From contig NZ_AP023410.1 in NCBI RefSeq assembly GCF_000193495.2, forward strand, positions 1,798,001 through 1,862,000: DNA of 64,000 nucleotides. Reading direction: 5' to 3'. How positions within the stretch are numbered: position 1 is the first letter of the stretch; every line of letters starts with the position of its first letter. The stretch is from Acetobacter aceti NBRC 14818. Lineage in GTDB: Bacteria; Pseudomonadota; Alphaproteobacteria; Acetobacterales; Acetobacteraceae. Made by a program: the position numbers and the translations under genes. The notes under the pieces were generated by a model. It was not told the DNA's origin. It ran no database searches and saw only the letters and a list, made by a program, of their open reading frames with translations. Below are positions 1 through 64,000 of the stretch, one piece after another.

Positions 1-1
1 C

Positions 2-535
2 GAAAACTTCGCCTCGCAGCGCTTTGGCGTGAAGCCGGACATGATCACCTTCGCCAAGGCCGTGACCAACGGCATCGTGCCGATGGGCGGCGTGATCGTG
101 ACTGACGAGATCTACAACACCTTCATGACCGGCCCCGAGAACGCCATCGAGTTCGCGCACGGCTATACCTATTCCGGCCATCCGCTGGCGGCCGCCGTGG
201 CGCACACTGTTCTCGACATCATGGAAGAGGAAAGCCTGATCGCCCGCGCCCGCTCGCTTGAGCCGGTGCTGGAAGAAGCCATTCACAGCCTGCGCGACCT
301 GCCGATTGTGCATGACATCCGCAATATCGGCCTTACGGCGGGCGTCGATCTGAAGCCACGTAAAGATGCGCCCGGGGCACGATGTCTTGAACTGTTCGAA
401 AAAGGGCTGAAGAACGGGCTTCTTCTGCGCTGCACGGGCGAGACGATCTCTTTCGGCCCTCCCTTCATTTCGACACCAGAGCAGTTGCGTGACATGGTTG
501 CGACCGTCCGCAAACTGATTACTGAACTGGACTGA
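2..535 (+). CDS. Class III aminotransferase, C-terminal part (beta-alanine/omega-amino acid--pyruvate transaminase-like)
   Basis: The gene begins before the window; the reading frame is open from base 2, giving 177 residues. The PLP-lysine segment (FAKAVTNG, lysine codon at 56-58) is followed by the substrate-loop sequence HGYTYSGHP, which is typical of beta-alanine--pyruvate and other omega-amino acid transaminases. The family transfers the terminal amino group of beta-alanine or a similar omega-amino acid to pyruvate in the cytoplasm, giving alanine and a semialdehyde. The C-terminal small domain is complete to the stop codon. The tautomerase gene follows after 34 bases and could share its transcript. 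The exact substrate cannot be settled from this fragment. Confidence 0.85.
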   Translation, partial: ENFASQRFGVKPDMITFAKAVTNGIVPMGGVIVTDEIYNTFMTGPENAIEFAHGYTYSGHPLAAAVAHTVLDIMEEESLIARARSLEPVLEEAIHSLRDLPIVHDIRNIGLTAGVDLKPRKDAPGARCLELFEKGLKNGLLLRCTGETISFGPPFISTPEQLRDMVATVRKLITELD

Positions 536-569
536 CACCATTCCGCTTCGGCGGACAACGGAGATTTTC

Positions 570-971
570 ATGCCTCTTCTGCATTTTCACGTCTATGAAG
601 GCCGCAACGAGGCCGAGATCAAGAAGCTCCTCGACACGGCGCACGAAGCCATGCTGGAGGCGTTTCAGGTACCGCGTGGCGATCGCTACCAGATCGTGAC
701 CGAGCATAAACCGTCACACATGATTCTTGAGGATACGGGCCTCGATATTCCCCGCACAAAGGACATGGTGCTGCTGCAGGTGTTCAGCCGTCCGCGTGGT
801 GACGGCGGCTTCGCCCTGTTCTACCGTCTGCTCACCGAGCGTCTGGAAGCAGAGTGTGGAATCAAGTCGTCCGACGTCATGATTTCCGTGGTGGAGAACA
901 AGGATGCCCACTGGTCGTTCGGTCTGGGCCGCGCCCAGTTCCTGACAGGCGAGCTTCCGCTCCGGAAGTAA
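570..971 (+). CDS. Tautomerase family protein
   Basis: A 133-residue protein whose mature N-terminus would be proline (Met-Pro-Leu-Leu). Pro2 is the general base of the 4-oxalocrotonate tautomerase/MIF superfamily. The length corresponds to two fused beta-alpha-beta units, as in the Tautomerase_2 type, rather than to the 60-residue 4-OT subunit. A GGAG ribosome site sits 8 bases before ATG 570, which supports this start. Members catalyse keto-enol tautomerisation or related reactions in the cytoplasm; the substrate here is unknown. It lies 34 bases after the transaminase and ends before a hairpin shared with the convergent exonuclease gene. Confidence 0.8.
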   Translation: MPLLHFHVYEGRNEAEIKKLLDTAHEAMLEAFQVPRGDRYQIVTEHKPSHMILEDTGLDIPRTKDMVLLQVFSRPRGDGGFALFYRLLTERLEAECGIKSSDVMISVVENKDAHWSFGLGRAQFLTGELPLRK

Positions 972-980
972 TGAAACAGA

Positions 981-1010
981 GGGCAGACCGGAGAAACGTC
1001 CGATCTGCCC
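981..1010. terminator. Hairpin between convergent genes
   Basis: An imperfect inverted repeat pairs 981-992 with 999-1010: 7 bp (GGGCAGA/TCTGCCC), one C-A mismatch, then 4 bp, with loop GAAACG. It fills the 41-base gap between the stop of the tautomerase gene and the stop of the minus-strand exonuclease gene. There is no clear T run on either side, so its role as a bidirectional terminator is inferred from position and stem strength. Confidence 0.5.
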
Positions 1011-1012
1011 AG

Positions 1013-1528
1013 TTACAACACGCCATCCCGGAGGTCTCTCCAGATTCTCCACAATTCCATCGCGTCCGGTAAGGCCCTGTGCTTTCGCGATGTCCGTTTT
1101 TCTTCCCGCATGCGAACCTGAGCCAGCAACGTAGCGTCTTCCGCCGCCGACACTCCCCTGTGTGCTGACCGCAACGCCTCCACCCATGCTTCCAACACGG
1201 GATGGACGACAGGCCCGCTTTTTCCGACAACGCCACACAGTCTTTTCAGCCAGCCGCGATCAAAGGCCGGCGCATCCGTGACAATCCGGCAGTTTTCCGT
1301 GGCCGCCAGAAAGCGCTGAGCCACCATGGCCGCTGGACTGCCTTCGCGCATGAGCGTGTCCCGACTCACCCCATGCAGAGCCTCGGCTTCTTCCGACCAG
1401 TCTGTCCAATCCGGTTCCGGACGGATCAGGAAGCTTTCACTTTTCCCATTCTCCCAGACCCAGGCGATTTCGATGGGATAACTATCGACGTTGAGAGAAG
1501 AGGCTTCATTATCCAGAAAAATGAACAC
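1013..1528 (-). CDS. DEDDh-type 3'-5' exonuclease domain protein
   Basis: Residues near the N-terminus show the ExoI motif FLDNEAS (D-x-E). Then come LHGVSRDTL, a TDAPAFDRGWL segment (ExoII Asp) and a C-terminal HRALPDAMEL (ExoIII His/Asp), all in the order of the DnaQ-like DEDDh exonuclease fold. The family degrades DNA or RNA 3'-5' with two metal ions; as a stand-alone protein it may act in repair or RNA trimming. The start is uncertain. GTG 1528 places the first strand just before the DxE motif, whereas the longest open frame uses TTG 1588 with no ribosome site. The gene is convergent with the tautomerase gene. Confidence 0.7.
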   Translation of the reverse strand: MFIFLDNEASSLNVDSYPIEIAWVWENGKSESFLIRPEPDWTDWSEEAEALHGVSRDTLMREGSPAAMVAQRFLAATENCRIVTDAPAFDRGWLKRLCGVVGKSGPVVHPVLEAWVEALRSAHRGVSAAEDATLLAQVRMREEKRTSRKHRALPDAMELWRIWRDLRDGVL

Positions 1529-1588
1529 GTTAGAGCCAGCACTGCCTTTCTGTACCGGATATTCTGCCGGGCCATGAGCGCCGAACAA

Positions 1589-1993
1589 GACAGAAATAGA
1601 CGCATTTCAGAAGAATCTTTACATCATTTTATGTCCATTCAATGGCTTAATATATAATTTTTCTTTTATTTTCAATTGATTGAAAATTTTCAGCCTTTCT
1701 GACTCTAATTTTTTTGTGTCAAAACATTTCTAATTGTCCTCCTGTTTCATGATTACGTTTTTTAATTTGCTTCATACTCAATCCGAAAAACACTCGGATT
1801 CAGAAAAAACCCTTTTTTTGACACAATCCATGGAAAGCCCCTTCACGCCCCGCAATCACGTTACGGATTGAACATCCCTGCTTTGGTGTTTTGACGCATA
1901 TCCGGTATGTTTCGGGTTCGCATCGTTCTGCGCGTCCGCGACCCATCACACAAGCCGGGCTTGGCCCGAAACTGGATGTCAGGAGCTTTCGGG
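1589..1993. other. AT-rich intergenic region before the ethanolamine genes
   Basis: About 400 bases without a convincing gene; 1600-1830 is strongly AT-rich compared with the surrounding genes. It must carry the promoter of the eutB operon and possibly that of the minus-strand exonuclease gene. A small hairpin (CGGGC TTG GCCCG, 1956-1968) lies just before the eutB ribosome site and could influence translation. I looked for a cobalamin riboswitch because the enzyme uses adenosylcobalamin, but saw no B12-box sequence. Confidence 0.5.
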
Positions 1994-3376
1994 ATGAGCT
2001 TCCATCATACACTCGGCGGAGAACGCTACGGATTTGATGACCTCAAGGCGCTGCTCGCAGCCGCATCCTCCCAGAGATCTGGCGATGAGCTGGCAGGCCT
2101 TGCCGCCACATCCGACGGTCAGCGCATGGCCGCCCGCTATGCCCTGGCGGAGCTGCCTCTCAGCACTTTCCTGAGCACCGATCTCGTTCCCTACGAAGAA
2201 GACGAGGTCACGCGGCTGATCGTGGATACTCACGACAAGGCCGCCTTCGCTCCCATCGCCCATCTGACGGTTGGTGGTTTCCGTGACTGGCTCCTGTCGC
2301 ACGAGGCTGACACAGCGACCCTCGCCGCCGTAGCGCCGGGCATCACACCTGAAATGGCCGCCGCCGTCAGCAAGATCATGCGCAATCAGGATCTGATGAG
2401 CGTTGCGCGCAAGATCAGGGTGATAACCAGGTTCCGCAACACCATCGGACTTGAGGGATGCCTCGCCTCCCGTCTGCAACCCAACCATCCGACGGACGAT
2501 CTCAAAGGCATCGCCGCCTCCACGCTGGACGGGCTGCTGTATGGCATGGGTGATGCAGTCATCGGGATCAATCCGGCAACGGACAGTGTCGCCAACGGAC
2601 TGGCGCTGCTCGACATGCTCGACCATGCCCGACAGCATTACGATATTCCCACTCAGACCTGCGTTTTGACGCATGTGACGAACACCATCGAGATCATCAA
2701 TCGCGGTGGCGCGGTCGATCTGGTGTTCCAGTCCATCGCCGGCACCCAGAAGGCCAATGAAGGGTTTGGCGTCAACCTCGCCATCCTCAAGGAAGCCCAT
2801 GATGCCGCGCAGGGACTGAAGCGCGGCACGGTCGGCGACAACCTCATGTATTTCGAGACCGGACAGGGTGCAGCGCTTTCCGCTGACGCGCATCACGGCA
2901 TTGACCAGCAGACCGTCGAGGCGCGGGCCTATGCTGTGGCTCGGGCCTACAGACCGCTGCTGGTCAACACGGTCGTGGGCTTCATTGGTCCGGAATATCT
3001 CTATGACGGCAAGCAGATCATCCGCGCCGGTCTTGAGGATCATTTCTGCGCCAAGCTGATGGGCGTGCCGATGGGATGTGACGCCTGTTACACCAATCAC
3101 GCCGAAGCCGATCAGGACGACATGGACAACCTGATGGTGCTGCTGGGCACAGCGGGCATTTCCTTCCTGATCGGTGTGCCGGGCGCGGATGACATCATGC
3201 TCAACTATCAGAGCCTGTCCTTCCACGACATTCTGACATTGCGGACGCTGCTGAACCTGAAACCGGCACCTGAATTCGCGGCATGGCTTGAAAAAATGGG
3301 GCTGTATGACAGCGGCAATAACAGAATGCTGCCCCTGTCTCCCAGCCAGACACTTCTTGGCCAGATGATTGCCTGA
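1994..3376 (+). CDS. eutB: Ethanolamine ammonia-lyase large subunit
   Basis: The 460-residue product matches EutB in length (about 453 in E. coli) and in sequence, for example the stretches around VFQSIAGTQKANEGFGVN and CDACYTNHAEADQDD. With EutC and adenosylcobalamin it converts ethanolamine to acetaldehyde and ammonia; EutB carries the TIM-barrel active site. ATG 1994 is chosen because AGGAG at 1981-1985 lies 8 bases upstream and the homologous sequence begins at MSFHHTLGG; the open frame extends to 1907 with no ribosome site. eutC starts one base after this stop. No microcompartment shell genes, eutA reactivase or eutR regulator are seen next to it. Confidence 0.95.
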   Translation: MSFHHTLGGERYGFDDLKALLAAASSQRSGDELAGLAATSDGQRMAARYALAELPLSTFLSTDLVPYEEDEVTRLIVDTHDKAAFAPIAHLTVGGFRDWLLSHEADTATLAAVAPGITPEMAAAVSKIMRNQDLMSVARKIRVITRFRNTIGLEGCLASRLQPNHPTDDLKGIAASTLDGLLYGMGDAVIGINPATDSVANGLALLDMLDHARQHYDIPTQTCVLTHVTNTIEIINRGGAVDLVFQSIAGTQKANEGFGVNLAILKEAHDAAQGLKRGTVGDNLMYFETGQGAALSADAHHGIDQQTVEARAYAVARAYRPLLVNTVVGFIGPEYLYDGKQIIRAGLEDHFCAKLMGVPMGCDACYTNHAEADQDDMDNLMVLLGTAGISFLIGVPGADDIMLNYQSLSFHDILTLRTLLNLKPAPEFAAWLEKMGLYDSGNNRMLPLSPSQTLLGQMIA

Positions 3377-3377
3377 C

Positions 3378-4178
3378 ATGACAGACAAGACACTCCCCAC
3401 CGCATCAACCAGAGGCGGCAGCCCCGACCCGTGGCAAGGACTGCGTTCCCTCACCCGCGCCCGCATCGGGCTGGGCCGCAGCGGAAATGCCCAGCGCAGC
3501 ACGGATGTTCTCGCGTTTCAGGCGGCCCACGCACAGGCGCGTGACGCCGTGCATACGCCGCTCGACATCGACACGATGCAGGCGCAGCTGAAGGACGAAC
3601 CCTGCCTGATCGTTCACAGCCGCGCACCGGATCGCCCGACCTATCTGCGTCGGCCTGATCTGGGACGGCGACTTGATGCCGAAAGCCTCGCCAGTCTGAA
3701 AAAAGGCTGCTGGGATGTCGTGTTTGTTGCAGCAGATGGCCTCTCCTCCGTCGCCACAACGGAGGGCGCGGTTGCCCTGTATCACGCGATGAAAGAGCGC
3801 CTGAAAGACTGGTCGATTGCGCCTCTTGTCATTGCAAAGGAAGGTCGCGTCGCCATAGGCGATGAGATCGCCGCCGCCATGGGCGCCAGCATGGTCGTCA
3901 TGATGATCGGCGAACGTCCGGGCCTCAGCGTTGCGAACAGCATGGGCGCCTATCTCACATACGCACCACGCGTGGGCTGCCCGGATTCGGCGCGCAACTG
4001 CCTTTCCAACATTCACCCTCATGGCCAGCAAACGGCTGCGGCGGCTGACAAGCTCGCCTGGCTGATGCGCGAGGCCAGACAGCGCAAGCTGACCGGCGTC
4101 GATCTGAAAGATGACGCACCGGAAAGCACACTTCTCCAACAGACACCACCCGCTCTTGATAAGGACACACGCGCATGA
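3378..4178 (+). CDS. eutC: Ethanolamine ammonia-lyase small subunit
   Basis: A 266-residue EutC. Conserved segments include RARIGLGRSG near the N-terminus, a DVVFVAADGLSS stretch, and GERPGLSVANSMGAYLTYAPRVG, which helps bind the cobalamin. It forms the alpha/beta heterodimers of the ammonia-lyase with EutB. ATG 3378 begins one base after the eutB stop, indicating translational coupling; a TTG at 3369 inside eutB is a less likely start. The stop overlaps the start of the permease gene by 4 bases (ATGA). Confidence 0.94.
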   Translation: MTDKTLPTASTRGGSPDPWQGLRSLTRARIGLGRSGNAQRSTDVLAFQAAHAQARDAVHTPLDIDTMQAQLKDEPCLIVHSRAPDRPTYLRRPDLGRRLDAESLASLKKGCWDVVFVAADGLSSVATTEGAVALYHAMKERLKDWSIAPLVIAKEGRVAIGDEIAAAMGASMVVMMIGERPGLSVANSMGAYLTYAPRVGCPDSARNCLSNIHPHGQQTAAAADKLAWLMREARQRKLTGVDLKDDAPESTLLQQTPPALDKDTRA

Positions 4179-5530
4179 CCACGGGTGCGACAAAACTCAA
4201 CAAGACACTGAGTGCTTTCCATTTATGGGGTATCGGTGTCGGCCTTGTGATTTCAGGCGAATATTTCGGCTGGAGTTATGGATGGGGCACGGCCGGAACG
4301 CTTGGTTTCATGGTCGCCACGATCTTCGTAGCCCTGATGTACACATCCTTTATCTTCAGTTTTACGGAACTGACGACAGCCATTCCCCATGCAGGTGGTC
4401 CGTTCACTTACAGCTTCCGCGCACTGGGTCCGCTGGGAGGTCTGATCGCAGGCCTTGCGACTCTCGTTGAATTCATTTTCGCACCTCCTGCAATCGCTCT
4501 TGCGATTGGTGCTTATCTGAACGTGCAGTTTCCGGCTTTATCACCCAAAGTTGCGGCCGTGGGTGCTTACATCATCTTCATGGCGCTCAATATAGTCGGC
4601 GTTCATATTGCCGCATCCTTTGAACTGTTCGTGACCATAGCGGCCATTATCGAACTTCTTGTCTTCATGGGTGTGGTCGCACCCGCCTTCTCATGGGACA
4701 ACTTCATTCATGACGGCTGGGGCGTTGCTCCTCATTTCGGTCTTGAAGCTATGGGAGGCATTTTTGCCGCCATTCCTTTTGCCATCTGGTTCTTTCTCGC
4801 CATTGAAGGCGTGGCAATGGCGGCAGAAGAAGCAAAAGACCCAAAACGTTCGATTCCTGTGGCCTATATCGCAAGTGTGCTGACGCTCGTTTCCCTTGCT
4901 TTCGGCGTCATGATCTTTGCCGGTGGTGTGGGTGACTGGAAAGCGCTGGCTAATCTGAATGATCCGCTTCCCGAGGCCATGAAACGTGTTGTCGGAACAA
5001 ACAGCGGCTGGCTGCACATGCTGGTATGGCTTGGACTTTTCGGTCTTGTCGCCTCCCTGCACGGCATCATCATGGGCTACGCCCGTCAGATCTTTGCGCT
5101 TGCCCGCGCCGGATTTCTTCCTGCGGTTCTGGGAAAGATCCATCCACGCTTCCAGACCCCTTACGTCGCTACCATTGCAGGCGGAATCGTGGGAATCGCT
5201 GCTATTTTCTCTGACGATGTTGTTTCGATAGCTGGTCAGTCCCTGACAGCCACACTTGTCACGATGTCCGTTTTCGGTGCTCTGACCATGTATATTCTCA
5301 GCATGATCAGCCTGTTCGTGCTGCGTCGCAAGGAGCCGGACATGGAGCGTTCCTACCGTGCGCCACTTTATCCGATCCTTCCGGCACTCGCCTTGAGTTG
5401 CGCAATTGTCGCACTGACTGCGGTTATTTTTTACAACACAACAATTTTCTTGATTTATATCGCATTCATAATGATTTTGTCTGTGTTCTTTATGATGCGA
5501 TCCACGAAGAAGCGCCTGCAGGCTTCCTGA
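4175..5530 (+). CDS. eat: Ethanolamine permease (Eat-type, APC superfamily)
   Basis: A 451-residue inner-membrane protein with about 12 hydrophobic segments. The N-terminal sequence LWGIGVGLVISGEYFGWSYG is characteristic of the Eat/ethanolamine branch of the amino acid-polyamine-organocation superfamily. It should import ethanolamine by proton symport or exchange. Its start overlaps the eutC stop (ATGA), with AAGGA at 4161-4165 as ribosome site, so the three genes form one operon that delivers and then cleaves ethanolamine. A porin gene follows after 35 bases, probably in the same transcript. Confidence 0.9.
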   Translation: MTTGATKLNKTLSAFHLWGIGVGLVISGEYFGWSYGWGTAGTLGFMVATIFVALMYTSFIFSFTELTTAIPHAGGPFTYSFRALGPLGGLIAGLATLVEFIFAPPAIALAIGAYLNVQFPALSPKVAAVGAYIIFMALNIVGVHIAASFELFVTIAAIIELLVFMGVVAPAFSWDNFIHDGWGVAPHFGLEAMGGIFAAIPFAIWFFLAIEGVAMAAEEAKDPKRSIPVAYIASVLTLVSLAFGVMIFAGGVGDWKALANLNDPLPEAMKRVVGTNSGWLHMLVWLGLFGLVASLHGIIMGYARQIFALARAGFLPAVLGKIHPRFQTPYVATIAGGIVGIAAIFSDDVVSIAGQSLTATLVTMSVFGALTMYILSMISLFVLRRKEPDMERSYRAPLYPILPALALSCAIVALTAVIFYNTTIFLIYIAFIMILSVFFMMRSTKKRLQAS

Positions 5531-5565
5531 GCCAGTCAGAGTCGATCACGAGAGAGGGAAGTTAT

Positions 5566-7044
5566 ATGATCGAGAAATACCGCAGAAAAGGCCTGCTTCT
5601 TTCATCAGCACTGATGACAGCAAGCCTGATCCTGCCGTATGCGGCCCACGCACAGACTGTGTCATCGCCAGCTCCGGCAACGGCACCTGTCGTCAACATC
5701 AATGCGCCCAAAGCCACGCCGGCTCCTGACGCCCTGGCTGACAACGACAAACTCGTCGATGACGATGTTGCGGAAACCGAAGAAAGCCTGAAAGTCGTAC
5801 AGGGCAACATTTTCCACCCCAAGGCAGGAAAACCTCTCTCCTACTGGGATGGACTGGTGGGGCATCTCACCGTGGAAGCCGGTATCGCCGGCAACCCCTG
5901 GACACGCTCGGCACGCAACTTCGGACAGTTCTATGTTGACCGCGCCAACACCGTTACACTCAACCAGATCATGGGCTCCCTCTCCCATCCTGTCACGAGC
6001 ATTGGTGATGGTTACGGCTTCGGCTTCAACTTTGAAGTCATGTATGGTTCGGATGCGCGTTTCGATCCGACCGCAGGTATGGGTAGTGGCTCATTAACAG
6101 GTCTGTATCAGTGGGTTCCGACACAGGCGCATGTTGACTTCCACATGCCGTGGCTCTTCAAGCGGGGTATCGATGTCCAGCTTGGTCAGATGTATGGTCT
6201 GCTCGGTTCCGAAGGCACACCGGCCCTTGCCCGTCCCTTCTATACCTTCAACTATGCCTCGGATTACATCGTACCGTTCCAGGTCATCGGCATCTATACC
6301 ACGCTACACCTGAACAAGCATGTTGACTGGATTCTGGGTATTGACGCGGGCAACTCAACGTCCTTCGGCAATGCCGGAAACAACAGCCGCCCGAAGGGAA
6401 CTTTCGGCTTCGCCTTCAACGATCTCATGGATGGCAAGCTGAGCTTCCATCTCCTTGGTCACTTCGGTCCGCAGGGCAACAATGGAGATTCGCGCGCCGC
6501 GGCCGGATGGTACAGTGTGGGCGTCGGCAAGATCGCCAACGAAAAGATGCAGTATAACGGCGACATCCTTGCGACCTACAAGCTCAACAAAAAGATGACC
6601 ATCACTGTTGACGGGACCTATCTGCATGATGATCTGGCGCGTGATGATGTCTATGGTGTCACAAGCTATTTCGCCTACGACATCAATCCGAACCTGACCT
6701 TCAACGCCCGTGGTGAAATCCTGCGTGACAACACAGGCGGCACGATCGCTGAATATTCAAGCTTCACATCCTTTACCAAGGCTTTGACAAACCAGCCTTA
6801 CCCCTACTATGTCGCGGCTCCAACGACCTTTGGTGCGCTGACGGTCGGCGTCACCTATCGTCCGGAATTCATCAACAAACATGTCAGTTTCGGACAGTTC
6901 ACCTTCCGTCCAGAAGTCCGTCTCGACAAATCGCTCAACGGGACACGCCCCTTCAACCAGGCGGGCACGGTCGCCAATCCGGTCGTCAACAACGGCACCA
7001 GCAACATGCTGTGGTTCAACGCCGATGCCATCTGGGCCTTCTGA
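5566..7044 (+). CDS. Outer membrane beta-barrel porin (BBP2-like)
   Basis: 492 residues with a clear signal peptide (KYRRKGLLLSSALMTASLILP, cleavage near AHA-Q), an acidic linker, and then a long alternating aromatic/glycine barrel beginning near LSYWDGLVGHLTVEAGI and ending in a terminal phenylalanine (DAIWAF), as expected for BAM-inserted outer membrane proteins. It resembles the BBP2-type porins common in acetic acid bacteria. ATG 5566 has GAGGGAA just upstream. The gene lies 35 bases after the ethanolamine permease gene, so it may provide the outer-membrane route for ethanolamine; that role is inferred only from position. Confidence 0.85.
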   Translation: MIEKYRRKGLLLSSALMTASLILPYAAHAQTVSSPAPATAPVVNINAPKATPAPDALADNDKLVDDDVAETEESLKVVQGNIFHPKAGKPLSYWDGLVGHLTVEAGIAGNPWTRSARNFGQFYVDRANTVTLNQIMGSLSHPVTSIGDGYGFGFNFEVMYGSDARFDPTAGMGSGSLTGLYQWVPTQAHVDFHMPWLFKRGIDVQLGQMYGLLGSEGTPALARPFYTFNYASDYIVPFQVIGIYTTLHLNKHVDWILGIDAGNSTSFGNAGNNSRPKGTFGFAFNDLMDGKLSFHLLGHFGPQGNNGDSRAAAGWYSVGVGKIANEKMQYNGDILATYKLNKKMTITVDGTYLHDDLARDDVYGVTSYFAYDINPNLTFNARGEILRDNTGGTIAEYSSFTSFTKALTNQPYPYYVAAPTTFGALTVGVTYRPEFINKHVSFGQFTFRPEVRLDKSLNGTRPFNQAGTVANPVVNNGTSNMLWFNADAIWAF

Positions 7045-7074
7045 TCCAGATTACGCATAAACAGACTGTCTATA

Positions 7075-7098
7075 CAGGGGAGTGCCAGCACTCCCCTG
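7075..7098 (+). terminator. Strong hairpin after the porin gene
   Basis: A perfect 11-base inverted repeat (7075-7085 with 7088-7098, GC-rich) begins 30 bases after the porin stop. It is not followed by a T run, so it may be a transcript-stabilising 3' hairpin or a factor-assisted terminator of the eut operon rather than a classical intrinsic terminator. Confidence 0.6.
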
Positions 7099-7175
7099 AA
7101 CGAAAAGAGATCGCCACAAGCGCCTCTCGCCATGATCCTGTGAACATGATCTTATAGGCCCACCAACCACCATGG

Positions 7176-8417
7176 ATGGGCCTGATGGTCACAGCTCCTT
7201 TTGCGGTCAACGCACACGCCTCACGCGGCAGACTCTATGACGAGCCTGCGTCTCCCACACGCTCGCCCTGGCAGCGGGATCGTGACCGGGTCATCCATTC
7301 ATCAGGCTTCCGGCGGCTTCAGTACAAAACTCAGGTTTTTATCAATCACGAAGGTGATTTCTTCCGAACCCGCCTGACACACTCCCTCGAAGTGGCCCAG
7401 ATCGCACGATCCATGGCCAGGCATTTCGGAGCAGATGAAGACATCACAGAAGCCATCGCCCTCGCCCATGATCTTGGTCACACTCCTTTCGGCCATGCAG
7501 GAGAGGATGCTCTTTCCCTCGCGATGGAGCCTTGGGGCGGGTTCGATCACAATACACAGGCTCTTCGGCAGGTGACTGTACTGGAGCAACGTTATCTCCA
7601 GTTCGATGGCCTCAATCTGACATGGGAAACGCTGGAAGGACTGGTGAAACATAACGGCCCGGTCAGTCACGTTTCCGGCTGGCTGCGCGATTATACAGCA
7701 GCTCAGGATCTGGAGTTGCACACCTTCGCTTCGCTTGAGGCGCAACTGGCAGCCTTGGCCGACGATATCGCCTATCACGGGCATGATCTGGACGACGGGA
7801 TCAAATCCGGTCTGCTTACGCTGGACGATCTGGTTGATGTGCCCGTGGTCAGCGACGCCTTGCGGGAAGCGCGTCGGATTGCCGCAACCCTGCCGCCCCG
7901 TCCCGTTACATCCTTCGGAGCCGGTAGCCGCACGGGGGATGCACCCACGACCGCCAGCGCATCCATCGCTACACAGGATCAACGCCTCCGCCATGAGATG
8001 GTGAGGCGTATCGTCCATGCTCTCGTCTCGGATGTTCTCAAACAAACCGAAAAAAATCTCGTCGCTCTCGAACCGAAATCCGCCAGCGACATCCGTCATG
8101 CCACCAAGCCGGTTGTAAGTTTCAGTCCGGCCATGGGCGAGGCCAATGCGCAGATCCGTTCTTTCCTGTTCGCCAACCTTTATCGGCACTGGAAAGTCAA
8201 ACGGATGACGCACAAGGCGAAGCATGTGGTCGCCGAGCTGTTCGATACGCTGGGCTCATCCCCAGGTCTTCTGCCTGACGGATGGCGTGAACAGGCCGAT
8301 GCCGCCGCCGATGAAGCAGGGCGCCGCCGTGTCGTCGCCGACTATCTGGCGTCCATGACCGACCGTTTCGCGATGGAAGAGCATCGGCGTCTGACCGATC
8401 TGTCCGTGCCGGGGTAA
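7176..8417 (+). CDS. dgt: Deoxyguanosinetriphosphate triphosphohydrolase-like protein
   Basis: A 413-residue HD-domain protein. The metal-binding motifs are visible: TRLTHSLEVAQIAR (His69), AHDLGHTPFGHAGE (His98-Asp99) and a later YHGHDLDDG. Family members hydrolyse dNTPs, classically dGTP, to the deoxynucleoside and tripolyphosphate and so influence the dNTP pool and defence against foreign DNA. A Ser/Thr/Ala-rich stretch of about 30 residues near position 245-270 looks like a lineage-specific loop. The start at 7176 is the first in frame; ATG 7185 is also possible. It is separated from the porin by about 130 bases and appears monocistronic. Confidence 0.88.
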   Translation: MGLMVTAPFAVNAHASRGRLYDEPASPTRSPWQRDRDRVIHSSGFRRLQYKTQVFINHEGDFFRTRLTHSLEVAQIARSMARHFGADEDITEAIALAHDLGHTPFGHAGEDALSLAMEPWGGFDHNTQALRQVTVLEQRYLQFDGLNLTWETLEGLVKHNGPVSHVSGWLRDYTAAQDLELHTFASLEAQLAALADDIAYHGHDLDDGIKSGLLTLDDLVDVPVVSDALREARRIAATLPPRPVTSFGAGSRTGDAPTTASASIATQDQRLRHEMVRRIVHALVSDVLKQTEKNLVALEPKSASDIRHATKPVVSFSPAMGEANAQIRSFLFANLYRHWKVKRMTHKAKHVVAELFDTLGSSPGLLPDGWREQADAAADEAGRRRVVADYLASMTDRFAMEEHRRLTDLSVPG

Positions 8418-8523
8418 TATCAGCGGCGTTACGGATTGACCCTTCTGCGGGCTTTGCTCTTACCCACAGGGAGACAAAGCCAATCCCGAACACCACAATG
8501 GTATACAGGAACACCGAAGTTTC

Positions 8524-11500
8524 CTACCGTCCAGCCTCAAACACATCCTGCAAAATACTGTTCAGTCGAACAGCATAGGCTTTGGCGCTGTTCTCCTGCT
8601 CAAGCATCCTCAAGGCACCGGCGCGCACTGTGTTCCACAACTCCTCGTCCGTGTAGAGCGCCACCACACGCTCGGCAAAACGTTCAGCGTCGTTGTCGCC
8701 GCCCGACACAATCTCCAGACCATCCCGCCAGCCAAGCTGACGGCAGAGGAGATCAGACGCCACCACCGGCAATCCGTAGGATGCCGCCTCATGCACCTTG
8801 AAGGGAATACCGCCCGCATAACGGGTCGGCGCGATAAAAACACGGTGCGTCGCATACAGTTCTGACGGGTCTTTGACCGGTCCAAGCAACTCGACACGCG
8901 GATCACGCCCCAGAACACTGAGATCAACTGCGGCCCCACGGAAACCGGCGACAGAGAACCGAACATCCTCAGGCAGACGATCCCGCAGCAGGGGCAGAAC
9001 CTTCTCCACGAACCAAATCAAGCTGTCATGGTTAGGCGAGTTAGGCTCATGAATAGCTCCGAGAAAGAGCATGTCACGGCGTTCGCCCCAAGCCTTCGGT
9101 ATCGGTCTGACAGGACACATGTGCCCGAGCTCGGCGACGTTTTCAAAGCCAGCTTCATGCAGAGTGCGCACGTCCAGCGAATTGACGGCGACAATCTTCC
9201 GGCAGAACCAGGCCGCTGCAAATTCAGCACCCAGCGCTTCGTCCAGCGTTCGCGTCTGCGGTTCATCAAACAGCTGCGCCTTCAGCAGATCACGAGGAGA
9301 CGTAACCGCCTCCGTGTCGAGCACAACCGCATCGAGCGGCAGCGCAGGAGCCTGCGCCATCAGGATCGGCAGCAGTCTGCCTATGTTATGCGTCCGGCCA
9401 ATCCACACACAGTCCCATACCCCGCTGCGTTCCTGCAGGAACGCGTCGAGCGTCTCATAACCGCGGTCATGCAGAACCTCCACCTCCGGTGGAAAATCCG
9501 CATAGATCCGGGACAGGGGGTCAACCGACGCATAGATCGGAAAGACCGTGACCTGATGGCCAAGCGCCGCCATGGTGCGCACAATGTCATTGGAGCGCAC
9601 GAAGCCGGAGCCAAGACTGCGCAAGGGCACGCGATCCTCAATAAAGAGAATACGTTTGACCGACGCACCAGCGTTACTGCGGGCACGCGCCGCAAGCCGG
9701 GGAGAGGGCGGGAAAGCCTGCGCAAAAACGGCGGCATGTCGCTGTTTCAGACGGTGACGATCTGCCGTATCAAAGGCGGACGCTTCCTTGTCACTGACAT
9801 CCTGCGAGGTCAGGAATGCTGGCTCATAGCCAACATGCTGCCCTGCCTCCGCAGCGCGCAGACAAAGGTCAGCCAGTTGCGCTGCCTCAGACTCCAGCCG
9901 CCCGTCAAATCCCTCCAGCTTTTCCAGCAAAGTACGGTCGATCAAGAGAGCCGGGACCGTTCCACACGCCACAGGTCGGCGGAAACAGGCGGCAGGGTCT
10001 GCCATCGGGGCGTTTTCAAGATAATGGATCAGCGATCCATCTCGCCCGATCAGAGCGCCCGCTTCAAGGATACGGCCGTCAGCCCGCAGGGTCCGACCCG
10101 TCACAATGCCGATACGTTCCTCTGTAGAGGCCGCCTGGGTGTCGAGCGCATCAAGTGCGGCCTGCAAGCTGCCGTGAGCCAGACGCATCCCCTGCCCCAG
10201 CCATAGCACCGCCGCTCCGCGTACGTGAGGCAGCGCTGCCTTCAGCGCCTCAGCCCGCGTTACCGAACGATCCAGTCTCAGAATCTGCATACCACGGGCA
10301 AAATGTTGCAAACGCGTCGTATCGTCGCGTGAGCCGGCATCCACGACGATAACATCCACAGGTCCGGCATAGGTCATGCGCAGGGCCGACAGGGTGGACA
10401 AGGTCAGGGACAGACGGTTGCGGACGAGGAGAATAACACTGAGGCGCGATTCCTCCTGCGCAGTAAAATCCAGAGGACGGGCGGCGAGAAGCGGCAAAAG
10501 GTTCTCGGCCTTCCGCACCGCAAGCCCTTCGAACACTTTCAGATCCGGACGTTCCAGCCCTGCATCGAGTGGCTGCTGGTGTCGACGGGACAGCCAGTGT
10601 TCGAACACATCGCGGACCAGACCGCGCTCGATATCAGCCCGGACCGTTCCGGAGAAAAAGTAGGCGTTAAGATCGACATCCGGATGGGGACGGCGGCGCT
10701 CGAACGCGCCATAACGCAGGAAATGGTCGTAGGCGGAACGAAGCTGCCCGGTCGCTATGGCGTCCGCGATATCGGGATACTGCTCCAGATAATAGGCTTC
10801 ACTGAACCACTCCAGACCACAGAAATCGACCGGCGTCTTATTGGTCAGGAAATGGTGGAGCGGGTTGCGTATCTGCCCCGCCTCCACGGCTTCCGCCACT
10901 TCTGGATAGGTTTTCAGATACCATTCAGGATCGAAATACCAACTGACCCTGAGAGTGTTCTGTTCGGCTTCATCAGCCAGAAAAGCCGCAAACGGTCCGG
11001 TTTCCGGGATGGAAAGCGCACTAGTCTTTCCTGCCGCCTGTCCGGGGGAGCCGTCGCCCCTGACACGGGCATGGGTGTAATAGAGATGCGGATCAAACAG
11101 CAGATGGCCGGAGCGGAATTCACGGTCGCCATATCGAAGATAATGATCGTATCCGTTGAACGCCCCGAGCCGCTCCAGCGTGGCGCGGGTCAGGTCAGGG
11201 TAGCGTGCAAGGTAAACCGTTTCTGAGAATAGCCAGTGTGGAGACCGGTTGATGTAACCGTCCGAACAGTAATGAGTGAAGCCGGACTCAAAAGAACCGG
11301 CATGCACTGCTGCTGCAACATCAGGATTGGCCTGCAGATACCATTCTTCATCAAAAAAACGATTGGGTGAGAGGTGCAGTTCTCCGGCAGTCTCCGCATA
11401 ATGTGCGGCAAGCGTTTCCGGGTCCGCATCGACCAGATCGCCCAGTACATCCCGATAACGGGCGCGATACCACTCGGCATCAAAGCGCCTCCAGAGAGGA

Positions 11501-11538
11501 GCATTATCAGCAGGAAGCGCAGAAACGACAGACGACAC
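8524..11538 (-). CDS. Large bimodular glycosyltransferase with N-terminal WY repeats
   Basis: About 1000 residues in three parts (numbered from the longest open frame). Residues 34-320 carry six or seven degenerate repeats of the form F-D-x-x-W-Y-L-x-x-Y-P-D-V-A. Residues 381-600 are a GT-A (family 2-like) domain with SVILLVRNRLSLT and VVDAGSRDDT. Residues 663-1010 are a GT-B (GT4-like) domain with LGSGFVRSNDIVRTMAALGH and the donor-site segment RYAGGIPFKVHEAASYGLPVVAS. It probably assembles a surface polysaccharide. GTG 11538 is chosen for its AAAGGG site; the frame is open to TTG 11586. It has no signal peptide and stands alone, convergent with dgt. Confidence 0.8.
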   Translation of the reverse strand: MSSVVSALPADNAPLWRRFDAEWYRARYRDVLGDLVDADPETLAAHYAETAGELHLSPNRFFDEEWYLQANPDVAAAVHAGSFESGFTHYCSDGYINRSPHWLFSETVYLARYPDLTRATLERLGAFNGYDHYLRYGDREFRSGHLLFDPHLYYTHARVRGDGSPGQAAGKTSALSIPETGPFAAFLADEAEQNTLRVSWYFDPEWYLKTYPEVAEAVEAGQIRNPLHHFLTNKTPVDFCGLEWFSEAYYLEQYPDIADAIATGQLRSAYDHFLRYGAFERRRPHPDVDLNAYFFSGTVRADIERGLVRDVFEHWLSRRHQQPLDAGLERPDLKVFEGLAVRKAENLLPLLAARPLDFTAQEESRLSVILLVRNRLSLTLSTLSALRMTYAGPVDVIVVDAGSRDDTTRLQHFARGMQILRLDRSVTRAEALKAALPHVRGAAVLWLGQGMRLAHGSLQAALDALDTQAASTEERIGIVTGRTLRADGRILEAGALIGRDGSLIHYLENAPMADPAACFRRPVACGTVPALLIDRTLLEKLEGFDGRLESEAAQLADLCLRAAEAGQHVGYEPAFLTSQDVSDKEASAFDTADRHRLKQRHAAVFAQAFPPSPRLAARARSNAGASVKRILFIEDRVPLRSLGSGFVRSNDIVRTMAALGHQVTVFPIYASVDPLSRIYADFPPEVEVLHDRGYETLDAFLQERSGVWDCVWIGRTHNIGRLLPILMAQAPALPLDAVVLDTEAVTSPRDLLKAQLFDEPQTRTLDEALGAEFAAAWFCRKIVAVNSLDVRTLHEAGFENVAELGHMCPVRPIPKAWGERRDMLFLGAIHEPNSPNHDSLIWFVEKVLPLLRDRLPEDVRFSVAGFRGAAVDLSVLGRDPRVELLGPVKDPSELYATHRVFIAPTRYAGGIPFKVHEAASYGLPVVASDLLCRQLGWRDGLEIVSGGDNDAERFAERVVALYTDEELWNTVRAGALRMLEQENSAKAYAVRLNSILQDVFEAGR

Positions 11539-11665
11539 CCATGGCCCTTTCAACACCTGGCGAGGACATCTCCCCGAGCATGGCAACGGTTATGCTGCTG
11601 GAGACAATGTGTGAAGGCCTTTTCTGTCTGCGGCAACAGTCTCCTTCGGCATGATGCGGCTGGCG

Positions 11666-12205
11666 TCAGCCTGCAGCTTGCTTGGGACGTCGGGACTGCC
11701 AGAGGGCGAAAAAATCGATCTGCTGGATGATGACGGGAATGAAGCCCGCTTCCCGGGTCAGGTCGGCCAGATAGTTCCGGGCCGCAGGGAAGAGCATCTT
11801 CGGCGCTTCAACCAGCAGCATCGGCTCGAACGACTCTGCTGTCACGTTGCGCAGGGTGAACATCCCTGAATAGGTGATCTGGGTTTCAAACAGTGTCGGC
11901 GCTTCACTGCCATCCACAGGCGCGTCCCCACGTCCCACGCAGTTCATCACTATGTCGACTTCGAAATCAGGCTGATTTTCCGCAACCTGCCGCGCCATGA
12001 CATCCAGCGTCATGGATGTATTGGGACGAACAGGCGGGCGGGTATGCAGCAGGGCTGAATCGAGCGCCCTGAATGATACGCTGCGGATATACTGTGCACC
12101 CATCAGAAGCGTCGGCGTTGCAGGTGCCTTTGATCCGGAGCCGCCCACGCTATCCGTAGGGTTTCCCGCACCTGTTACTGTTTCCATCGTATTCTGATCG
12201 GCCAT
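11666..12205 (-). CDS. secB: Protein-export chaperone SecB
   Basis: 179 residues. The core contains the SecB pattern from QYIRSVSFR through PVRPNTSMTLDVMARQ to the C-terminal AARNYLADLTREAGFIPVIIQQIDF, the most conserved SecB segment. The tetrameric chaperone keeps preproteins unfolded and hands them to SecA. Compared with the 155-residue E. coli protein there is an N-terminal Gly/Ser/Thr-rich extension of about 30 residues and a C-terminal tail after QIDFFALWQ. Orphan position between the glycosyltransferase and a small hypothetical gene on the same strand. Confidence 0.92.
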   Translation of the reverse strand: MADQNTMETVTGAGNPTDSVGGSGSKAPATPTLLMGAQYIRSVSFRALDSALLHTRPPVRPNTSMTLDVMARQVAENQPDFEVDIVMNCVGRGDAPVDGSEAPTLFETQITYSGMFTLRNVTAESFEPMLLVEAPKMLFPAARNYLADLTREAGFIPVIIQQIDFFALWQSRRPKQAAG

Positions 12206-12301
12206 ACCTGAGGAGACTTTCTGTTACATATAAATCCTGTGCGCAGAAGGGCTTAGCAAACTCCCTGCAGCACTGCGAGTGTAATCCCAAAGCCATTGCC
12301 A

Positions 12302-12613
12302 TTAAATGAAGCGACCATGTAAAATTCCAAGCGCTGGCATCGGCACCCAACCCTTCGGCAGTTCTCCCTTATAAATCAAAGTGATATGATAATCGGGCGC
12401 GGGATCACGTGCCTCGGCCAGGAATCGGGCGTACGCCGTAACCTGCTCCCTTCGCCACTGACAGTCGGCCAGAGCGGCATCACGCGATATATGAATACTT
12501 GCGACTTTCCGTTTACGTCCGATCATCGCCACCACGGCCCAGATCTTGTCCTTCCCGGACTGTCTGCTTTCCTTTTTCCCTGGGAGCTCGAACGGCAGAA
12601 CGGTCACCATCAT
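12302..12613 (-). CDS. Small hypothetical protein
   Basis: A 103-residue open frame, not recognised. It is rich in basic residues in the first half (GRKRKVASIHISRD) and has a mixed, soluble-looking composition without membrane segments. A purine-rich GAAAAAGGG lies about 5 bases before ATG 12613, which supports translation; an internal ATG at residue 30 is an alternative start. It lies about 100 bases upstream of secB on the same strand. Plus-strand frames overlap it but look like shadows. Probably genuine, but without support from a known family. Confidence 0.45.
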   Translation of the reverse strand: MMVTVLPFELPGKKESRQSGKDKIWAVVAMIGRKRKVASIHISRDAALADCQWRREQVTAYARFLAEARDPAPDYHITLIYKGELPKGWVPMPALGILHGRFI

Positions 12614-12838
12614 ACCGGCCCTTTTTCATCTCTGCCGCTTTGCCCTGCCTGATGACCAGCGTCACAGACTGGGAAACGATAGAAGGGAAGAGAACGATCC
12701 CTCACGAAACCACGCGGCCCGGAGGATGGCAAGATGTCTGAGGGTGTCCAACCATTCCTGACACCAGCAGCGCCTTCATCCCGGAACATCCGTGCGCAGT
12801 CAGGGAAACACTACGGTCCTTTTCCCAGCCTCAGCGCA

Positions 12839-13654
12839 TCAGGATGCCACGGTTCCAAACAGAAACGCGCGTAAAGCTCTCTCCTGTCCCGCATCTTCTC
12901 CCAGTTCATGCGTCTCGACAGACACGATGGATTGCAGGGACAGGGCTGACACCAGCCACCCCGCTCCCACTTCCCTTATACGGGTGAACGGCACGGACTG
13001 TTCGACGCAGAGCCCAGCCTCCAGCAGTCTCGCCCGCGACGTTCCCGACAGGGCACCGTCCTCGACTGGCGGTGTGACTAGCCTGCCTTCCAGCATCAGC
13101 AGGATATTCGCAGCGCTCGCCTCGGCCACGTTGCCCTGCGCATCAAGCAACAGGGCATCATCGTAACCCGCGGCGACAGCTTCCATCCGCGCCATGACCA
13201 TTGGCAGGTAATTGAGAGATTTGACCTGAGACAGAGGTGAACTTCCATCCCGCACATAACGGCTGACGCCCAGACGAACGGGGCCGGGTATGGCTTCCGT
13301 TGCCGCGGCACAGGTCAGCATGAGTGTCGGTTGCACCTGCTCCGGAGGGCGAAGTCCGCGCGGCCCACAACCTCGTGTGACCGTAAGACGCATACTCCCA
13401 TCCTCAAGCCCGGATGCCACCAGAAGGTCGCCCACAGCCCTCCGAAGCATGATTCGGTCGGGCGGAGGTAGAAGCAGCGTCACACATCCGGCGGTCAGCC
13501 GGTCGAGATGCCGCTCCAGCAAGGGCACGCAACTCGCCGCCACCCGCATGGTCTCGAATAGTCCGTCTCCCAGCAGGAGGCCGCGATCGGTCGGATCGAT
13601 TCTGGCCTCACTCGCTGGAACAAGCTCGCCGTTCAACCAGAGCAACGAGGTCAT
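12839..13654 (-). CDS. pabC: Aminodeoxychorismate lyase (class IV aminotransferase fold)
   Basis: 271 residues of the fold-type IV PLP family. The N-terminus WLNGELVPASEARIDPTDRGLLLGDGLFET and the lysine segment VKSLNYLP (Lys145) are diagnostic. In this position it should release pyruvate from 4-amino-4-deoxychorismate to give 4-aminobenzoate for folate. Its start overlaps the end of pabB by 4 bases on the same strand, so the two steps of 4-aminobenzoate synthesis are translationally coupled. A branched-chain or D-amino acid aminotransferase is the alternative within the family, but the pabB linkage argues for PabC. Confidence 0.88.
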   Translation of the reverse strand: MTSLLWLNGELVPASEARIDPTDRGLLLGDGLFETMRVAASCVPLLERHLDRLTAGCVTLLLPPPDRIMLRRAVGDLLVASGLEDGSMRLTVTRGCGPRGLRPPEQVQPTLMLTCAAATEAIPGPVRLGVSRYVRDGSSPLSQVKSLNYLPMVMARMEAVAAGYDDALLLDAQGNVAEASAANILLMLEGRLVTPPVEDGALSGTSRARLLEAGLCVEQSVPFTRIREVGAGWLVSALSLQSIVSVETHELGEDAGQERALRAFLFGTVAS

Positions 13655-15006
13655 GCTCCGAACACCTTCAGCAAAGCCTCGCCTTTCAGCCGCATCTCGT
13701 CATATTCGCGTGCGGGATCAGACAACCATGTGATCCCACCGCCAACGCCGATCCTCAGCCTGTCATCGCAACGCTCCACGCTTCGGATCACAACCGAACT
13801 GTCCATCGTCCCGTCCCTGCCAATCCGGAAGACGCTGCCACAATAAGCCCCACGCGCCGACAGCTCGACCTGATCGATGATCTCCATGGCGCGTTTCTTG
13901 GGCGCGCCTGTTACGGAGCCCGGCGGCAATGTAGCCCGCAGAAGGTCGAATGCATCGAGACCGGATTTCAAACGTCCACGCACGCAGGAAACGAGATGCT
14001 GCACATGGGCGAACGGCTCCACTTCACACAGTTGCGGCACCGACACCGAACCGATGTCACAAACACGCCCGATATCATTGCGCATCAAGTCGGTAATCAT
14101 GAGATTTTCGGCATTTTCCTTTTCGTCCCGTCGCAGCTGTTCGGCCAGACGCAGGGTTTCCGTCGCATTGCCTCCCATTGGAGCGGTCCCTTTGATGGGG
14201 CGCGTCTCAACAATACCTTCGCGCGAAAGCGACAAAAACCGCTCCACCGAGGCGCTCAGGAGGGAGAACGGACGGTCTCCGTTCCGTCCGCAACGCCCTC
14301 GGAGAAAAGCCCCGAAAGGTGCGGGTGATCCCTGACGCAACAGGTCGTACACGGCCAGATCGTCAAAATTGGAGGGCACAACGGCTTGCCATCGTAGTGT
14401 CAGATTGGCCTGAAAAATGTCGCCCTCGCCAATCAGACGGACAACTTCCCTGACCGCTGAAATCCACTGCTCCCGATCCATGTCGGGCTGAAAATGCACG
14501 CGCGCAGAGTTGGGTGGCGTCAACACGCTTTTATCCGGCAGCAAAGGCAGATTGACCTTCCCTGCTCTGAAGCAGCGTCGCTCCAGTCGGTCAAAAGCAA
14601 AAACAGTCTCATAAGAGGCCGCAAGAATGTCTGGCGTCTCCGCCCGGTGACGCGACATCACCTCTTCCAGCGCCATGCCCGCAGCATAAGACGCCAGACC
14701 AACCAGCCCTCCTGCAAAAGGAAGATCTGTATGCTCTACAGGCAGCAACCGGGCGTGCATATCCTGCAGATGGTCCCATGCATTGCCTGTGACAGGGCGA
14801 CCATTTCTGATCACGCCATCCTGCGACGATACAAGTGTTTCAGATGGTTCCACGCACAGAAAGGACCAGCGCGCCCGCTCGTCACCGGGGAGAGCGGCAG
14901 GCGTCCCGCCACTATCGAGGAACGCAACCCATGATGCGGCCTTCCAGGCCTGCAAAGCAGTCCATGGGTCCATCCAGGGGAGTTCAGTGACAGAAAAGAG
15001 GCGCAT
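13651..15006 (-). CDS. pabB: Aminodeoxychorismate synthase component I
   Basis: 451 residues of the chorismate-binding family. The motif RPIKGTAPMGG places Lys272 in the position that distinguishes PabB from anthranilate synthase TrpE. Other landmarks are GDIFQANLTLR, NLMITDLMRNDIGRVC, LLRATLPPGSVTGAPKKRAMEIID and the C-terminal GGGITWLSDPAREYDEM. It aminates chorismate to aminodeoxychorismate with ammonia from a PabA-type amidotransferase that is not in this window. First gene of a pabB-pabC pair; the 276-base gap to the divergent EamA gene holds its promoter. Confidence 0.92.
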   Translation of the reverse strand: MRLFSVTELPWMDPWTALQAWKAASWVAFLDSGGTPAALPGDERARWSFLCVEPSETLVSSQDGVIRNGRPVTGNAWDHLQDMHARLLPVEHTDLPFAGGLVGLASYAAGMALEEVMSRHRAETPDILAASYETVFAFDRLERRCFRAGKVNLPLLPDKSVLTPPNSARVHFQPDMDREQWISAVREVVRLIGEGDIFQANLTLRWQAVVPSNFDDLAVYDLLRQGSPAPFGAFLRGRCGRNGDRPFSLLSASVERFLSLSREGIVETRPIKGTAPMGGNATETLRLAEQLRRDEKENAENLMITDLMRNDIGRVCDIGSVSVPQLCEVEPFAHVQHLVSCVRGRLKSGLDAFDLLRATLPPGSVTGAPKKRAMEIIDQVELSARGAYCGSVFRIGRDGTMDSSVVIRSVERCDDRLRIGVGGGITWLSDPAREYDEMRLKGEALLKVFGA

Positions 15007-15282
15007 TTCCGCTTTTTACACACAGACAGACTTCAGAGAAACATCGTCTTTAGCCGTCACTGTTTAACTGCATTGGCGGCATGCTTCGCAAACATTCCAC
15101 ACCATGCGACAGGAATCATGAACTTCTCAGACAGACAGTCCATCCCCACCACAAAGAAATGCATGGGAGAGTCTTTGTCCTTCAGAATCAGAAGCATAGC
15201 GTCCACATGACACGGAAAATTTCAGTGTCCAATCCTGTCATATTGCCCTAAAAGCACACTCATTGCTGTTCAGGAACAAAAA

Positions 15283-16209
15283 ATGAGCGCCACACCGTCT
15301 CGTCGGGAAGTAGATAAAACAGCCATATTGCTCATGATTTTTCTCTGCATGATATGGGGCCTTCAGCAGACGGCCATCAAGGCAATTTCCGCCGACATGG
15401 CCCCTGTCCTGCAAATGGGCATCCGGTCGGCGTTAGCCGCGCTGGCCGTTGGTCTGATCATCATATGGCAGAAAGACTATCCGGCTTTTCGCAAAATCCC
15501 GATATTCGCAACCCTTTCCGTCGGAATCTTTTTTGCGCTCGAATTCCTCCTGACCAGTGAAGGTCTCTGCTTTACGAGTGCTGCCCATATGTCGATCTTC
15601 CTTTATACCGCACCAATCTTTGCGGCACTTGGGCTTCATGTCGGCTTACCGGAAGAGCGTCTTTCTCCGATACAGTGGGGCGGTATCGCATTGGCGTTTC
15701 TGGGCGTCGTCGTAGCCTTTGTGGGACCGGGCAGCGGCATGAACGATCCTGCGCTCCGCTATGGCTGGGTGGGCGATATACTGGGAGTTCTGGCGGGAGC
15801 CTCGTGGGGCATGACGACCCTTATCATCCGCTTTTCCAACCTTTCGGAGGCTCCGGCCACGGTGACTCTGTTCTGCCAGCTTACTGTTGCCAGTATCATA
15901 CTCATACCAACAGCATTTCTTTCACATCAGACAGTCTTTCACCCGACAACAATGGTTATCCTCGATTTTATTTTTCAGCTTGTTATTGTTTCCATCATCA
16001 GTTTCCTGATCTGGTTTTCTCTTCTCAGAGTCTATCTGGCTTCCCGTCTTGGGGCGCTATCTCTCATGACACCGCTTTTCGGTATCCTGTTTGGGGCTGT
16101 GCTTCTTCATGAAACTCTCAGACCAGAATTCCTGTTCGGATCGGCGCTGATCCTCAGCGGCATAAGTCTTGTGAGCAAACAGGCCATTTTCAAAAGAAAG
16201 GAGCATTAG
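15283..16209 (+). CDS. EamA/DMT family transporter
   Basis: 308 residues with ten hydrophobic segments arranged as two EamA repeats. The first contains FLCMIWGLQQTAIKAIS and the second starts near LGVLAGASWGMTTLIIRFS. It is an inner-membrane drug/metabolite transporter, most often an exporter of amino acids or related metabolites. The substrate cannot be assigned. ATG 15283 follows a modest purine-rich site (GGAACAAAAA). Transcribed divergently from pabB and convergent with the nuclease gene. Confidence 0.85.
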   Translation: MSATPSRREVDKTAILLMIFLCMIWGLQQTAIKAISADMAPVLQMGIRSALAALAVGLIIIWQKDYPAFRKIPIFATLSVGIFFALEFLLTSEGLCFTSAAHMSIFLYTAPIFAALGLHVGLPEERLSPIQWGGIALAFLGVVVAFVGPGSGMNDPALRYGWVGDILGVLAGASWGMTTLIIRFSNLSEAPATVTLFCQLTVASIILIPTAFLSHQTVFHPTTMVILDFIFQLVIVSIISFLIWFSLLRVYLASRLGALSLMTPLFGILFGAVLLHETLRPEFLFGSALILSGISLVSKQAIFKRKEH

Positions 16210-16284
16210 ACATAATCATTCTTTCCAGAAATACTGCAATAATGGCATCACTGTAGACACACCATCGACAGGAACGGATCATAA

Positions 16285-16304
16285 CTGGAAAATGTTGTTT
16301 CCAG
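16285..16304. terminator. Small hairpin between convergent genes
   Basis: A 7-bp inverted repeat (CTGGAAA at 16285-16291 with TTTCCAG at 16298-16304) lies in the 156-base gap between the EamA gene and the minus-strand nuclease gene. A TTTTTT run follows about 15 bases later rather than directly, so the terminator call is weak. Confidence 0.3.
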
Positions 16305-16365
16305 TAAGTCGACAACTTTGTATTTTTTCCAGACATTCAGAAACCCATGGCTCAGCACAAGCAGA

Positions 16366-17115
16366 TCAGGGCAAAAGGGCGCGATCCAGGACAACATCCC
16401 GATTTTTTTCGGATAATGGAATAGCGGGAAACGGATTAATCCCAGTTACTCGCTCCAAAGACGCCTGACTGACAGCATTACAACGGTATGGCGTGGTATT
16501 TTTACAGACAATCACAGAAACAGATTTTTTCGATGGTACATACACCGCTTTCCAGAGCGATGAGGGCACACGAACATGATCAGGACCAATCGTTCCCAAT
16601 GGGGCGCGAAAGGCGGGGCCGGTCACCACATAGACTTCCCGATACCTTTTCACACTTTTTCTGACATTGGCTTCAAGATGGTCCCATGCGCCGGAATTCA
16701 GTCGCGCCGCCTGAGGAACGATATTGGAAAGCAGAAAAGTCTCCGCACGAGCGCTTTTCGTAGCCATATCACCTGAAGGTGTCAGGTGACCACGCGACCA
16801 TCCCGAGCGTTTGTAATCCATCAGTTCGGATCGATCCTCAAGTGGCAGCCTGAGGTCTTCCTGAAACTCCGCCCTGCCTTCCAGCGCTTCCGCCTGAGTG
16901 ATACTGGCCGCAGTCAGATGTTCCGCGCTCCATACGGCTTCTTTAGCCTGAGCTGAATACCCTGTCGCAAAGGAAAGTGAGCAGAGCAGCAGCAGCTCCC
17001 GAGAGGAAGCTGCTGGCTGGCTTTGCGCGGCAAAATGATCGGAACATGCTGCGCTGGCAGAAATGGGTATCAGAAATGCCAGCAGAGCAAAAAGCCATAA
17101 CGAGAGATGATTCAT
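16366..17115 (-). CDS. Secreted DNA/RNA non-specific endonuclease (NUC1 type)
   Basis: 249 residues with a signal peptide (WLFALLAFLIPISASAAC, cleavage near SAA). The catalytic region reads KRSGWSRGHLTPSGDM, with His110 in the general-base position of the beta-beta-alpha-metal nuclease family, and NIVPQAARLNSGAWDHLE downstream providing the metal-binding Asn. The usual DRGH motif is SRGH here. It would degrade DNA and RNA in the periplasm or outside the cell for nutrient salvage or defence. It stands alone, 102 bases downstream of the SGNH protein gene on the same strand. Confidence 0.85.
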   Translation of the reverse strand: MNHLSLWLFALLAFLIPISASAACSDHFAAQSQPAASSRELLLLCSLSFATGYSAQAKEAVWSAEHLTAASITQAEALEGRAEFQEDLRLPLEDRSELMDYKRSGWSRGHLTPSGDMATKSARAETFLLSNIVPQAARLNSGAWDHLEANVRKSVKRYREVYVVTGPAFRAPLGTIGPDHVRVPSSLWKAVYVPSKKSVSVIVCKNTTPYRCNAVSQASLERVTGINPFPAIPLSEKNRDVVLDRALLP

Positions 17116-17217
17116 GCAGCAAAGTGTGCCGCATAGTCTGCATGCAGATCAACGTCTGGAAAAACATGGCATTTCCTGCACCGAAGATTGGCTATCCAGC
17201 ACAGGAAACTTACGAAA

Positions 17218-20200
17218 TCAGAAAAATGTGTAGGACTGGTTCCGCTTGCTTTCCAGCGACGTCACAATGGATGCCTGCACAACAGGCGCCACAAGTGCAT
17301 GTCCCGGAGCCAGCGGATGCACATCATCCGTGTAAATGTACCATCCCGTATTTTTCTCAAGTGTATTTGAGAGATCGGAACCGATATCAATCGTCGCCAC
17401 TTTGGAATCACCCGGATAAGCAGAACGATAACTGTTCATGGCGTTATTGAAAACCGCCAGCCATGATGAGGCATATTTCGGAGAATAATGGAAACCGAAT
17501 GGAACAATCTGGAAAAGCCACGCATCCGGTGCTGCCTGACGATGAGCGGCCATCGCCTGCGTCATGGCTGCCTGCGAATCTGACGTGCTGGATTTACTCA
17601 GGGCCTCGTTGGTCAGATAATTGACCGCAATGGCGACAGGCTCTGTCCCAATGTCTCCATAGGCAGAAAGATGGTTGTTGCTGTCAAGCGCTGAGACATT
17701 TTCATCGATCTTGTTCCAGCGACTTTTACTGTCATCATAGGTTCCACCACTGCCGGAACTGGATCCGGAGACGTAGTAATAGGGCGGAACGTCCGCACCG
17801 CTATCTCCACTGATGAGATAACCGGAATAACCACAGGCGGAAACACAGACCTCATATCCCAGCGCTCTTAAACCCTGCAGAACCTGGAATGTGTAACCGT
17901 AAACAATATTATCCTTGTTGTTGTTCGCCTTGATACCTTCTGTGATACTGTCACCAATAATCTTGACCCAGCCTTTTGTGCCCGCGGTCGAAACCCCTGC
18001 ACTCGAGCTGTCATCAAGCGTCATTCCTGACACAACAAGATTGTTCGCACCCTGATTCCAGCGGGCACTCTGCGGTGTATTGCTCATAATGGCAAAAAGG
18101 ACATTTTCTGAAGACGCCGTAATTCCGGACAGCGTGATATCCCCTGTCACAGCGACTGTCGTGCCGACACCATTGAGATACAGGGTAACATACGCTCCTG
18201 TTCCGCTGGGCCCCAGATGAAGGGTTGCCGTCGGGTTGGCGGATGCGGTCCATGTAAAGACAAAATAGGCCCCTACGTTCCATGTACGACGCCATGCAGA
18301 TCCTGCGCGCCCTTCGTCTCCATACCAGTTGCCGGGAGAGAAGAGGAAAGCAGGCGAATCAACCGTGATAGTACCGCCCGTTACGGGCGCAACCGGCGTT
18401 GCCGTCTGTTCTGCCGCCTGTGTCGTGCCAACAGAATTGGTTGCACCAACCGTCACATAGACCGGTGTACCATTTGTCAGGCCGGTAATCGTATAGGAAC
18501 CGGGTGCAGCCAGCGTAGTAACCGGAGAGCTGCTTTCACCTCCAGCACTTGTGCCCACAAAAATCGGATAGCCTGTAATGGCAGCGCCACCCGTGGAGGT
18601 CGGCGCCACAACTGTCACAGTGACCTGACCGGAACCCGGAGCAAGGGTAAAGGAAGGAGCCGACGGGGCTGTCGCCTGTGAAATGACAGTCAGTGACAAT
18701 GCCGATGGATTGGTAAGATTTCCGCTATTCGTCGTCGATAAGGAACCGGAACCGACCGACGAGGGCGTAAAGGTGAACGTGGCCCCACTTGTGCTCCCCG
18801 CCGCGAGCACAACAGTCGCAGGAGAAAATGTGCCCGCAAGTGTACACGTGGGCGTGACAGTAACCGCAGATAATGGAGCAGCATTCGGCGTAACCGTATA
18901 GGTTGCTGCTGTATTCACAGCCAGACTGGAAGAGCCGCTCAGCGTATAGGCCGTGGCTGCAGGCGCAACCGGTGTTGCGGTCTGTTCAGCGGCCTTTGTT
19001 GTGCCTGCTGAATTGGTTGCGCCAACCGTCACATACACCGGTGTGCCGTTTGTCAGACCGGTGATCGTGTAGGAACCGGCAGCTGTCAGCGTGGTGACAG
19101 GAGAACCGCTTTCACCTCCGGCGCTTGTGCCAACAAAAATCGGATAACCCGTAATGGCAGCGCCACCTGTAGAAGTCGACGCCACAACTGTCACAGTGAC
19201 CTGTCCCGAACCCGCTGTCAGGGTAAAGGAAGGAGCCGAAGGGGCTGTCGCCGGTGCGCTGGCAGTCAGTGACAGTGCTGAAGGATTGGTCAGGCTTCCA
19301 TTGTTTGTCGTGGACAAGGAGCCTGAACCGACTGCAGATGGCGTGAAAGTAAACGTAACACCACTGGAACTTCCCGCAGGAAGTGTGACAGTCGTTGGAG
19401 AAAATGAGCCTGCAAGTGTGCATACGGGTGTGACAACCACCGCCGCAGCAGGCTCTCCGTTCGGTGTGACCGTATAGGTTGTGGCGGTATTCACAGTCAG
19501 ACTGGAAGAACCGGTGAGAGTATAGGCTGTGGCCGTAGTGGCGACGGCATCACCATTATAAACAGAGATTTCCTTGATGCCAGCAGCATTGCTACTACTA
19601 GCGGAATAGGCACAGAGACCGAATGATCCAGCGACATTCTGAAGTGCCGAAGCATTCAGTGTTGCGTTACCAGTAACCGTTGCGCTGCCAAGAGTAGCAC
19701 CGGCAGAATTGGTCACGGTAACGACCATAGTTGACGTCGTGGATGTGTCCTGCGTCAACTGAACATCAAGAGTAACCAGATCACCACTGGACGGCTGCGT
19801 CGAAAGCGTCTGATTCAGAAACTGTGTAAGTTTTCCAGCGACTGACGCAAAGCCATGCAGGTAAAAACCGGATGTATTATGATCAATGCTGATCAGATAA
19901 CCCTGAAATGCTGTTGACCCTGTAGCCCGGTTTGCCCGAAGCATAAAATAGATTGTCTGATTGGTATCAATATGAACCTGAGCCGTCATGCGACCAGACA
20001 TCGCGTCTTCCGACTGCGGACGGTATAGAGGTCCACCAGTCCAGGGTGCGCTTTCCTTGATCGACGTCAGATAATCCTGCGTCGTATCGGACACGAGTGT
20101 CGTGCTCGACCAGGCATTGCCGACAAGATCAATCCATCCGTCCAGAAGCGTCTGGCCGGCAGCAACCGGGCCTGCTGCTGCCGTAACCGTAGTATCGGCA

Positions 20201-20220
20201 AGCTGCGTCCATGTGACCAT
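17218..20220 (-). CDS. Modular SGNH-hydrolase protein with Ig-like and fibronectin III repeats
   Basis: 1000 residues. Residues 1-225 look like a lectin/LamG-type beta-sandwich. Residues 232-612 are two copies of an Ig-like plus FnIII pair with a period of 192 residues. Residues 613-745 form a jelly-roll-like domain (FLFSPGNWYGDEGR). Residues 750-990 are an SGNH esterase domain with IIGDSITEG (Ser758), VNYLTNE (Asn871 in the GTND position) and DDVHPLAPGH (Asp965, His968). The jelly-roll plus SGNH order recalls carbohydrate esterase family 2. It likely deacylates a polysaccharide. No signal peptide is visible, so export would need another route. The C-terminus is YTFF. ATG 20220 has AAGGA upstream. 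A degenerate relative lies at 33772. Confidence 0.75.
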   Translation of the reverse strand: MVTWTQLADTTVTAAAGPVAAGQTLLDGWIDLVGNAWSSTTLVSDTTQDYLTSIKESAPWTGGPLYRPQSEDAMSGRMTAQVHIDTNQTIYFMLRANRATGSTAFQGYLISIDHNTSGFYLHGFASVAGKLTQFLNQTLSTQPSSGDLVTLDVQLTQDTSTTSTMVVTVTNSAGATLGSATVTGNATLNASALQNVAGSFGLCAYSASSSNAAGIKEISVYNGDAVATTATAYTLTGSSSLTVNTATTYTVTPNGEPAAAVVVTPVCTLAGSFSPTTVTLPAGSSSGVTFTFTPSAVGSGSLSTTNNGSLTNPSALSLTASAPATAPSAPSFTLTAGSGQVTVTVVASTSTGGAAITGYPIFVGTSAGGESGSPVTTLTAAGSYTITGLTNGTPVYVTVGATNSAGTTKAAEQTATPVAPAATAYTLSGSSSLAVNTAATYTVTPNAAPLSAVTVTPTCTLAGTFSPATVVLAAGSTSGATFTFTPSSVGSGSLSTTNSGNLTNPSALSLTVISQATAPSAPSFTLAPGSGQVTVTVVAPTSTGGAAITGYPIFVGTSAGGESSSPVTTLAAPGSYTITGLTNGTPVYVTVGATNSVGTTQAAEQTATPVAPVTGGTITVDSPAFLFSPGNWYGDEGRAGSAWRRTWNVGAYFVFTWTASANPTATLHLGPSGTGAYVTLYLNGVGTTVAVTGDITLSGITASSENVLFAIMSNTPQSARWNQGANNLVVSGMTLDDSSSAGVSTAGTKGWVKIIGDSITEGIKANNNKDNIVYGYTFQVLQGLRALGYEVCVSACGYSGYLISGDSGADVPPYYYVSGSSSGSGGTYDDSKSRWNKIDENVSALDSNNHLSAYGDIGTEPVAIAVNYLTNEALSKSSTSDSQAAMTQAMAAHRQAAPDAWLFQIVPFGFHYSPKYASSWLAVFNNAMNSYRSAYPGDSKVATIDIGSDLSNTLEKNTGWYIYTDDVHPLAPGHALVAPVVQASIVTSLESKRNQSYTFF
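18385..19527 (-). repeat. Tandem 576-base coding repeat, two copies
   Basis: Within the SGNH gene, the unit encoding residues 232-423 (19527-18952) is repeated as residues 424-612 (18951-18385). Each unit encodes one Ig-like and one FnIII domain. The two units share long stretches of near-identical DNA, for example around GCCGTGCTTGTGCC-like segments of the FnIII part, which points to a recent tandem duplication that could expand or contract by recombination. Confidence 0.8.
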
Positions 20221-20635
20221 ATATAAAATTCCTTGAAATAAATTGGATAAAATCCATTGGTCGTAGAGGTCGTAACAGGAGTAACTGTCCCAGCCTCATT
20301 TGTAAGTTTCAAAAAATAGTCAGATAAAAATTCATAATTTTATATATGAAATTTTCAGTCTATCCTGCCAAGCAAGACAAATAAAACTGCCTGCAAAAAC
20401 AGATGCCTTCATCAAATCCATCCAGATTATCATACTCTATTTATACAGCTCTGGTGTTTTCAGTCAGAATGACGAAAAAACACTCTTTTCCGGAAAAACC
20501 ATTTTAAAAAAAACAAAACAGGATTTTCAAAAATACGAAAAACATGCAAGTCACAGCCCCAGCCAGGCAATCCGCGACCCGGCCTACTCTGATACTGTTT
20601 TATCCTGTCTCAAACAGCAATGAATAATGGACTGA
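20221..20635. other. AT-rich intergenic region upstream of the SGNH gene
   Basis: About 415 bases, clearly more AT-rich than the flanking genes, with several A and T runs between 20300 and 20560. It must hold the promoter of the minus-strand SGNH gene and the 3' end of the ELM1-like gene's transcript. I see no open frame, tRNA or strong hairpin in it. Confidence 0.5.
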
Positions 20636-21649
20636 TCACTCACTGCCTCTGAACAGGTTTTCCAGCCCGAGACGCTGACACATCTCACCCGCAACAATGG
20701 GTGTGTCATCCAGAGGCTGGACCGGCCAGCGTTCAAGCTCGCCTTCAAACATGCGAATCCTTCCGCATGTTTCCAATGTTTCGAGAAACAGTCCAATTCT
20801 GCGCGACTTTCCCGGCAAACGCTGCACATAAACCGGAGCCGCACTCGCTACCGCTTCTGAAATCATCGACACACTGTCGGCCGTAACGACCAGCCAGTCC
20901 GCACAGGCGATCAGCCCCCGATAGGGATTGTCATCGCCTCCGCTCCATAAGGTGCCACGCACACTCTCAACAGCATCGCGCAACACCGCCGTCGCTTCAG
21001 GCGCAGTACGACGGGACGTCGTGATAAAAAGATTGGCGTCGATTCGCCTCGCAACACTCGCCAGTCGATCAGCAAAACTCTCTGCCTCCTGCCGCCCAAA
21101 CCGGAAGCGCCCATTCGCGCCCCCCACCAGAACAGCGAGCAGTGGACGCCCTGATACGTTCAGCCTGTCCCGCCACCGTGCATGAGCTTCTGTCAGTTTC
21201 GCGGCAGTCAGACCATGCAATGCCGTACGGCTGAGCAGGACATTCGGCCCCTCAATCTCATCATGATAATTGGCGATCACCAGATCGAACCGGTCCGACC
21301 GGATCCGGGGATTCTGAATCTGCACAACATGTCGTCCGCTGCGATGCATTGCGGCACCAACGGCCCCTCCCTTTCCCGCTACGCTGAACACCAGATCATC
21401 GTGCAGTGGGTCCGGTTTTTTCGACAAGGCTCTCAACGGGTGAGGCCAGAGAGAAGAAGGCAGGCACCGATGCAACAATCCCGTAGCCTGAACCGAGTGA
21501 AACCGGGTAGGCAGGGCGACATATTCCGCCAGACCGAATGCCTGCGACCGCATGCCTGCGAGATCTTCGGCCACAACAGAAATTCCGGACGGGGCATAAG
21601 GCATTGCGGAAAGCATCTCATCACAGGGGAGCATGAGGTGGAGCCTCAC
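20636..21649 (-). CDS. ELM1/GtrOC1-like family protein
   Basis: 337 residues resembling the bacterial proteins of the mitochondrial fission ELM1 family. Signature segments are VQIQNPRIRSDRFDLVIANYHDEIEGPNV, LLAVLVGGANGRFRFG and DWLVVTADSVSMISEAVASAAPVYV, giving a glycosyltransferase GT-B-like fold. The molecular function in bacteria is not firmly known; cell-envelope glycosylation is often suggested. The open frame starts at GTG 21649, but ATG codons at residues 12 and 16 are also possible and none has a strong ribosome site. Confidence 0.78.
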   Translation of the reverse strand: MRLHLMLPCDEMLSAMPYAPSGISVVAEDLAGMRSQAFGLAEYVALPTRFHSVQATGLLHRCLPSSLWPHPLRALSKKPDPLHDDLVFSVAGKGGAVGAAMHRSGRHVVQIQNPRIRSDRFDLVIANYHDEIEGPNVLLSRTALHGLTAAKLTEAHARWRDRLNVSGRPLLAVLVGGANGRFRFGRQEAESFADRLASVARRIDANLFITTSRRTAPEATAVLRDAVESVRGTLWSGGDDNPYRGLIACADWLVVTADSVSMISEAVASAAPVYVQRLPGKSRRIGLFLETLETCGRIRMFEGELERWPVQPLDDTPIVAGEMCQRLGLENLFRGSE

Positions 21650-23242
<1,593 letters not shown>

Positions 23243-23314
23243 GATCGCACTCATCTGTCCCCGTTCTTCTGTGGTCGGGGGCAGGTCGGTGATCTGAAAA
23301 CGACTAAAATTTCC

Positions 23315-23349
23315 CGAAATGTAATTATTCAGCCATTTCGCCTTTTTTA
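23315..23349 (+). terminator. Intrinsic terminator after eno
   Basis: A 7-bp stem, CGAAATG (23315-23321) with CATTTCG (23334-23340), is followed at once by CCTTTTTT. This is a classical rho-independent arrangement on the plus strand. Confidence 0.75.
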
Positions 23350-23422
23350 AGCCATATCTTGCAATACGGTAGGGGACAGGCTTGAAACCCTTGGTTCGAT
23401 TCTCCCGGAGGTCCCGATTCGT

Positions 23423-23752
23423 ATGCAGCTTGGCCGGATAATCCGACGCGCCGTCAACGCGGTTCTCCCTCCCTCCGTCTTTCTCGCTCTTACAGGGTAT
23501 TTCTGCTGGCAGGCCACACAAGGCGCGCATGGCCTGAAGTCCTATCACGAGCAGCTTCACCTGCTTGATGAGGCGCATGAGTCTCAGGCCAATGCCGTCA
23601 CGGAACAGGCGGCCTGGCGTCGTCGTGTGGCGGGCCTGAGCGAAGGCGCGCTGAATGCGGACATTCTGGATGAGCGCGCCCGGGCGATGCTCAATCTGGC
23701 CAATCCCAATGATATTGTCGTGCCTTACGACAAGCACGCTCAGCTGTTCTGA
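23423..23752 (+). CDS. Septum formation initiator (FtsB/DivIC-like)
   Basis: A 109-residue bitopic protein with a short cytoplasmic N-terminus, one transmembrane segment (VLPPSVFLALTGYFCWQAT) and a periplasmic region with heptad character (KSYHEQLHLLDEAHESQANAVTEQ) followed by LNADILDERARAMLNLANPNDIVV, the typical C-terminal FtsB/DivIC ending. It should link FtsL and FtsQ in the divisome. The eno-ftsB order is common in alphaproteobacteria, which supports the call. CGGAGG at 23406-23411 lies close upstream. Confidence 0.85.
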   Translation: MQLGRIIRRAVNAVLPPSVFLALTGYFCWQATQGAHGLKSYHEQLHLLDEAHESQANAVTEQAAWRRRVAGLSEGALNADILDERARAMLNLANPNDIVVPYDKHAQLF

Positions 23753-23836
23753 GGCTGCATCAGGGAACGTCGTCTTTTTGAAAAAGGTGACATCCTGAAG
23801 CTTTTGATTTCAATAAGTTATTAGAAAACAAACTGG

Positions 23837-23890
23837 GTTCAAAGGGACCGCGTCCCTTTGTGGGGCTCGGGGCAAAGCCCTGTAAATCCC
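23837..23890 (+). repeat. Intergenic double-hairpin repeat, copy 1
   Basis: Hairpin A is CAAAGGGAC (23840-23848) paired with GTCCCTTTG (23852-23860). Hairpin B follows the linker TGGGGCTC and is GGGC AAA GCCC (23870-23880). The same order (CAAAGG stem, TGGGG linker, GGCAAAGCC stem) recurs at 25502, 25571 and 54285, so this appears to be a dispersed intergenic element. Confidence 0.6.
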
Positions 23891-23904
23891 TCCAACAGCC
23901 CAAA

Positions 23905-23938
23905 GAAAAAGCGCCGTTCCCGAAGGAATGGCGCTTTT
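23905..23938. terminator. Bidirectional terminator between ftsB-like gene and rpmG
   Basis: A 10-bp stem, GCGCCGTTCC (23911-23920) with GGAATGGCGC (23925-23934), closes a CGAA tetraloop. It is flanked by an A run on the left and TTTT on the right, so it can stop rpmG on the minus strand and readthrough from ftsB on the plus strand. Confidence 0.85.
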
Positions 23939-23967
23939 CGTATGGACTGCGTTTTGAAGCGCAGACC

Positions 23968-24135
23968 TTATTTGATTTTCGCTTCACGGAAGACGACGTG
24001 CTTGCGAGCAACCGGGTCGTACTTCTTCAACTCGAGCTTGCCGGTCTGGGCGCGCGCGTTCTTCTTGGTGACGTAGAAATATCCGGTGTCTGCGGAGGAG
24101 ACGAGCCGGATCTGGATGACGTTGGACTTTGCCAT
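23968..24135 (-). CDS. rpmG: 50S ribosomal protein L33
   Basis: A 55-residue basic protein ([20 protein letters not shown] ... [17 protein letters not shown]) matching bacterial L33 of the cysteine-free type, which does not need zinc. The start at 24135 has GAGGA 7 bases upstream; the longer open frame to 24243 is not needed. It is a component of the 50S subunit near the tRNA exit site. Monocistronic, ending at a bidirectional terminator. Confidence 0.96.
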
Positions 24136-24292
24136 AAGATCCTCGGAATCGTGCCTGACCGCAGGTCCGGATTTGCACCCCTGATCGCGGCCGTGGTTCA
24201 AGTTCGGCGCAAATTGCGCATCCGAGGGCCTCAGGTCAAGCATTCATGCACCTCAAACGCTCCGGAAGCCCCAAAAAGTTTGGAAAAAGCCC

Positions 24293-25498
24293 ATGATCGA
24301 GGTCTCAGAAGCCCTTCATCGCATCCTTTCCGCCCTCCCGCTCCTCGGCACGGAGACCATATCGCTGACCGAAGCCTGCGGCCGCATCACCGCCGCGCCG
24401 GTGACGGCACGCCTGTTCAATCCCCCCGCCGACGTCTCCTCCATGGATGGTTACGCTGTCAGAGCAGCCGACACGGCGGAAGGCGCGAAACTTCATGTCA
24501 TCGGTGATATTCCCGCCGGACATCCAAGCGACAGGACGGTCACACCCGGCGCCTGTCTGCGGATTTTCACGGGCAGCCTTGTGCCCGAAGGCGCGGACGC
24601 CATCCTGATTCAGGAAAACACCACCCGCGATGGCGATCACATCACGGTGACGGAGCCTGTCACCAGCGGACGTTTCATTCGCCGAAAAGGTCTGGATTTC
24701 TCCGAAGGCCAGACGGTTGTGCCAACTGGCAAGAGATTGTCGGCCCGCGATATCGGTATCGCAGCGGCTGCAAACTGCCCGTGGATCACGGTTCGCAGGC
24801 GGCCTCGGGTCGCCATTCTCAGCACTGGCGATGAAATCGTTCTGCCCGGTGACACTGTACCGCCCGGCTCCATCGTCGGTTCAGCCGCTTTCATGCTCGC
24901 AGCTCTGCTGCGCAAGGCAGGAGCAGAGCCGATCATCCTGCCAGTCGCCCGCGACACGGTCGATTCGCTGACAGGCAGCACCCGGCAACTGGACACGGTC
25001 GATCTGCTGCTGACCATCGGAGGGGCCAGTGTCGGTGACTATGATCTCGTCAAGAAAGCCCTTGGTGAGACAGGTCTGGTCACGGATTTCTGGAAGATCG
25101 CCATGCGTCCCGGCAAACCGCTGATGTTTGGCCAGATGAACGGGACACCGGTGATCGGGCTTCCCGGCAATCCAGTCGCGGCTTTCGTATGCAGCTTCGT
25201 GTTCGTGCTCCCTGCCCTCCGCGCCATGTCCGGCGAGGTCCCGAAAGACGACGGCACCGAGCCCGCCCGTCTGGCCACGGACCTATCCGCTAATGACCAG
25301 CGCTTCGATTATCTCCGCGCCACACTGAGCCGAGACGAGAACGGCGTTCTCTGGGCGAAACCCTTTTCCCGACAGGACTCCTCCATGATGGCCCCGCTGG
25401 CCGACTGTGACGCGCTGCTGCTGCGCGAACGCTTTGCGCCGGAAGCGAAGCAGGGTGAAGTTTGCCGGATTGTACGGCTGCAAGGGTTGGTGGACTAA
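24293..25498 (+). CDS. moeA: Molybdopterin molybdenumtransferase
   Basis: 401 residues with the MoeA/gephyrin-E organisation. The N-terminal region has ADVSSMDGYAVRAADT and FTGSLVPEGADAILIQE; the MoCF-binding domain runs from VAILSTGDEIVLPGD through TIGGASVGDYDLVKKAL, with RPGKPLMFG and GLPGNPVAAFV; a C-terminal domain ends near the stop. It inserts molybdate into adenylylated molybdopterin to complete the molybdenum cofactor needed by many oxidoreductases of acetic acid bacteria. It stands alone between rpmG and a repeat-rich gap. Confidence 0.95.
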   Translation: MIEVSEALHRILSALPLLGTETISLTEACGRITAAPVTARLFNPPADVSSMDGYAVRAADTAEGAKLHVIGDIPAGHPSDRTVTPGACLRIFTGSLVPEGADAILIQENTTRDGDHITVTEPVTSGRFIRRKGLDFSEGQTVVPTGKRLSARDIGIAAAANCPWITVRRRPRVAILSTGDEIVLPGDTVPPGSIVGSAAFMLAALLRKAGAEPIILPVARDTVDSLTGSTRQLDTVDLLLTIGGASVGDYDLVKKALGETGLVTDFWKIAMRPGKPLMFGQMNGTPVIGLPGNPVAAFVCSFVFVLPALRAMSGEVPKDDGTEPARLATDLSANDQRFDYLRATLSRDENGVLWAKPFSRQDSSMMAPLADCDALLLRERFAPEAKQGEVCRIVRLQGLVD

Positions 25499-25501
25499 GG
25501 G

Positions 25502-25548
25502 TTCATTTCGGGGCTTTGCCCCGTCCCCCACCAAAGGCTCGCCTTTGG
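25502..25548 (-). repeat. Intergenic double-hairpin repeat, copy 2
   Basis: The element lies in the opposite orientation to copy 1. Hairpin B is CGGGGC TTT GCCCCG (25509-25523) and hairpin A is CCAAAGGC TC GCCTTTGG (25531-25548), with the linker CCCCCA between. It begins four bases after the moeA stop and may double as its terminator. Confidence 0.6.
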
Positions 25549-25570
25549 AAACCGTTTATGATCAATACAT

Positions 25571-25615
25571 TGGGGTGAAGGGGCCAGTGGTCCCTTCCGG
25601 ATGCGGGCAAAGCCC
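25571..25615 (+). repeat. Intergenic double-hairpin repeat, copy 3
   Basis: Hairpin A is GAAGGGGCC (25577-25585) with GGTCCCTTC (25589-25597), loop AGT; hairpin B is GGGC AAA GCCC (25605-25615). It faces copy 2 head to head, so the moeA downstream gap holds an inverted pair. Confidence 0.55.
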
Positions 25616-25889
25616 ATATCAATCCACGCAAGAGACAGTCAGTTGTAATGACCCTATTACCTCAGAACACGCGGGTTGTGCTTCACGTTATCGAAGCCAC
25701 AGAGGAAGGATTTCTGGAAACGGAAATCCTTTCCACAATTGCCTTGACAGAAACTCCGCTGCCTCTCCAGTCTCGTCCTACATGCCCGCTCAACACACGT
25801 TGATGACGATCCGGAGTTCGCGCCTCCTGGAACAGGGATCATAGCGAAACTGGCCCACGGCCGGTTCAACTGTGGAAACTGGAGAGCGC
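25616..25889. other. Intergenic leader before the 8-oxoguanine deaminase gene
   Basis: About 270 bases without a gene. It contains a 9-bp hairpin, AAGGATTTC (25706-25714) with GAAATCCTT (25723-25731), 8-base loop, not followed by T residues. It may be a protein-binding palindrome or an RNA structure in the leader. The promoter of the downstream gene should lie here. Confidence 0.4.
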
Positions 25890-27239
25890 ATGACAGCCGA
25901 TCTTCTTGTTCATAATGCATACATCTATGTCGACCGCGACTGGGAAATTCCCTCCGGCTGGATTGCCATTAAGGATGGCTGTGTTCTGGCCGTTGGCGAC
26001 AGCAGCAACGAACCCGAGGCGAAGCGCCGCATCTCGGCCAACGGCAGACTGGTCACGCCGGGGCTGATCAACTGTCACCATCACATGTACCAGAACCTGA
26101 CCCGCTCTTTCGGGCCGGTGACAAACGGCACGCTGTTCGAATGGCTGACCGGGCTTTATCCTCTCTGGGCGAAACTGGACGCGGACACTGTCTATCTTTC
26201 GACCTATGTCGCCATTGCCGAGCTTTTGCTGGGCGGCTGCACCACCTCCATGGACCACATGTATGTCCATCCCAAGCCCTTCCTGATCGACGCGCAGTTC
26301 AAGGCCGCGAACGAGATCGGCTATCGCTTCTATGCCACACGCGGTTCGATGACACGTTCGGTCGAGGATGGCGGACTGCCGCCTGCCTCTGTCGTCCAGA
26401 GCGAGGACGTGATTCTGGAAGACTCGGTCCGATTGGTGGAAAAATTTCACGATGCCGCACCCGGCGCGATGAACCGTGTGGCTCTGGCGCCCTGCTCACT
26501 GTTTTCCGTCACCGAACGGATCATGATGGAATCCGCCCGGCTGGCCGAGAAACATGACCTGCGCCTGCACACCCACCTCGCCGAAGATCCTGAGGAAGAT
26601 GTCTATTGTCAGGAGGTCTATGGCTGCACGCCGGTCGAGTATTTCGAACGCGTGGGATGGGCCACGCCGCGCTCCTGGGTCGCGCATTTCATCTATCCCA
26701 AGCCCGAAGAAATCAGCCGCCTCGCCCATGCTGGCGTCTGCACGGCGCAATGTCCCTGCTCGAACATGATGATCGGCGGCGGTTCGGCGGACCTGATGGG
26801 CCTGCGGGCGCAGGGGATGCCGGTGGGGCTGGGCTGCGATGGCTCGGCCTCGACAGACAGCGCCTCACTCTGGCTTGAGGCACGGACGGCGCTGCTGCTC
26901 GGTCGCTACAAGAACGGGCCACATTCCATGTCGGCGCGCGATGCGCTGGACGCTGCGACGCGTGGGGGAGCCGCCTGCCTTGGGTGGGAGGAGATCGGCC
27001 ATCTGCGGCCCGGGGCCTGCGCCGATCTGGTGATCTGGCAGATGTCCGAGGTTTCTCTGGCGGGAGCGCTGAGTGACCCGGTCGAGGCGCTGCTGCGGTG
27101 CGGTCCGGCAACGGCTGGCACCACCATCGTGAACGGCGTGCCGCTGGTCGAAAATGGCCTACCCAACCTTCCCAACCTGAACGACGTGCTGAAAGAGCAC
27201 ATGAAACAGGCTCGGAGGATCCAGCGGTTGAATCCGTAA
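25890..27239 (+). CDS. 8-oxoguanine deaminase-like amidohydrolase
   Basis: 449 residues of the amidohydrolase superfamily (ATZ/TRZ branch). Zinc ligands are visible: LINCHHHMYQN (HxH), LHTHLAEDPEED, the WVAHFIYPKPEE His and a late LGCDGSASTDS Asp. The sequence resembles 8-oxoguanine deaminases and the related hydroxydechloroatrazine hydrolases, so it probably deaminates an oxidised purine to urate or a related pyrimidine/triazine ring. ATG 25890 has GGAGAG directly upstream; an earlier in-frame start at 25872 lacks a site. No other purine-catabolism gene is adjacent, so the exact substrate stays open. Confidence 0.82.
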   Translation: MTADLLVHNAYIYVDRDWEIPSGWIAIKDGCVLAVGDSSNEPEAKRRISANGRLVTPGLINCHHHMYQNLTRSFGPVTNGTLFEWLTGLYPLWAKLDADTVYLSTYVAIAELLLGGCTTSMDHMYVHPKPFLIDAQFKAANEIGYRFYATRGSMTRSVEDGGLPPASVVQSEDVILEDSVRLVEKFHDAAPGAMNRVALAPCSLFSVTERIMMESARLAEKHDLRLHTHLAEDPEEDVYCQEVYGCTPVEYFERVGWATPRSWVAHFIYPKPEEISRLAHAGVCTAQCPCSNMMIGGGSADLMGLRAQGMPVGLGCDGSASTDSASLWLEARTALLLGRYKNGPHSMSARDALDAATRGGAACLGWEEIGHLRPGACADLVIWQMSEVSLAGALSDPVEALLRCGPATAGTTIVNGVPLVENGLPNLPNLNDVLKEHMKQARRIQRLNP

Positions 27240-27336
27240 CCTGACAATGCCTTCGAGCTGGTCAGGGAAGGAACGATCAAAGCACCGTATCGTCATCCCC
27301 GTCGCCGCCCGATCTCTTTATGGAGAGCAGCTCCCC

Positions 27337-29376
27337 CTACGGCACGTTCTTCTCGAGTTCCTCCAGCCACACCCGCGCATTCCCATCAGAGGGCGCACGC
27401 CAGTCGCCACGCGGAGACAGGGAGCCGCCCGCCACAACCTTGGGACCATTCGGCATGGCGGACCGCTTGAACTGACTGCTCGTAAAGAAGCGTTGGAGGA
27501 AGACGTGCAGCCAGTGCTTGATGGTCGGCAGGTCGTAGGCCTTGCGCTCATCCTCAGGAAAACCGGGCGGCCATGCGCCACTATCCACCTCATTCCACGC
27601 ATGCCATGCAAGGAAGGCAATCTTGGACGGCCGAAAACCGTAGCGCAGGACGTAGAACAGCGAGAAATCGTGTAGCGCATAGGGACCGATGGTGGCCTCC
27701 GTGCTTTGCACCGCTCCATCCGCATCGGCGGGAATCAACTCCGGTGAGATTTCCGTCGCAAGGATGGATTTCAGGATCTCCACAGTATCCGGGCTGAACT
27801 GACCCGATGACATGAACCAGCGGATCAGATGCTGGATCAGCGTCTTGGGCAGGCCCGCATTGACGTTGTAATGCGCCATCTGATCGCCCACGCCATAGGT
27901 GCACCAGCCGAGCGCCAACTCAGAGAGATCCCCCGTGCCCAGCACAATGCCTCCACGCTGGTTGGCCAGACGGAACAGGAAATCGGTCCGAAGACCGGCC
28001 TGCACGTTCTCGAATGTGATGTCATAGACCGGCTCGCCGCGCCCGTAGGGATGGTCGATCTGTTTCAGCATCAGTTCCGAGGCGGGACGGATGTCGATTT
28101 CATCGGCGGTCACGCCGAGCGCCTGCATCAGGGCATGAGCATTGCTTTTGGTTGCATCACTGGTGCCGAAACCCGGCATGGTGAAGGCGAGCACCGCGTC
28201 TCTTTTCAGACCCAGTTCATCCGCGGCCCTGACGGCGATCAATAGAGCCTGCGTGGAGTCCAGCCCTCCCGACACACCGATCACCATCTTCCGTGCCCTC
28301 GTGGCGGCAAGGCGCGTCCGGAGAGCGGAGACCTGAATGGTGCAGGCTTCGTAACAGTCCTGCGCCAGTCGCGCCGGGTCCGAGGGAACAAACGGGAAGC
28401 GAGGCACATCGCGCATCAGCCCCAGATCAGACGCCGGGGGGCCAAATCTCCTGACGATCCGCCGCCACAGACCACCATCCTCCTCAACCGACGCATTGGT
28501 CGCAAAGGAGGTCATCCGCATCCGCTCCTGACGCAGCAGATCGAGGTCTATGTCAGCCAGCACATGGCGTGCCCCGTTCGGGAAGCGGTCACTCGCTTTC
28601 AGCAGGTGACCGTTCTCGAAGATGGACACCTGACCGTCCCACGCCACGTCGGTTGTGGATTCCCCTTCCCCCGCAGCGGCATAGAGATAGGCGGCGTGGC
28701 ATCGATCGGACTGGGAGCGGCAGAGCATATCCCGCACCTCCGCCTTGCCGACCGTAATGTCGCTGGCCGACAGGTTGGCGATCACGCTGGCCCCAGCCAG
28801 CGCCGCACGGGTGCTGGGCGGCAGCGGCACCCACAGATCCTCGCAGATCTCCACACCGACACAGAAGCCGGGAATGTCACGCGCCTCGAACAACAGATCA
28901 GTGCCAAACGGCACCTCTCTGCCCGCAACATGAATCATGTCCCCCACAATGCCCGCGCCCGGTGTGAACTGCCGGGCTTCATAGAACTCACGATAATTCG
29001 GCAGGTAGGATTTGGGGACGATACCGAGGATTTCGCCCCGATGGATGGCTATGGCGCAGTTATAGAGCGCATCATGGTGACGCAGCGGCGCACCGATCAG
29101 GATAAGGGGAAGCAGCGTGCTTGTGGCGAGGGCGATCTCCCCGACCGCCTCCTCTACTGCGTCCAGCAGCACATCCTGCTGACGCAGATCGTCAATGGCG
29201 TATCCAGAGAGGCCGAGTTCAGGAAAAACGGTCAGCACCGCGCCCTGTTCGGAGCAGGCCGAGACACATTCAATGATGCGCGCAGCGTTCAGGCGTGGAT
29301 CAGCAAGCCCCACCGGCAGGGTGCAGGCCGCAACACGAGCGAAACCGTGCCGATAAAGGGAATGGAAGTCCCGCAT
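27337..29376 (-). CDS. nadE: Glutamine-dependent NAD+ synthetase
   Basis: 679 residues with two catalytic units. The N-terminal nitrilase-like glutaminase has Glu53 (FPELGLSGY), Lys122 ([11 protein letters not shown]) and Cys178 (GVEICEDLW). The C-terminal synthetase has the PP-loop [13 protein letters not shown] and the long insertion typical of the actinobacterial/alphaproteobacterial large form. It amidates deamido-NAD+ with ATP and glutamine in the last step of NAD+ synthesis. ATG 29376 matches the usual start ([18 protein letters not shown]); GTG 29388 is the longest frame. Divergent from accD. Confidence 0.95.
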
Positions 29377-29645
29377 GGGTGCCCTCACGCAATCCGTAAT
29401 GTATCAGAGGATCATTCTATAGTCGGAGCAACCGGCGCAGGCCAAACAGCTTCTTGTGTAAGCAGAACGTGGTTTCTGCCGCTTTCCTGAATTTTCCCGA
29501 CAGGAGACCGGCAGCCTCTCTATTCGGAGAAAACGTCTACATACTTGGCAGAGCGCCGCAGGAAAGCTATGCAGTGCCCCCTTGCGTCCATTCCTGCTGT
29601 CATGGGATGCGACTGACCGTTTTGTTTTTTGTGCGGAGTTGAGGC

Positions 29646-30569
29646 ATGAGCTGGCTGACCAAATATGTCCGCCCCAAGATTCGGGGACTGCTCAAGCGCG
29701 ACGTTCCGGACAATCTGTGGACCAACTGCACGTCCTGCCACCAGATGGTTCTGGTGAAGGAATTACAGCGCACCCTCAATGTCTGCCCGCACTGCGGATT
29801 CCACATGAAGGTTCCGGTCGCCGAACGCCTGGAATGGACGTTCGACGCAGGCAGCTATACGCGCATCGAACTGCCTAAGGTCGCCGTCGATCCGCTCGGC
29901 TTCCGTGACCAGAAGCGTTACACCGACCGTCTGAAAGACGCCCGCGCCAAGACCGGTCTCGATGAGTCGCTGGCTGTCGCGCACGGCAAGATCACCGGCT
30001 ATCCGGCGGTCGTTGCAGTCATGGCGTATGAATTCATGGCGGGCACAATGGGTTCGGCTCTGGGTGAAGCGTTTGTCGCCGCCGCCCGTCTGGCCATTCT
30101 CCAGCGGTCTCCCCTCGTTATCTTCACAGCGTCCGGTGGCGCGCGCATGCAGGAAGGCCTGATCAGCCTGATGCAGATGCCGCGCACGACGGTCGCTGTG
30201 CAGATGCTCAAGGATGCCGGACTGCCTTACATTGTCGTGCTGACCAACCCGACGACGGGTGGTGTCTCGGCCTCTTTCGCCATGCTGGGCGATGTGCAGA
30301 TTGCCGAGCCGAAAGCCCTGATTGGCTTTGCCGGACCACGCGTGATTGAGGACACGGTCCGTGAGAAGCTGCCGGAAGGCTTCCAGCGTTCCGAGTATCT
30401 GCTTGAACACGGCATGCTGGACATGGTCGTCGAGCGCAAGAATCTGCGTGAGACCCTTGGCCGCGTGATCGGTCTGCTGACCGCGGCCCCGCCGGGCGAC
30501 GTGTTCACGGAAACCCTGCCTGACCCGGAAGAGCCGGGCTCCGAGGACAATCCGCTCCCCGTCAACTAA
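29646..30569 (+). CDS. accD: Acetyl-CoA carboxylase carboxyltransferase subunit beta
   Basis: 307 residues. The N-terminal zinc ribbon has Cys28, Cys31, Cys47 and Cys50 (WTNCTSC...NVCPHCG). The carboxyltransferase domain shows VIFTASGGARMQEG, VLTNPTTGGVSASFAMLGD and GFAGPRVIEDTVREKLPEGFQRSEYLLEHG with the expected spacing. It pairs with AccA to transfer the carboxyl group from biotin to acetyl-CoA for fatty acid synthesis. ATG 29646 is preceded by GGAGTTGAGG. folC follows on the same strand, the conserved accD-folC order of many bacteria. Confidence 0.97.
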   Translation: MSWLTKYVRPKIRGLLKRDVPDNLWTNCTSCHQMVLVKELQRTLNVCPHCGFHMKVPVAERLEWTFDAGSYTRIELPKVAVDPLGFRDQKRYTDRLKDARAKTGLDESLAVAHGKITGYPAVVAVMAYEFMAGTMGSALGEAFVAAARLAILQRSPLVIFTASGGARMQEGLISLMQMPRTTVAVQMLKDAGLPYIVVLTNPTTGGVSASFAMLGDVQIAEPKALIGFAGPRVIEDTVREKLPEGFQRSEYLLEHGMLDMVVERKNLRETLGRVIGLLTAAPPGDVFTETLPDPEEPGSEDNPLPVN

Positions 30570-30589
30570 GCGGCAACCGGCTTTTTTAC
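30570..30589 (+). terminator. Possible weak terminator after accD
   Basis: Directly after the accD stop, AGC-GG / CC-GGCT can form a short bulged stem with loop CAA followed by TTTTTT. It may reduce transcription into folC, which starts about 100 bases later. Confidence 0.35.
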
Positions 30590-30676
30590 GGGGCAAGATG
30601 CATGCGTCTTGTCCTGAGACCTGCTCTGACATGGAGGCCCACGCCCCTCCCGGCGCATGCCCCGGAGTGAAACAGC

Positions 30677-32008
30677 ATGACCGACACTCCCTCGCCCCGC
30701 AAACCAGCTCTCGGAGCGGAATTCACGGGCCGGACCGGCACCGTTCTCGAACGGCTCAACCGGCTCTATCCGGCCCTGATCGACCTGTCGCTGGGACGGC
30801 TTGAGACCCTGCTGGCCAAACTCGGTCATCCCGAACAGCATCTCCCTTCCGTCATCCACGTTGCCGGAACCAATGGCAAAGGCAGCACCTGCGCCAATCT
30901 CCGCGCCATTGGCGAAGCTGCTGGCTGGCGTGTGCATGTCATGTCATCGCCACATCTGGTGGATGTGACGGAACGCTTCCGTGTCGCCGGCAAGCTGGTC
31001 AGCGAAGAGGAACTGGTCGCCACACTGGAAGAGATCGAACAGGTGAATGGTGGCGAACCGATCACCGTGTTCGAGGTGCTGACAGCCGCCGGATTCCTGC
31101 TGTTCTCACGGCATCCTGCCGAACTGGCCGTCATCGAGGTCGGGCTGGGTGGCCGTTTTGACGCTACAAATGTTCTGGCACGTCCCGCCGCCTGCGCCAT
31201 CACGGCCATCTCGATGGACCACGAGGCCTTTCTGGGCAGCACCCTCGCCGCCATCGCTGGCGAAAAAGCGGGTATCATCAAGTCGGACGTGCCGGTTGTC
31301 ACAGGGCGTCAGCCTCAGGCGGTGCAGAACGTTCTGGCAATGGAGGCTGACGTCAAAGGTGCGCCTCTCCTGCTGCGCGACCGTGACTGGGAGCTGACAC
31401 GTAGCGCGGATGGACTCTCCCTGCTTTACAAGGATGCCAAGGGAGCTCTGACGCTCCCGCTCCCGGCCCTGACCGGCACCCATCAGGATGACAATGCCGG
31501 GCTTGCCGTGGCCACCCTGCGCGCCAGCGGGCTTGCCGTGCCCGAGTCGGCATGGGCAGGAATCGCTCACACACGCTGGCCCGCACGGCTTCAGAAACTC
31601 GAAGGCGTGCTCGCGGCCCAGCTCCCGACGGGATGGGAACTGTGGCTGGACGGCGGCCATAACCCCGGTGCTGGCGAGGCGCTGGTGCCTGTGCTGGAGC
31701 AATGGTCTGATCGGCCACTGCATATTCTGGTGGGTATGAAGCAGACCAAGGACGCTTCAGGTTTTCTCGCGCCTCTTCTCGAGCATGCAACTTCCGTCTA
31801 TGCAGTCGCGGAACCGGACCAGCATCTGGCGCTGCCTGTGGAAGCCATCGTGGAAGCTTCTCATGGACGAGCGCAGCCCGGCCCTGACATTGCCACAGCA
31901 CTGGCGAACCTGTCTGGCAAAGAGGAAAAGGCTGCGCGCGTCCTGATCTGCGGCAGTCTTTATCTGGCCGGAGTTGTATTGAAAAAAGACGGATGGCGCG
32001 CTGAGTAG
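30677..32008 (+). CDS. folC: Bifunctional folylpolyglutamate/dihydrofolate synthase
   Basis: 443 residues of the Mur ligase-like family. The P-loop GTNGKGST is at 64-71, followed by SSPHLVDVTERFRVAG, AVIEVGLGGRFDATNV and SMDHEAFLGSTLAAIAGEKAGIIK, with a C-terminal LDGGHNPGAGEAL. It adds glutamate to dihydropteroate and then to folates, using ATP. Together with pabB/pabC elsewhere in the window it belongs to folate synthesis. It lies 107 bases after accD, with which it is commonly linked. Confidence 0.95.
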   Translation: MTDTPSPRKPALGAEFTGRTGTVLERLNRLYPALIDLSLGRLETLLAKLGHPEQHLPSVIHVAGTNGKGSTCANLRAIGEAAGWRVHVMSSPHLVDVTERFRVAGKLVSEEELVATLEEIEQVNGGEPITVFEVLTAAGFLLFSRHPAELAVIEVGLGGRFDATNVLARPAACAITAISMDHEAFLGSTLAAIAGEKAGIIKSDVPVVTGRQPQAVQNVLAMEADVKGAPLLLRDRDWELTRSADGLSLLYKDAKGALTLPLPALTGTHQDDNAGLAVATLRASGLAVPESAWAGIAHTRWPARLQKLEGVLAAQLPTGWELWLDGGHNPGAGEALVPVLEQWSDRPLHILVGMKQTKDASGFLAPLLEHATSVYAVAEPDQHLALPVEAIVEASHGRAQPGPDIATALANLSGKEEKAARVLICGSLYLAGVVLKKDGWRAE

Positions 32009-32086
32009 GCGGGTTTTGTAAGGAGTCGTTAACCGTCTCGCCTTAGGAGAAACACAGATACTGTTTCTCTTCCGAGCGAGGCGCCC

Positions 32087-33199
32087 TTGCGCAAGATTCT
32101 CCTGTGTCTGGGCCTTTCCATGGTGGCGCTGTCCTCTGCCCGGCAGGCCTATGCCCAGTTCGCTCCCGAGCACAGCGCGTCCTATCTGGACGCACGACGG
32201 GATTCCGAGCTACGCCACCAGACGCTCAGCCGGATGCTGATGACCATGAACATGGACCCCGGCGACGAAGGCGTCGTGGATACGTCGCCTCTCACACAGT
32301 ACCGCATGCCGACACATCGTTTCGAGCCGGAAGAAGGCCAGCAACATCCGCGGCGCCATCGCTCTCTGCCCGATGAGCCATCGTCCTACCGTCCCGGTAG
32401 CTCTTACCAGGGGTCTTCCCATATTCCGGCCGTCGTTCAGGTCAATCGGGAAATCGGGCTTTCCATGACGGGTGCGTGGAGCAACTACAAGGAAAAGCTC
32501 CCCTGGCAGGGGGCCAGCACCGGATATGACCGGGAAACCGGCTGGGTGCCAGGCTTCCAGCTTGATGTCGCCGACATGTTCGATATGTACGAAATCGATC
32601 ATGTCTTTCTCGCCGCGCACTTCGCACTTGGCGACGGCAACGTATCCTACAAGGGATCAGCATCTGATGGTCTAGGCGATGTCTGGCCGCTCAACAGCAC
32701 CTCACACCGGATGACCACAGACAGCCGGATTGAAATCGGCAAGGGTCTGATGGTCAATGATCGCTTCATGATTACCCCGACGATCGTCGGCGGTTACTGG
32801 TCATGGAACCGGGATATCCAGTCAGCCGGCGGTGTCCCGAAAAGTTCGGAAGCCTATGGCGGCTTCCTCGCCGGTATTCAGGTGAGGCTCGATTACGCCA
32901 TTACCGATGCATTCGTCCTCAGGGGACGGCTTGCATGGACGGAACTGCTGGGCTCACGCATGGACGCAGCAAACGCAACGGGCACTTTCCATCTTCGCCC
33001 CCGCCCGGAATGGACAGCTGGTCTTGATTTCGATTACCGCATTGCCCGGTCGCTTCATGTGATTGGAGGCGTGCAATACACATATTATTCGTTTGGCCGC
33101 AGTCAGCTCATTGATCAGCACAATGGTTTCTATGCGCTCGAACCCAGCAGCTGGACCAATGGTGTCACCCTTCATTCCGGGGTTGCTTACGGCTTCTGA
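32087..33199 (+). CDS. Outer membrane beta-barrel protein, unknown role
   Basis: 370 residues starting at TTG 32087. A signal peptide (MRKILLCLGLSMVALSSA, cleavage near AYA-Q) precedes a charged, Pro/Arg/Ser-rich stretch to about residue 115, then a barrel-like C-terminal 250 residues with alternating hydrophobic and aromatic positions and a terminal phenylalanine (SGVAYGF). The pattern fits an outer membrane barrel with an N-terminal periplasmic or plug-like segment. No specific family is recognised. It follows folC by 78 bases on the same strand but probably has its own promoter. Confidence 0.65.
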   Translation: MRKILLCLGLSMVALSSARQAYAQFAPEHSASYLDARRDSELRHQTLSRMLMTMNMDPGDEGVVDTSPLTQYRMPTHRFEPEEGQQHPRRHRSLPDEPSSYRPGSSYQGSSHIPAVVQVNREIGLSMTGAWSNYKEKLPWQGASTGYDRETGWVPGFQLDVADMFDMYEIDHVFLAAHFALGDGNVSYKGSASDGLGDVWPLNSTSHRMTTDSRIEIGKGLMVNDRFMITPTIVGGYWSWNRDIQSAGGVPKSSEAYGGFLAGIQVRLDYAITDAFVLRGRLAWTELLGSRMDAANATGTFHLRPRPEWTAGLDFDYRIARSLHVIGGVQYTYYSFGRSQLIDQHNGFYALEPSSWTNGVTLHSGVAYGF

Positions 33200-33771
33200 T
33201 ATAAATTCCTTACTGGGTTTCCGGGACAGGACAGACAGAATACTGCCTTGCACTTCTTCCTGTTCAAAATCCGGATCGTAGAAACTGCTGACAGTAAAAC
33301 GACAAACCTGGAGTTGTCATTTTGAGAAGATAATATTCTTAGGCAACCTTTGAAAATCACCACAATTGAGCTGATGTGTCTTCCCGAATTCTTTCAGATG
33401 ACGACATCAGGATCAAGACCAGTATTTTTCCATTTTTCTGTAATTTTTCTCATCGTGAGGGTGCGCCCGTTATCAGGGACGGTTAAGCAGCCATAAAAGG
33501 CATGCGTGACCAGGGAACACCGCTTCATGGATTGAAAACAGTCTGATCAGACAATTATTTCCTACTTAATAAAACTATATTTCATACATGATTGTATAAA
33601 AATATAGGATTACTGATTTCCCATTCTGCAATTTTACCCAGAACGTATCAAAAAAATAGAAAGCTATCTTACTGTTCGGCAGAAATTCATTTCCAAAAGA
33701 CGCATTTTTAAAAAATAATTTTTTGCAAATACATGAATTACAATACAGACGATAATAAAGAGCACTGATAT
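33200..33771. other. Long AT-rich intergenic region
   Basis: 572 bases that are much more AT-rich than the neighbouring genes, especially 33540-33770. No convincing gene, tRNA or terminator is seen; a minus-strand open frame at 33575-33835 overlaps the next gene and looks random. The promoter of the downstream Ig-repeat protein should lie here. The composition resembles the leader of the related gene near 20.3 kb. Confidence 0.5.
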
Positions 33772-35853
33772 ATGAGCGACACATCCACGGACATTCCCCT
33801 GATCTCCCCGGCCTATACGCTAACAGGACCCGCATCCCTGTCCGTGGGTTCCAAAGCCATCTTCAGCGTGACACCCACAGCAGGCACAACACTGTCGGCT
33901 CCCTTGATCATCACCCCCACATGCACGTTGTCCGGCACTTTTATCCCGGCAACCGTTACCCTGCCCGCCGGTTCCACCAGCACCGTGACGTTTACATTCA
34001 CACCGATGGAAGCAGGTTCAGGCACGCTGAGCACAACAAACTCTGCCGGTCTGACCGACCCCATTGCTCTTTCCGTATTCTCGATCGCTCTTTCCAATAG
34101 CTTCACAACCTACACACTGACAGGCGCCACCAGCCTAATCGCTGGCGTTGCATCCACCTACACCATCACACCCGGTTCCGGAGCAGCCTCGTCACAGGCC
34201 ATTGCAATCACGCCTCTCTGCACACTGACAGGCACTTTCTCACCAGCAGTCGTCTCTTTGCCAGCAGGTTCCACCAGCGCTGTCACATTCACTTTCACCC
34301 CGACGGCCAGCGGCGTGGGGACACTCAGCACGAGCAGCAATGGATCGCTGACTGATCCGGGAGATCTGTTTATAACAGTTGCTTCCACACAGACGCCTTT
34401 TACACAATACTCCCTGACGGGACCACAGGCGCTGACCGTAGGTTCAGCCGCCACCTACACAATCACTCCGGGAATCGGCACAGCCAATACAAAAGCGATT
34501 ACAATCGTTCCCAATTGCACACTGGCTGGAACATTTTCTCCACAAACCAGCACCATTCCTGCAGGATCGACAGCGCCCTTAACGTTCACATTCACTCCCT
34601 CCGTTGCGGGAACAGGCAATTTCACTGTTACCAACTCAGCCGCGCTGAGTAATCCGGCCGCGTTCACCGTCACCGCCATGACGTTCAGTTCCGCCTATAC
34701 GCTTACAGTCGACTCTTCAGCGTTCCTCTTCTCTCCCGGAAACTGGACCGGTGATGAAGGACGTGACGGCTCACTCTGGCGCAGCACCTGGAATCCGGGA
34801 GCATGGTTTCAGATTTCATGGCTGGCTTCAGCAACTCCTACAGCCACACTTCATCTCGGTCCGGAGAATACTGGCGCCTATATCACCTATTTTCTCAATG
34901 GAGTTGCAACCAGAGACATTGCAGCGAAAACCGACCTGACGCTTTCCAATATTCTGCCGGGACAGGTCAACAGACTGGAAGTCTTTCTGACACGAACACC
35001 AGCTTCAGACCGCTGGAACAAGGGAAACAACTGCCTCACCGTCAGCGGCCTGACGATCGATCCAGCTTCCTCGGCTGCCTATATCGTCGCAGAACGCCCA
35101 TGGGGCAAGCTGGTGGGCGATGATACGACAGAGGGCACATCCGCTGATGCTGGCAGCGATAATGTGCTTTCATCCTATGCCTATTTCCTGTTGCGCGGCA
35201 TGGAGACAGCAGGTTACCGGACCTGCATATCGGCCTGTGCCGGTTCAGGCTACATCACTGCTGGTGACAGCACGAAAGATGTTCCGGCATTTTACTCGGT
35301 CACAGGATCAAGCAACGGTCTTGGCGGAGCGTATAGCGACACAAAAAGTCGTTGGAATCTCGTTGATTCCGGCATTTCGGCTCTTGATAGCAATGGCCTT
35401 CTCAGTTCTTACGGGGATATCGGGACGCCTCCAAGCTGGATTGCCTTCAATCTTCTGTCCCGTGACGCGCTGGCTTATGCCAATCAGTCTGACGCGCAAG
35501 CTGCAATGACACAGTGCCTCACCGCTCACAGGGCAGCAGCGCCTGATGCATGGCTGTTCGCCATCATGCCTTTTGGTTTTCGCTATGCCACGACGTACAG
35601 CGTCACCTGGCCCCAACTTTTTACAAATGCAGTCACCAACTACAGGCTGTCCAATCCTGACGATGACAAGGTCGTCGTTGTGGACCCTGGAACCGATCTT
35701 GCCGTTCTTCTGGGATCCAACCGGGACTGGTACACGACAACCGATGGCAGCCAACTGCTGGAAACCGGGCAGGCAATTTTTGCCTCCGTTGTCTCAAGCA
35801 CCATCCTCGGTAGTATGACGACTCATAATGACAGAACATACACTTATTACTAA
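33772..35853 (+). CDS. Ig-repeat protein with a degenerate SGNH domain (probable pseudoenzyme)
   Basis: 693 residues, related to the 1000-residue protein at 17218-20220. Three Ig-like modules (about 15-110, 114-207, 213-303), each starting Y-T/S-L-T-G, are followed by a jelly-roll-like domain (FLFSPGNWTGDEGRDGS) and an SGNH-type domain. The catalytic residues are changed: GDDTTEG has Asp451 in place of Ser, FNLLSRD has Arg564 in place of the GTND Asn, and TTDGSQ has Gln661 in place of His. The frame is intact over the full length, so the gene is not simply decayed. No signal peptide; the C-terminus is YTYY. A binding or structural role is more likely than esterase activity. Confidence 0.72.
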   Translation: MSDTSTDIPLISPAYTLTGPASLSVGSKAIFSVTPTAGTTLSAPLIITPTCTLSGTFIPATVTLPAGSTSTVTFTFTPMEAGSGTLSTTNSAGLTDPIALSVFSIALSNSFTTYTLTGATSLIAGVASTYTITPGSGAASSQAIAITPLCTLTGTFSPAVVSLPAGSTSAVTFTFTPTASGVGTLSTSSNGSLTDPGDLFITVASTQTPFTQYSLTGPQALTVGSAATYTITPGIGTANTKAITIVPNCTLAGTFSPQTSTIPAGSTAPLTFTFTPSVAGTGNFTVTNSAALSNPAAFTVTAMTFSSAYTLTVDSSAFLFSPGNWTGDEGRDGSLWRSTWNPGAWFQISWLASATPTATLHLGPENTGAYITYFLNGVATRDIAAKTDLTLSNILPGQVNRLEVFLTRTPASDRWNKGNNCLTVSGLTIDPASSAAYIVAERPWGKLVGDDTTEGTSADAGSDNVLSSYAYFLLRGMETAGYRTCISACAGSGYITAGDSTKDVPAFYSVTGSSNGLGGAYSDTKSRWNLVDSGISALDSNGLLSSYGDIGTPPSWIAFNLLSRDALAYANQSDAQAAMTQCLTAHRAAAPDAWLFAIMPFGFRYATTYSVTWPQLFTNAVTNYRLSNPDDDKVVVVDPGTDLAVLLGSNRDWYTTTDGSQLLETGQAIFASVVSSTILGSMTTHNDRTYTYY
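33814..34680 (+). repeat. Three tandem Ig-like coding modules
   Basis: The gene encodes three consecutive modules of about 95 residues that share YTLTG, TP-C-TL-GTFSP, LPAGST-TFTFTP and G-LST-N-LT-P positions. They are more diverged from each other than the 576-base repeat units of the larger relative, and there are no FnIII modules between them. Confidence 0.75.
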
Positions 35854-35903
35854 GTAAGATATTTTCATTTATTTTCAGAAATAAGGTCAATCGACCATCA
35901 TAA

Positions 35904-35937
35904 AAAAGGGTGTTCCACTCACATGGAACACCCTTTT
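35904..35937. terminator. Strong bidirectional terminator
   Basis: A perfect 14-bp inverted repeat pairs 35904-35917 with 35924-35937 (core GGGTGTTCCA/TGGAACACCC, loop CTCACA), with A and T ends on both sides. It separates the convergent Ig-repeat protein gene and gabT. Confidence 0.92.
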
Positions 35938-35963
35938 GAACTTCAGAGAACTGAACGCTGACT

Positions 35964-37244
35964 TCAGCCAGCAAGAACTTTCTCAAGAAGATCCAGGCCT
36001 TCATTCAGCACTTCGTCACTGATGGTCAGAGGCGGCAGCAGACGAACCGTCTCGCCGAGAACGCCACAGGACAGCACGATGAGACCCGCTTCCGCCGCAC
36101 GCGCGCAGATCTGGCCCGCACCACCGGCTTTCACCTCGTCAGATCCGTGGGCGCTGAGCACATCGAAACCAACCATTGCGCCGAGACCATGAGCCTTGCC
36201 AACCGGCGTCAGATCGGTGCGCTCTGCCCAGCCCGCAATGCGCTTGCTGATCGTCGCACCGATATGCTCTGCACGGGCACAGAGCTTTTCCTTTTCGATG
36301 ACATCCAGAACAGCGAGACCTGCTGCACAGGCGAGCGGAGAGCCACCATAGGTGCCACCCAGACCGCCCGGACGGACAGCATCCATGATCTCTGCACGAC
36401 CGACGACACCGGACAGCGGGAATCCGCCACCAAGAGCCTTGGCGACCGAGATCAGGTCAGGCTTGACGTCCGAATGCTGGATGCCAAACAGCTTGCCTGT
36501 ACGGGCAAAACCGGTCTGGACTTCATCCGCAATCAGCAGAATACCGTGCTTCGTGCAACGCTCGCGCAGACCTTCCAGCAGTTCCTTCGGGCTTACCCGG
36601 AAGCCGCCCTCACCCTGAATCGGCTCAATGATGATCGCAGCCACGCGGGACGGATCAATGTCCGCAGCAAACATCAGGTCAAGCGCATTGAGGCTGTCCG
36701 CAACCGACACGCCACGAGCCGGGAACGGCGCATGGAAAACGTCACCCGGCATGGTGCCGAACTGCGTCTTGTAGGGGTTCACCTTGCCGGTCATGGCAGA
36801 TGCAAGCAGCGTGCGGCCATGGAAGCCACCGGTAAAAGCGATAACGCCTGAACGGCCTGTGGCGGCGCGAGCGATCTTCACAGCGTTCTCGGTCGCTTCC
36901 GCGCCTGTCGTGAAGAAGATGCTTTTCGCCGGGCCATCGAACGGTGCTGCGGCATTCAGACGTTCTGCAAGGGCAATATAGTTTTCATACGGAGCGACCT
37001 GAAAGCCCGTATGGCTGAAATGCTCAAGCTGTTCCTGCACAGCCTGAATGACAGCCGGATGACGATGGCCAACGTTGACCACAGCGATGCCTGCTGCAAA
37101 GTCAACGTAGCGCCGTCCTTCGACATCCCACAGTTCAGCCCCCTGAGCGCGATCCGCATAAATAGCGGTCGCCGACCCCACACCAACAGGAACGGCGGCT
37201 GCACGACGAGCCGACAGATCCTTATTGCTCTTGCCTGTACTCAC
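35964..37244 (-). CDS. gabT: 4-aminobutyrate aminotransferase
   Basis: About 426 residues of the class III aminotransferase family. Landmarks are VNVGHRHPAVIQAVQEQL, TTGAEATENAVKIARAATGR, FHGRTLLA, EPIQGEGGF, LLIADEVQTGFARTGKLF and SVAKALGGGFPLSG, the last holding the PLP lysine. It moves the amino group of GABA to 2-oxoglutarate, forming succinic semialdehyde. GTG 37244 is preferred because AGGAAAA precedes it; the open frame reaches TTG 37262. Position next to a polyamine transporter and an aminobutyraldehyde dehydrogenase supports a role at the end of putrescine catabolism; it might also accept putrescine. Confidence 0.92.
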   Translation of the reverse strand: MSTGKSNKDLSARRAAAVPVGVGSATAIYADRAQGAELWDVEGRRYVDFAAGIAVVNVGHRHPAVIQAVQEQLEHFSHTGFQVAPYENYIALAERLNAAAPFDGPAKSIFFTTGAEATENAVKIARAATGRSGVIAFTGGFHGRTLLASAMTGKVNPYKTQFGTMPGDVFHAPFPARGVSVADSLNALDLMFAADIDPSRVAAIIIEPIQGEGGFRVSPKELLEGLRERCTKHGILLIADEVQTGFARTGKLFGIQHSDVKPDLISVAKALGGGFPLSGVVGRAEIMDAVRPGGLGGTYGGSPLACAAGLAVLDVIEKEKLCARAEHIGATISKRIAGWAERTDLTPVGKAHGLGAMVGFDVLSAHGSDEVKAGGAGQICARAAEAGLIVLSCGVLGETVRLLPPLTISDEVLNEGLDLLEKVLAG

Positions 37245-37426
37245 GTTTCTTTTCCTATCCAAAAACTGTCCGGCTGGCTCGGCCTGACATCAAAATCCAA
37301 AGCATCCGGACAAGCGCAGTGACACAACCAAAGTGCACTGCACACACCGCACTCCACATAATCCCACTTCCAATACTCTTCTACCCGTCAAAGAAGAAAA
37401 GTATTTGACTGCATACCTCCCATTTA

Positions 37427-38335
37427 TCAGCCGGCGACACGTTCCGTCCGCTGCAACGCCATATCCATGAAATACTGCGCCGGAGCAGCCAGAGGCAGAC
37501 CGCGCCGCCACATCATCAGAAGATCCGCAGTCGGAAGCTCCTCCTGCACCGGTCGGGACTCAATCTTTTCCCCTTCAAGCGACCACGGCCGATAGATCAG
37601 TTGCGGCAGCAGGGCGATACCATGCCCGGCAGCAACCAAACTTCGCACGGCTTCAATGGACGTCGACCGAAAATAGGATACCGGCTGAAAAGAAAACTTC
37701 TCACACACCGCTGTCATTCTGCTTTCAAGAATATCAGCGGCAAGTGTGATGAAAGGCTCCTGATTCAGTTGCTTCAGGCTCACCTGCTTTTCTTGCGCGA
37801 GAGGATGTCCGTGAGACAACCAGACATGATGAGGTGAAACCCCCATCACATGCGCACCACACGCACTGGGAATCGAGTTGCCCAGACGCAGCGTCACCGC
37901 AAGATCCAGCTCTCCACCGACCAGCATGTGATCGAGATAATCAGGCTGTTCCTCTATAAGTCTCACATCGACCTTTGGAAAAGCTCTCCGGAATCGTGTC
38001 AGGAGATCGGGCAGGACATACCCCGCCACCACCTGCGTCACACCAAGCGTGAGCGTGCCGACGAGCGCCTCTTCATCCTCGTGCTTCATGCTCTGCGCAT
38101 CGGCAACGCTATCAAGAATACGCTGCACCCTTTGGAAAAACTGCTGCCCACGACGGGTCAGAACGACACCGCGCGCATGACGGTCAAGGAGCCGGAATCC
38201 CATTTCGGCTTCAAGATCGCGCAGCGCTTCCGTCACCGTTGACTGAGACACCAACAAAACCATGGCCGCGCCGGAAATCGAACCGACCTCGGCAACTGAC
38301 GCAAAATATCGAAGCTGGCGTAATGTCAGCGCCAT
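37427..38335 (-). CDS. LysR family transcriptional regulator
   Basis: 302 residues. The N-terminal winged HTH reads MALTLRQLRYFASVAEVGSI ... SQSTVTEALRDLEAEMGFRLLDRHARGVVLT, followed by a periplasmic-binding-protein-like effector domain (VGTLTLGVTQVVAGYVLPDLL). It lies between gabT and the polyamine ABC genes on the same strand, so it probably controls this cluster in response to putrescine, GABA or a related metabolite. Unlike most LysR genes it is not divergent from its presumed target. Confidence 0.9.
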   Translation of the reverse strand: MALTLRQLRYFASVAEVGSISGAAMVLLVSQSTVTEALRDLEAEMGFRLLDRHARGVVLTRRGQQFFQRVQRILDSVADAQSMKHEDEEALVGTLTLGVTQVVAGYVLPDLLTRFRRAFPKVDVRLIEEQPDYLDHMLVGGELDLAVTLRLGNSIPSACGAHVMGVSPHHVWLSHGHPLAQEKQVSLKQLNQEPFITLAADILESRMTAVCEKFSFQPVSYFRSTSIEAVRSLVAAGHGIALLPQLIYRPWSLEGEKIESRPVQEELPTADLLMMWRRGLPLAAPAQYFMDMALQRTERVAG

Positions 38336-38459
38336 AACGGACAGTTTTCCTCACGCAAGAAGAACAAGACTTGTGAGGATGCAGCACAAAGACTCATCAG
38401 CCCTCCATTGCGCCGTGAGTCCATCATCTTCAACACCAGCATACACCCCCTCATACGGA

Positions 38460-39248
38460 CTATTCTCTGGATGCTGAAGCCGCCAGCTTCTGTCCAAGGA
38501 TGATCGGCAGCAATGTCACCGCCACAACTGCGAACACCACAACATTTACTTCCGGCATATGCTGCCCCAGACGGATGGCGCCGAAGATCCAAAGAGGCAA
38601 GGTTGTTTCAGAGCCTGACGTGAAGGTGGATACAATCACTTCATCGAAGGACAGCGCGAACGCCAGAAGCATCCCCGACACAATTGATCCGCTCAAAAGA
38701 GGCAGAGTGACACTGGTGAAACCCCGAAAAGGTGTCGCCCCCATATCCTGCGCCGCCTCAAGCAGCGAACGGGGAAGCCTCCGGAGTCGCGCCATGACAT
38801 TGCTGTAAATCACCACTGTGCAGAACGTGGTGTGCGCAATCACCAGCGTCACCATCGTGAAGGGAATCTCCAGCGCGGTGAAAAAACTGTTCATCGCAAT
38901 GCCGGTTAGCACCCCCGGCAACGCAATGGGAAGCGTGAGGAAGAATGATCCCACCTGAACAGCGCGGGAAGAAAGGCCATTCATGCCCACTGCCGCCAGC
39001 GTTCCCAGCACGGACGCAAGCAGCGTCGCCAGACCCGCCACTTCCAGTGAGACAAGCAACGCACTTCTCACTTCCTCATCCGCCCACGTGGCGTAAAACC
39101 ATTTCAGCGAAAAGGAATGGATTGGCCAGACCTGCACTGACGATGCATCGAACGCAAACACCAGCACAATCAGCAACGGCAGAAGCAAAAACGCCAGCAC
39201 TGCGGACGCCGCGCCCCAGAGAGCAAGATTACGCATCGAACCACTCAT
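38460..39248 (-). CDS. Polyamine ABC transporter permease (PotC/PotI-like)
   Basis: 262 residues with six membrane segments and the EAA loop LEAAQDMGATPFRGFTSVTLPLL that docks on the ATPase. It is the second permease of a spermidine/putrescine-type importer. Its start overlaps the end of the other permease gene by 4 bases (ATGA), showing translational coupling. It is the last transporter gene of the minus-strand operon; the LysR gene follows 124 bases later. Confidence 0.9.
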   Translation of the reverse strand: MSGSMRNLALWGAASAVLAFLLLPLLIVLVFAFDASSVQVWPIHSFSLKWFYATWADEEVRSALLVSLEVAGLATLLASVLGTLAAVGMNGLSSRAVQVGSFFLTLPIALPGVLTGIAMNSFFTALEIPFTMVTLVIAHTTFCTVVIYSNVMARLRRLPRSLLEAAQDMGATPFRGFTSVTLPLLSGSIVSGMLLAFALSFDEVIVSTFTSGSETTLPLWIFGAIRLGQHMPEVNVVVFAVVAVTLLPIILGQKLAASASRE

Positions 39249-40096
39249 GCTCCGTCAAACGCTCCGAACCGGCGGGCCAGCAGCATGTAAGCACCAACCA
39301 CGACAAGAAGGATCATGGAATAGGCTGCTGCAAACGGAATATTTCCCGATACACCAACATTGGAATAGACCACGTTGCCGATAAATTCGGATCCAGCCCC
39401 TCCGACCAGCATCGGCGTGACATATTCACCTAGCGTGACAGCAAATGTGAACACCGACCCTGCCGCCATGCCAGGGATGGCGAGAGGAAAGATCACGGTC
39501 CGAAATGTCTGGAACGGTGTGGCGCCCATATCCCCAGCCGCGTCAGGAAGAGAGGCCGGAATACGTTCCAGAGCGGACACAAGTGGCATCAGCATGAAAG
39601 GCAGCCACAGATAGGTAAACACGATCCATAAAGCGACGTTCGTGAAAGCGAATGACTGCTCCGGCAATCCTGCCGTTCGTAGAAACCAGTTCAGCACGCC
39701 ATCATGACCAAGGATCAGCCGCCAGGAATAAATCCGTGCCAGCATGCTCGACCAGAGCGGAAGCGCCACCAGCACAAGCAGAACCAGTTTCATACGCGGA
39801 CCAACCTTGCGGGCAATGACGTAAGCCAGTGGCCATGCAAGGATGATATCCGTAATCGTGACCAGCACCGCAATGCCGATCGTCCGCTCAGCAATGACAC
39901 GGTAGGTGCTATCCGTGGCGAGGATACGGAAATTGTCCAGCGTCCACTCGTGAAGTATCTCGCCGGACATTGAATCGACCTGCCAGAAGGCCGAAAGCAA
40001 CAGGGCAAACAGACTGCCCAGATAAAAAACTGTCAGCCACCCGAACGGGGGTAACAGCAGGGCCACATGCCCCAGAAGCTTCCGGCCGCCTGTCAT
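39245..40096 (-). CDS. Polyamine ABC transporter permease (PotB/PotH-like)
   Basis: 283 residues from ATG 40096, which overlaps the stop of the binding-protein gene by one base (TAATG); a longer frame begins at 40117 inside that gene. Six membrane segments and an EAA loop (LPDAAGDMGATPFQTFRTVIFPLA) are visible. It forms the translocation pore with the PotC-like protein. Confidence 0.9.
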   Translation of the reverse strand: MTGGRKLLGHVALLLPPFGWLTVFYLGSLFALLLSAFWQVDSMSGEILHEWTLDNFRILATDSTYRVIAERTIGIAVLVTITDIILAWPLAYVIARKVGPRMKLVLLVLVALPLWSSMLARIYSWRLILGHDGVLNWFLRTAGLPEQSFAFTNVALWIVFTYLWLPFMLMPLVSALERIPASLPDAAGDMGATPFQTFRTVIFPLAIPGMAAGSVFTFAVTLGEYVTPMLVGGAGSEFIGNVVYSNVGVSGNIPFAAAYSMILLVVVGAYMLLARRFGAFDGA

Positions 40097-41226
40097 TACT
40101 GTTTGACCTGCTGCCATGCACGCTGCCAGGCGGCATAATCAAGACAGTTATTCTGGCCATTACCGCACTGCCTGACAGGTGTTTTCCAGAACTTGATGGT
40201 CGAGAAATAGGCTGCCGATGCATCAGCATGATACTGCTTGCACGAACCGGGCTGCATCGCATCCATCTCCGCACAAGCCTTGGTGTTAGCGGGCGTTTCG
40301 CCAAAGGACAGCGCCTGCTGGGCCTGCACCTTCGGTGTCATCACATGATTGATCCACAGATAGGCGCAGTTCGGATGTTCCGCGTGGGTGCTGATCATCC
40401 ACGTGTCGGCCCAACCGGTGGCCCCTTCAGTCGGGATGGTATCCTGCACAGGCACGTTAGCAGCCCGCAGCGTATTGGCCTGATACGGCCACGCTGCACC
40501 AACCTGCGCATCTCCACTCTTGAACAAATCAACTTCGTCTGAAGCCAGCGCCCAGTATTTCTTGACCAGAGGCCGCTGTTCTTTCAGCAGCGCCACCACC
40601 GCATCCATCTGCGGCTGCGTCAGCTCATATGGATCCGTGATACCCAGTTCCGGTTTGGTGTGAGACAGATACAACGCAGCATCCGCAATCTGGATCGGGT
40701 TGTCCGGCACCGTGATGACGCCCGTATGCGCCTTGTCATAAATGACAGACCAGCTTGTCGGAGCGGTCGTGATCGTTTTCGTGTTCCACATGAGGACATT
40801 CGGTCCCCACTCATAGGATACACCGTAATGAACGCCCTTCACCGTGTTGAAGGATGGCTCCTTGAGTTCCGGCATGAGATCGGCATAAGCCGGGATCAGA
40901 CTCATGTTTACAGGCTGCACATTCTTGCCGAAGATCAACCGAAGCGCTGCATCACCCGACGCAGAAACAACGTCAAACCCCTTGCCGCCGCCCATGCGGG
41001 TCAGCGCCACCATCTCATCGGACGAACCGACATATTTACGATGGACCTTGCATCCTGACTGCTGTTCAAACGGTTTCACCCAGGCGTCGTCTGCGTAACC
41101 TTCCCACGCAACGACATTCAGATCGCCCTCACCTTTCCCTACGGAAGTCGGAAGATCCGCCGCGTACGCCTGCGCCATCATCGCGGTGCAACAGGTAGCC
41201 AGAAGCAGTGCACTGAAACCCTTCAT
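40096..41226 (-). CDS. Putrescine/polyamine-binding periplasmic protein (PotF/PotD-like)
   Basis: About 376 residues. A signal peptide (GFSALLLATCCTAMMAQAYA) precedes a solute-binding domain with LNVVAWEGYADDAWVKPFEQQSGCKVHRKYVGSSDEMVAL, characteristic of the PotD/PotF family. ATG 41226 is preferred because GAAAGG lies about 9 bases upstream; ATG 41235 touches that site. It delivers polyamines to the membrane complex. The combination with gamma-aminobutyraldehyde dehydrogenase suggests putrescine as the main ligand. Confidence 0.88.
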   Translation of the reverse strand: MKGFSALLLATCCTAMMAQAYAADLPTSVGKGEGDLNVVAWEGYADDAWVKPFEQQSGCKVHRKYVGSSDEMVALTRMGGGKGFDVVSASGDAALRLIFGKNVQPVNMSLIPAYADLMPELKEPSFNTVKGVHYGVSYEWGPNVLMWNTKTITTAPTSWSVIYDKAHTGVITVPDNPIQIADAALYLSHTKPELGITDPYELTQPQMDAVVALLKEQRPLVKKYWALASDEVDLFKSGDAQVGAAWPYQANTLRAANVPVQDTIPTEGATGWADTWMISTHAEHPNCAYLWINHVMTPKVQAQQALSFGETPANTKACAEMDAMQPGSCKQYHADASAAYFSTIKFWKTPVRQCGNGQNNCLDYAAWQRAWQQVKQ

Positions 41227-41274
41227 GGTCGTCATCCTTTCTTCCTGAAAACACTAGACATTCCGAAAATCCCC

Positions 41275-42291
41275 TTACGATGAAAGAGGATAGGCAGACT
41301 CTTTCAACCATACAGCCCGGACGGCCATATTCTCGCTCAACCCACGCGCCTGACGTGATGGCACCATGGCGGTGACACCCGTGTCACCGTCGGCCCCTGT
41401 TACACGACAACGTGTGACCGGACCGAGATAGGAAATCTCCTGAACAAGACCCGGCAAACCATCTTCATGGGATGCCAGCGCATAATCCTGCTGCTCCAGT
41501 CGGATATCTTCCGGACGCAGCAGAATCTCCCGTCCATTTTCATGCAGAATATTGGATGACCCAATAAAGCGGGCGACAAAACCGCTCGCCGGTCGTTCGT
41601 ACAGCTCTTCAGGCGTCCCAATCTGTTCAATGACACCTTCCGAAAATACGGCGATACGGTCACTCATGCTCAGCGCCTCTTCCTGATCATGCGTGACGTA
41701 AACAAAGGTTATGCCTGTCTGTTTCTGAATCTTCTTCAGCTCCACCTGCATCTCGCGACGCAGCTTCAGATCCAGAGCACCCAGCGGTTCGTCCAGCAGG
41801 ATCAGGGAAGGTTCATTCACCAACGCCCGCGCCAGCGCGACACGCTGCCTCTGTCCACCCGAAAGCTGGGAAGGACGACGATCTCCGACAGCTTCCAGAT
41901 GCACCATGGCGAGAGCCTTCGTGGCGCGCTCGCTCCGCTCGGCCTTCCCCACGCCCCTGATCTTCATGCCGTAGGCGACATTATCCTGAAGGCTCATATG
42001 CGGGAACAGCGCATAGTCCTGAAACATCGTGTTGACATCACGCTTGTACGGAGGAAGGCTTGTAACCTTGTTGCCACCGAGAAAAACCTCTCCGGAGTCC
42101 GGCAACTCAAATCCGCCGATCAGCCGCAGCGTGGTGGTCTTTCCGGAGCCTGACGGACCCAGCATGGTAAAGAACTCGCCACGTCGAATGGTCAGATCAA
42201 TGCCTTTCAGAACAGGCTTGCCGTGACCATAGGATTTGGTCAGTGCTGTCAGGCTGACCGCTGGCGCATGCAGGGAAGACTCATCCGTCAT
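41275..42291 (-). CDS. Polyamine ABC transporter ATP-binding protein (PotA/PotG-like)
   Basis: 338 residues. Walker [11 protein letters not shown]-loop/signature [15 protein letters not shown], Walker [13 protein letters not shown] and the switch His (THDQEEAL) are all present, followed by a C-terminal TOBE regulatory domain. ATG 42291 begins 5 bases after the stop of the dehydrogenase gene. It powers the importer; the transport genes and the dehydrogenase form one operon read from 43.7 kb down. Confidence 0.93.
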
Positions 42292-42296
42292 TATTG

Positions 42297-43727
42297 TCAG
42301 TTCCATTTTACCATGACATGCCGGGACACCGTGTAATCCTCGAGAGACCCGAGGCTCATATCCTTGCCGTAGCCGGAATTGCGAAACCCACCATGCGGCA
42401 TTTCATTGACCAGCATGAAATGTGTATTGACCCACGTGCATCCGTACCGAAGACGCGATGCCGTCTCCATGCCGCGACCGATATTTCCGGTCCAGACGGA
42501 AGAAGCCAGTCCATAGGGCGAACTGTTCACATTCTGGATGACTGCATCCATATCCCGACAGCGCGTGACCGAGACAACGGGACCGAAAACTTCCCGCTCC
42601 ACAATTTCATCTCCGGGAAGCGCGCCCGCGATAACAGTGGGTTTGTAGAAAAATCCACCACCCGCCGCCATATCGCCACCAGTTGTGATTTCGACATGCG
42701 GGAGGTCCGCCGCACGCTCGACAAAGGCCGCCACACGGGAGCGCTGACGAGCGGAAATCAGAGGCGGAATCTCATTCTTTTTATCATCTTTTTTTCCAAA
42801 AGAGATTTTTTTGACTGAAGCCGTCAGATCGGCAACCAGACGGTCATAGATCTTCTCGTCCGCATAGACCCGACACGCCGCCGTGCAGTCCTGTCCCGCA
42901 TTGTAATATCCGAAGGTCCGCACGCCCTGCACAACAGCCTCCAGATCAGCATCATCATAGACAATGACTGGCGCTTTCCCGCCCAGCTCCAGATGTGTCC
43001 GTTTTACGGAGCGAGCAGCCGCAGCAACGACCTTCCTTCCTGTCGCAATGTCTCCTGTGAGCGACACCATGTCGACACCCGAATGCTCCAGAAGCAGTTG
43101 CCCGACTGAGTTCCCTCTGCCCAGAACGACATTGACCACGCCAGCCGGAAATATTTCCGAAAAAATTCTTCCAAGATGCAGAATTGTGAAAGGTGTGTTC
43201 TCGGAAGGCTTGATGACACAACTGTTGCCCGCGGCCAGAGCGGGAGCCAGTTTCCACGTCGCCAACAACAGAGGATAGTTCCAGGGCGCAATACACGCCA
43301 CCACACCCACTGGCGCCCGCCGCAGCATGGACGTGTGCCCCGCCAGATACTCTCCGGCGACAGGACCGCTCAGATTTCTGGCTGCTGAGGCGAAAAAACG
43401 GAAACAGTCAACGATGGCCGGAATTTCGTCACTCAATATCAGATGACGTGGCTTACCTGTATTTCTGGCTTCCAGTTCGGCAAATGTTTCTGCTTCCCGC
43501 TCAATGGCATCGGCCACCCTCAGCAGACACATGGAACGTTCGGCTGGTGTCGTCATGGACCAGGTCGGAAAAGCTTCAGCAGCCGCCAATACTGCCGCAT
43601 CAACCTGTTCCGCTGAGGCGCTTGCCATCTCCATGATGACGTCACCCGTCATCGGCGAAAAGAGTGTCTCGTTCTCTCCCTCGCCTTCGACAAAAGCTGA
43701 GCCAATCAACATTCTGGTCAGCACCAT
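42297..43727 (-). CDS. patD: Gamma-aminobutyraldehyde dehydrogenase
   Basis: 476 residues of the aldehyde dehydrogenase superfamily. ACIAPWNYPLL, the nucleotide-loop SLTGDIATGRK, the general base in THLELGGKAPVIV, and the nucleophile in GYYNAGQDCTAACRVY are all present; the last is typical of PatD/YdcW. It oxidises 4-aminobutanal to GABA with NAD+, linking imported putrescine to GabT. The stretch KKISFGKKDDKKNEIPPL replaces the usual acidic Gly/Pro-rich loop and is encoded by A7 runs. ATG 43727 has AAGGG upstream. First gene of the operon. Confidence 0.88.
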   Translation of the reverse strand: MVLTRMLIGSAFVEGEGENETLFSPMTGDVIMEMASASAEQVDAAVLAAAEAFPTWSMTTPAERSMCLLRVADAIEREAETFAELEARNTGKPRHLILSDEIPAIVDCFRFFASAARNLSGPVAGEYLAGHTSMLRRAPVGVVACIAPWNYPLLLATWKLAPALAAGNSCVIKPSENTPFTILHLGRIFSEIFPAGVVNVVLGRGNSVGQLLLEHSGVDMVSLTGDIATGRKVVAAAARSVKRTHLELGGKAPVIVYDDADLEAVVQGVRTFGYYNAGQDCTAACRVYADEKIYDRLVADLTASVKKISFGKKDDKKNEIPPLISARQRSRVAAFVERAADLPHVEITTGGDMAAGGGFFYKPTVIAGALPGDEIVEREVFGPVVSVTRCRDMDAVIQNVNSSPYGLASSVWTGNIGRGMETASRLRYGCTWVNTHFMLVNEMPHGGFRNSGYGKDMSLGSLEDYTVSRHVMVKWN

Positions 43728-44597
43728 GCACACCCTTCAAGACAGCAGATCACTGGCAATCCGTCTGAGATCTGAACCGTGACATACGTTACGATATCAA
43801 ACCAATACATAATGCCAATAAGAAGAATCGGATATACCGATATTTCATCAACGCATTGATATATAAAAGTTATTTTTGTTATTTCTATTTTTCATCGCGG
43901 TAATTTTATGTTTTTCCGATGAATGAACCCTTCAAAAACCAAATCCATGAAAATGAGTCGCTTTCAGCACTATAGCGGCGTGCCCTTTCTTCAGGACATC
44001 TTTCCGATCCATCGATTATATCGATAATGCGGTATTGGCATTAGAGACTGGTGCATCATCAAAACAATTGTCTAAGCTCCAAGAACAATACCATGATCTT
44101 AGAATCCGGTGCTCGTGCATCCGCCTACAGCAACGACTTCACCACACACGAACACTGGGAGATGCTTGCAGATGATCCCATCGTCCTCAGCAAAAAGTCG
44201 CCCTGTTTACTTGCCCTTCAAGTTAAGCCCGGATGTGTGGTGTTCATTAATACTGGCTGCCACTCCTCGTTTCGACAGATCCCTGTTTCTGAGCGTGGAG
44301 TTGCAGAGCCATTATCCCCTGCCCAGCTTCCATATCATTCTGCTCAACATCCGGACCTGCTTGGCCAGCTTCCGTGATCTGTGCTGGGTACCGAAATAGG
44401 GAAGCCACCTCCATCGCATGCTCCGCGAAATCCCTCCGAAGCAGATTATCTACAAAAGACTGATCCGTTTCCTGCCGACAGCTGTGGCTTCCCTCGCCTC
44501 TTCCGATGACGCCTCCCGAACCTCGCCGGGTATCCAGTCACTGAATCCACTCATCTGTCCCGCCTGACACCACGCCCCACGCAGCAAAGAATTTTTC
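43728..44597. other. Low-coding region upstream of the putrescine operon
   Basis: About 870 bases without a credible intact gene. 43780-44050 is AT-rich and should carry the patD promoter. From about 44100 to 44570 the DNA returns to coding-like composition, but every frame is broken by stops; this looks like remains of one or more lost genes that I cannot identify. A minus-strand frame around 44240-44540 reads like a protein fragment but matches nothing I recognise. Confidence 0.45.
44011..44025. promoter_or_regulatory. Palindrome ATCGAT-N3-ATCGAT upstream of patD
   Basis: The 15-base inverted repeat ATCGAT TAT ATCGAT lies about 285 bases upstream of patD in the AT-rich gap. It could be an operator, for example for the nearby LysR regulator, but nothing besides its symmetry and position supports that. 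Confidence 0.25.
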
Positions 44598-44875
44598 ATG
44601 GACTATCCCACATCAGTTCGCCGGAAGATGACGCCCGACTTGAGGCGCTCGGCGTAAAATCCGATTTCGACCGTTCCATGTCCATGCTTGAGAATTTCGC
44701 ACTCGGCTTTACCTATCTTTCGCCTGTCGTCGGCGTCTATACGCTGTTCGACAGCAGCCTGCAGACAGACGGAAGCCCGATGTTCTACTCCTTCTCCCGT
44801 GATCGCATGATCCCCGGTACAAAGGTGCTTTCCCGCATCTCCCCTCCCCTTTCCCCGAATAAGCCCAGCACCTAA
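44598..44875 (+). pseudogene. Remnant of an APC-family amino acid permease (internal deletion and frameshift)
   Basis: The frame through 44678 encodes the N-terminal pattern of amino acid/GABA permeases: EDDARLEALGVKSDFDRS, then SMLENFALGFTYLSPVVGVYTLF (first membrane segment). After GSPMF (about 44783) it jumps to YSFSRDRMIPGTKVLSRISP, which in intact permeases follows the eighth membrane segment or so. About half of the protein is therefore missing, and the end is truncated at 44875. ATG 44598 is in another frame, so a frameshift separates it from the permease sequence. Position beside the putrescine/GABA cluster suggests it once imported GABA or a related amino acid. Confidence 0.7.
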
Positions 44876-44981
44876 CCCAAGTGGCAAAAGCCTGCGATAA
44901 ATTTATCGCTCTCATGGCTTTTCCTCTCTCCGACATTACTGCAATAGCTTCATGCTTCATCACCACAGCAAGCTATTGACC

Positions 44982-45854
44982 ATGCGCTCCCCACTCTCCC
45001 GTCAGACACAGACCGAACTTCTCCCCCCCGGCGCGGTCGTGCTCGCCATGGTGTCCATCACAACCGGCGTTTCCTTTGCCCGAACCCTGTTTCCACTGAT
45101 TGGGGCGTCCGCAACAACGGTTCTGCGGCTTGGTCTCGCCTCAATCATTCTTGCCATCATCATGCGGATCTGGCGCATCAGGACACCCCTCTGCACATTA
45201 CCAGCCATTCTCCCTTACGGGATGTCCCTCGGGATCATGAATCTACTGTTCTATATGGCCATTTCACGCATTCCACTCGGCATCGCCCTTGCCGTGGAGT
45301 TCATGGGGCCACTGGTCCTTGCCGTTTCCTTTTCCCGTAACAAAAGCGATTTTCTGTGGACGGGTCTGGCTGTGGTCGGCCTATTTCTCTTGCTACCGTT
45401 AAGGCACGACCCGCATCCCGTCGATCCAACAGGCATGCTTTTTGCTCTCGGCGCTGGTATCTGCTGGGCGATCTATATTCTGGCAGGCAAGAAGGCCGGC
45501 GCCGCTTTTGGGACCTATGCTCCCACGCTGGGGATGATTACAGGCACTCTGACAATTCTGCCTTTTGGAATCACCCAATTTGGGAGCCAGTTGCTGCATC
45601 CTCATATTATCTGGGATGCCTTGGCGCTGGCGGCTCTCTCAAGCGCCTTTCCCTACTCGCTGGAAATGTATGCGCTCCGTCGCCTGCCAACAAAAACCTT
45701 CAGCGTGCTAACCAGTGGCGAACCGGCTGTCGGCGCCATCATGGGCGTGCTGCTGCTTGGCGAGCATCTCCCACTCCCCGACTGGCTTGGCATCGCCGCC
45801 ATTGTGACGGCCTCTCTTGGCACGACGCTGATGAATCGGCGAAAAACCGTTTAA
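44982..45854 (+). CDS. RhtA-like EamA family amino acid exporter
   Basis: About 290 residues with ten membrane segments in two EamA halves. The C-terminal segment SSAFPYSLEMYALRRLPTKTFSVLTSGEPAVGAIMGVLLLGE closely follows the threonine/homoserine exporter RhtA pattern. It probably exports amino acids across the inner membrane. ATG 44982 gives a normal short N-terminus; ATG 44952 is also in frame and neither has a strong ribosome site. Convergent with tonB. Confidence 0.82.
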   Translation: MRSPLSRQTQTELLPPGAVVLAMVSITTGVSFARTLFPLIGASATTVLRLGLASIILAIIMRIWRIRTPLCTLPAILPYGMSLGIMNLLFYMAISRIPLGIALAVEFMGPLVLAVSFSRNKSDFLWTGLAVVGLFLLLPLRHDPHPVDPTGMLFALGAGICWAIYILAGKKAGAAFGTYAPTLGMITGTLTILPFGITQFGSQLLHPHIIWDALALAALSSAFPYSLEMYALRRLPTKTFSVLTSGEPAVGAIMGVLLLGEHLPLPDWLGIAAIVTASLGTTLMNRRKTV

Positions 45855-45898
45855 CCAGTGGTTCTTTTCAGAAAATGGAAACCTACGCTCTCTTCAAC

Positions 45899-46747
45899 TC
45901 ACTCATGAACATAGAAATCCACCGGAACCGTCAGCATGAGCGGTTCGCCCGGCACGCTGTCCGGTGGTGGCGGCAGAGGTTCCGCCCGTCTGACCAGCGC
46001 CAGTGTTTCCTGATCAAGCAGCTCATATCCTGAGCTTTTCCTGAGACGGGCTGACAGGACATGACCTTTTCGATCCATGGAAAAGAACAGAAGTGGCGTT
46101 CCTTCCTGTCGTTTGGATTGTGCTTCGGCTGGATAACGCTTGAAGCGCTCCAACTGGGCAAGCAACTGCCCCTGCCATGTCACCTTTTCATGGGATGCGC
46201 GCGAGGAAGAGGCAGCGGAAGTCGGTGCAGCCGCGGCCTCTGACGGCGGCGCTGCCGAAGAAGGTGGAGCCGTATTTTCCAGCGCAGGTGGTAGTTTGAC
46301 CGGTTGCAGCTTCTGGGGAACAATCGGCGTCTTGACCTTTTTCCTTACAGGGTGAGGCTTTTCCATTTTCGGTAAGGGCACCGGCGGATTGGGCGCAGGA
46401 GATGGCGGTGCAGTCAGTTCCGGCAGCGGTTCGGGCTCAGGAACAGGTTGCGCCTGTGTCTGTTGCGGGCCGGGCGGCGTATCCGTCTGTGGCGTCGGAG
46501 TAGCCGCAGGCAGTGGCGCAAGATCAATCGCGATGGCAGCGGGAGGAGGTGCATCCACAGGCATTTCCACACGCGGCATATGGGTGACGGCCCAGAGCAC
46601 GCCCAATGACAGTCCCGTCACCACCAGCAGCGATGCGCCCCAGCGTATGTTTTCGCGCCGCTTCTCAAGACGCAGTCGGTATTCTTCCTGCTCTATAAAG
46701 GAAAGATCACCCGAACCAGCATGCCGTGTGACAATGAAGGCGCTCAT
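45899..46747 (-). CDS. tonB: TonB energy-transducing protein
   Basis: 282 residues. One N-terminal membrane anchor (WGASLLVVTGLSLGVLWAVTH) is followed by a Pro/Ala/Glu-rich periplasmic spacer (about residues 65-185, with the basic HPVRKKVKTP patch) and a C-terminal TonB domain (QLERFKRYPAEAQSKRQEG ... SSGYELLDQETLALVRRAEPLP). It transmits proton-motive energy from ExbB/ExbD to outer membrane receptors. Its start overlaps exbD by 4 bases, and it ends the receptor-Sel1-exbB-exbD-tonB operon. Confidence 0.92.
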   Translation of the reverse strand: MSAFIVTRHAGSGDLSFIEQEEYRLRLEKRRENIRWGASLLVVTGLSLGVLWAVTHMPRVEMPVDAPPPAAIAIDLAPLPAATPTPQTDTPPGPQQTQAQPVPEPEPLPELTAPPSPAPNPPVPLPKMEKPHPVRKKVKTPIVPQKLQPVKLPPALENTAPPSSAAPPSEAAAAPTSAASSSRASHEKVTWQGQLLAQLERFKRYPAEAQSKRQEGTPLLFFSMDRKGHVLSARLRKSSGYELLDQETLALVRRAEPLPPPPDSVPGEPLMLTVPVDFYVHE

Positions 46748-47217
46748 GGCGTGACTGACGTGCTTGCTGCGGAAGACGACGTCGCATCTGGCTGCGCTCC
46801 TTCTTCCTGTCCCTGAAGATTTACAAGAGCCACCTTGAGATATCCGGAAGACCGCAGCTTATCCATCACACCCATCAGGGTGCCGTAATCAACGGTCTTG
46901 TCCGCTCTCAGGAAAATCCGCTGCTCCTTGTCTCCTTTGGTCGCGGTTTCCAGTGCCGCAGCCAGTCCCTCGGGAGAGATGTCATCCTCTCCCAGCGCCA
47001 GACCGTGATCGGCCTTCACAGTAAGAAACACCGGATTTTCCGGTCGTGGCGCAGGCTTTTCCGTCGAGGAAGGCAGGTCAACCGGCACATTCACAGTTGT
47101 CAGCGGAGCCGTCACCATGAAGATCACCAGCAGCACCAGCATCACGTCGATAAACGGCGTGACGTTGATCTCGCTGGCCTCATGCGGGGTCTCATCGGCA
47201 TGGCGGATGCGGATCAT
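46744..47217 (-). CDS. exbD: Biopolymer transport protein ExbD
   Basis: 157 residues. Near the N-terminus INVTPFIDVMLVLLVIFMVTAP contains the single membrane helix with the proton-carrying aspartate (Asp24). The periplasmic region ends with a Ser/Ala-rich tail. It forms the stator/proton channel with ExbB. It begins 6 bases after exbB and overlaps tonB by 4 bases. Confidence 0.93.
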   Translation of the reverse strand: MIRIRHADETPHEASEINVTPFIDVMLVLLVIFMVTAPLTTVNVPVDLPSSTEKPAPRPENPVFLTVKADHGLALGEDDISPEGLAAALETATKGDKEQRIFLRADKTVDYGTLMGVMDKLRSSGYLKVALVNLQGQEEGAQPDATSSSAASTSVTP

Positions 47218-47223
47218 GGCCCT

Positions 47224-47946
47224 TTACTCCGCGACAGCATTGCGGGCGCTCAGGCGTACCACCTGCCCCGTGCCCAGTAGTGACCGCATCCGCGAAAGAT
47301 CGCGCGACACCAGACGCAGGACGAGAGCAGCCACGTCCGCCACCTGAGCGCGACACGTCACTGTCCGACGGGAAAGCGCGTTGTAAATCACCACGGCAGG
47401 AATAGCCGTAACCAGACCGATCGCCGTCGCCAGCAGGGCTTCAGCAATCCCCGGCGCAACCACGGCCAGACTGGTCGCCTTTGTCGCAGCAATACCGGTA
47501 AATGACGTCATGATCCCCCACACGGTGCCAAACAGACCGACGAAAGGTGAGATTGCGCCGATGGTGGCGAGAAGACCGGTCCCTTTCATCAACCGCCGGG
47601 CCTCTTCTGCTTCGAGCCGCTCAAGCGCGAGAACGACACGTTCCTTGATACCGTCAGCATCGTCCTCAATATCTGAGGATGCCTGCTCCTCTTCCCGGGC
47701 TGCACCGATCATGGTAAGCGCCACCCCGGGGCAAGCAGCCTCATCACACTGGTCCAGCGTATTTGCCTGTCGCAGGGCACGTTTTGCGATAGCAAGACGT
47801 CGCTGGACATGTGTGAACTCGATTGTCTTGGCCAAAGCGACTGTCCAGGTCAGCACACAGCCTAGCGCCAGAAGCATCATGACGCTCTGGACCACGGGGC
47901 CGGCATTGAGGAACATGTCCCACGGGGAAAAAGAGAGAGCACTCAT
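47224..47946 (-). CDS. exbB: Biopolymer transport protein ExbB
   Basis: 240 residues from ATG 47946, preceded by an excellent GGAGGT site; the open frame extends to 47976. Three membrane helices are visible, with the MotA/ExbB/TolQ signature in [28 protein letters not shown] and [23 protein letters not shown]. It makes the pentameric proton channel with ExbD. The family includes TolQ, but tonB and a receptor in the same operon settle it as ExbB. Confidence 0.93.
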
Positions 47947-47980
47947 GAAAGACCTCCGATGAGTAAATGACAGCACATTT

Positions 47981-48694
47981 TCAAAGTCTGATATCAGATG
48001 AGACAGCGTGATCTGCCTCTGACCTTCTCTTCCCGGAAACAGGCTGTGCCTGACAGGAAGAGGCGCGAAGAAGTCTTTCAGCTTCCAGCAGGACAGGACA
48101 AAGGTCCGGGTGAAGAGAGCCGCTTTCCAGAAGTCCCTTCACCGCCAGAAAGACATCACAGAAACCAAGGGAAAGCGCTTTCCTGAAAGCGAAAACAGCT
48201 TCCTTTATCTCATCCTGTGCAAGATGAAGGCGGCCTGTATTGACGAACCCCCAGCAGTCACCCGCCATCGCAGCGGCATGAAAGAAAGTTGCCGCTTCTT
48301 CCGGGACCAGTTGTCCCGACAGTCCATCCTCATGCAGAAGGCCCAGCATGTTCAGCGCTTTGGCAACACCTTTCCGGGCAGCTTCAACATAAAGCCAATA
48401 GGCCATGACTGGGTTTTTCTCGCCGACTTCTCCTGAGAAACAGAGATCGGCAAGATTGAACAGCGCCCAACCGTTTCCCTTTTCAGCGGCAGCCTGAAAA
48501 TACGTCGCTGCCACAGCAGGATTGCGGCGAACGCCCCAGCCACGTTCATACGCCCGTCCCAGCATGTTCAGCGCATCTGCCGAACCACTGCGGGCAGCAG
48601 TTTCGAACAGGCTGAACGCTCTTTCTCCATCGCCATGATTCAGACAGATCTGTCCCAGCGCCAGAAGCGCTGAGGTGGATCGCTCATTGTCCAT
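47981..48694 (-). CDS. Sel1/TPR repeat protein
   Basis: About 237 residues built from Sel1-like repeats: [43 protein letters not shown], then [10 protein letters not shown], then NTGRLHLAQ. Such solenoids act as adaptors in protein complexes. There is no signal peptide. ATG 48694 follows a GAAGAAAAG site 13 bases after the receptor stop; a longer frame overlaps the receptor gene. Its place between a TonB-dependent receptor and exbB is unusual but recurrent for siderophore receptors; it may assist receptor or iron signalling. That role is inferred. Confidence 0.82.
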
Positions 48695-48707
48695 TCTGGA
48701 CTTTTCT

Positions 48708-50990
48708 TCAGAATGTAAGACCGACATTGCCGATAAAACTCCGTCCGGGTGCCGGAACGACACGGCTGGACGAGAAGGCCGAAGCATAATTCAGATGATC
48801 GGTCAGGTTGTTCGCATTGAAGGAAACCCGATAGTGCTTGACCTCCCAGGAAACCATTCCGTTCAGTGAGAAAGTGTAGGGAATACGGGCCGTATTGGTG
48901 ACATCCGGACCTGCCCAGTATCCCGAAGCATACTGTGCGCCTCCAGCAACTTTCAGCTGCCCCCAGCCCGGATTCAGCACGTAATCCTGTAGATCGAAGG
49001 AGCTCCAGACCGAGAAATTGTTATGCGAAACCTGAGGCGCTTCATTTCCCTTGGCCGTGGCGCTGTGTGTGATCTTGCCATCCATGTAGGAATAAGTGCC
49101 GTATATATTCCAGTTTTTCGTGATCTTTCCGGTCAGACTGACTTCCACGCCGCGCACACGGCGTCCGCTTCCCTGATCGGCAAATCCGGTGACCATGTCG
49201 CCATTCGCATCATAATAGAACGAATTGTTTTCGCTGATCTGGAAGAATGCAAGAGTTGCACCCAGTCGTTTGTGGAAGAAATCCGCCTTGCTGCCGAATT
49301 CGAACAGATCACTACGTTGCGGCTTGAAATCCTTGGAGTTGGATGGCGTTTCACCCGTATTTCCAGAAAGCGTGACCATCGAGGACACGTCCGTCCCCAC
49401 CGGCTTGTAGGAGCGCGAGAAGGTAAAATAGAACGACGCCATCTTCACAGGGGAGTAAACGATACTTCCCGACGGGCTCCAGCGGTCGGCAGACTGCGAC
49501 TGGCGCTGCTGACCATCACCACCGACATACGTGCTGTTGAAATGATCCCAGCGCGCCGTTCCGAACAGGGTGAGCTGCTTGGTCAGCTGGATACGATCCG
49601 AGAAGAATAGACCAACGTCCGTCGCATCGGCATTTCTGTAGCCGGACTTCGGAAAGGTCACATAACCACCACCACTGGAATGCGTCGGATTACGAATGGT
49701 CTGGTTGGCAACACGATTATACCATGTACCGTAATAACGGTCGTCATCTTCGTAATTGACGTCAACGCCAGCCTTGATCTCGTGTTTTACGCTACCTGTA
49801 TGGAAGTGGAAGTTGCCCATCAGGACGTTCTGCGCACCCCAGCCCTTCTGGTTATAGGCCGCACCGCCGCCAGCACCGTAGCTGAGCGCCGGATTGCCTC
49901 CCGCCATGAACTGCGAAACACAGGCTGCCGTGGAGCACGCATTCGGTGTCGTCGCGGTGTATTCACGCTCATATTTGGTCAGACGCGTATCGTTTGTCAG
50001 CGTGAACCAGGGTGTGATTTCCGACTTCAGGGAAGACGTCAGATTGTGAATGTCGGAGTTGTCACGGTCAAAGGAACGGACATAGCTGGTATTGCGGTTC
50101 AGCCCGTGGCTGGTGATCGGACGATAAATGCCATCCCCCATCAGCAACATCGGCACACCATAGTCAGGCACGTTGTCACTGTGCATCCACTGCCAGTTCA
50201 GGTGCCATGACGTCTTGCTGCGCAACCCGACACCCAGATCGACCGCTGTGCCATAACGGTTGGATTCAATCAGTTCACGCCCCGGCACGCCCGAGCGGTT
50301 ATACATCCCGTTGATCCGCAGCGCGATGTCATCATTGATCTGGTAATTGACGTCCGCATTGCCGCGATAGAGAGACGCATTTCCGAAAGCCTGATCATAG
50401 CTATAGGAATCTCCGGCATGGGCATGCTTCAGGGACTGGTTGATGATGCCACCGACATTTCCCGCCCCGAAATATTCACCGGACGGCCCCTTGATGACCT
50501 GAACGCTCTCGGTATTGAACATATCGCGCGTGTAGGTGCCAAAATCCTTCAGACCATCTGTATACATATCGCCACGCGCCTGCAGGCCGCGGATACGGAA
50601 CTGGTCACCGTTCAGACCACCATTGCCCTCACCTGTGGAGAGCGTGATACCCGGCACGTTCGCCAGTGCCTGATCCAGCGTGTAGGCGCGCTGTTCCTTG
50701 ATGATTTCCTGAGGGATGACGGTAATGCTTTGCGGCGTGTCCCGCACGGACGTCGGCATGCGGGAAATTCCCAGAACCGTGCTGTTCGTATTACCTGCCG
50801 CTACGCCTTCATCCTGCTGGCCTTTGACCTTGAGGGTCGGCAGCGCAATGGAGGGTTCGGACTCTGTCGTGTCTGTTGTCTGGGCCGTCTGCGCCTTTGC
50901 TTCCCCCACGCCAAACCCGGCCGACATACCGACCGCCACAGCCAGACCGACCTTGGGCGTTCGCCCGGCCACCCGCGCAGACTGATTCAT
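48708..50990 (-). CDS. TonB-dependent siderophore receptor
   Basis: 760 residues. After a long signal region come a TonB box-like LPTLKVKG, a plug domain (SVRDTPQSITVIPQEIIKEQRAYTLDQALANVPGI ... ESVQVIKGPSGEYFGAGNVGGIIN) and a 22-strand barrel ending in phenylalanine (GNVGLTF). The plug pattern fits catecholate-type receptors such as Fiu. It imports a ferric siderophore. ATG 50990 has CAGGAG upstream. A Fur-box-like palindrome lies 82-100 bases before the start, so it should be induced when iron is scarce. First gene of the operon. Confidence 0.92.
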   Translation of the reverse strand: MNQSARVAGRTPKVGLAVAVGMSAGFGVGEAKAQTAQTTDTTESEPSIALPTLKVKGQQDEGVAAGNTNSTVLGISRMPTSVRDTPQSITVIPQEIIKEQRAYTLDQALANVPGITLSTGEGNGGLNGDQFRIRGLQARGDMYTDGLKDFGTYTRDMFNTESVQVIKGPSGEYFGAGNVGGIINQSLKHAHAGDSYSYDQAFGNASLYRGNADVNYQINDDIALRINGMYNRSGVPGRELIESNRYGTAVDLGVGLRSKTSWHLNWQWMHSDNVPDYGVPMLLMGDGIYRPITSHGLNRNTSYVRSFDRDNSDIHNLTSSLKSEITPWFTLTNDTRLTKYEREYTATTPNACSTAACVSQFMAGGNPALSYGAGGGAAYNQKGWGAQNVLMGNFHFHTGSVKHEIKAGVDVNYEDDDRYYGTWYNRVANQTIRNPTHSSGGGYVTFPKSGYRNADATDVGLFFSDRIQLTKQLTLFGTARWDHFNSTYVGGDGQQRQSQSADRWSPSGSIVYSPVKMASFYFTFSRSYKPVGTDVSSMVTLSGNTGETPSNSKDFKPQRSDLFEFGSKADFFHKRLGATLAFFQISENNSFYYDANGDMVTGFADQGSGRRVRGVEVSLTGKITKNWNIYGTYSYMDGKITHSATAKGNEAPQVSHNNFSVWSSFDLQDYVLNPGWGQLKVAGGAQYASGYWAGPDVTNTARIPYTFSLNGMVSWEVKHYRVSFNANNLTDHLNYASAFSSSRVVPAPGRSFIGNVGLTF

Positions 50991-51358
50991 TTCCGTGCTC
51001 CTGGCGCAGGCCGCAACCGGCTCGGCGCCTTCAGTAAATGTTACCTGATATTGCAATCCCAGTTACCTGCAATCGCGAATGATTCGCAATATCTAAAACA
51101 GCCTTTTTCATATCGGAACGTAATCCTTCCATTGCAAACGATTTCCACAAGGCTTCGTAATTCTTCTACATATTCTAATGCACTGTTTTTAATGAACTTT
51201 AGAAACACACCTCAAAATCACCGCTATCAAACATGTCATGACCTATTTTCCATCTGTGACAAAAATGCCTCACATCCTGAGCGGCTCTAAAACAGAGATA
51301 TTTTCAGGTCATGTCATAAAAATCTTATGTTACAGACAAGATATTTATGACTTTAAGC
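50991..51358. other. Regulatory gap upstream of the siderophore receptor
   Basis: About 370 bases between the receptor and the dioxygenase gene, both on the minus strand. It is AT-rich and contains the Fur-box-like palindrome at 51072-51090. No gene is seen; the receptor operon promoter lies here. Confidence 0.5.
51072..51090. promoter_or_regulatory. Fur-box-like palindrome
   Basis: ATCGCGAATGATTCGCAAT is a 9-1-9 inverted repeat with one mismatched pair (core GCGAAT-G-ATTCGC). Its architecture and position 82-100 bases before the receptor start fit a ferric uptake regulator site. The same right half, ATTCGCAAT, recurs upstream of the piuC-like gene. Confidence 0.65.
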
Positions 51359-52042
51359 TCATAACTCCGCCCATTCCCGAACAAGATTATGGTAGGTCGC
51401 AATCAGTCCAAGAACGGCTGGATGTTCGTCAGACAGATCCTTCCGTACATCAATGATGGATTGATCAAAGTTATAAAGTAGCGTTCGTTTTCCATCATCT
51501 TTCACCATTGACTGTGTCCAGAAGAATGACGCCCAGCGACTGCCTCGCGTGACAGGGGCCACGGAATGCAGACTGGTCGCCGGATACAGCACCAGATCCC
51601 CCGCCGGGAATTTCACCTTGTGACTGCCATATGTATCTTCGATCACAAGCTCTCCGCCGTCATAGTCTTCCGGGTCACTGAGAAACAGCGTGGAAGAAAC
51701 GTCTGTCCGGATCCGAAAACCTGTTCCTGGCAAAGGACGGATTGCATTATCAACATGCGCGCGAAACTGCATGCCTTCGTCATAACGGTTGAACAGAGGG
51801 GGGAAAACACGCAGCGGCAGCGCCGCAGTCGTGAACAGCGCGCTACGTCCCAGCGCCCTGAGAATGAGCTCTCCCAGCGCAAGAGAGACTTCTGACTCCT
51901 GTGGAATCTGCAGGTTATATTTTGCTTTCGCCGACTGTTCGCCCGCAGTCACCTTGCCATCGACCCATTCCGACTCTTCTAGGGATTTACGGCAATGGAC
52001 CACTTCATCCGGCGTCAAAACCCGGGGGATATGCACGAGCAT
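51359..52042 (-). CDS. PiuC/YbiX-like Fe(II)-dependent dioxygenase
   Basis: 227 residues of the PKHD/2-oxoglutarate oxygenase type. The iron ligands are His96-x-Asp98 ([12 protein letters not shown]) and His159 ([15 protein letters not shown]), with Arg169 to bind 2-oxoglutarate. Members are regularly encoded beside Fiu-type catecholate receptors and are iron-regulated; the substrate is unknown. ATG 52042 ([13 protein letters not shown]) matches the family start; the frame extends upstream without a ribosome site. It follows a weak Fur-like site and lies upstream of the receptor operon on the same strand. Confidence 0.88.
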
Positions 52043-52093
52043 CAGAACAACTTTCACAGCACAAAAAGGACATTCCCTCGCGCTATATATGAA

Positions 52094-52112
52094 AGTGATA
52101 TTCATTCGCAAT
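52094..52112. promoter_or_regulatory. Weak Fur-like half-palindrome
   Basis: AGTGATATTCATTCGCAAT shares its right half exactly with the receptor's Fur-like box, but its left half matches at only five of nine positions. It lies about 52 bases before the dioxygenase start, a suitable operator position. Confidence 0.4.
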
Positions 52113-52169
52113 TTTATTCAGACGCCTCCGATATCCTGCTTCCCTGCAAGACGGCGCAATCTATCCATA

Positions 52170-52198
52170 AAAAAAGCACGGTTCAAAACGAACCGTGC
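52170..52198 (-). terminator. Intrinsic terminator after the HAD hydrolase gene
   Basis: A perfect 9-bp stem, GCACGGTTC (52176-52184) with GAACCGTGC (52190-52198), is followed on the minus strand by a T run. It ends the pyrD-HAD transcript about 70 bases after its last stop. Confidence 0.88.
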
Positions 52199-52267
52199 CT
52201 CTACATGAAACTGTTCAAAAGGATGCCTCACAGCGCCCTTGAGGCAGACCCCTCTATTTTCAGCACC

Positions 52268-53158
52268 CTACAGAACAAATGCCGGCACACTCGCAACCGG
52301 AGCAAGCCCGGCTCCATCCGCTTCCTCCTGAGCCTGCGCAGGATCATCCGCCAGCCCTTCACCGTGAATACCCGCAAGCACCCACAATGCATCCACGCCG
52401 ACATTCGCAGCACCCCGAATATCGGTGGCCAGCGCATCACCTGCCGCCAGAATACGGTTCTTGGGAATATCGCCCAGCAGTTCGAAGACAGGTTCATAAA
52501 CCGGAGGAAAAGGCTTGCCGATCCACTGCACAACGCCGCCTTTCTGCTCATAGGCCCGGGCCAGAAGTCCGGCACAGATCAGACGGACACCATCGCGCAT
52601 CACTTCCATGTCCGGATTGGCGCAGATCATCGGCAGATCACGCACGGCGCAGGCCGAAAGGATCTCCAGATACGGCTCCAGTTCCGTCTGGCCACGACGC
52701 TCATCCGGTCCTGTGTTCAGCACAAATGTCGCATCGGCAGGATTGCTGACAAGCTCCACACCCAGCCCTTCGAACATCGACAGGTCATGCTGGCCACCAA
52801 TATGGAACACTCGCTTGCCGAGCGTTTTCACCCACGGCCATGCCTGAGCCACTGACGGATCCGTGCATCCGGCTAGAACGCGCCAGGTGACTTCGCCGCT
52901 GGTGATGATGCCGTCATAAAGTGAACCATCCACGCCCATTGTCGCCAGCTGATCACGAATGATCGCAGCCGGACGCGGGGCATTGGACAGCAGGACAATA
53001 CGTTTGCCCCGTTCTTTCAGAATCCGAAGGCAGTCGAGCACACCCGGAAACGGCCGGACCCCATTATGCACGGTCCCCCAGAGATCGACGATAAAGCCAT
53101 CATAACGGTCCAGCAGCGGAGCAATCCCCTGAAGCGCCTCAATCTTTCGCTCACTCAC
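52268..53158 (-). CDS. HAD-superfamily hydrolase, subfamily IIA (TIGR01459-like)
   Basis: 296 residues. The nucleophile motif is modified to FIVDLWGTVHNGVRPFPG (first Asp kept, the second position is Trp-Gly-Thr), with VLLSNAPRP as motif II and GDALATDIRGAANVGVDALWV as motif IV, and a C2-type cap. It resembles nucleotide-monophosphate phosphatases of the NagD type. The physiological substrate is unknown. It overlaps pyrD by 4 bases, so the two are co-translated. Confidence 0.85.
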   Translation of the reverse strand: MSERKIEALQGIAPLLDRYDGFIVDLWGTVHNGVRPFPGVLDCLRILKERGKRIVLLSNAPRPAAIIRDQLATMGVDGSLYDGIITSGEVTWRVLAGCTDPSVAQAWPWVKTLGKRVFHIGGQHDLSMFEGLGVELVSNPADATFVLNTGPDERRGQTELEPYLEILSACAVRDLPMICANPDMEVMRDGVRLICAGLLARAYEQKGGVVQWIGKPFPPVYEPVFELLGDIPKNRILAAGDALATDIRGAANVGVDALWVLAGIHGEGLADDPAQAQEEADGAGLAPVASVPAFVL

Positions 53159-54228
53159 AGATCCGCTCCCTTCAGATCACCGATGGATTCAACGCCCTGT
53201 TCACGCATGATGCCCAGCACTTCGTGTTTGAGACGCCCCACCAACGCTGGCCCGTCATACGCAAAAGCGGAATATACCTGCACCAAATCCGCACCGGCAC
53301 GAATACGGTCCACCACGTCCGCGCCGGTTTCGATCCCGCCACATCCGATCAATGCCAGACGTCCATTCACAAGCCGGGCGACTTCTCGCAGCATGGTCAG
53401 CGCACGTTCCCGCAACGGACGACCTGACAGGCCACCAGCCTCACCCGCGAAACGGCTTCGCAGCGTCGCTGGACGCGCCAGTGTCGTGTTGCTGATGATC
53501 AGACCATCCACTCCACCCGCAACAGCCGCCTCCACAATCGGCCCAATCTCTTCTTCGGCAAGATCGGGTGCCAGCTTGATCAGCAAAGGCGGCCGTTCCT
53601 CATGCACAGCAGAAATTGCGGCCAGCAGACCCGTCAGACGCTCCGCTCCCTGAAGCGAGCGCAGTCCCGGCGTGTTGGGTGAGGACAGGTTCAGCACAAC
53701 GTAATCGACGTAATGCTTCACGCGTCGGATCAGGTCCGGGTAATCCTTTTCAGGGTCAGCACCGACCTTGTTGATACCGAGATTGGCGCCGACCGGCACA
53801 CCGGGATGATACCCCTTGCCACGCTGCAACTTGGCCAGACGCACGGCGAACCGGTCGATTCCGTCATTGTTAAAGCCCATGCGATTGATGACCGCACGGT
53901 CTTCATCCAGCCGGAACAGACGGGGTTTCGGATTGCCTGCCTGCGGGCGCGGCGTCACAGTTCCAGCCTCAACAAAACCGAAGCCGATCCGCGCAAGTGG
54001 GCGGATGACACGACCATTCTTGTCGAAACCGGCCGCCATACCAATAGGGTTTGGAAAGCGCATACCCAGCGTCCGGACGGCCAGAGCCGGGTCATCTTTC
54101 TGGCGTTTCGCCGGGACGCCAACGCCAAGCGATAGCGCGTCAATAGCAAGCTTGTGGGCCTGCTCAGGATCGAGCTTCCTGACGAGCGGAAGCATGGGGG
54201 AAATCAGGATATCAGTCAGGTCTTTCAT
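53155..54228 (-). CDS. pyrD: Dihydroorotate dehydrogenase (quinone), class 2
   Basis: 357 residues. The class 2 N-terminal membrane-association helix region (PLVRKLDPEQAHKLAIDALSLG) is present. FMN-binding and active-site segments are MAAGFDKNGRVIRPL, INRMGFNNDG, LNLSSPNTPGLRSLQ (catalytic Ser) and LIGCGGIETGADVVDRIRAGADLVQVYSAF. It oxidises dihydroorotate to orotate with ubiquinone at the inner membrane, in pyrimidine synthesis. First gene of a pair with the HAD hydrolase. Confidence 0.96.
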   Translation of the reverse strand: MKDLTDILISPMLPLVRKLDPEQAHKLAIDALSLGVGVPAKRQKDDPALAVRTLGMRFPNPIGMAAGFDKNGRVIRPLARIGFGFVEAGTVTPRPQAGNPKPRLFRLDEDRAVINRMGFNNDGIDRFAVRLAKLQRGKGYHPGVPVGANLGINKVGADPEKDYPDLIRRVKHYVDYVVLNLSSPNTPGLRSLQGAERLTGLLAAISAVHEERPPLLIKLAPDLAEEEIGPIVEAAVAGGVDGLIISNTTLARPATLRSRFAGEAGGLSGRPLRERALTMLREVARLVNGRLALIGCGGIETGADVVDRIRAGADLVQVYSAFAYDGPALVGRLKHEVLGIMREQGVESIGDLKGADL

Positions 54229-54284
54229 GAGGCGGATGCTGCCTGAACAGCGACCGTCTGAAAAGGGGAGTGAAACGGAGACAG

Positions 54285-54315
54285 CTTCCTTTGTGGGGTT
54301 TCAGGCAAAGCCTGA
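54285..54315 (+). repeat. Intergenic double-hairpin repeat, copy 4 (partial)
   Basis: The right half of the element is recognisable: TTCCTTTGTGGGG followed by hairpin TCAGGC AAA GCCTGA (54301-54315). The left arm of hairpin A is degenerate. It lies between pyrD and the DUF1328-like gene. Confidence 0.5.
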
Positions 54316-54320
54316 CGAGC

Positions 54321-54356
54321 AAAAAAAAGCGGAAACACCTTTTGATGTTTCCGCTT
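54321..54356 (-). terminator. Intrinsic terminator of the DUF1328-like gene
   Basis: A 9-bp stem, GCGGAAACA (54329-54337) with TGTTTCCGC (54346-54354), is followed on the minus strand by eight T residues. It stands 24 bases after the stop of the small membrane protein gene. Confidence 0.88.
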
Positions 54357-54379
54357 CCTGTATGACTGCTTCCCCAGCC

Positions 54380-54556
54380 TTATCTGGAGGCTGCCCCCAC
54401 CCCTATGAGCACCAGCGCAAAAAGCACCACGCAGATAAGCACCGCAATAAAGAACAGAATTTTCGCCATACCTGCAGCAGCGCTGGAGATGCCTCCAAAC
54501 CCGAACAGGCCCGCGATGATCGAAACAATCAGAAAAAACAGAGCCAGCCTGAGCAC
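54380..54556 (-). CDS. Small two-helix membrane protein (DUF1328/YtjA-like)
   Basis: 58 residues from GTG 54556, with GGAG 10 bases upstream. The sequence [19 protein letters not shown] ... [19 protein letters not shown] matches the DUF1328 family, which has two membrane helices and an unknown function often linked to stress. It has its own terminator. It is a good example of a gene easily missed because of its size and GTG start. Confidence 0.85.
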
Positions 54557-54680
54557 GTCATCTTCTCCTATGATGAGAATGTATTACTACCCGTAAACAG
54601 CTACTGGAGGGACCGGTTGCATGAAAAACTGGGCCTGACAGGAAAATTCTTGCAAAAACGGACGATTATCCCGCCCCGGC

Positions 54681-54908
54681 TTACCGGCGCGCCAGCCACA
54701 TTCCAAAGACACTCCCCAGAAGCAGAGCAATACCCACACTCAGACGGGGTGTATCCACGGTCACATCCCGCAACACATCACACCCATCTTCAAAGACATC
54801 GCTCAAGCGTGAGCCTGTAGCCTGCGTTCCACCAGAAATACCGCTCTGCAGAGACTCAATACCACTTTCCAGCGTGTAGTCGTTCTCATCTGAGTGACCG
54901 TTAGCCAT
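54681..54908 (-). CDS. Small hypothetical protein with C-terminal membrane helix
   Basis: 75 residues. An acidic, Gly/Ser-rich N-terminal half is followed by VDTPRLSVGIALLLGSVFGMWLARR, one membrane helix with a basic end. The layout resembles the ribosome-associated ElaB/YqjD (DUF883) proteins, but the match is only general. AGGAGAGG just before the ATG makes expression likely. It lies 124 bases upstream of the DUF1328-like gene and may be cotranscribed. Confidence 0.65.
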   Translation of the reverse strand: MANGHSDENDYTLESGIESLQSGISGGTQATGSRLSDVFEDGCDVLRDVTVDTPRLSVGIALLLGSVFGMWLARR

Positions 54909-54977
54909 TACCCTCTCCTCTTTCAGGCTTCAGGAGCCGTACTCTGCTTCCCATTCACAACCCGGGCCAGCGCCATT

Positions 54978-55772
54978 TCAAATCTCAGCGGCCTGCCAAT
55001 ACGGTGTATCACCCGGATCTTCCTCACCGGCGATCAGACTCCTCAGACGACCAGCCAAGGCTCGCAGCCCCGGAGAAGATGGATCACGTGGACGCTTCCC
55101 CACCTTGAGATCGCCTCTTACGGATGCTGGCTTGCCTGCCAATACAATGATACGGTCCGCCAGCAGCAGCGCCTCGTCAATGTCATGGGTCACAAACAAC
55201 ACGGTTTTTCGTGTCTTCTGCCAGATCGCCAGCAGTTCGGTCTGAAGATTTTTACGCGTGATCGCATCCAGCGCACCGAAAGGTTCATCCATGAGCAAGA
55301 GGTCCGGATTCACTGTCAACGCCCGCGCGACACCGACACGCTGCCGCTGTCCACCAGAAAGCTGCCGCGGCCAGCGGGACGCTTCGGCAGAAAGTTTTAC
55401 CAACTCCAGAGAGTCCTCCGCACGCTGGTGCCGTTCACTGCGACTGAGCCCAAGCCCTTCCAGACCAAGCTCCACATTTCCCCGCACCGTCCGCCAAGGC
55501 ATCAGGCGTGCATCCTGAAACACCAGCGCGGAGCGTCGGCTTCCGGTCTGCTGCTCACGGGCAGTCGATAGTGTCGTTGTGCCTTCTGTCGGCGCGATCA
55601 GTCCCATAATCACACGCAGAAGGGTGGATTTTCCCACACCGGACGGACCGAGAACAGCAACAAACTGCCCTTCCTCGATCTCCAGATCCACATGGCGAAA
55701 AATGAAATTTTTCCCGCCATCATGAGAAAGACCGGCATCCTGCACACGCACCAGAGAGGTCATATCACTCAT
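54978..55772 (-). CDS. ABC transporter ATP-binding protein (SsuB/TauB/NitT type)
   Basis: 264 residues. Walker A GPSGVGKST, signature [15 protein letters not shown], Walker B LLLMDEPFGALD and switch THDIDEALLL identify it as the ATPase of a nitrate/sulfonate/taurine-type importer. ATG 55772 overlaps the permease stop by 4 bases (ATGA), deciding the start over the longer frame. The substrate is not fixed by the ATPase. Confidence 0.9.
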   Translation of the reverse strand: MSDMTSLVRVQDAGLSHDGGKNFIFRHVDLEIEEGQFVAVLGPSGVGKSTLLRVIMGLIAPTEGTTTLSTAREQQTGSRRSALVFQDARLMPWRTVRGNVELGLEGLGLSRSERHQRAEDSLELVKLSAEASRWPRQLSGGQRQRVGVARALTVNPDLLLMDEPFGALDAITRKNLQTELLAIWQKTRKTVLFVTHDIDEALLLADRIIVLAGKPASVRGDLKVGKRPRDPSSPGLRALAGRLRSLIAGEEDPGDTPYWQAAEI

Positions 55773-56536
55773 CCCTGCCACCTCAGCACCCGATCCCTCA
55801 CGAGACCGAACAGAAAATCCGTCAATGCGTAGAGGCCCGCCATCGTAATCATATAGACAACCACAATATCGGTCGCGAGAAGGCTGGACGCCTGCATCAT
55901 GCGGGCTCCCACGCCCGGCACGCCGAACAGTTCAGCAGCCACCACCGACATCCAGCCCTGCCCAAGCCCCGTACGAAGGCCAGCCAGCAGACCCGGCATC
56001 GCGGCAGGCAGCGTCACATAATGCAAACGCGCCAAAAATCCGCGATGTCCGAAAGCGGCCGCCACCTCATACAGTTCCTGATCGACCGATTTGACGGCCC
56101 CATAGGCGGCGTAGAAATTAATCCAGAAAACCGAAATGGCGATGACGAAGGTCGCGCCCACATTGTTCAGGCCAAACCAGAGAATGGCGAACGGCACCCA
56201 GGCCAGTCCGGGTATTGGGCGCAGCAGACGAACAACGCCACCTGTCAGAGCATCGACGATGGGAATGGAAGCGCAGACAAGCCCCGCACCGGCACCCAGA
56301 ACGGAGCCGATGAGCAACCCGGCGATATAATGGACAAGACTGTCCTTGATGGCCTGAACCCAAAAGCCGCCCGATACTTCTGAAACAAAGGCCGCCCAGA
56401 GTTCGGTTGGCGCAGGGAGCAGACCGGGCGGGACGAGATGAAACTGCACTGACGCCTGCCAGATTGCCAGCAGCAGCAGCAGACCCACGGCACCGAGACC
56501 GATCCGGCCTCCGGCGCCTATACGCAAACCATTCAT
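55769..56536 (-). CDS. ABC transporter permease (SsuC/TauC type)
   Basis: 255 residues with about six membrane segments. The EAA-like loop (ELYEVAAAFGHRGFLARLHYVTLPAAMPGLLAGLRTGLGQGW) is typical of the SsuC/TauC/NrtB group. It forms the channel of the importer encoded by the three-gene operon. It begins 22 bases after the binding-protein gene and overlaps the ATPase gene. Confidence 0.9.
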   Translation of the reverse strand: MNGLRIGAGGRIGLGAVGLLLLLAIWQASVQFHLVPPGLLPAPTELWAAFVSEVSGGFWVQAIKDSLVHYIAGLLIGSVLGAGAGLVCASIPIVDALTGGVVRLLRPIPGLAWVPFAILWFGLNNVGATFVIAISVFWINFYAAYGAVKSVDQELYEVAAAFGHRGFLARLHYVTLPAAMPGLLAGLRTGLGQGWMSVVAAELFGVPGVGARMMQASSLLATDIVVVYMITMAGLYALTDFLFGLVRDRVLRWQG

Positions 56537-56558
56537 CCCAAACCCTCTAATCCTGCCC

Positions 56559-57605
56559 TTACGGCGCAGGCTGACGCCACATCTTTAGATCGAACAGATC
56601 CTCTACCGGTACTGCCGAACGCAGAACACCCTGCTGCACCTCAAAATCCTGAAGCGCTTTTACTCCGGGAATGATTTTCTCAGGGTCAGAGACAAACTGC
56701 GCCGCTGAGTTCTTCAGAGCCTGCTCGATCACGGCGGGTTTCATCAGACCACCACCCAGAGCTTTCGCCACAAATGGAGCAGCCTCTTCCGGGTGCGCTG
56801 CAATCAGATCCGTTCCCTTGACGAACAGCGAAGTCAACTTGCCGGACCAGGGCGCATGCTCGGGGGAGTTCGGACTGACCACCGCCAGAACCGATCCGGG
56901 CTGTCCCGGCAACAGATCGTGACCTGTCGCCAGAATACGGGCTTCCGGCACCCGCATCTGAATGATGGTCAGAGCAGGCTCTCGCAAAATGGCAGCATCA
57001 ACGGCCTGTGCCAGAAAGGCCTGCTGGGCCGCATCAATATCAATCCCGATAATATCAACACAGGAGAGATCCTGTCCTTCCTGCGCCTTAAGCCAGTAAC
57101 GCAGCACCGTATCCGGCACCGAACCCGTTGGCTGCGCCGCGATCTTGGGCTTGCGTCCTGCAGCTTTTGTGAAATCCGCAATACGGACCGTAAGCTGCTC
57201 TTTTGTCAGGCCACCGGGTTTGCCTGCATCCAGTCCTTCGGCGAGCTTGCCACGCGAAATCACCGACAGTTCCTCGATCGCCCCGCTGGCGACAACCTTG
57301 ACGTCTACACCGCGTGATCTCACCTGCAGCAACGGCAGGACACCCGCGACATAGGCATCAATACGACCGGCAACGAGCGCCTGAATGGCCTGAGGACCAG
57401 AAGTAAATCTGACCAGTTCCAGATCCAGTCCGGCTGTCTTCGCCCATCCTTCTCCGTCCACAACAAACAGTGCTGAAGATCCGAGAACCGGGATATAACC
57501 GATGCGAACAGGGGTTGCGGTTGCTGCCTGTGCAACTGCCAATGTCATGCCCGCAGCAGCGATTGCGCCTGTCACCAGCTTTCTAAGTTTATTTCGGAAC
57601 GCCAT
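56559..57605 (-). CDS. ABC transporter substrate-binding protein (NitT/Tau type)
   Basis: 348 residues. A signal peptide (LVTGAIAAAGMTLAVAQAATA) precedes a TauA/SsuA-like fold: VRIGYIPVLGSSALFVVDGEGWAKTAGLDLELVRFTSGPQAIQALVAGRIDA. It captures a small anion such as a sulfonate, or a precursor such as pyrimidine or riboflavin, in the periplasm; the neighbours do not tell which, as no monooxygenase or reductase is adjacent. First gene of the operon, preceded by an AT-rich gap with a long inverted repeat. Confidence 0.85.
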   Translation of the reverse strand: MAFRNKLRKLVTGAIAAAGMTLAVAQAATATPVRIGYIPVLGSSALFVVDGEGWAKTAGLDLELVRFTSGPQAIQALVAGRIDAYVAGVLPLLQVRSRGVDVKVVASGAIEELSVISRGKLAEGLDAGKPGGLTKEQLTVRIADFTKAAGRKPKIAAQPTGSVPDTVLRYWLKAQEGQDLSCVDIIGIDIDAAQQAFLAQAVDAAILREPALTIIQMRVPEARILATGHDLLPGQPGSVLAVVSPNSPEHAPWSGKLTSLFVKGTDLIAAHPEEAAPFVAKALGGGLMKPAVIEQALKNSAAQFVSDPEKIIPGVKALQDFEVQQGVLRSAVPVEDLFDLKMWRQPAP

Positions 57606-57677
57606 AAACGACCCCTGTTCGTGAGTGCATCACCTGAAGATGAAACAAATCTATCACTGAGAACGGCGGACAACAAC

Positions 57678-57731
57678 AATACAAACAAAATATAATCGTT
57701 ATTTTTATATATTACTATTTTAGTTTGTATT
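57678..57731. promoter_or_regulatory. AT-rich inverted repeat upstream of the NitT-type operon
   Basis: AATACAAAC (57678-57686) and GTTTGTATT (57723-57731) form a perfect 9-bp inverted repeat separated by 36 AT-rich bases; four more A-T pairs can extend it with a one-base bulge. It sits 73-126 bases before the start codon, where an operator or promoter is expected. Confidence 0.4.
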
Positions 57732-57883
57732 TATTAGAGTGATTTTCCAATTTCAAATTGGGAGAGATGACCAAGGGAAAACCTTGCCCGCCGCTCATCC
57801 ATTTCAGTCCGCAGAATCAAAGAAGCTGTGTCTCTTTTCCTGATGAGCAGGGCTCTGAAAAATTGGTCGCCTATATTGCAGGC

Positions 57884-57916
57884 AAAAAAAAACCGGCCCC
57901 AGGGACCGGCTTTTTT
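57884..57916 (-). terminator. Terminator of the ribosomal/rpoA operon
   Basis: ACCGGCCCC and GGGACCGGC form a GC-rich stem with a one-base bulge, flanked by an A9 run (57884-57892) and a T6 run (57911-57916). On the minus strand it follows rplQ by 16 bases and would end the long operon; it can also work on the other strand. Confidence 0.88.
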
Positions 57917-57931
57917 CTGAAATGAAATGGC

Positions 57932-58357
57932 TCAAGCAGCCAGATCAGCCTCTTCGTGAGCAACCGGGCGCGGACCGCTGTCCTGACCCTTCGCATTCAC
58001 GTCACGATCGATCAGCTCGATCACAGCCATATCAGCCGCATCGCCATAACGAACGCCAGCCTTCAGAACGCGCGTGTAACCGCCCGTACGAGCCTTGTAG
58101 CGATCGGCGACAGCCGAGAACAGCTTGCTGACGATCGCATCGTCACGCAGCTGGGCATAAGCCTGACGACGGGCATGCAGATCACCGCGCTTGCCGAGCG
58201 TGATCAGCTTCTCAACAACCGGGCGAAGTTCTTTCGCCTTCGGCAGGGTCGTCGTGATCTGTTCGTGCTTGATCAGAGCGACCGCCATGTTGCGGAACAT
58301 CGCTGCACGATGGGTGGAGGTAACGCCGAGCTTCCGACCGGCAACACCATGACGCAT
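57932..58357 (-). CDS. rplQ: 50S ribosomal protein L17
   Basis: 141 residues beginning [20 protein letters not shown] and continuing [36 protein letters not shown], the invariant L17 pattern. The last 20 residues are a charged extension. It lines the peptide exit region of the 50S subunit. It is the last gene of the operon, 24 bases after rpoA. Confidence 0.97.
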
Positions 58358-58381
58358 TGTTAAGTCTCCTGTTGTCGCGGA

Positions 58382-59401
58382 TCAGAAGGGCTCGTCGAGC
58401 CGCTTCGCCAGATCCTCAATATTCTCCGGCGGCCACGCCGGAACATTCATGCCAAGTGAAAGTCCCATGGTGGTGAGGACTTCCTTGATCTCGTTCAGTG
58501 ATTTACGACCGAAGTTCGGCGTACGGAGCATTTCCTGCTCGGTCTTCTGAACCAGATCGCCAATATAGATGATGTTGTCGTTCTTCAGGCAGTTCGCCGA
58601 ACGCACCGACAACTCAAGCTCGTCAACCTTGCGCAGCAGGTTGCGGTTGAACGGCAGGTCATCCTGCGGCTCCGTCGTAACGACAGGACGCGGCTCATCG
58701 AAGTTGATGAACAGCTGCAGCTGATCCTGAAGAATACGCGCCGCCAGAGCGACAGCATCTTCAGGCGTCACGGCGCCATTCGTCTCAACAGTCAGCAGCA
58801 GACGGTCAAAGTCGGTCACCTGACCCACACGGGTCGGCTCAACCTTGTAAGACACGCGCTTCACCGGGGAGTAGATCGCATCGATGGGGATAAGCCCGAT
58901 CGGCGCGTCTTCCGGACGGTTCGCCGCAGCCGGAACATAGCCTTTGCCGATGTTCACGGTGAATTCCATACCCAGCTTCTCACCCTCATCGAGGGTGCAG
59001 ATGACCAGATCCGGATTCATGATCTCAATGCCGTGCCCCGTCTGGATCTGACCGGCCTTGACTTCGCCCGGTCCGGTCGCCGTGAGCACCATGCGTTTCG
59101 GGCCCTCGCCATGCATGCTGAGAGCGAGCTGCTTGATGTTCAGGACGATATCCGTAACATCTTCACGCACACCCGGCACAGCCGAGAATTCATGCAGAAC
59201 ACCGTCAATCTGGATCGCGGTGATCGCCGCGCCCTGAAGAGAAGAAAGAAGAACGCGACGCAGAGCATTCCCGAGCGTCATACCAAAGCCGCGTTCCAGC
59301 GGCTCGGCAACGATCGTCGCCACGCGAGACGGGACGGAGCCGGGTTCGACTTCCAGCTTCTCCGGCTTGATCAGTGATTGCCAGTTTTTCTGGAGCACCA
59401 A
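58382..59401 (-). CDS. rpoA: DNA-directed RNA polymerase subunit alpha
   Basis: 339 residues. The N-terminal dimerisation domain includes [29 protein letters not shown]; the C-terminal domain ([31 protein letters not shown]...[13 protein letters not shown]) carries the UP-element and activator-binding helices. It assembles the polymerase core. It lies between rpsK and rplQ as in most bacteria. Confidence 0.98.
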
Positions 59402-59526
59402 GGTCTCGGCCTTTCAATAAGGGGGCCGCAACAAGACGGCGGAAACCCCGACCGAAAGCCGGGGCAACTTCAATAAAGACCCCGCTCCGGAAAATGGTGG
59501 ACCACTTTCCGGAACAGGAACCTCAA

Positions 59527-59919
59527 TCAGACGCGACGACGCTTGCGCGGACGGCAGCCGTTGTGCGGCACAGGCGTCAGATCGCGAATCGAGGCGATCT
59601 GGAAGCCAACAGCCTGAAGAGCACGCAGAGCGCTCTCACGTCCCGAACCCGGACCCGAAACTTCGATGTCCAGCGTTTCCATGCCGTGTTCGCGAGCCTT
59701 GCGGCCTGCGTCTTCAGCAGCAACCTGTGCTGCATACGGTGTGGATTTACGCGAACCCTTGAAACCCTGCGCACCAGCGGAGGACCATGCGATGGCATTC
59801 CCCTGGGCGTCAGAAATCGTGATCATCGTGTTGTTGAACGTGGAGAGCACATGCGCCACGCCCGAGATAATGTTCTTGCGTTCTTTCTTGCGGATACGCG
59901 GTGCAGCGGCCTTCGCCAT
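59527..59919 (-). CDS. rpsK: 30S ribosomal protein S11
   Basis: 130 residues. ATF-type core: [30 protein letters not shown], then [26 protein letters not shown] and the C-terminal [20 protein letters not shown], all invariant in S11. It sits on the 30S platform. The gap of 125 bases to rpoA is longer than usual but contains no gene. Confidence 0.98.
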
Positions 59920-60029
59920 GTCTGTCGCCTTGCCTTTTCACTGTAAGGGCGGATTGAGCCCGCCCGGCAACTGCCGGCACAAAACCGGCAGATACCTGAA
60001 TTTGTCTGATACGCCCGAAGGCGTATTGA

Positions 60030-60407
60030 TTAACGCGCTACTTTCTTCTTACCAGCGATGGCAACAGCCTTACCCTTACGGGTACGCGCATTGGTATGCG
60101 TCCGCTGTCCATGCACAGGCAGGCCACGACGATGGCGAAGGCCACGGTAGCAACCCAGATCCATGAGACGCTTGATGTTCATCGCAACTTCACGACGCAG
60201 GTCGCCCTCGACGCGATAGTCGTTATCAATGGTCTCACGGATCTTCATGATCTCGTCGTCGCTCAGTTCGTTGACGCGCTTTGCGTCAGGCAAACCAAGG
60301 TTCTTGCAGATCTGCTGAGCTTTTGTCTGACCGATGCCGTAAATATACTGCAGTCCGATCACAACACGTTTGTTCGTTGGGATATTAACGCCGGCAATAC
60401 GCGCCAC
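60030..60407 (-). CDS. rpsM: 30S ribosomal protein S13
   Basis: 125 residues from GTG 60407 (then [25 protein letters not shown]). AGGAG lies about 8 bases before this GTG, whereas the earlier GTG at 60416 is only one base from it, so 60407 is the start. The C-terminal [21 protein letters not shown] tail is typical. It contacts tRNA and the 50S subunit at the head of the 30S. Confidence 0.97.
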
Positions 60408-60546
60408 GCTACACACTCCTAGTCCGCCCGACTGCGCGTCCGGCGTTGATTCGAATTAATTTGCCGCCCTTTTGATCGCCAGGCGACCATGCGGTCCAGA
60501 GCGCGCGCAATAGACCGGGCAGGCATGAAGAGTCAATCCAGATAGA

Positions 60547-61215
60547 TCACTTTTGCGTGAGCTTCTCGACTTCCGTCATCGTTGAGTCGATCTGTCCGCT
60601 CACTTCATCGATGGGCGCCATGCCATCAATGAACGCAACCATCACCTTGTCCTCATAATAAGGCAGGAGAGGAAGCGTCTCGTTTCTGTAGGCTGTCAGT
60701 CGGGATGTCACCGTCTCACGGTTATCATCCGCCCGTCGCGTGAACTCATGCGAACCGCACAGATCACATGTCTCCGCCACCTGTGTTGGCTTGGACACGT
60801 CGTTATAACTCGCGCCACATTTCGCACAGGAGAAGCGACCGGCGATACGATCAGCCAGAGCGTCCTCATCCACTTCCAGCATCAGAACAACGTCAATCTG
60901 GCGGGAGAGGCGTGCGAGAACAACGTCCAGCGCCTCAGCCTGCGCCACCGTCCGCGGAAAGCCGTCAAGAATGAAGCCCTTGGCGCAGTCAGGCTGCTGA
61001 ATGCGGGATTCCAGCATGCTGACGATGATGGTGTCAGGAACAAGCTTTCCCGCATCCATCAGCGATTTTGCTTCACGGCCAATATCGGACCCGGCCTTCA
61101 CTTCAGCGCGCAGCATATCACCCGTTGAAATCTGGGCGATACCATAGCGCGCCTCAAGCCGCTTGGACTGGGTGCCTTTACCCGCGCCCGGCGGACCAAG
61201 AAAAATAATATTCAT
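60547..61215 (-). CDS. adk: Adenylate kinase
   Basis: 222 residues, the long form. The P-loop GPPGAGKGTQ is at 7-16 and GFPRT follows. The LID carries four cysteines (130, 133, 150, 153), so it should bind structural zinc, unlike E. coli Adk. It interconverts ATP + AMP and 2 ADP. It overlaps secY by 4 bases, the conserved secY-adk linkage. The 139-base gap before rpsM holds no gene. Confidence 0.97.
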   Translation of the reverse strand: MNIIFLGPPGAGKGTQSKRLEARYGIAQISTGDMLRAEVKAGSDIGREAKSLMDAGKLVPDTIIVSMLESRIQQPDCAKGFILDGFPRTVAQAEALDVVLARLSRQIDVVLMLEVDEDALADRIAGRFSCAKCGASYNDVSKPTQVAETCDLCGSHEFTRRADDNRETVTSRLTAYRNETLPLLPYYEDKVMVAFIDGMAPIDEVSGQIDSTMTEVEKLTQK

Positions 61216-62573
61216 TTGCGGACGATCCTCCGATTGGAACCGCTCTTTCGATTACGTTGGATCAGCCCCTGATACTGGTGCGCCACCAGATGAGACTGGA
61301 TCTGGGTAACCGTATCGATTGTCACCGATACGATGATGATCAGGCTTGTACCACCAAAATAGAAAGGCACATTATAGCGACTGATCAGAATCTGAGGCAG
61401 CAGACAGACAGCGACAAGGTAAAGCGCACCGATCGTCGTCAGACGGGTCAGGATTCCATCGAAATAAGCCGCTGTTGATGCACCCGGACGAATGCCAGGA
61501 ATGAATCCACTCTGCTTACGCAGGTTGTCGGCTGTTTCTTCCGGATTGAACGTGACCGCCGCATAAAAATAGGAAAAGAAGACGATCATCAGCGCGTAGA
61601 ACAGCATGTAGAGCGGCTGTCCCTGACCTAATGATTGTCCGAGGAATGACAACCAGCCCGGCATCCCCTTTCCGTTCATGAAGCCCGCAATGGTGACGGG
61701 AATCAGCAGCACGGAAGAAGCAAAGATCGGTGGGATCACTCCAGCCGTATTGACCTTCAACGGCATATGAGTCGATTCGCCGCCGAAAACGCGATTGCCC
61801 ATCTGACGCTTGGGATACTGGATCACAACACGACGCTGCGCCTGCTCCATGAATACGATAAAGACGATCGTAAGCGCCGCCAGCACCAGAAACACCAGCA
61901 CGAAGAACGGCGAGAGCGCACCGGTATATCCAAGCTGAAACAGTGTCGCCAAGGCATGCGGCAGATTTGCAACGATGCCGGCGAAGATAATCAGCGAGAT
62001 ACCGTTCCCGACTCCTCGTGACGTGATCTGTTCACCAAGCCACATCAGGAACATGGTTCCACCTACCAGCGTGAAAACGCAGGAGACGAGAAAGAACAGT
62101 CCCGGATTGACCACGGCGGACCCGGCCGATGAACTCATTCGCTCAAGCCCGACCGCAATGCCGTATGCCTGAAAGAAGGCGATCGCGACTGTCAGGTAAC
62201 GCGTATACTGGTTGAGTTTTTTCCGTCCATGCTCGCCCTCTTTCTTGAGAGCTTCCATCGAGGGAATGGCTGTCGACATCAACTGAATGATGATCGAAGC
62301 CGAGATGTAGGGCATGATGTTCAGGGCGAACACGGTCATGCGCCCAAGTGCGCCGCCCGTGAACATGTCGAACATGCCCAGAATGCCACCCTGATGCTGG
62401 GCCAGAAGCTGCCCCATCACCTTCGCGTCAATGCCCGGGACAGGGATATAGGTGCCCAGACGATAGACGATCAGGGCTCCCAGCGTGAACCAGATCCGCT
62501 TCTTGAGTTCCGTCGCCTTGGCGAAGGAGCCCAGATTGAAATTGGCCGCGAGTTGCTCAGCCGCCGAGGCCAT
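61212..62573 (-). CDS. secY: Protein translocase subunit SecY
   Basis: 453 residues with ten membrane helices. Landmarks are IPVPGIDAKVM in the first periplasmic region, LGIMPYISASIIIQLM-type helix 2b/3 (here LNIMPYISASIIIQLM), WLGEQITSRGVGNGISLIIFAGI and the cytoplasmic loop GMRPGAS-like segment PGIRPGASTAAYFDGILTRLT. It is the channel of the Sec translocon, which also receives SecB clients. 125 bases separate it from rplO. Confidence 0.98.
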   Translation of the reverse strand: MASAAEQLAANFNLGSFAKATELKKRIWFTLGALIVYRLGTYIPVPGIDAKVMGQLLAQHQGGILGMFDMFTGGALGRMTVFALNIMPYISASIIIQLMSTAIPSMEALKKEGEHGRKKLNQYTRYLTVAIAFFQAYGIAVGLERMSSSAGSAVVNPGLFFLVSCVFTLVGGTMFLMWLGEQITSRGVGNGISLIIFAGIVANLPHALATLFQLGYTGALSPFFVLVFLVLAALTIVFIVFMEQAQRRVVIQYPKRQMGNRVFGGESTHMPLKVNTAGVIPPIFASSVLLIPVTIAGFMNGKGMPGWLSFLGQSLGQGQPLYMLFYALMIVFFSYFYAAVTFNPEETADNLRKQSGFIPGIRPGASTAAYFDGILTRLTTIGALYLVAVCLLPQILISRYNVPFYFGGTSLIIIVSVTIDTVTQIQSHLVAHQYQGLIQRNRKSGSNRRIVRK

Positions 62574-62698
62574 ACGCCTGTCCTTTCACAAAAAACAGCG
62601 CCACCGCAAAGCGGGGCGCTGTCGTGGCAGACACCAACGCCTGCAAATCAAACTTACATAACCTGGAAGGCAGAATTGGTTCTGCCTTCACAGTCATG

Positions 62699-63190
62699 TC
62701 AGGAAGCCGCGTTGGCTTCTTTCCGAGCTGCGACGAGGGTCTTAACAGACCCGCCAGCTTTCTCGACTGCAGCAATAGCCGATGCAGATGCACCAGCAAC
62801 TTCAACAGTCACTGCCCGGGAAATCTCACCGTCAGCAAGCAGACGGATACCGGCATATTTGCCCGTACCGACCAGCCCAGCCTTACGAAGAGCTTCCTCA
62901 TTGATCACTGATCCGGCTTCCAGCTTACCGTCAGCAATAGCCTTCTCAAGTGTACCAAGGTTCACCGGAGCATAGACCTTACGGAAGATATTCTTGAATC
63001 CCCGCTTCGGCATACGACGATACAGCGGAAGCTGACCACCCTCGAAGCCATTCAGGGAAACACCCTCACGAGCCTTCTGACCTTTTACACCCTTACCCGA
63101 GGTCTTGCCCTTACCAGAGCCGATACCACGTCCAAGGCGCTTCTTGCGATAACGAGAACCCTCGTTATCGCGGAGTTCATGAAGTTTCAT
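62699..63190 (-). CDS. rplO: 50S ribosomal protein L15
   Basis: 163 residues starting [20 protein letters not shown], with [22 protein letters not shown] and the [15 protein letters not shown] stretch. An early assembly protein of the 50S subunit. It starts one base after rpmD ends and precedes secY. Confidence 0.97.
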
Positions 63191-63191
63191 T

Positions 63192-63377
63192 TCAATCCTC
63201 CACCTTCACCAGGTGGGCTACCTTGTTCAGCATACCCCGAATTGACGGTGTATCCTGCAGCTCGCGCGTGCGACCAATCTTGTTCAGACCCAGACCGACG
63301 AGCGTTGCCTGCTGACCTGGCTTACGTCCGTTCCCGGACGCAATCTGTGTGACACGAACAGTTTTAGCCTCAGACAT
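63192..63377 (-). CDS. rpmD: 50S ribosomal protein L30
   Basis: 61 residues. The core [45 protein letters not shown] is characteristic of L30. Its ATG at 63377 overlaps rpsE by 8 bases, and rplO starts one base after its stop, giving a tightly coupled rpsE-rpmD-rplO block. Confidence 0.97.
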
Positions 63378-63948
63378 CTGCGCCCTCCGCTACCTGCTCG
63401 CGCTTGCCAAGAATGTCAGAGACCTTCTTGCCACGGCGGTTAGCAACCGCACGCGGGCTAGCACAACGCTCCAGCGCCGCGAACGTCGCCTTCACCATGT
63501 TATGCGGGTTACGCGTTCCAAGCGACTTGGCGACAACGTCGTTGATGCCAAGGCTTTCGAACACGGCGCGCATCGGGCCACCAGCGATGATCCCCGTTCC
63601 AGCTTCCGCCGAACGAAGAACCACCTTACCAGCACCGAAGTGACCGGCAACGTCATGATGCAGCGTACGACCTTCCTTCATGGGAACGCGGATCATGCCG
63701 CGCTTCGCCTTTTCAGTAGCCTTACGGATCGCCTCAGGAACTTCACGAGCCTTACCCGCTCCGTATCCAACGCGACCTTTCTGATCACCCACGACAACCA
63801 GTGCAGCAAAAGCGAAGCGACGACCGCCCTTAACCACTTTCGCAACACGATTGATCGTCACGAGCTTGTCGATCAGATCATCACCTTCACGGTCCTGACG
63901 CTGATCGCGGTCGCGACCACGACCACCTTCTCTCGGTTCACGTGCCAT
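63370..63948 (-). CDS. rpsE: 30S ribosomal protein S5
   Basis: 192 residues. A charged N-terminal extension ([20 protein letters not shown]) is followed by [49 protein letters not shown] and [34 protein letters not shown], the classical S5 domains that help decoding accuracy. It begins 13 bases after rplR. Confidence 0.98.
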
Positions 63949-63961
63949 TACGCGCCCCTCC

Positions 63962-64000
63962 TCAGAACGAGAGACCGCCCTCGCGGGCAGCCTCCGCGAG
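63962..64000 (-). CDS. rplR: 50S ribosomal protein L18, C-terminal end
   Basis: Only the last 12 codons and stop are inside the window: they read [12 protein letters not shown], the usual C-terminus of L18. The position directly before rpsE on the minus strand fits the spc operon order. The rest of the gene lies beyond base 64000. Confidence 0.85.

Follow-up and report, generated by a model that had tools for sequence, protein, structure and literature searches.

The window, a 64,000-nucleotide stretch of the Acetobacter aceti NBRC 14818 genome (contig NZ_AP023410.1, positions 1,798,001 to 1,862,000 of the forward strand), contains a gene for a protein that resembles an SGNH esterase in which the residues expected to drive catalysis have been replaced. 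The locus raises the question of whether the gene is in decay, encodes an enzyme of altered chemistry or has been kept for a role that does not require hydrolysis. The comparisons presented here, which include a second window protein with an intact set of catalytic motifs (the active paralogue), show that the protein is very probably a selected pseudoenzyme. Its present work is, with more reserve, likely to be the non-hydrolytic binding of a glycan through a CE2-like cleft. The coordinates of the features discussed are given in Table 1.

Table 1 Window coordinates of the pseudoenzyme locus, its replaced or retained active-site positions and the active-type paralogue
Feature	Position	Strand	Remarks
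Conserved 21-nt upstream element GGACGGTTAAGCAGCCATAAA	33477..33497	+	274 bases before the ATG
Pseudoenzyme gene	33772..35853	+	693 aa plus stop; frame uninterrupted
Three Ig-like repeats	33814..34680	+	Residues ~15-104, 114-205 and 213-303; bounds by eye from YTLTG/YSLTG repeats
N-terminal jelly-roll domain	34702..35085	+	Residues ~311-438; from alignment, model strands and CE2/CBM35/CBM36 matches
SGNH-fold domain without SGNH residues	35104..35811	+	Residues ~445-680; from alignment, model and Foldseek
Asp451 for nucleophile Ser	35122..35124	+	Asp in 8/8 orthologues; SGNH nucleophile absent
Ala490 for block II oxyanion Gly	35239..35241	+	A 4, T 3, V 1 of 8; block II Gly absent
Arg564 for block III oxyanion Asn	35461..35463	+	R 5, Q 1, N 2 of 8; block III Asn absent from the window protein
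Asp658, block V Asp (DxxH)	35743..35745	+	Three residues before the lost His; kept in 8/8
Gln661 for catalytic His	35752..35754	+	Q 6, R 2 of 8; block V His absent
Active-type paralogue	17218..20220	-	1000 aa; concanavalin-like start (by eye), Ig/Fn3 repeats, jelly roll, SGNH domain

BLASTP of the pseudoenzyme against the active paralogue returned 289 identities in 624 positions (46%, E 7e-153), and the C-terminal two-domain units of the two proteins are 52% identical. The active paralogue differs from the pseudoenzyme in having an extra N-terminal domain and the complete set of S, G, N, H and D; its GDSITEG, Asn and DxxHP are all intact, and it is matched by two GDSL lipase models of Pfam, one of which (E 3.3e-6) falls short of its cut-off and the other (6.6e-6) passes it. 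GDSL models were absent among the 13 Pfam families listed for the pseudoenzyme at E 1, NCBIfam gave no match to it at E 0.1, and a PDB sequence search yielded nothing below E 0.3 for either domain. The Ig-like repeats of the pseudoenzyme were recognised in three stretches by fn3_5 (PF06280, E 1.3e-8), and PF24507 and PF15780 (Ig-like/ASH) were above cut-off. Within the SGNH domain, block I has changed from GDSITEG to GDDTTEG (Ser758 to Asp451), block II has Ala490 for Gly797, block III reads NLLSRDA for NYLTNEA (Asn to Arg564) and block V reads TDGSQLL for TDDVHPL (His968 to Gln661). An earlier interpretation made from the DNA alone (the sequence-only reading) had proposed the Ser, Asn and His replacements, which BLASTP and the alignment confirm, and an open frame of 693 codons, which indeed runs without interruption. 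It had also held that all the catalytic residues are replaced; this is correct for Ser, Asn and His, and Gly797, which it had missed, can be added, but Asp658 is retained and the triad has lost Ser and His only. Its pairing of DDVHPL with TTDGSQ was out of register, the true counterpart being DGSQLL.

A domain alignment of 24 rows, eight pseudo-type and 16 active-type, shows how the changes are distributed within the family; the conservation of the REPLACEMENTS was scored over the eight pseudo-type rows. Ser, Gly, Asn and His are retained in all 16 active-type homologues, which, judged by these motifs, are presumably active. Forty-eight columns are invariant in the active-type rows and the pseudoenzyme differs at seven of them, including all four SGNH columns, which were set beforehand by the family definition (hypergeometric 1.8e-4). 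Outside the SGNH set, the differing columns are the Ile that follows the Ser, the Pro that follows the His and, six columns further along, a second His. In the Ser, Ile, Gly, His and Pro columns none of the eight pseudo-type rows has the family residue, the Pro being Leu in every orthologue. The complete loss of the family residue from these five columns, together with the enrichment of SGNH positions, therefore indicates that loss is focused on the catalytic centre. The Asp, Arg and Gln replacements, whose conservation in a clade the sequence-only reading had proposed as a check, occur in eight, five and six of the eight orthologues, respectively. The two orthologues that keep the block III Asn are from A. 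estunensis and, as the clade is monophyletic and Ser and His are lost in all eight rows, loss of the Asn therefore appears to be later than that of Ser and His. The motifs SRWN and FSPGNW-GD-GR are kept in the clade, and the jelly-roll motif FSPGNWTGDEGR is retained in the pseudoenzyme.

Selection on the gene was estimated by Nei-Gojobori counting over 376 C-terminal codons. For the 11 of 28 pseudo-type pairs with dS below 1.2, dN/dS was 0.033-0.096, and the active clade gave 0.050-0.103 (11 of 15 pairs finite, the other four having no finite dS). Pseudo-type pairs in which one member, and not the other, is G005, G006 or G007 approach or exceed saturation, with dN/dS up to 0.205, and one of the 28 pairs had no finite dS. 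In the SGNH part, the comparison of the window with its five nearest orthologues gave 0.014-0.102, the G005 pair being saturated. From the window to G036, G034, G001, G040 and G005, the pseudoenzyme has dN values of 0.005, 0.037, 0.057, 0.067 and 0.167, and the active paralogue has values of 0.009, 0.036, 0.111, 0.049 and 0.165. The two proteins are under constraint of about equal strength. None of the eight orthologues contains an internal stop. The protein thus combines the two properties expected of a pseudoenzyme: it is a homologue of an active family without the essential residues, and it is under purifying selection across species (eight genomes, different species). The preference of the sequence-only reading for a selected pseudoenzyme over a decaying gene is well supported by the eight-genome clade, by dN/dS ratios far below 1, the check that it had proposed, and by the open frames.

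The family has a narrow distribution. At E 0.001 it was detected in eight of 49 Acetobacter genomes, the window's own included, among them Acetobacter sp. UBA5411, A. sicerae LMG 1531 and two A. estunensis (G006 and G007); L001-L004 were omitted from the count as apparent duplicates of G036, G034, G006 and G007. The 18 matches comprise eight pseudo-type and 10 active-type genes, each carrier having one of the former and at least one of the latter, and 41 genomes have neither. The replacements are accordingly not confined to a single genome; such confinement, which the sequence-only reading had named as fatal to its proposal, is excluded. Among 397 genomes sampled across the family Acetobacteraceae there were four matches, all in Acetobacter (one of 102 genera), and among 385 sampled across the class the only match was in the window's own genome. 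In the phylum of L006, a Verrucomicrobia MAG, five of 387 genomes, that of L006 included, have relatives at 40-44% identity, and the four newly found are of the active type. Carriage by phages or plasmids was rejected, as tblastn of the C-terminal unit gave no matches in phage and plasmid collections and PHROGs gave none at E 0.1. The pseudoenzyme gene lies between omp and argD in all eight carriers, and in a tree of 20 rows the pseudo-type sequences form a single clade (support 100/99), whose long stem measures 0.57 changes per column. When a nadE tree was built for 18 of the 49 genomes (best matches; G037 was dropped for an internal stop), the carriers fell together (94/96, marked 'open' by the program), adjoining six genomes (97/95) that have omp but no family member. 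Clade, gene order and nadE grouping fit a single origin in one lineage; the orthologues fall into about three well-separated lineages and should not be counted as eight independent cases.

AlphaFold2 models built from 8-row alignments (window, L001-L006) are of middling confidence for both the pseudo-type domain (pLDDT 72.7, pTM 0.78, several loops below 50) and the active-type domain (pLDDT 68.3, pTM 0.73). With the pseudo-type model, the top 12 Foldseek matches were chains of CE2 enzymes or SsfX3 (E 9e-14 to 4e-10), the best being Est2A (4dev), 4xvh, CjCE2A (2waa) and CtCE2 with cellohexaose (2wao), at E ~1e-13, TM-scores of 0.50-0.54 by query length and 10-15% identity. The top 10 matches of the active-type model were all CE2 chains. 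The Foldseek matches and the 52% identity to the active-type domain point to an SGNH fold acquired by descent, and the models and Foldseek, with the same middling confidence, to the CE2 domain order of jelly roll followed by SGNH. In this order and in its predicted fold the protein is similar to CtCE2, CjCE2A/B and BpEst2A. It differs from these enzymes in the absence of Ser and His, and in the three Ig-like repeats in front. The Ser-His dyad of CE2, described as invariant in the source text (PMC2661963), is missing throughout the pseudo-type clade.

The consequences of such replacements can be gauged from characterized enzymes. For an SGNH lipase it is reported that replacing Ser, Asn or His by Ala abolished activity, and that the block II Gly could be changed to Ala without such a loss (PMC10779480); the CtCE2 mutants S612A and H791A are described as having no esterase activity (PMC2661963). 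As Ser and His are both replaced in the pseudoenzyme, esterase chemistry should end, and from these precedents the protein almost certainly lacks esterase activity; replacement of the Gly alone would not suffice. Wild-type CtCE2, from Clostridium thermocellum, provides a precedent, according to the same account, for a CE2 active-site cleft that acts as a non-catalytic polysaccharide binder, and the S612A mutant bound cellohexaose ~8-fold more tightly than wild type (PMC2661963). CtCE2, however, keeps its own dyad and activity, both components of the dyad being absent from the Acetobacter protein. We propose glycan binding because a CE2 cleft deprived of its nucleophile leaves binding without turnover. 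The retention of SRWN, FSPGNW-GD-GR and the jelly roll suggests that contact with the ligand has been preserved, and the reading that best fits these data, on balance a probable one, is therefore a protein that binds a glycan without catalysis and is borne by the Ig-like repeats. The reported ~20-fold weaker binding of cellohexaose by H791A (PMC2661963) counts against it, as the pseudoenzyme has lost the His as well. Aromatic residues in the cleft are the hallmark of cellulose binding in CtCE2; the fixed new Trp556 of the pseudoenzyme is placed by the model at a strand start and is likely off-site.

A plausible history starts with an Acetobacter ancestor in which a CE2-like deacetylase, comprising a jelly roll and an SGNH domain behind Ig-like repeats, would have been duplicated, with one copy settling between the omp gene and argD. 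The nucleophile Ser, general-base His and oxyanion Gly would have been lost before the known orthologues split, and the oxyanion Asn in later lineages, with retention of the fold and of several strongly conserved motifs. In the resulting protein the Ig repeats may form a stalk, with acetylated or plain polysaccharide held by the jelly roll and by the cleft of the old active site. The glycan ligand, the stalk role and the extracellular place are putative. Fruit hemicellulose, pectin or the cell's own acetylated exopolysaccharide can be offered as guesses at the ligand. Bcs-type cellulose made by the cell itself is an unlikely candidate, as BcsB (PF03170) was found in none of the 14 genomes searched (eight carriers and six neighbours, 12 of them of high quality); a control search gave matches in two of 14 well-known genomes. 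The extracellular place is uncertain because inspection by eye showed no Sec-type signal peptide where the conserved part of the pseudoenzyme orthologues starts, and the protein either needs another export route or is intracellular. The G006 and G007 orthologues have a longer upstream open frame with a hydrophobic stretch. In the verrucomicrobial relatives L005 and L006 a hydrophobic, signal-like stretch, identified by eye, directly precedes the domain.

Dead SGNH folds are already known, and the Acetobacter clade would, in all likelihood, be a case of the CE2 type. Precedents are the OSK domain of Oskar in insects, as outlined in PMC12247748, and plant At1g54030 (MVP1/GOLD36/ERMO3), described in PMC4757993 as a GDSL-family protein without lipase activity that is kept for another role, in which respect it is the same as the pseudoenzyme. 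The OSK domain differs in being eukaryotic and in engaging RNA rather than a glycan. It presumably has neither a jelly roll nor Ig repeats, and At1g54030 we take to belong to the plant GDSL lipase family and not to be CE2-like. Among the matches listed in the literature search, which consisted of titles and abstract starts and included few subscription papers, none concerned a CE2-like pseudoenzyme or the Acetobacter protein. CtCE2, the best-studied CE2 enzyme, shows that the cleft can serve as a binding site as well. With a clade that lacks the dyad and has its fold under selection, nature offers a way to ask whether such a cleft can be turned over entirely to binding, the active-type members in the same genomes being the control.

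An unlikely alternative to glycan binding is that the protein acts as a subunit or regulator that pairs or competes with the cell's active CE2-like enzymes, through a heterodimer, substrate presentation or titration. Such a role would be consistent with the occurrence of at least one active-type member in 8/8 carriers and in 0/41 of the other Acetobacter genomes, and with the location of active and pseudo genes within ~17 kb of each other in five of the eight carriers, mostly with the same genes between. The co-occurrence is, however, expected by descent, and is not independent evidence, because the carriers group in the nadE tree. Furthermore, the two genes in the window are not in one operon, those of G005 are on different contigs, and the two A. 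estunensis carriers lack a close active orthologue, having only distant active-type members; the last observation also weakens the example offered by the sequence-only reading, that the protein binds what the active relative acts on. The two window proteins both end in YT[FY][FY]-stop (YTFF/YTYY), a pattern that no other stop of the genome has and that would fit such a role, but the ending is kept in only five of the eight pseudoenzyme orthologues (YLYY in G005, CTFY in G006 and G007). The pattern has three matches in the genome, comprising the two window proteins and one that is not at a stop, and four in a backwards control. A general secretion tag at the C-terminus was rejected, as no other stop in the genome carries the exact pattern.

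It is also rather improbable that the esterase chemistry has been traded for a new activity. On this proposal, which draws on the alignment, the Ser replaced by Asp451 beside the invariant Asp450, an Asn changed to Asp459, a Gln changed to Arg475 and the kept Asp658 would form, within a CE2-type cleft, an acidic centre that might bind a metal or work by acid-acid catalysis, giving a glycosidase-, lyase- or transferase-like enzyme. Asp451, Asp459 and Arg475 occur in all eight pseudo-type rows and in none of the 16 active-type rows, Asp450 and Glu454 are also kept in the clade, and Asp658 is conserved in 8/8, whereas the positions that once had Gly, Asn and His vary. As 195 of 377 columns are invariant within the clade in any case, a few fixed residues are weak, if suggestive, evidence for a new site. 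The variation of positions 564 and 661 between lineages would, in addition, be unusual for catalytic residues.

The possibility that the protein has remained an SGNH-type esterase, with an unusual motif, is very remote. An active fungal GDS(L) hydrolase is described as lacking the usual Asn, Asp and His (PMC11372007), and the Gly to Ala change was tolerated in the lipase mentioned above (PMC10779480); the fungal enzyme, however, retains its nucleophile Ser (PMC11372007), which is Asp in all eight pseudoenzyme orthologues. A normal triad assembled from other residues, the second outcome that would have told against the sequence-only reading, is also unlikely. The only fully conserved His columns of the clade are His361, which belongs to the jelly roll, and His586, which lies near a helix end before the next strand, and no other fully conserved His lies within the SGNH blocks of the eight orthologues; by the topology of the predicted fold, the helix end at His586 would be opposite the active site. 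Recent decay of the gene, or a sequencing artefact in one strain, either of which would account for the loss of otherwise invariant residues, was rejected as extremely improbable in view of the strongly supported clade of eight genomes from different species, their intact frames, the low dN/dS where measurable and an upstream element conserved in five of the eight.

That element, GGACGGTTAAGCAGCCATAAA, occurs with 0-1 mismatch in 5/5 inner-group genomes (the window and four others), the spacer having diverged, and its 17-nt core has one occurrence in the genome at up to two mismatches. It is possibly a regulatory site. It was not found upstream of the pseudoenzyme in G005-G007; a stretch reading GGACGGTTA is present in G006 and G007. 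An RNA element near the gene was rejected, as Rfam gave no matches in 33150-35990 at E 0.5. Sigma-70-like sites (three, with 2.6 expected) and terminator-like sites (three, with 2.4 expected) are at chance level. The neighbouring omp (window 32087-33199) encodes a protein that appears by eye to resemble an outer-membrane barrel, with no Pfam or NCBIfam match. Relatives of omp are present in 14 of 49 Acetobacter genomes and follow folC in the eight carriers and in six others, one of which, contig L083, ends directly past omp. A functional link between omp and the pseudoenzyme is not specific, as omp follows folC in 6/6 genomes that have omp and no family member.

The window's genome contains a third family member (L009/L037, G000:C1 3030840-3031973), which is 65% identical to the active-type domain and has GDSITEG, N and DxxHP intact; its C-terminus is different and without the YTFF end. 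The verrucomicrobial-type relatives L005, L006 and L045-L048 keep S, G, N and H, with GGLHP at block V and thus no Asp, and, on the evidence of these motifs, may work by a Ser-His dyad, like many CE2 enzymes.
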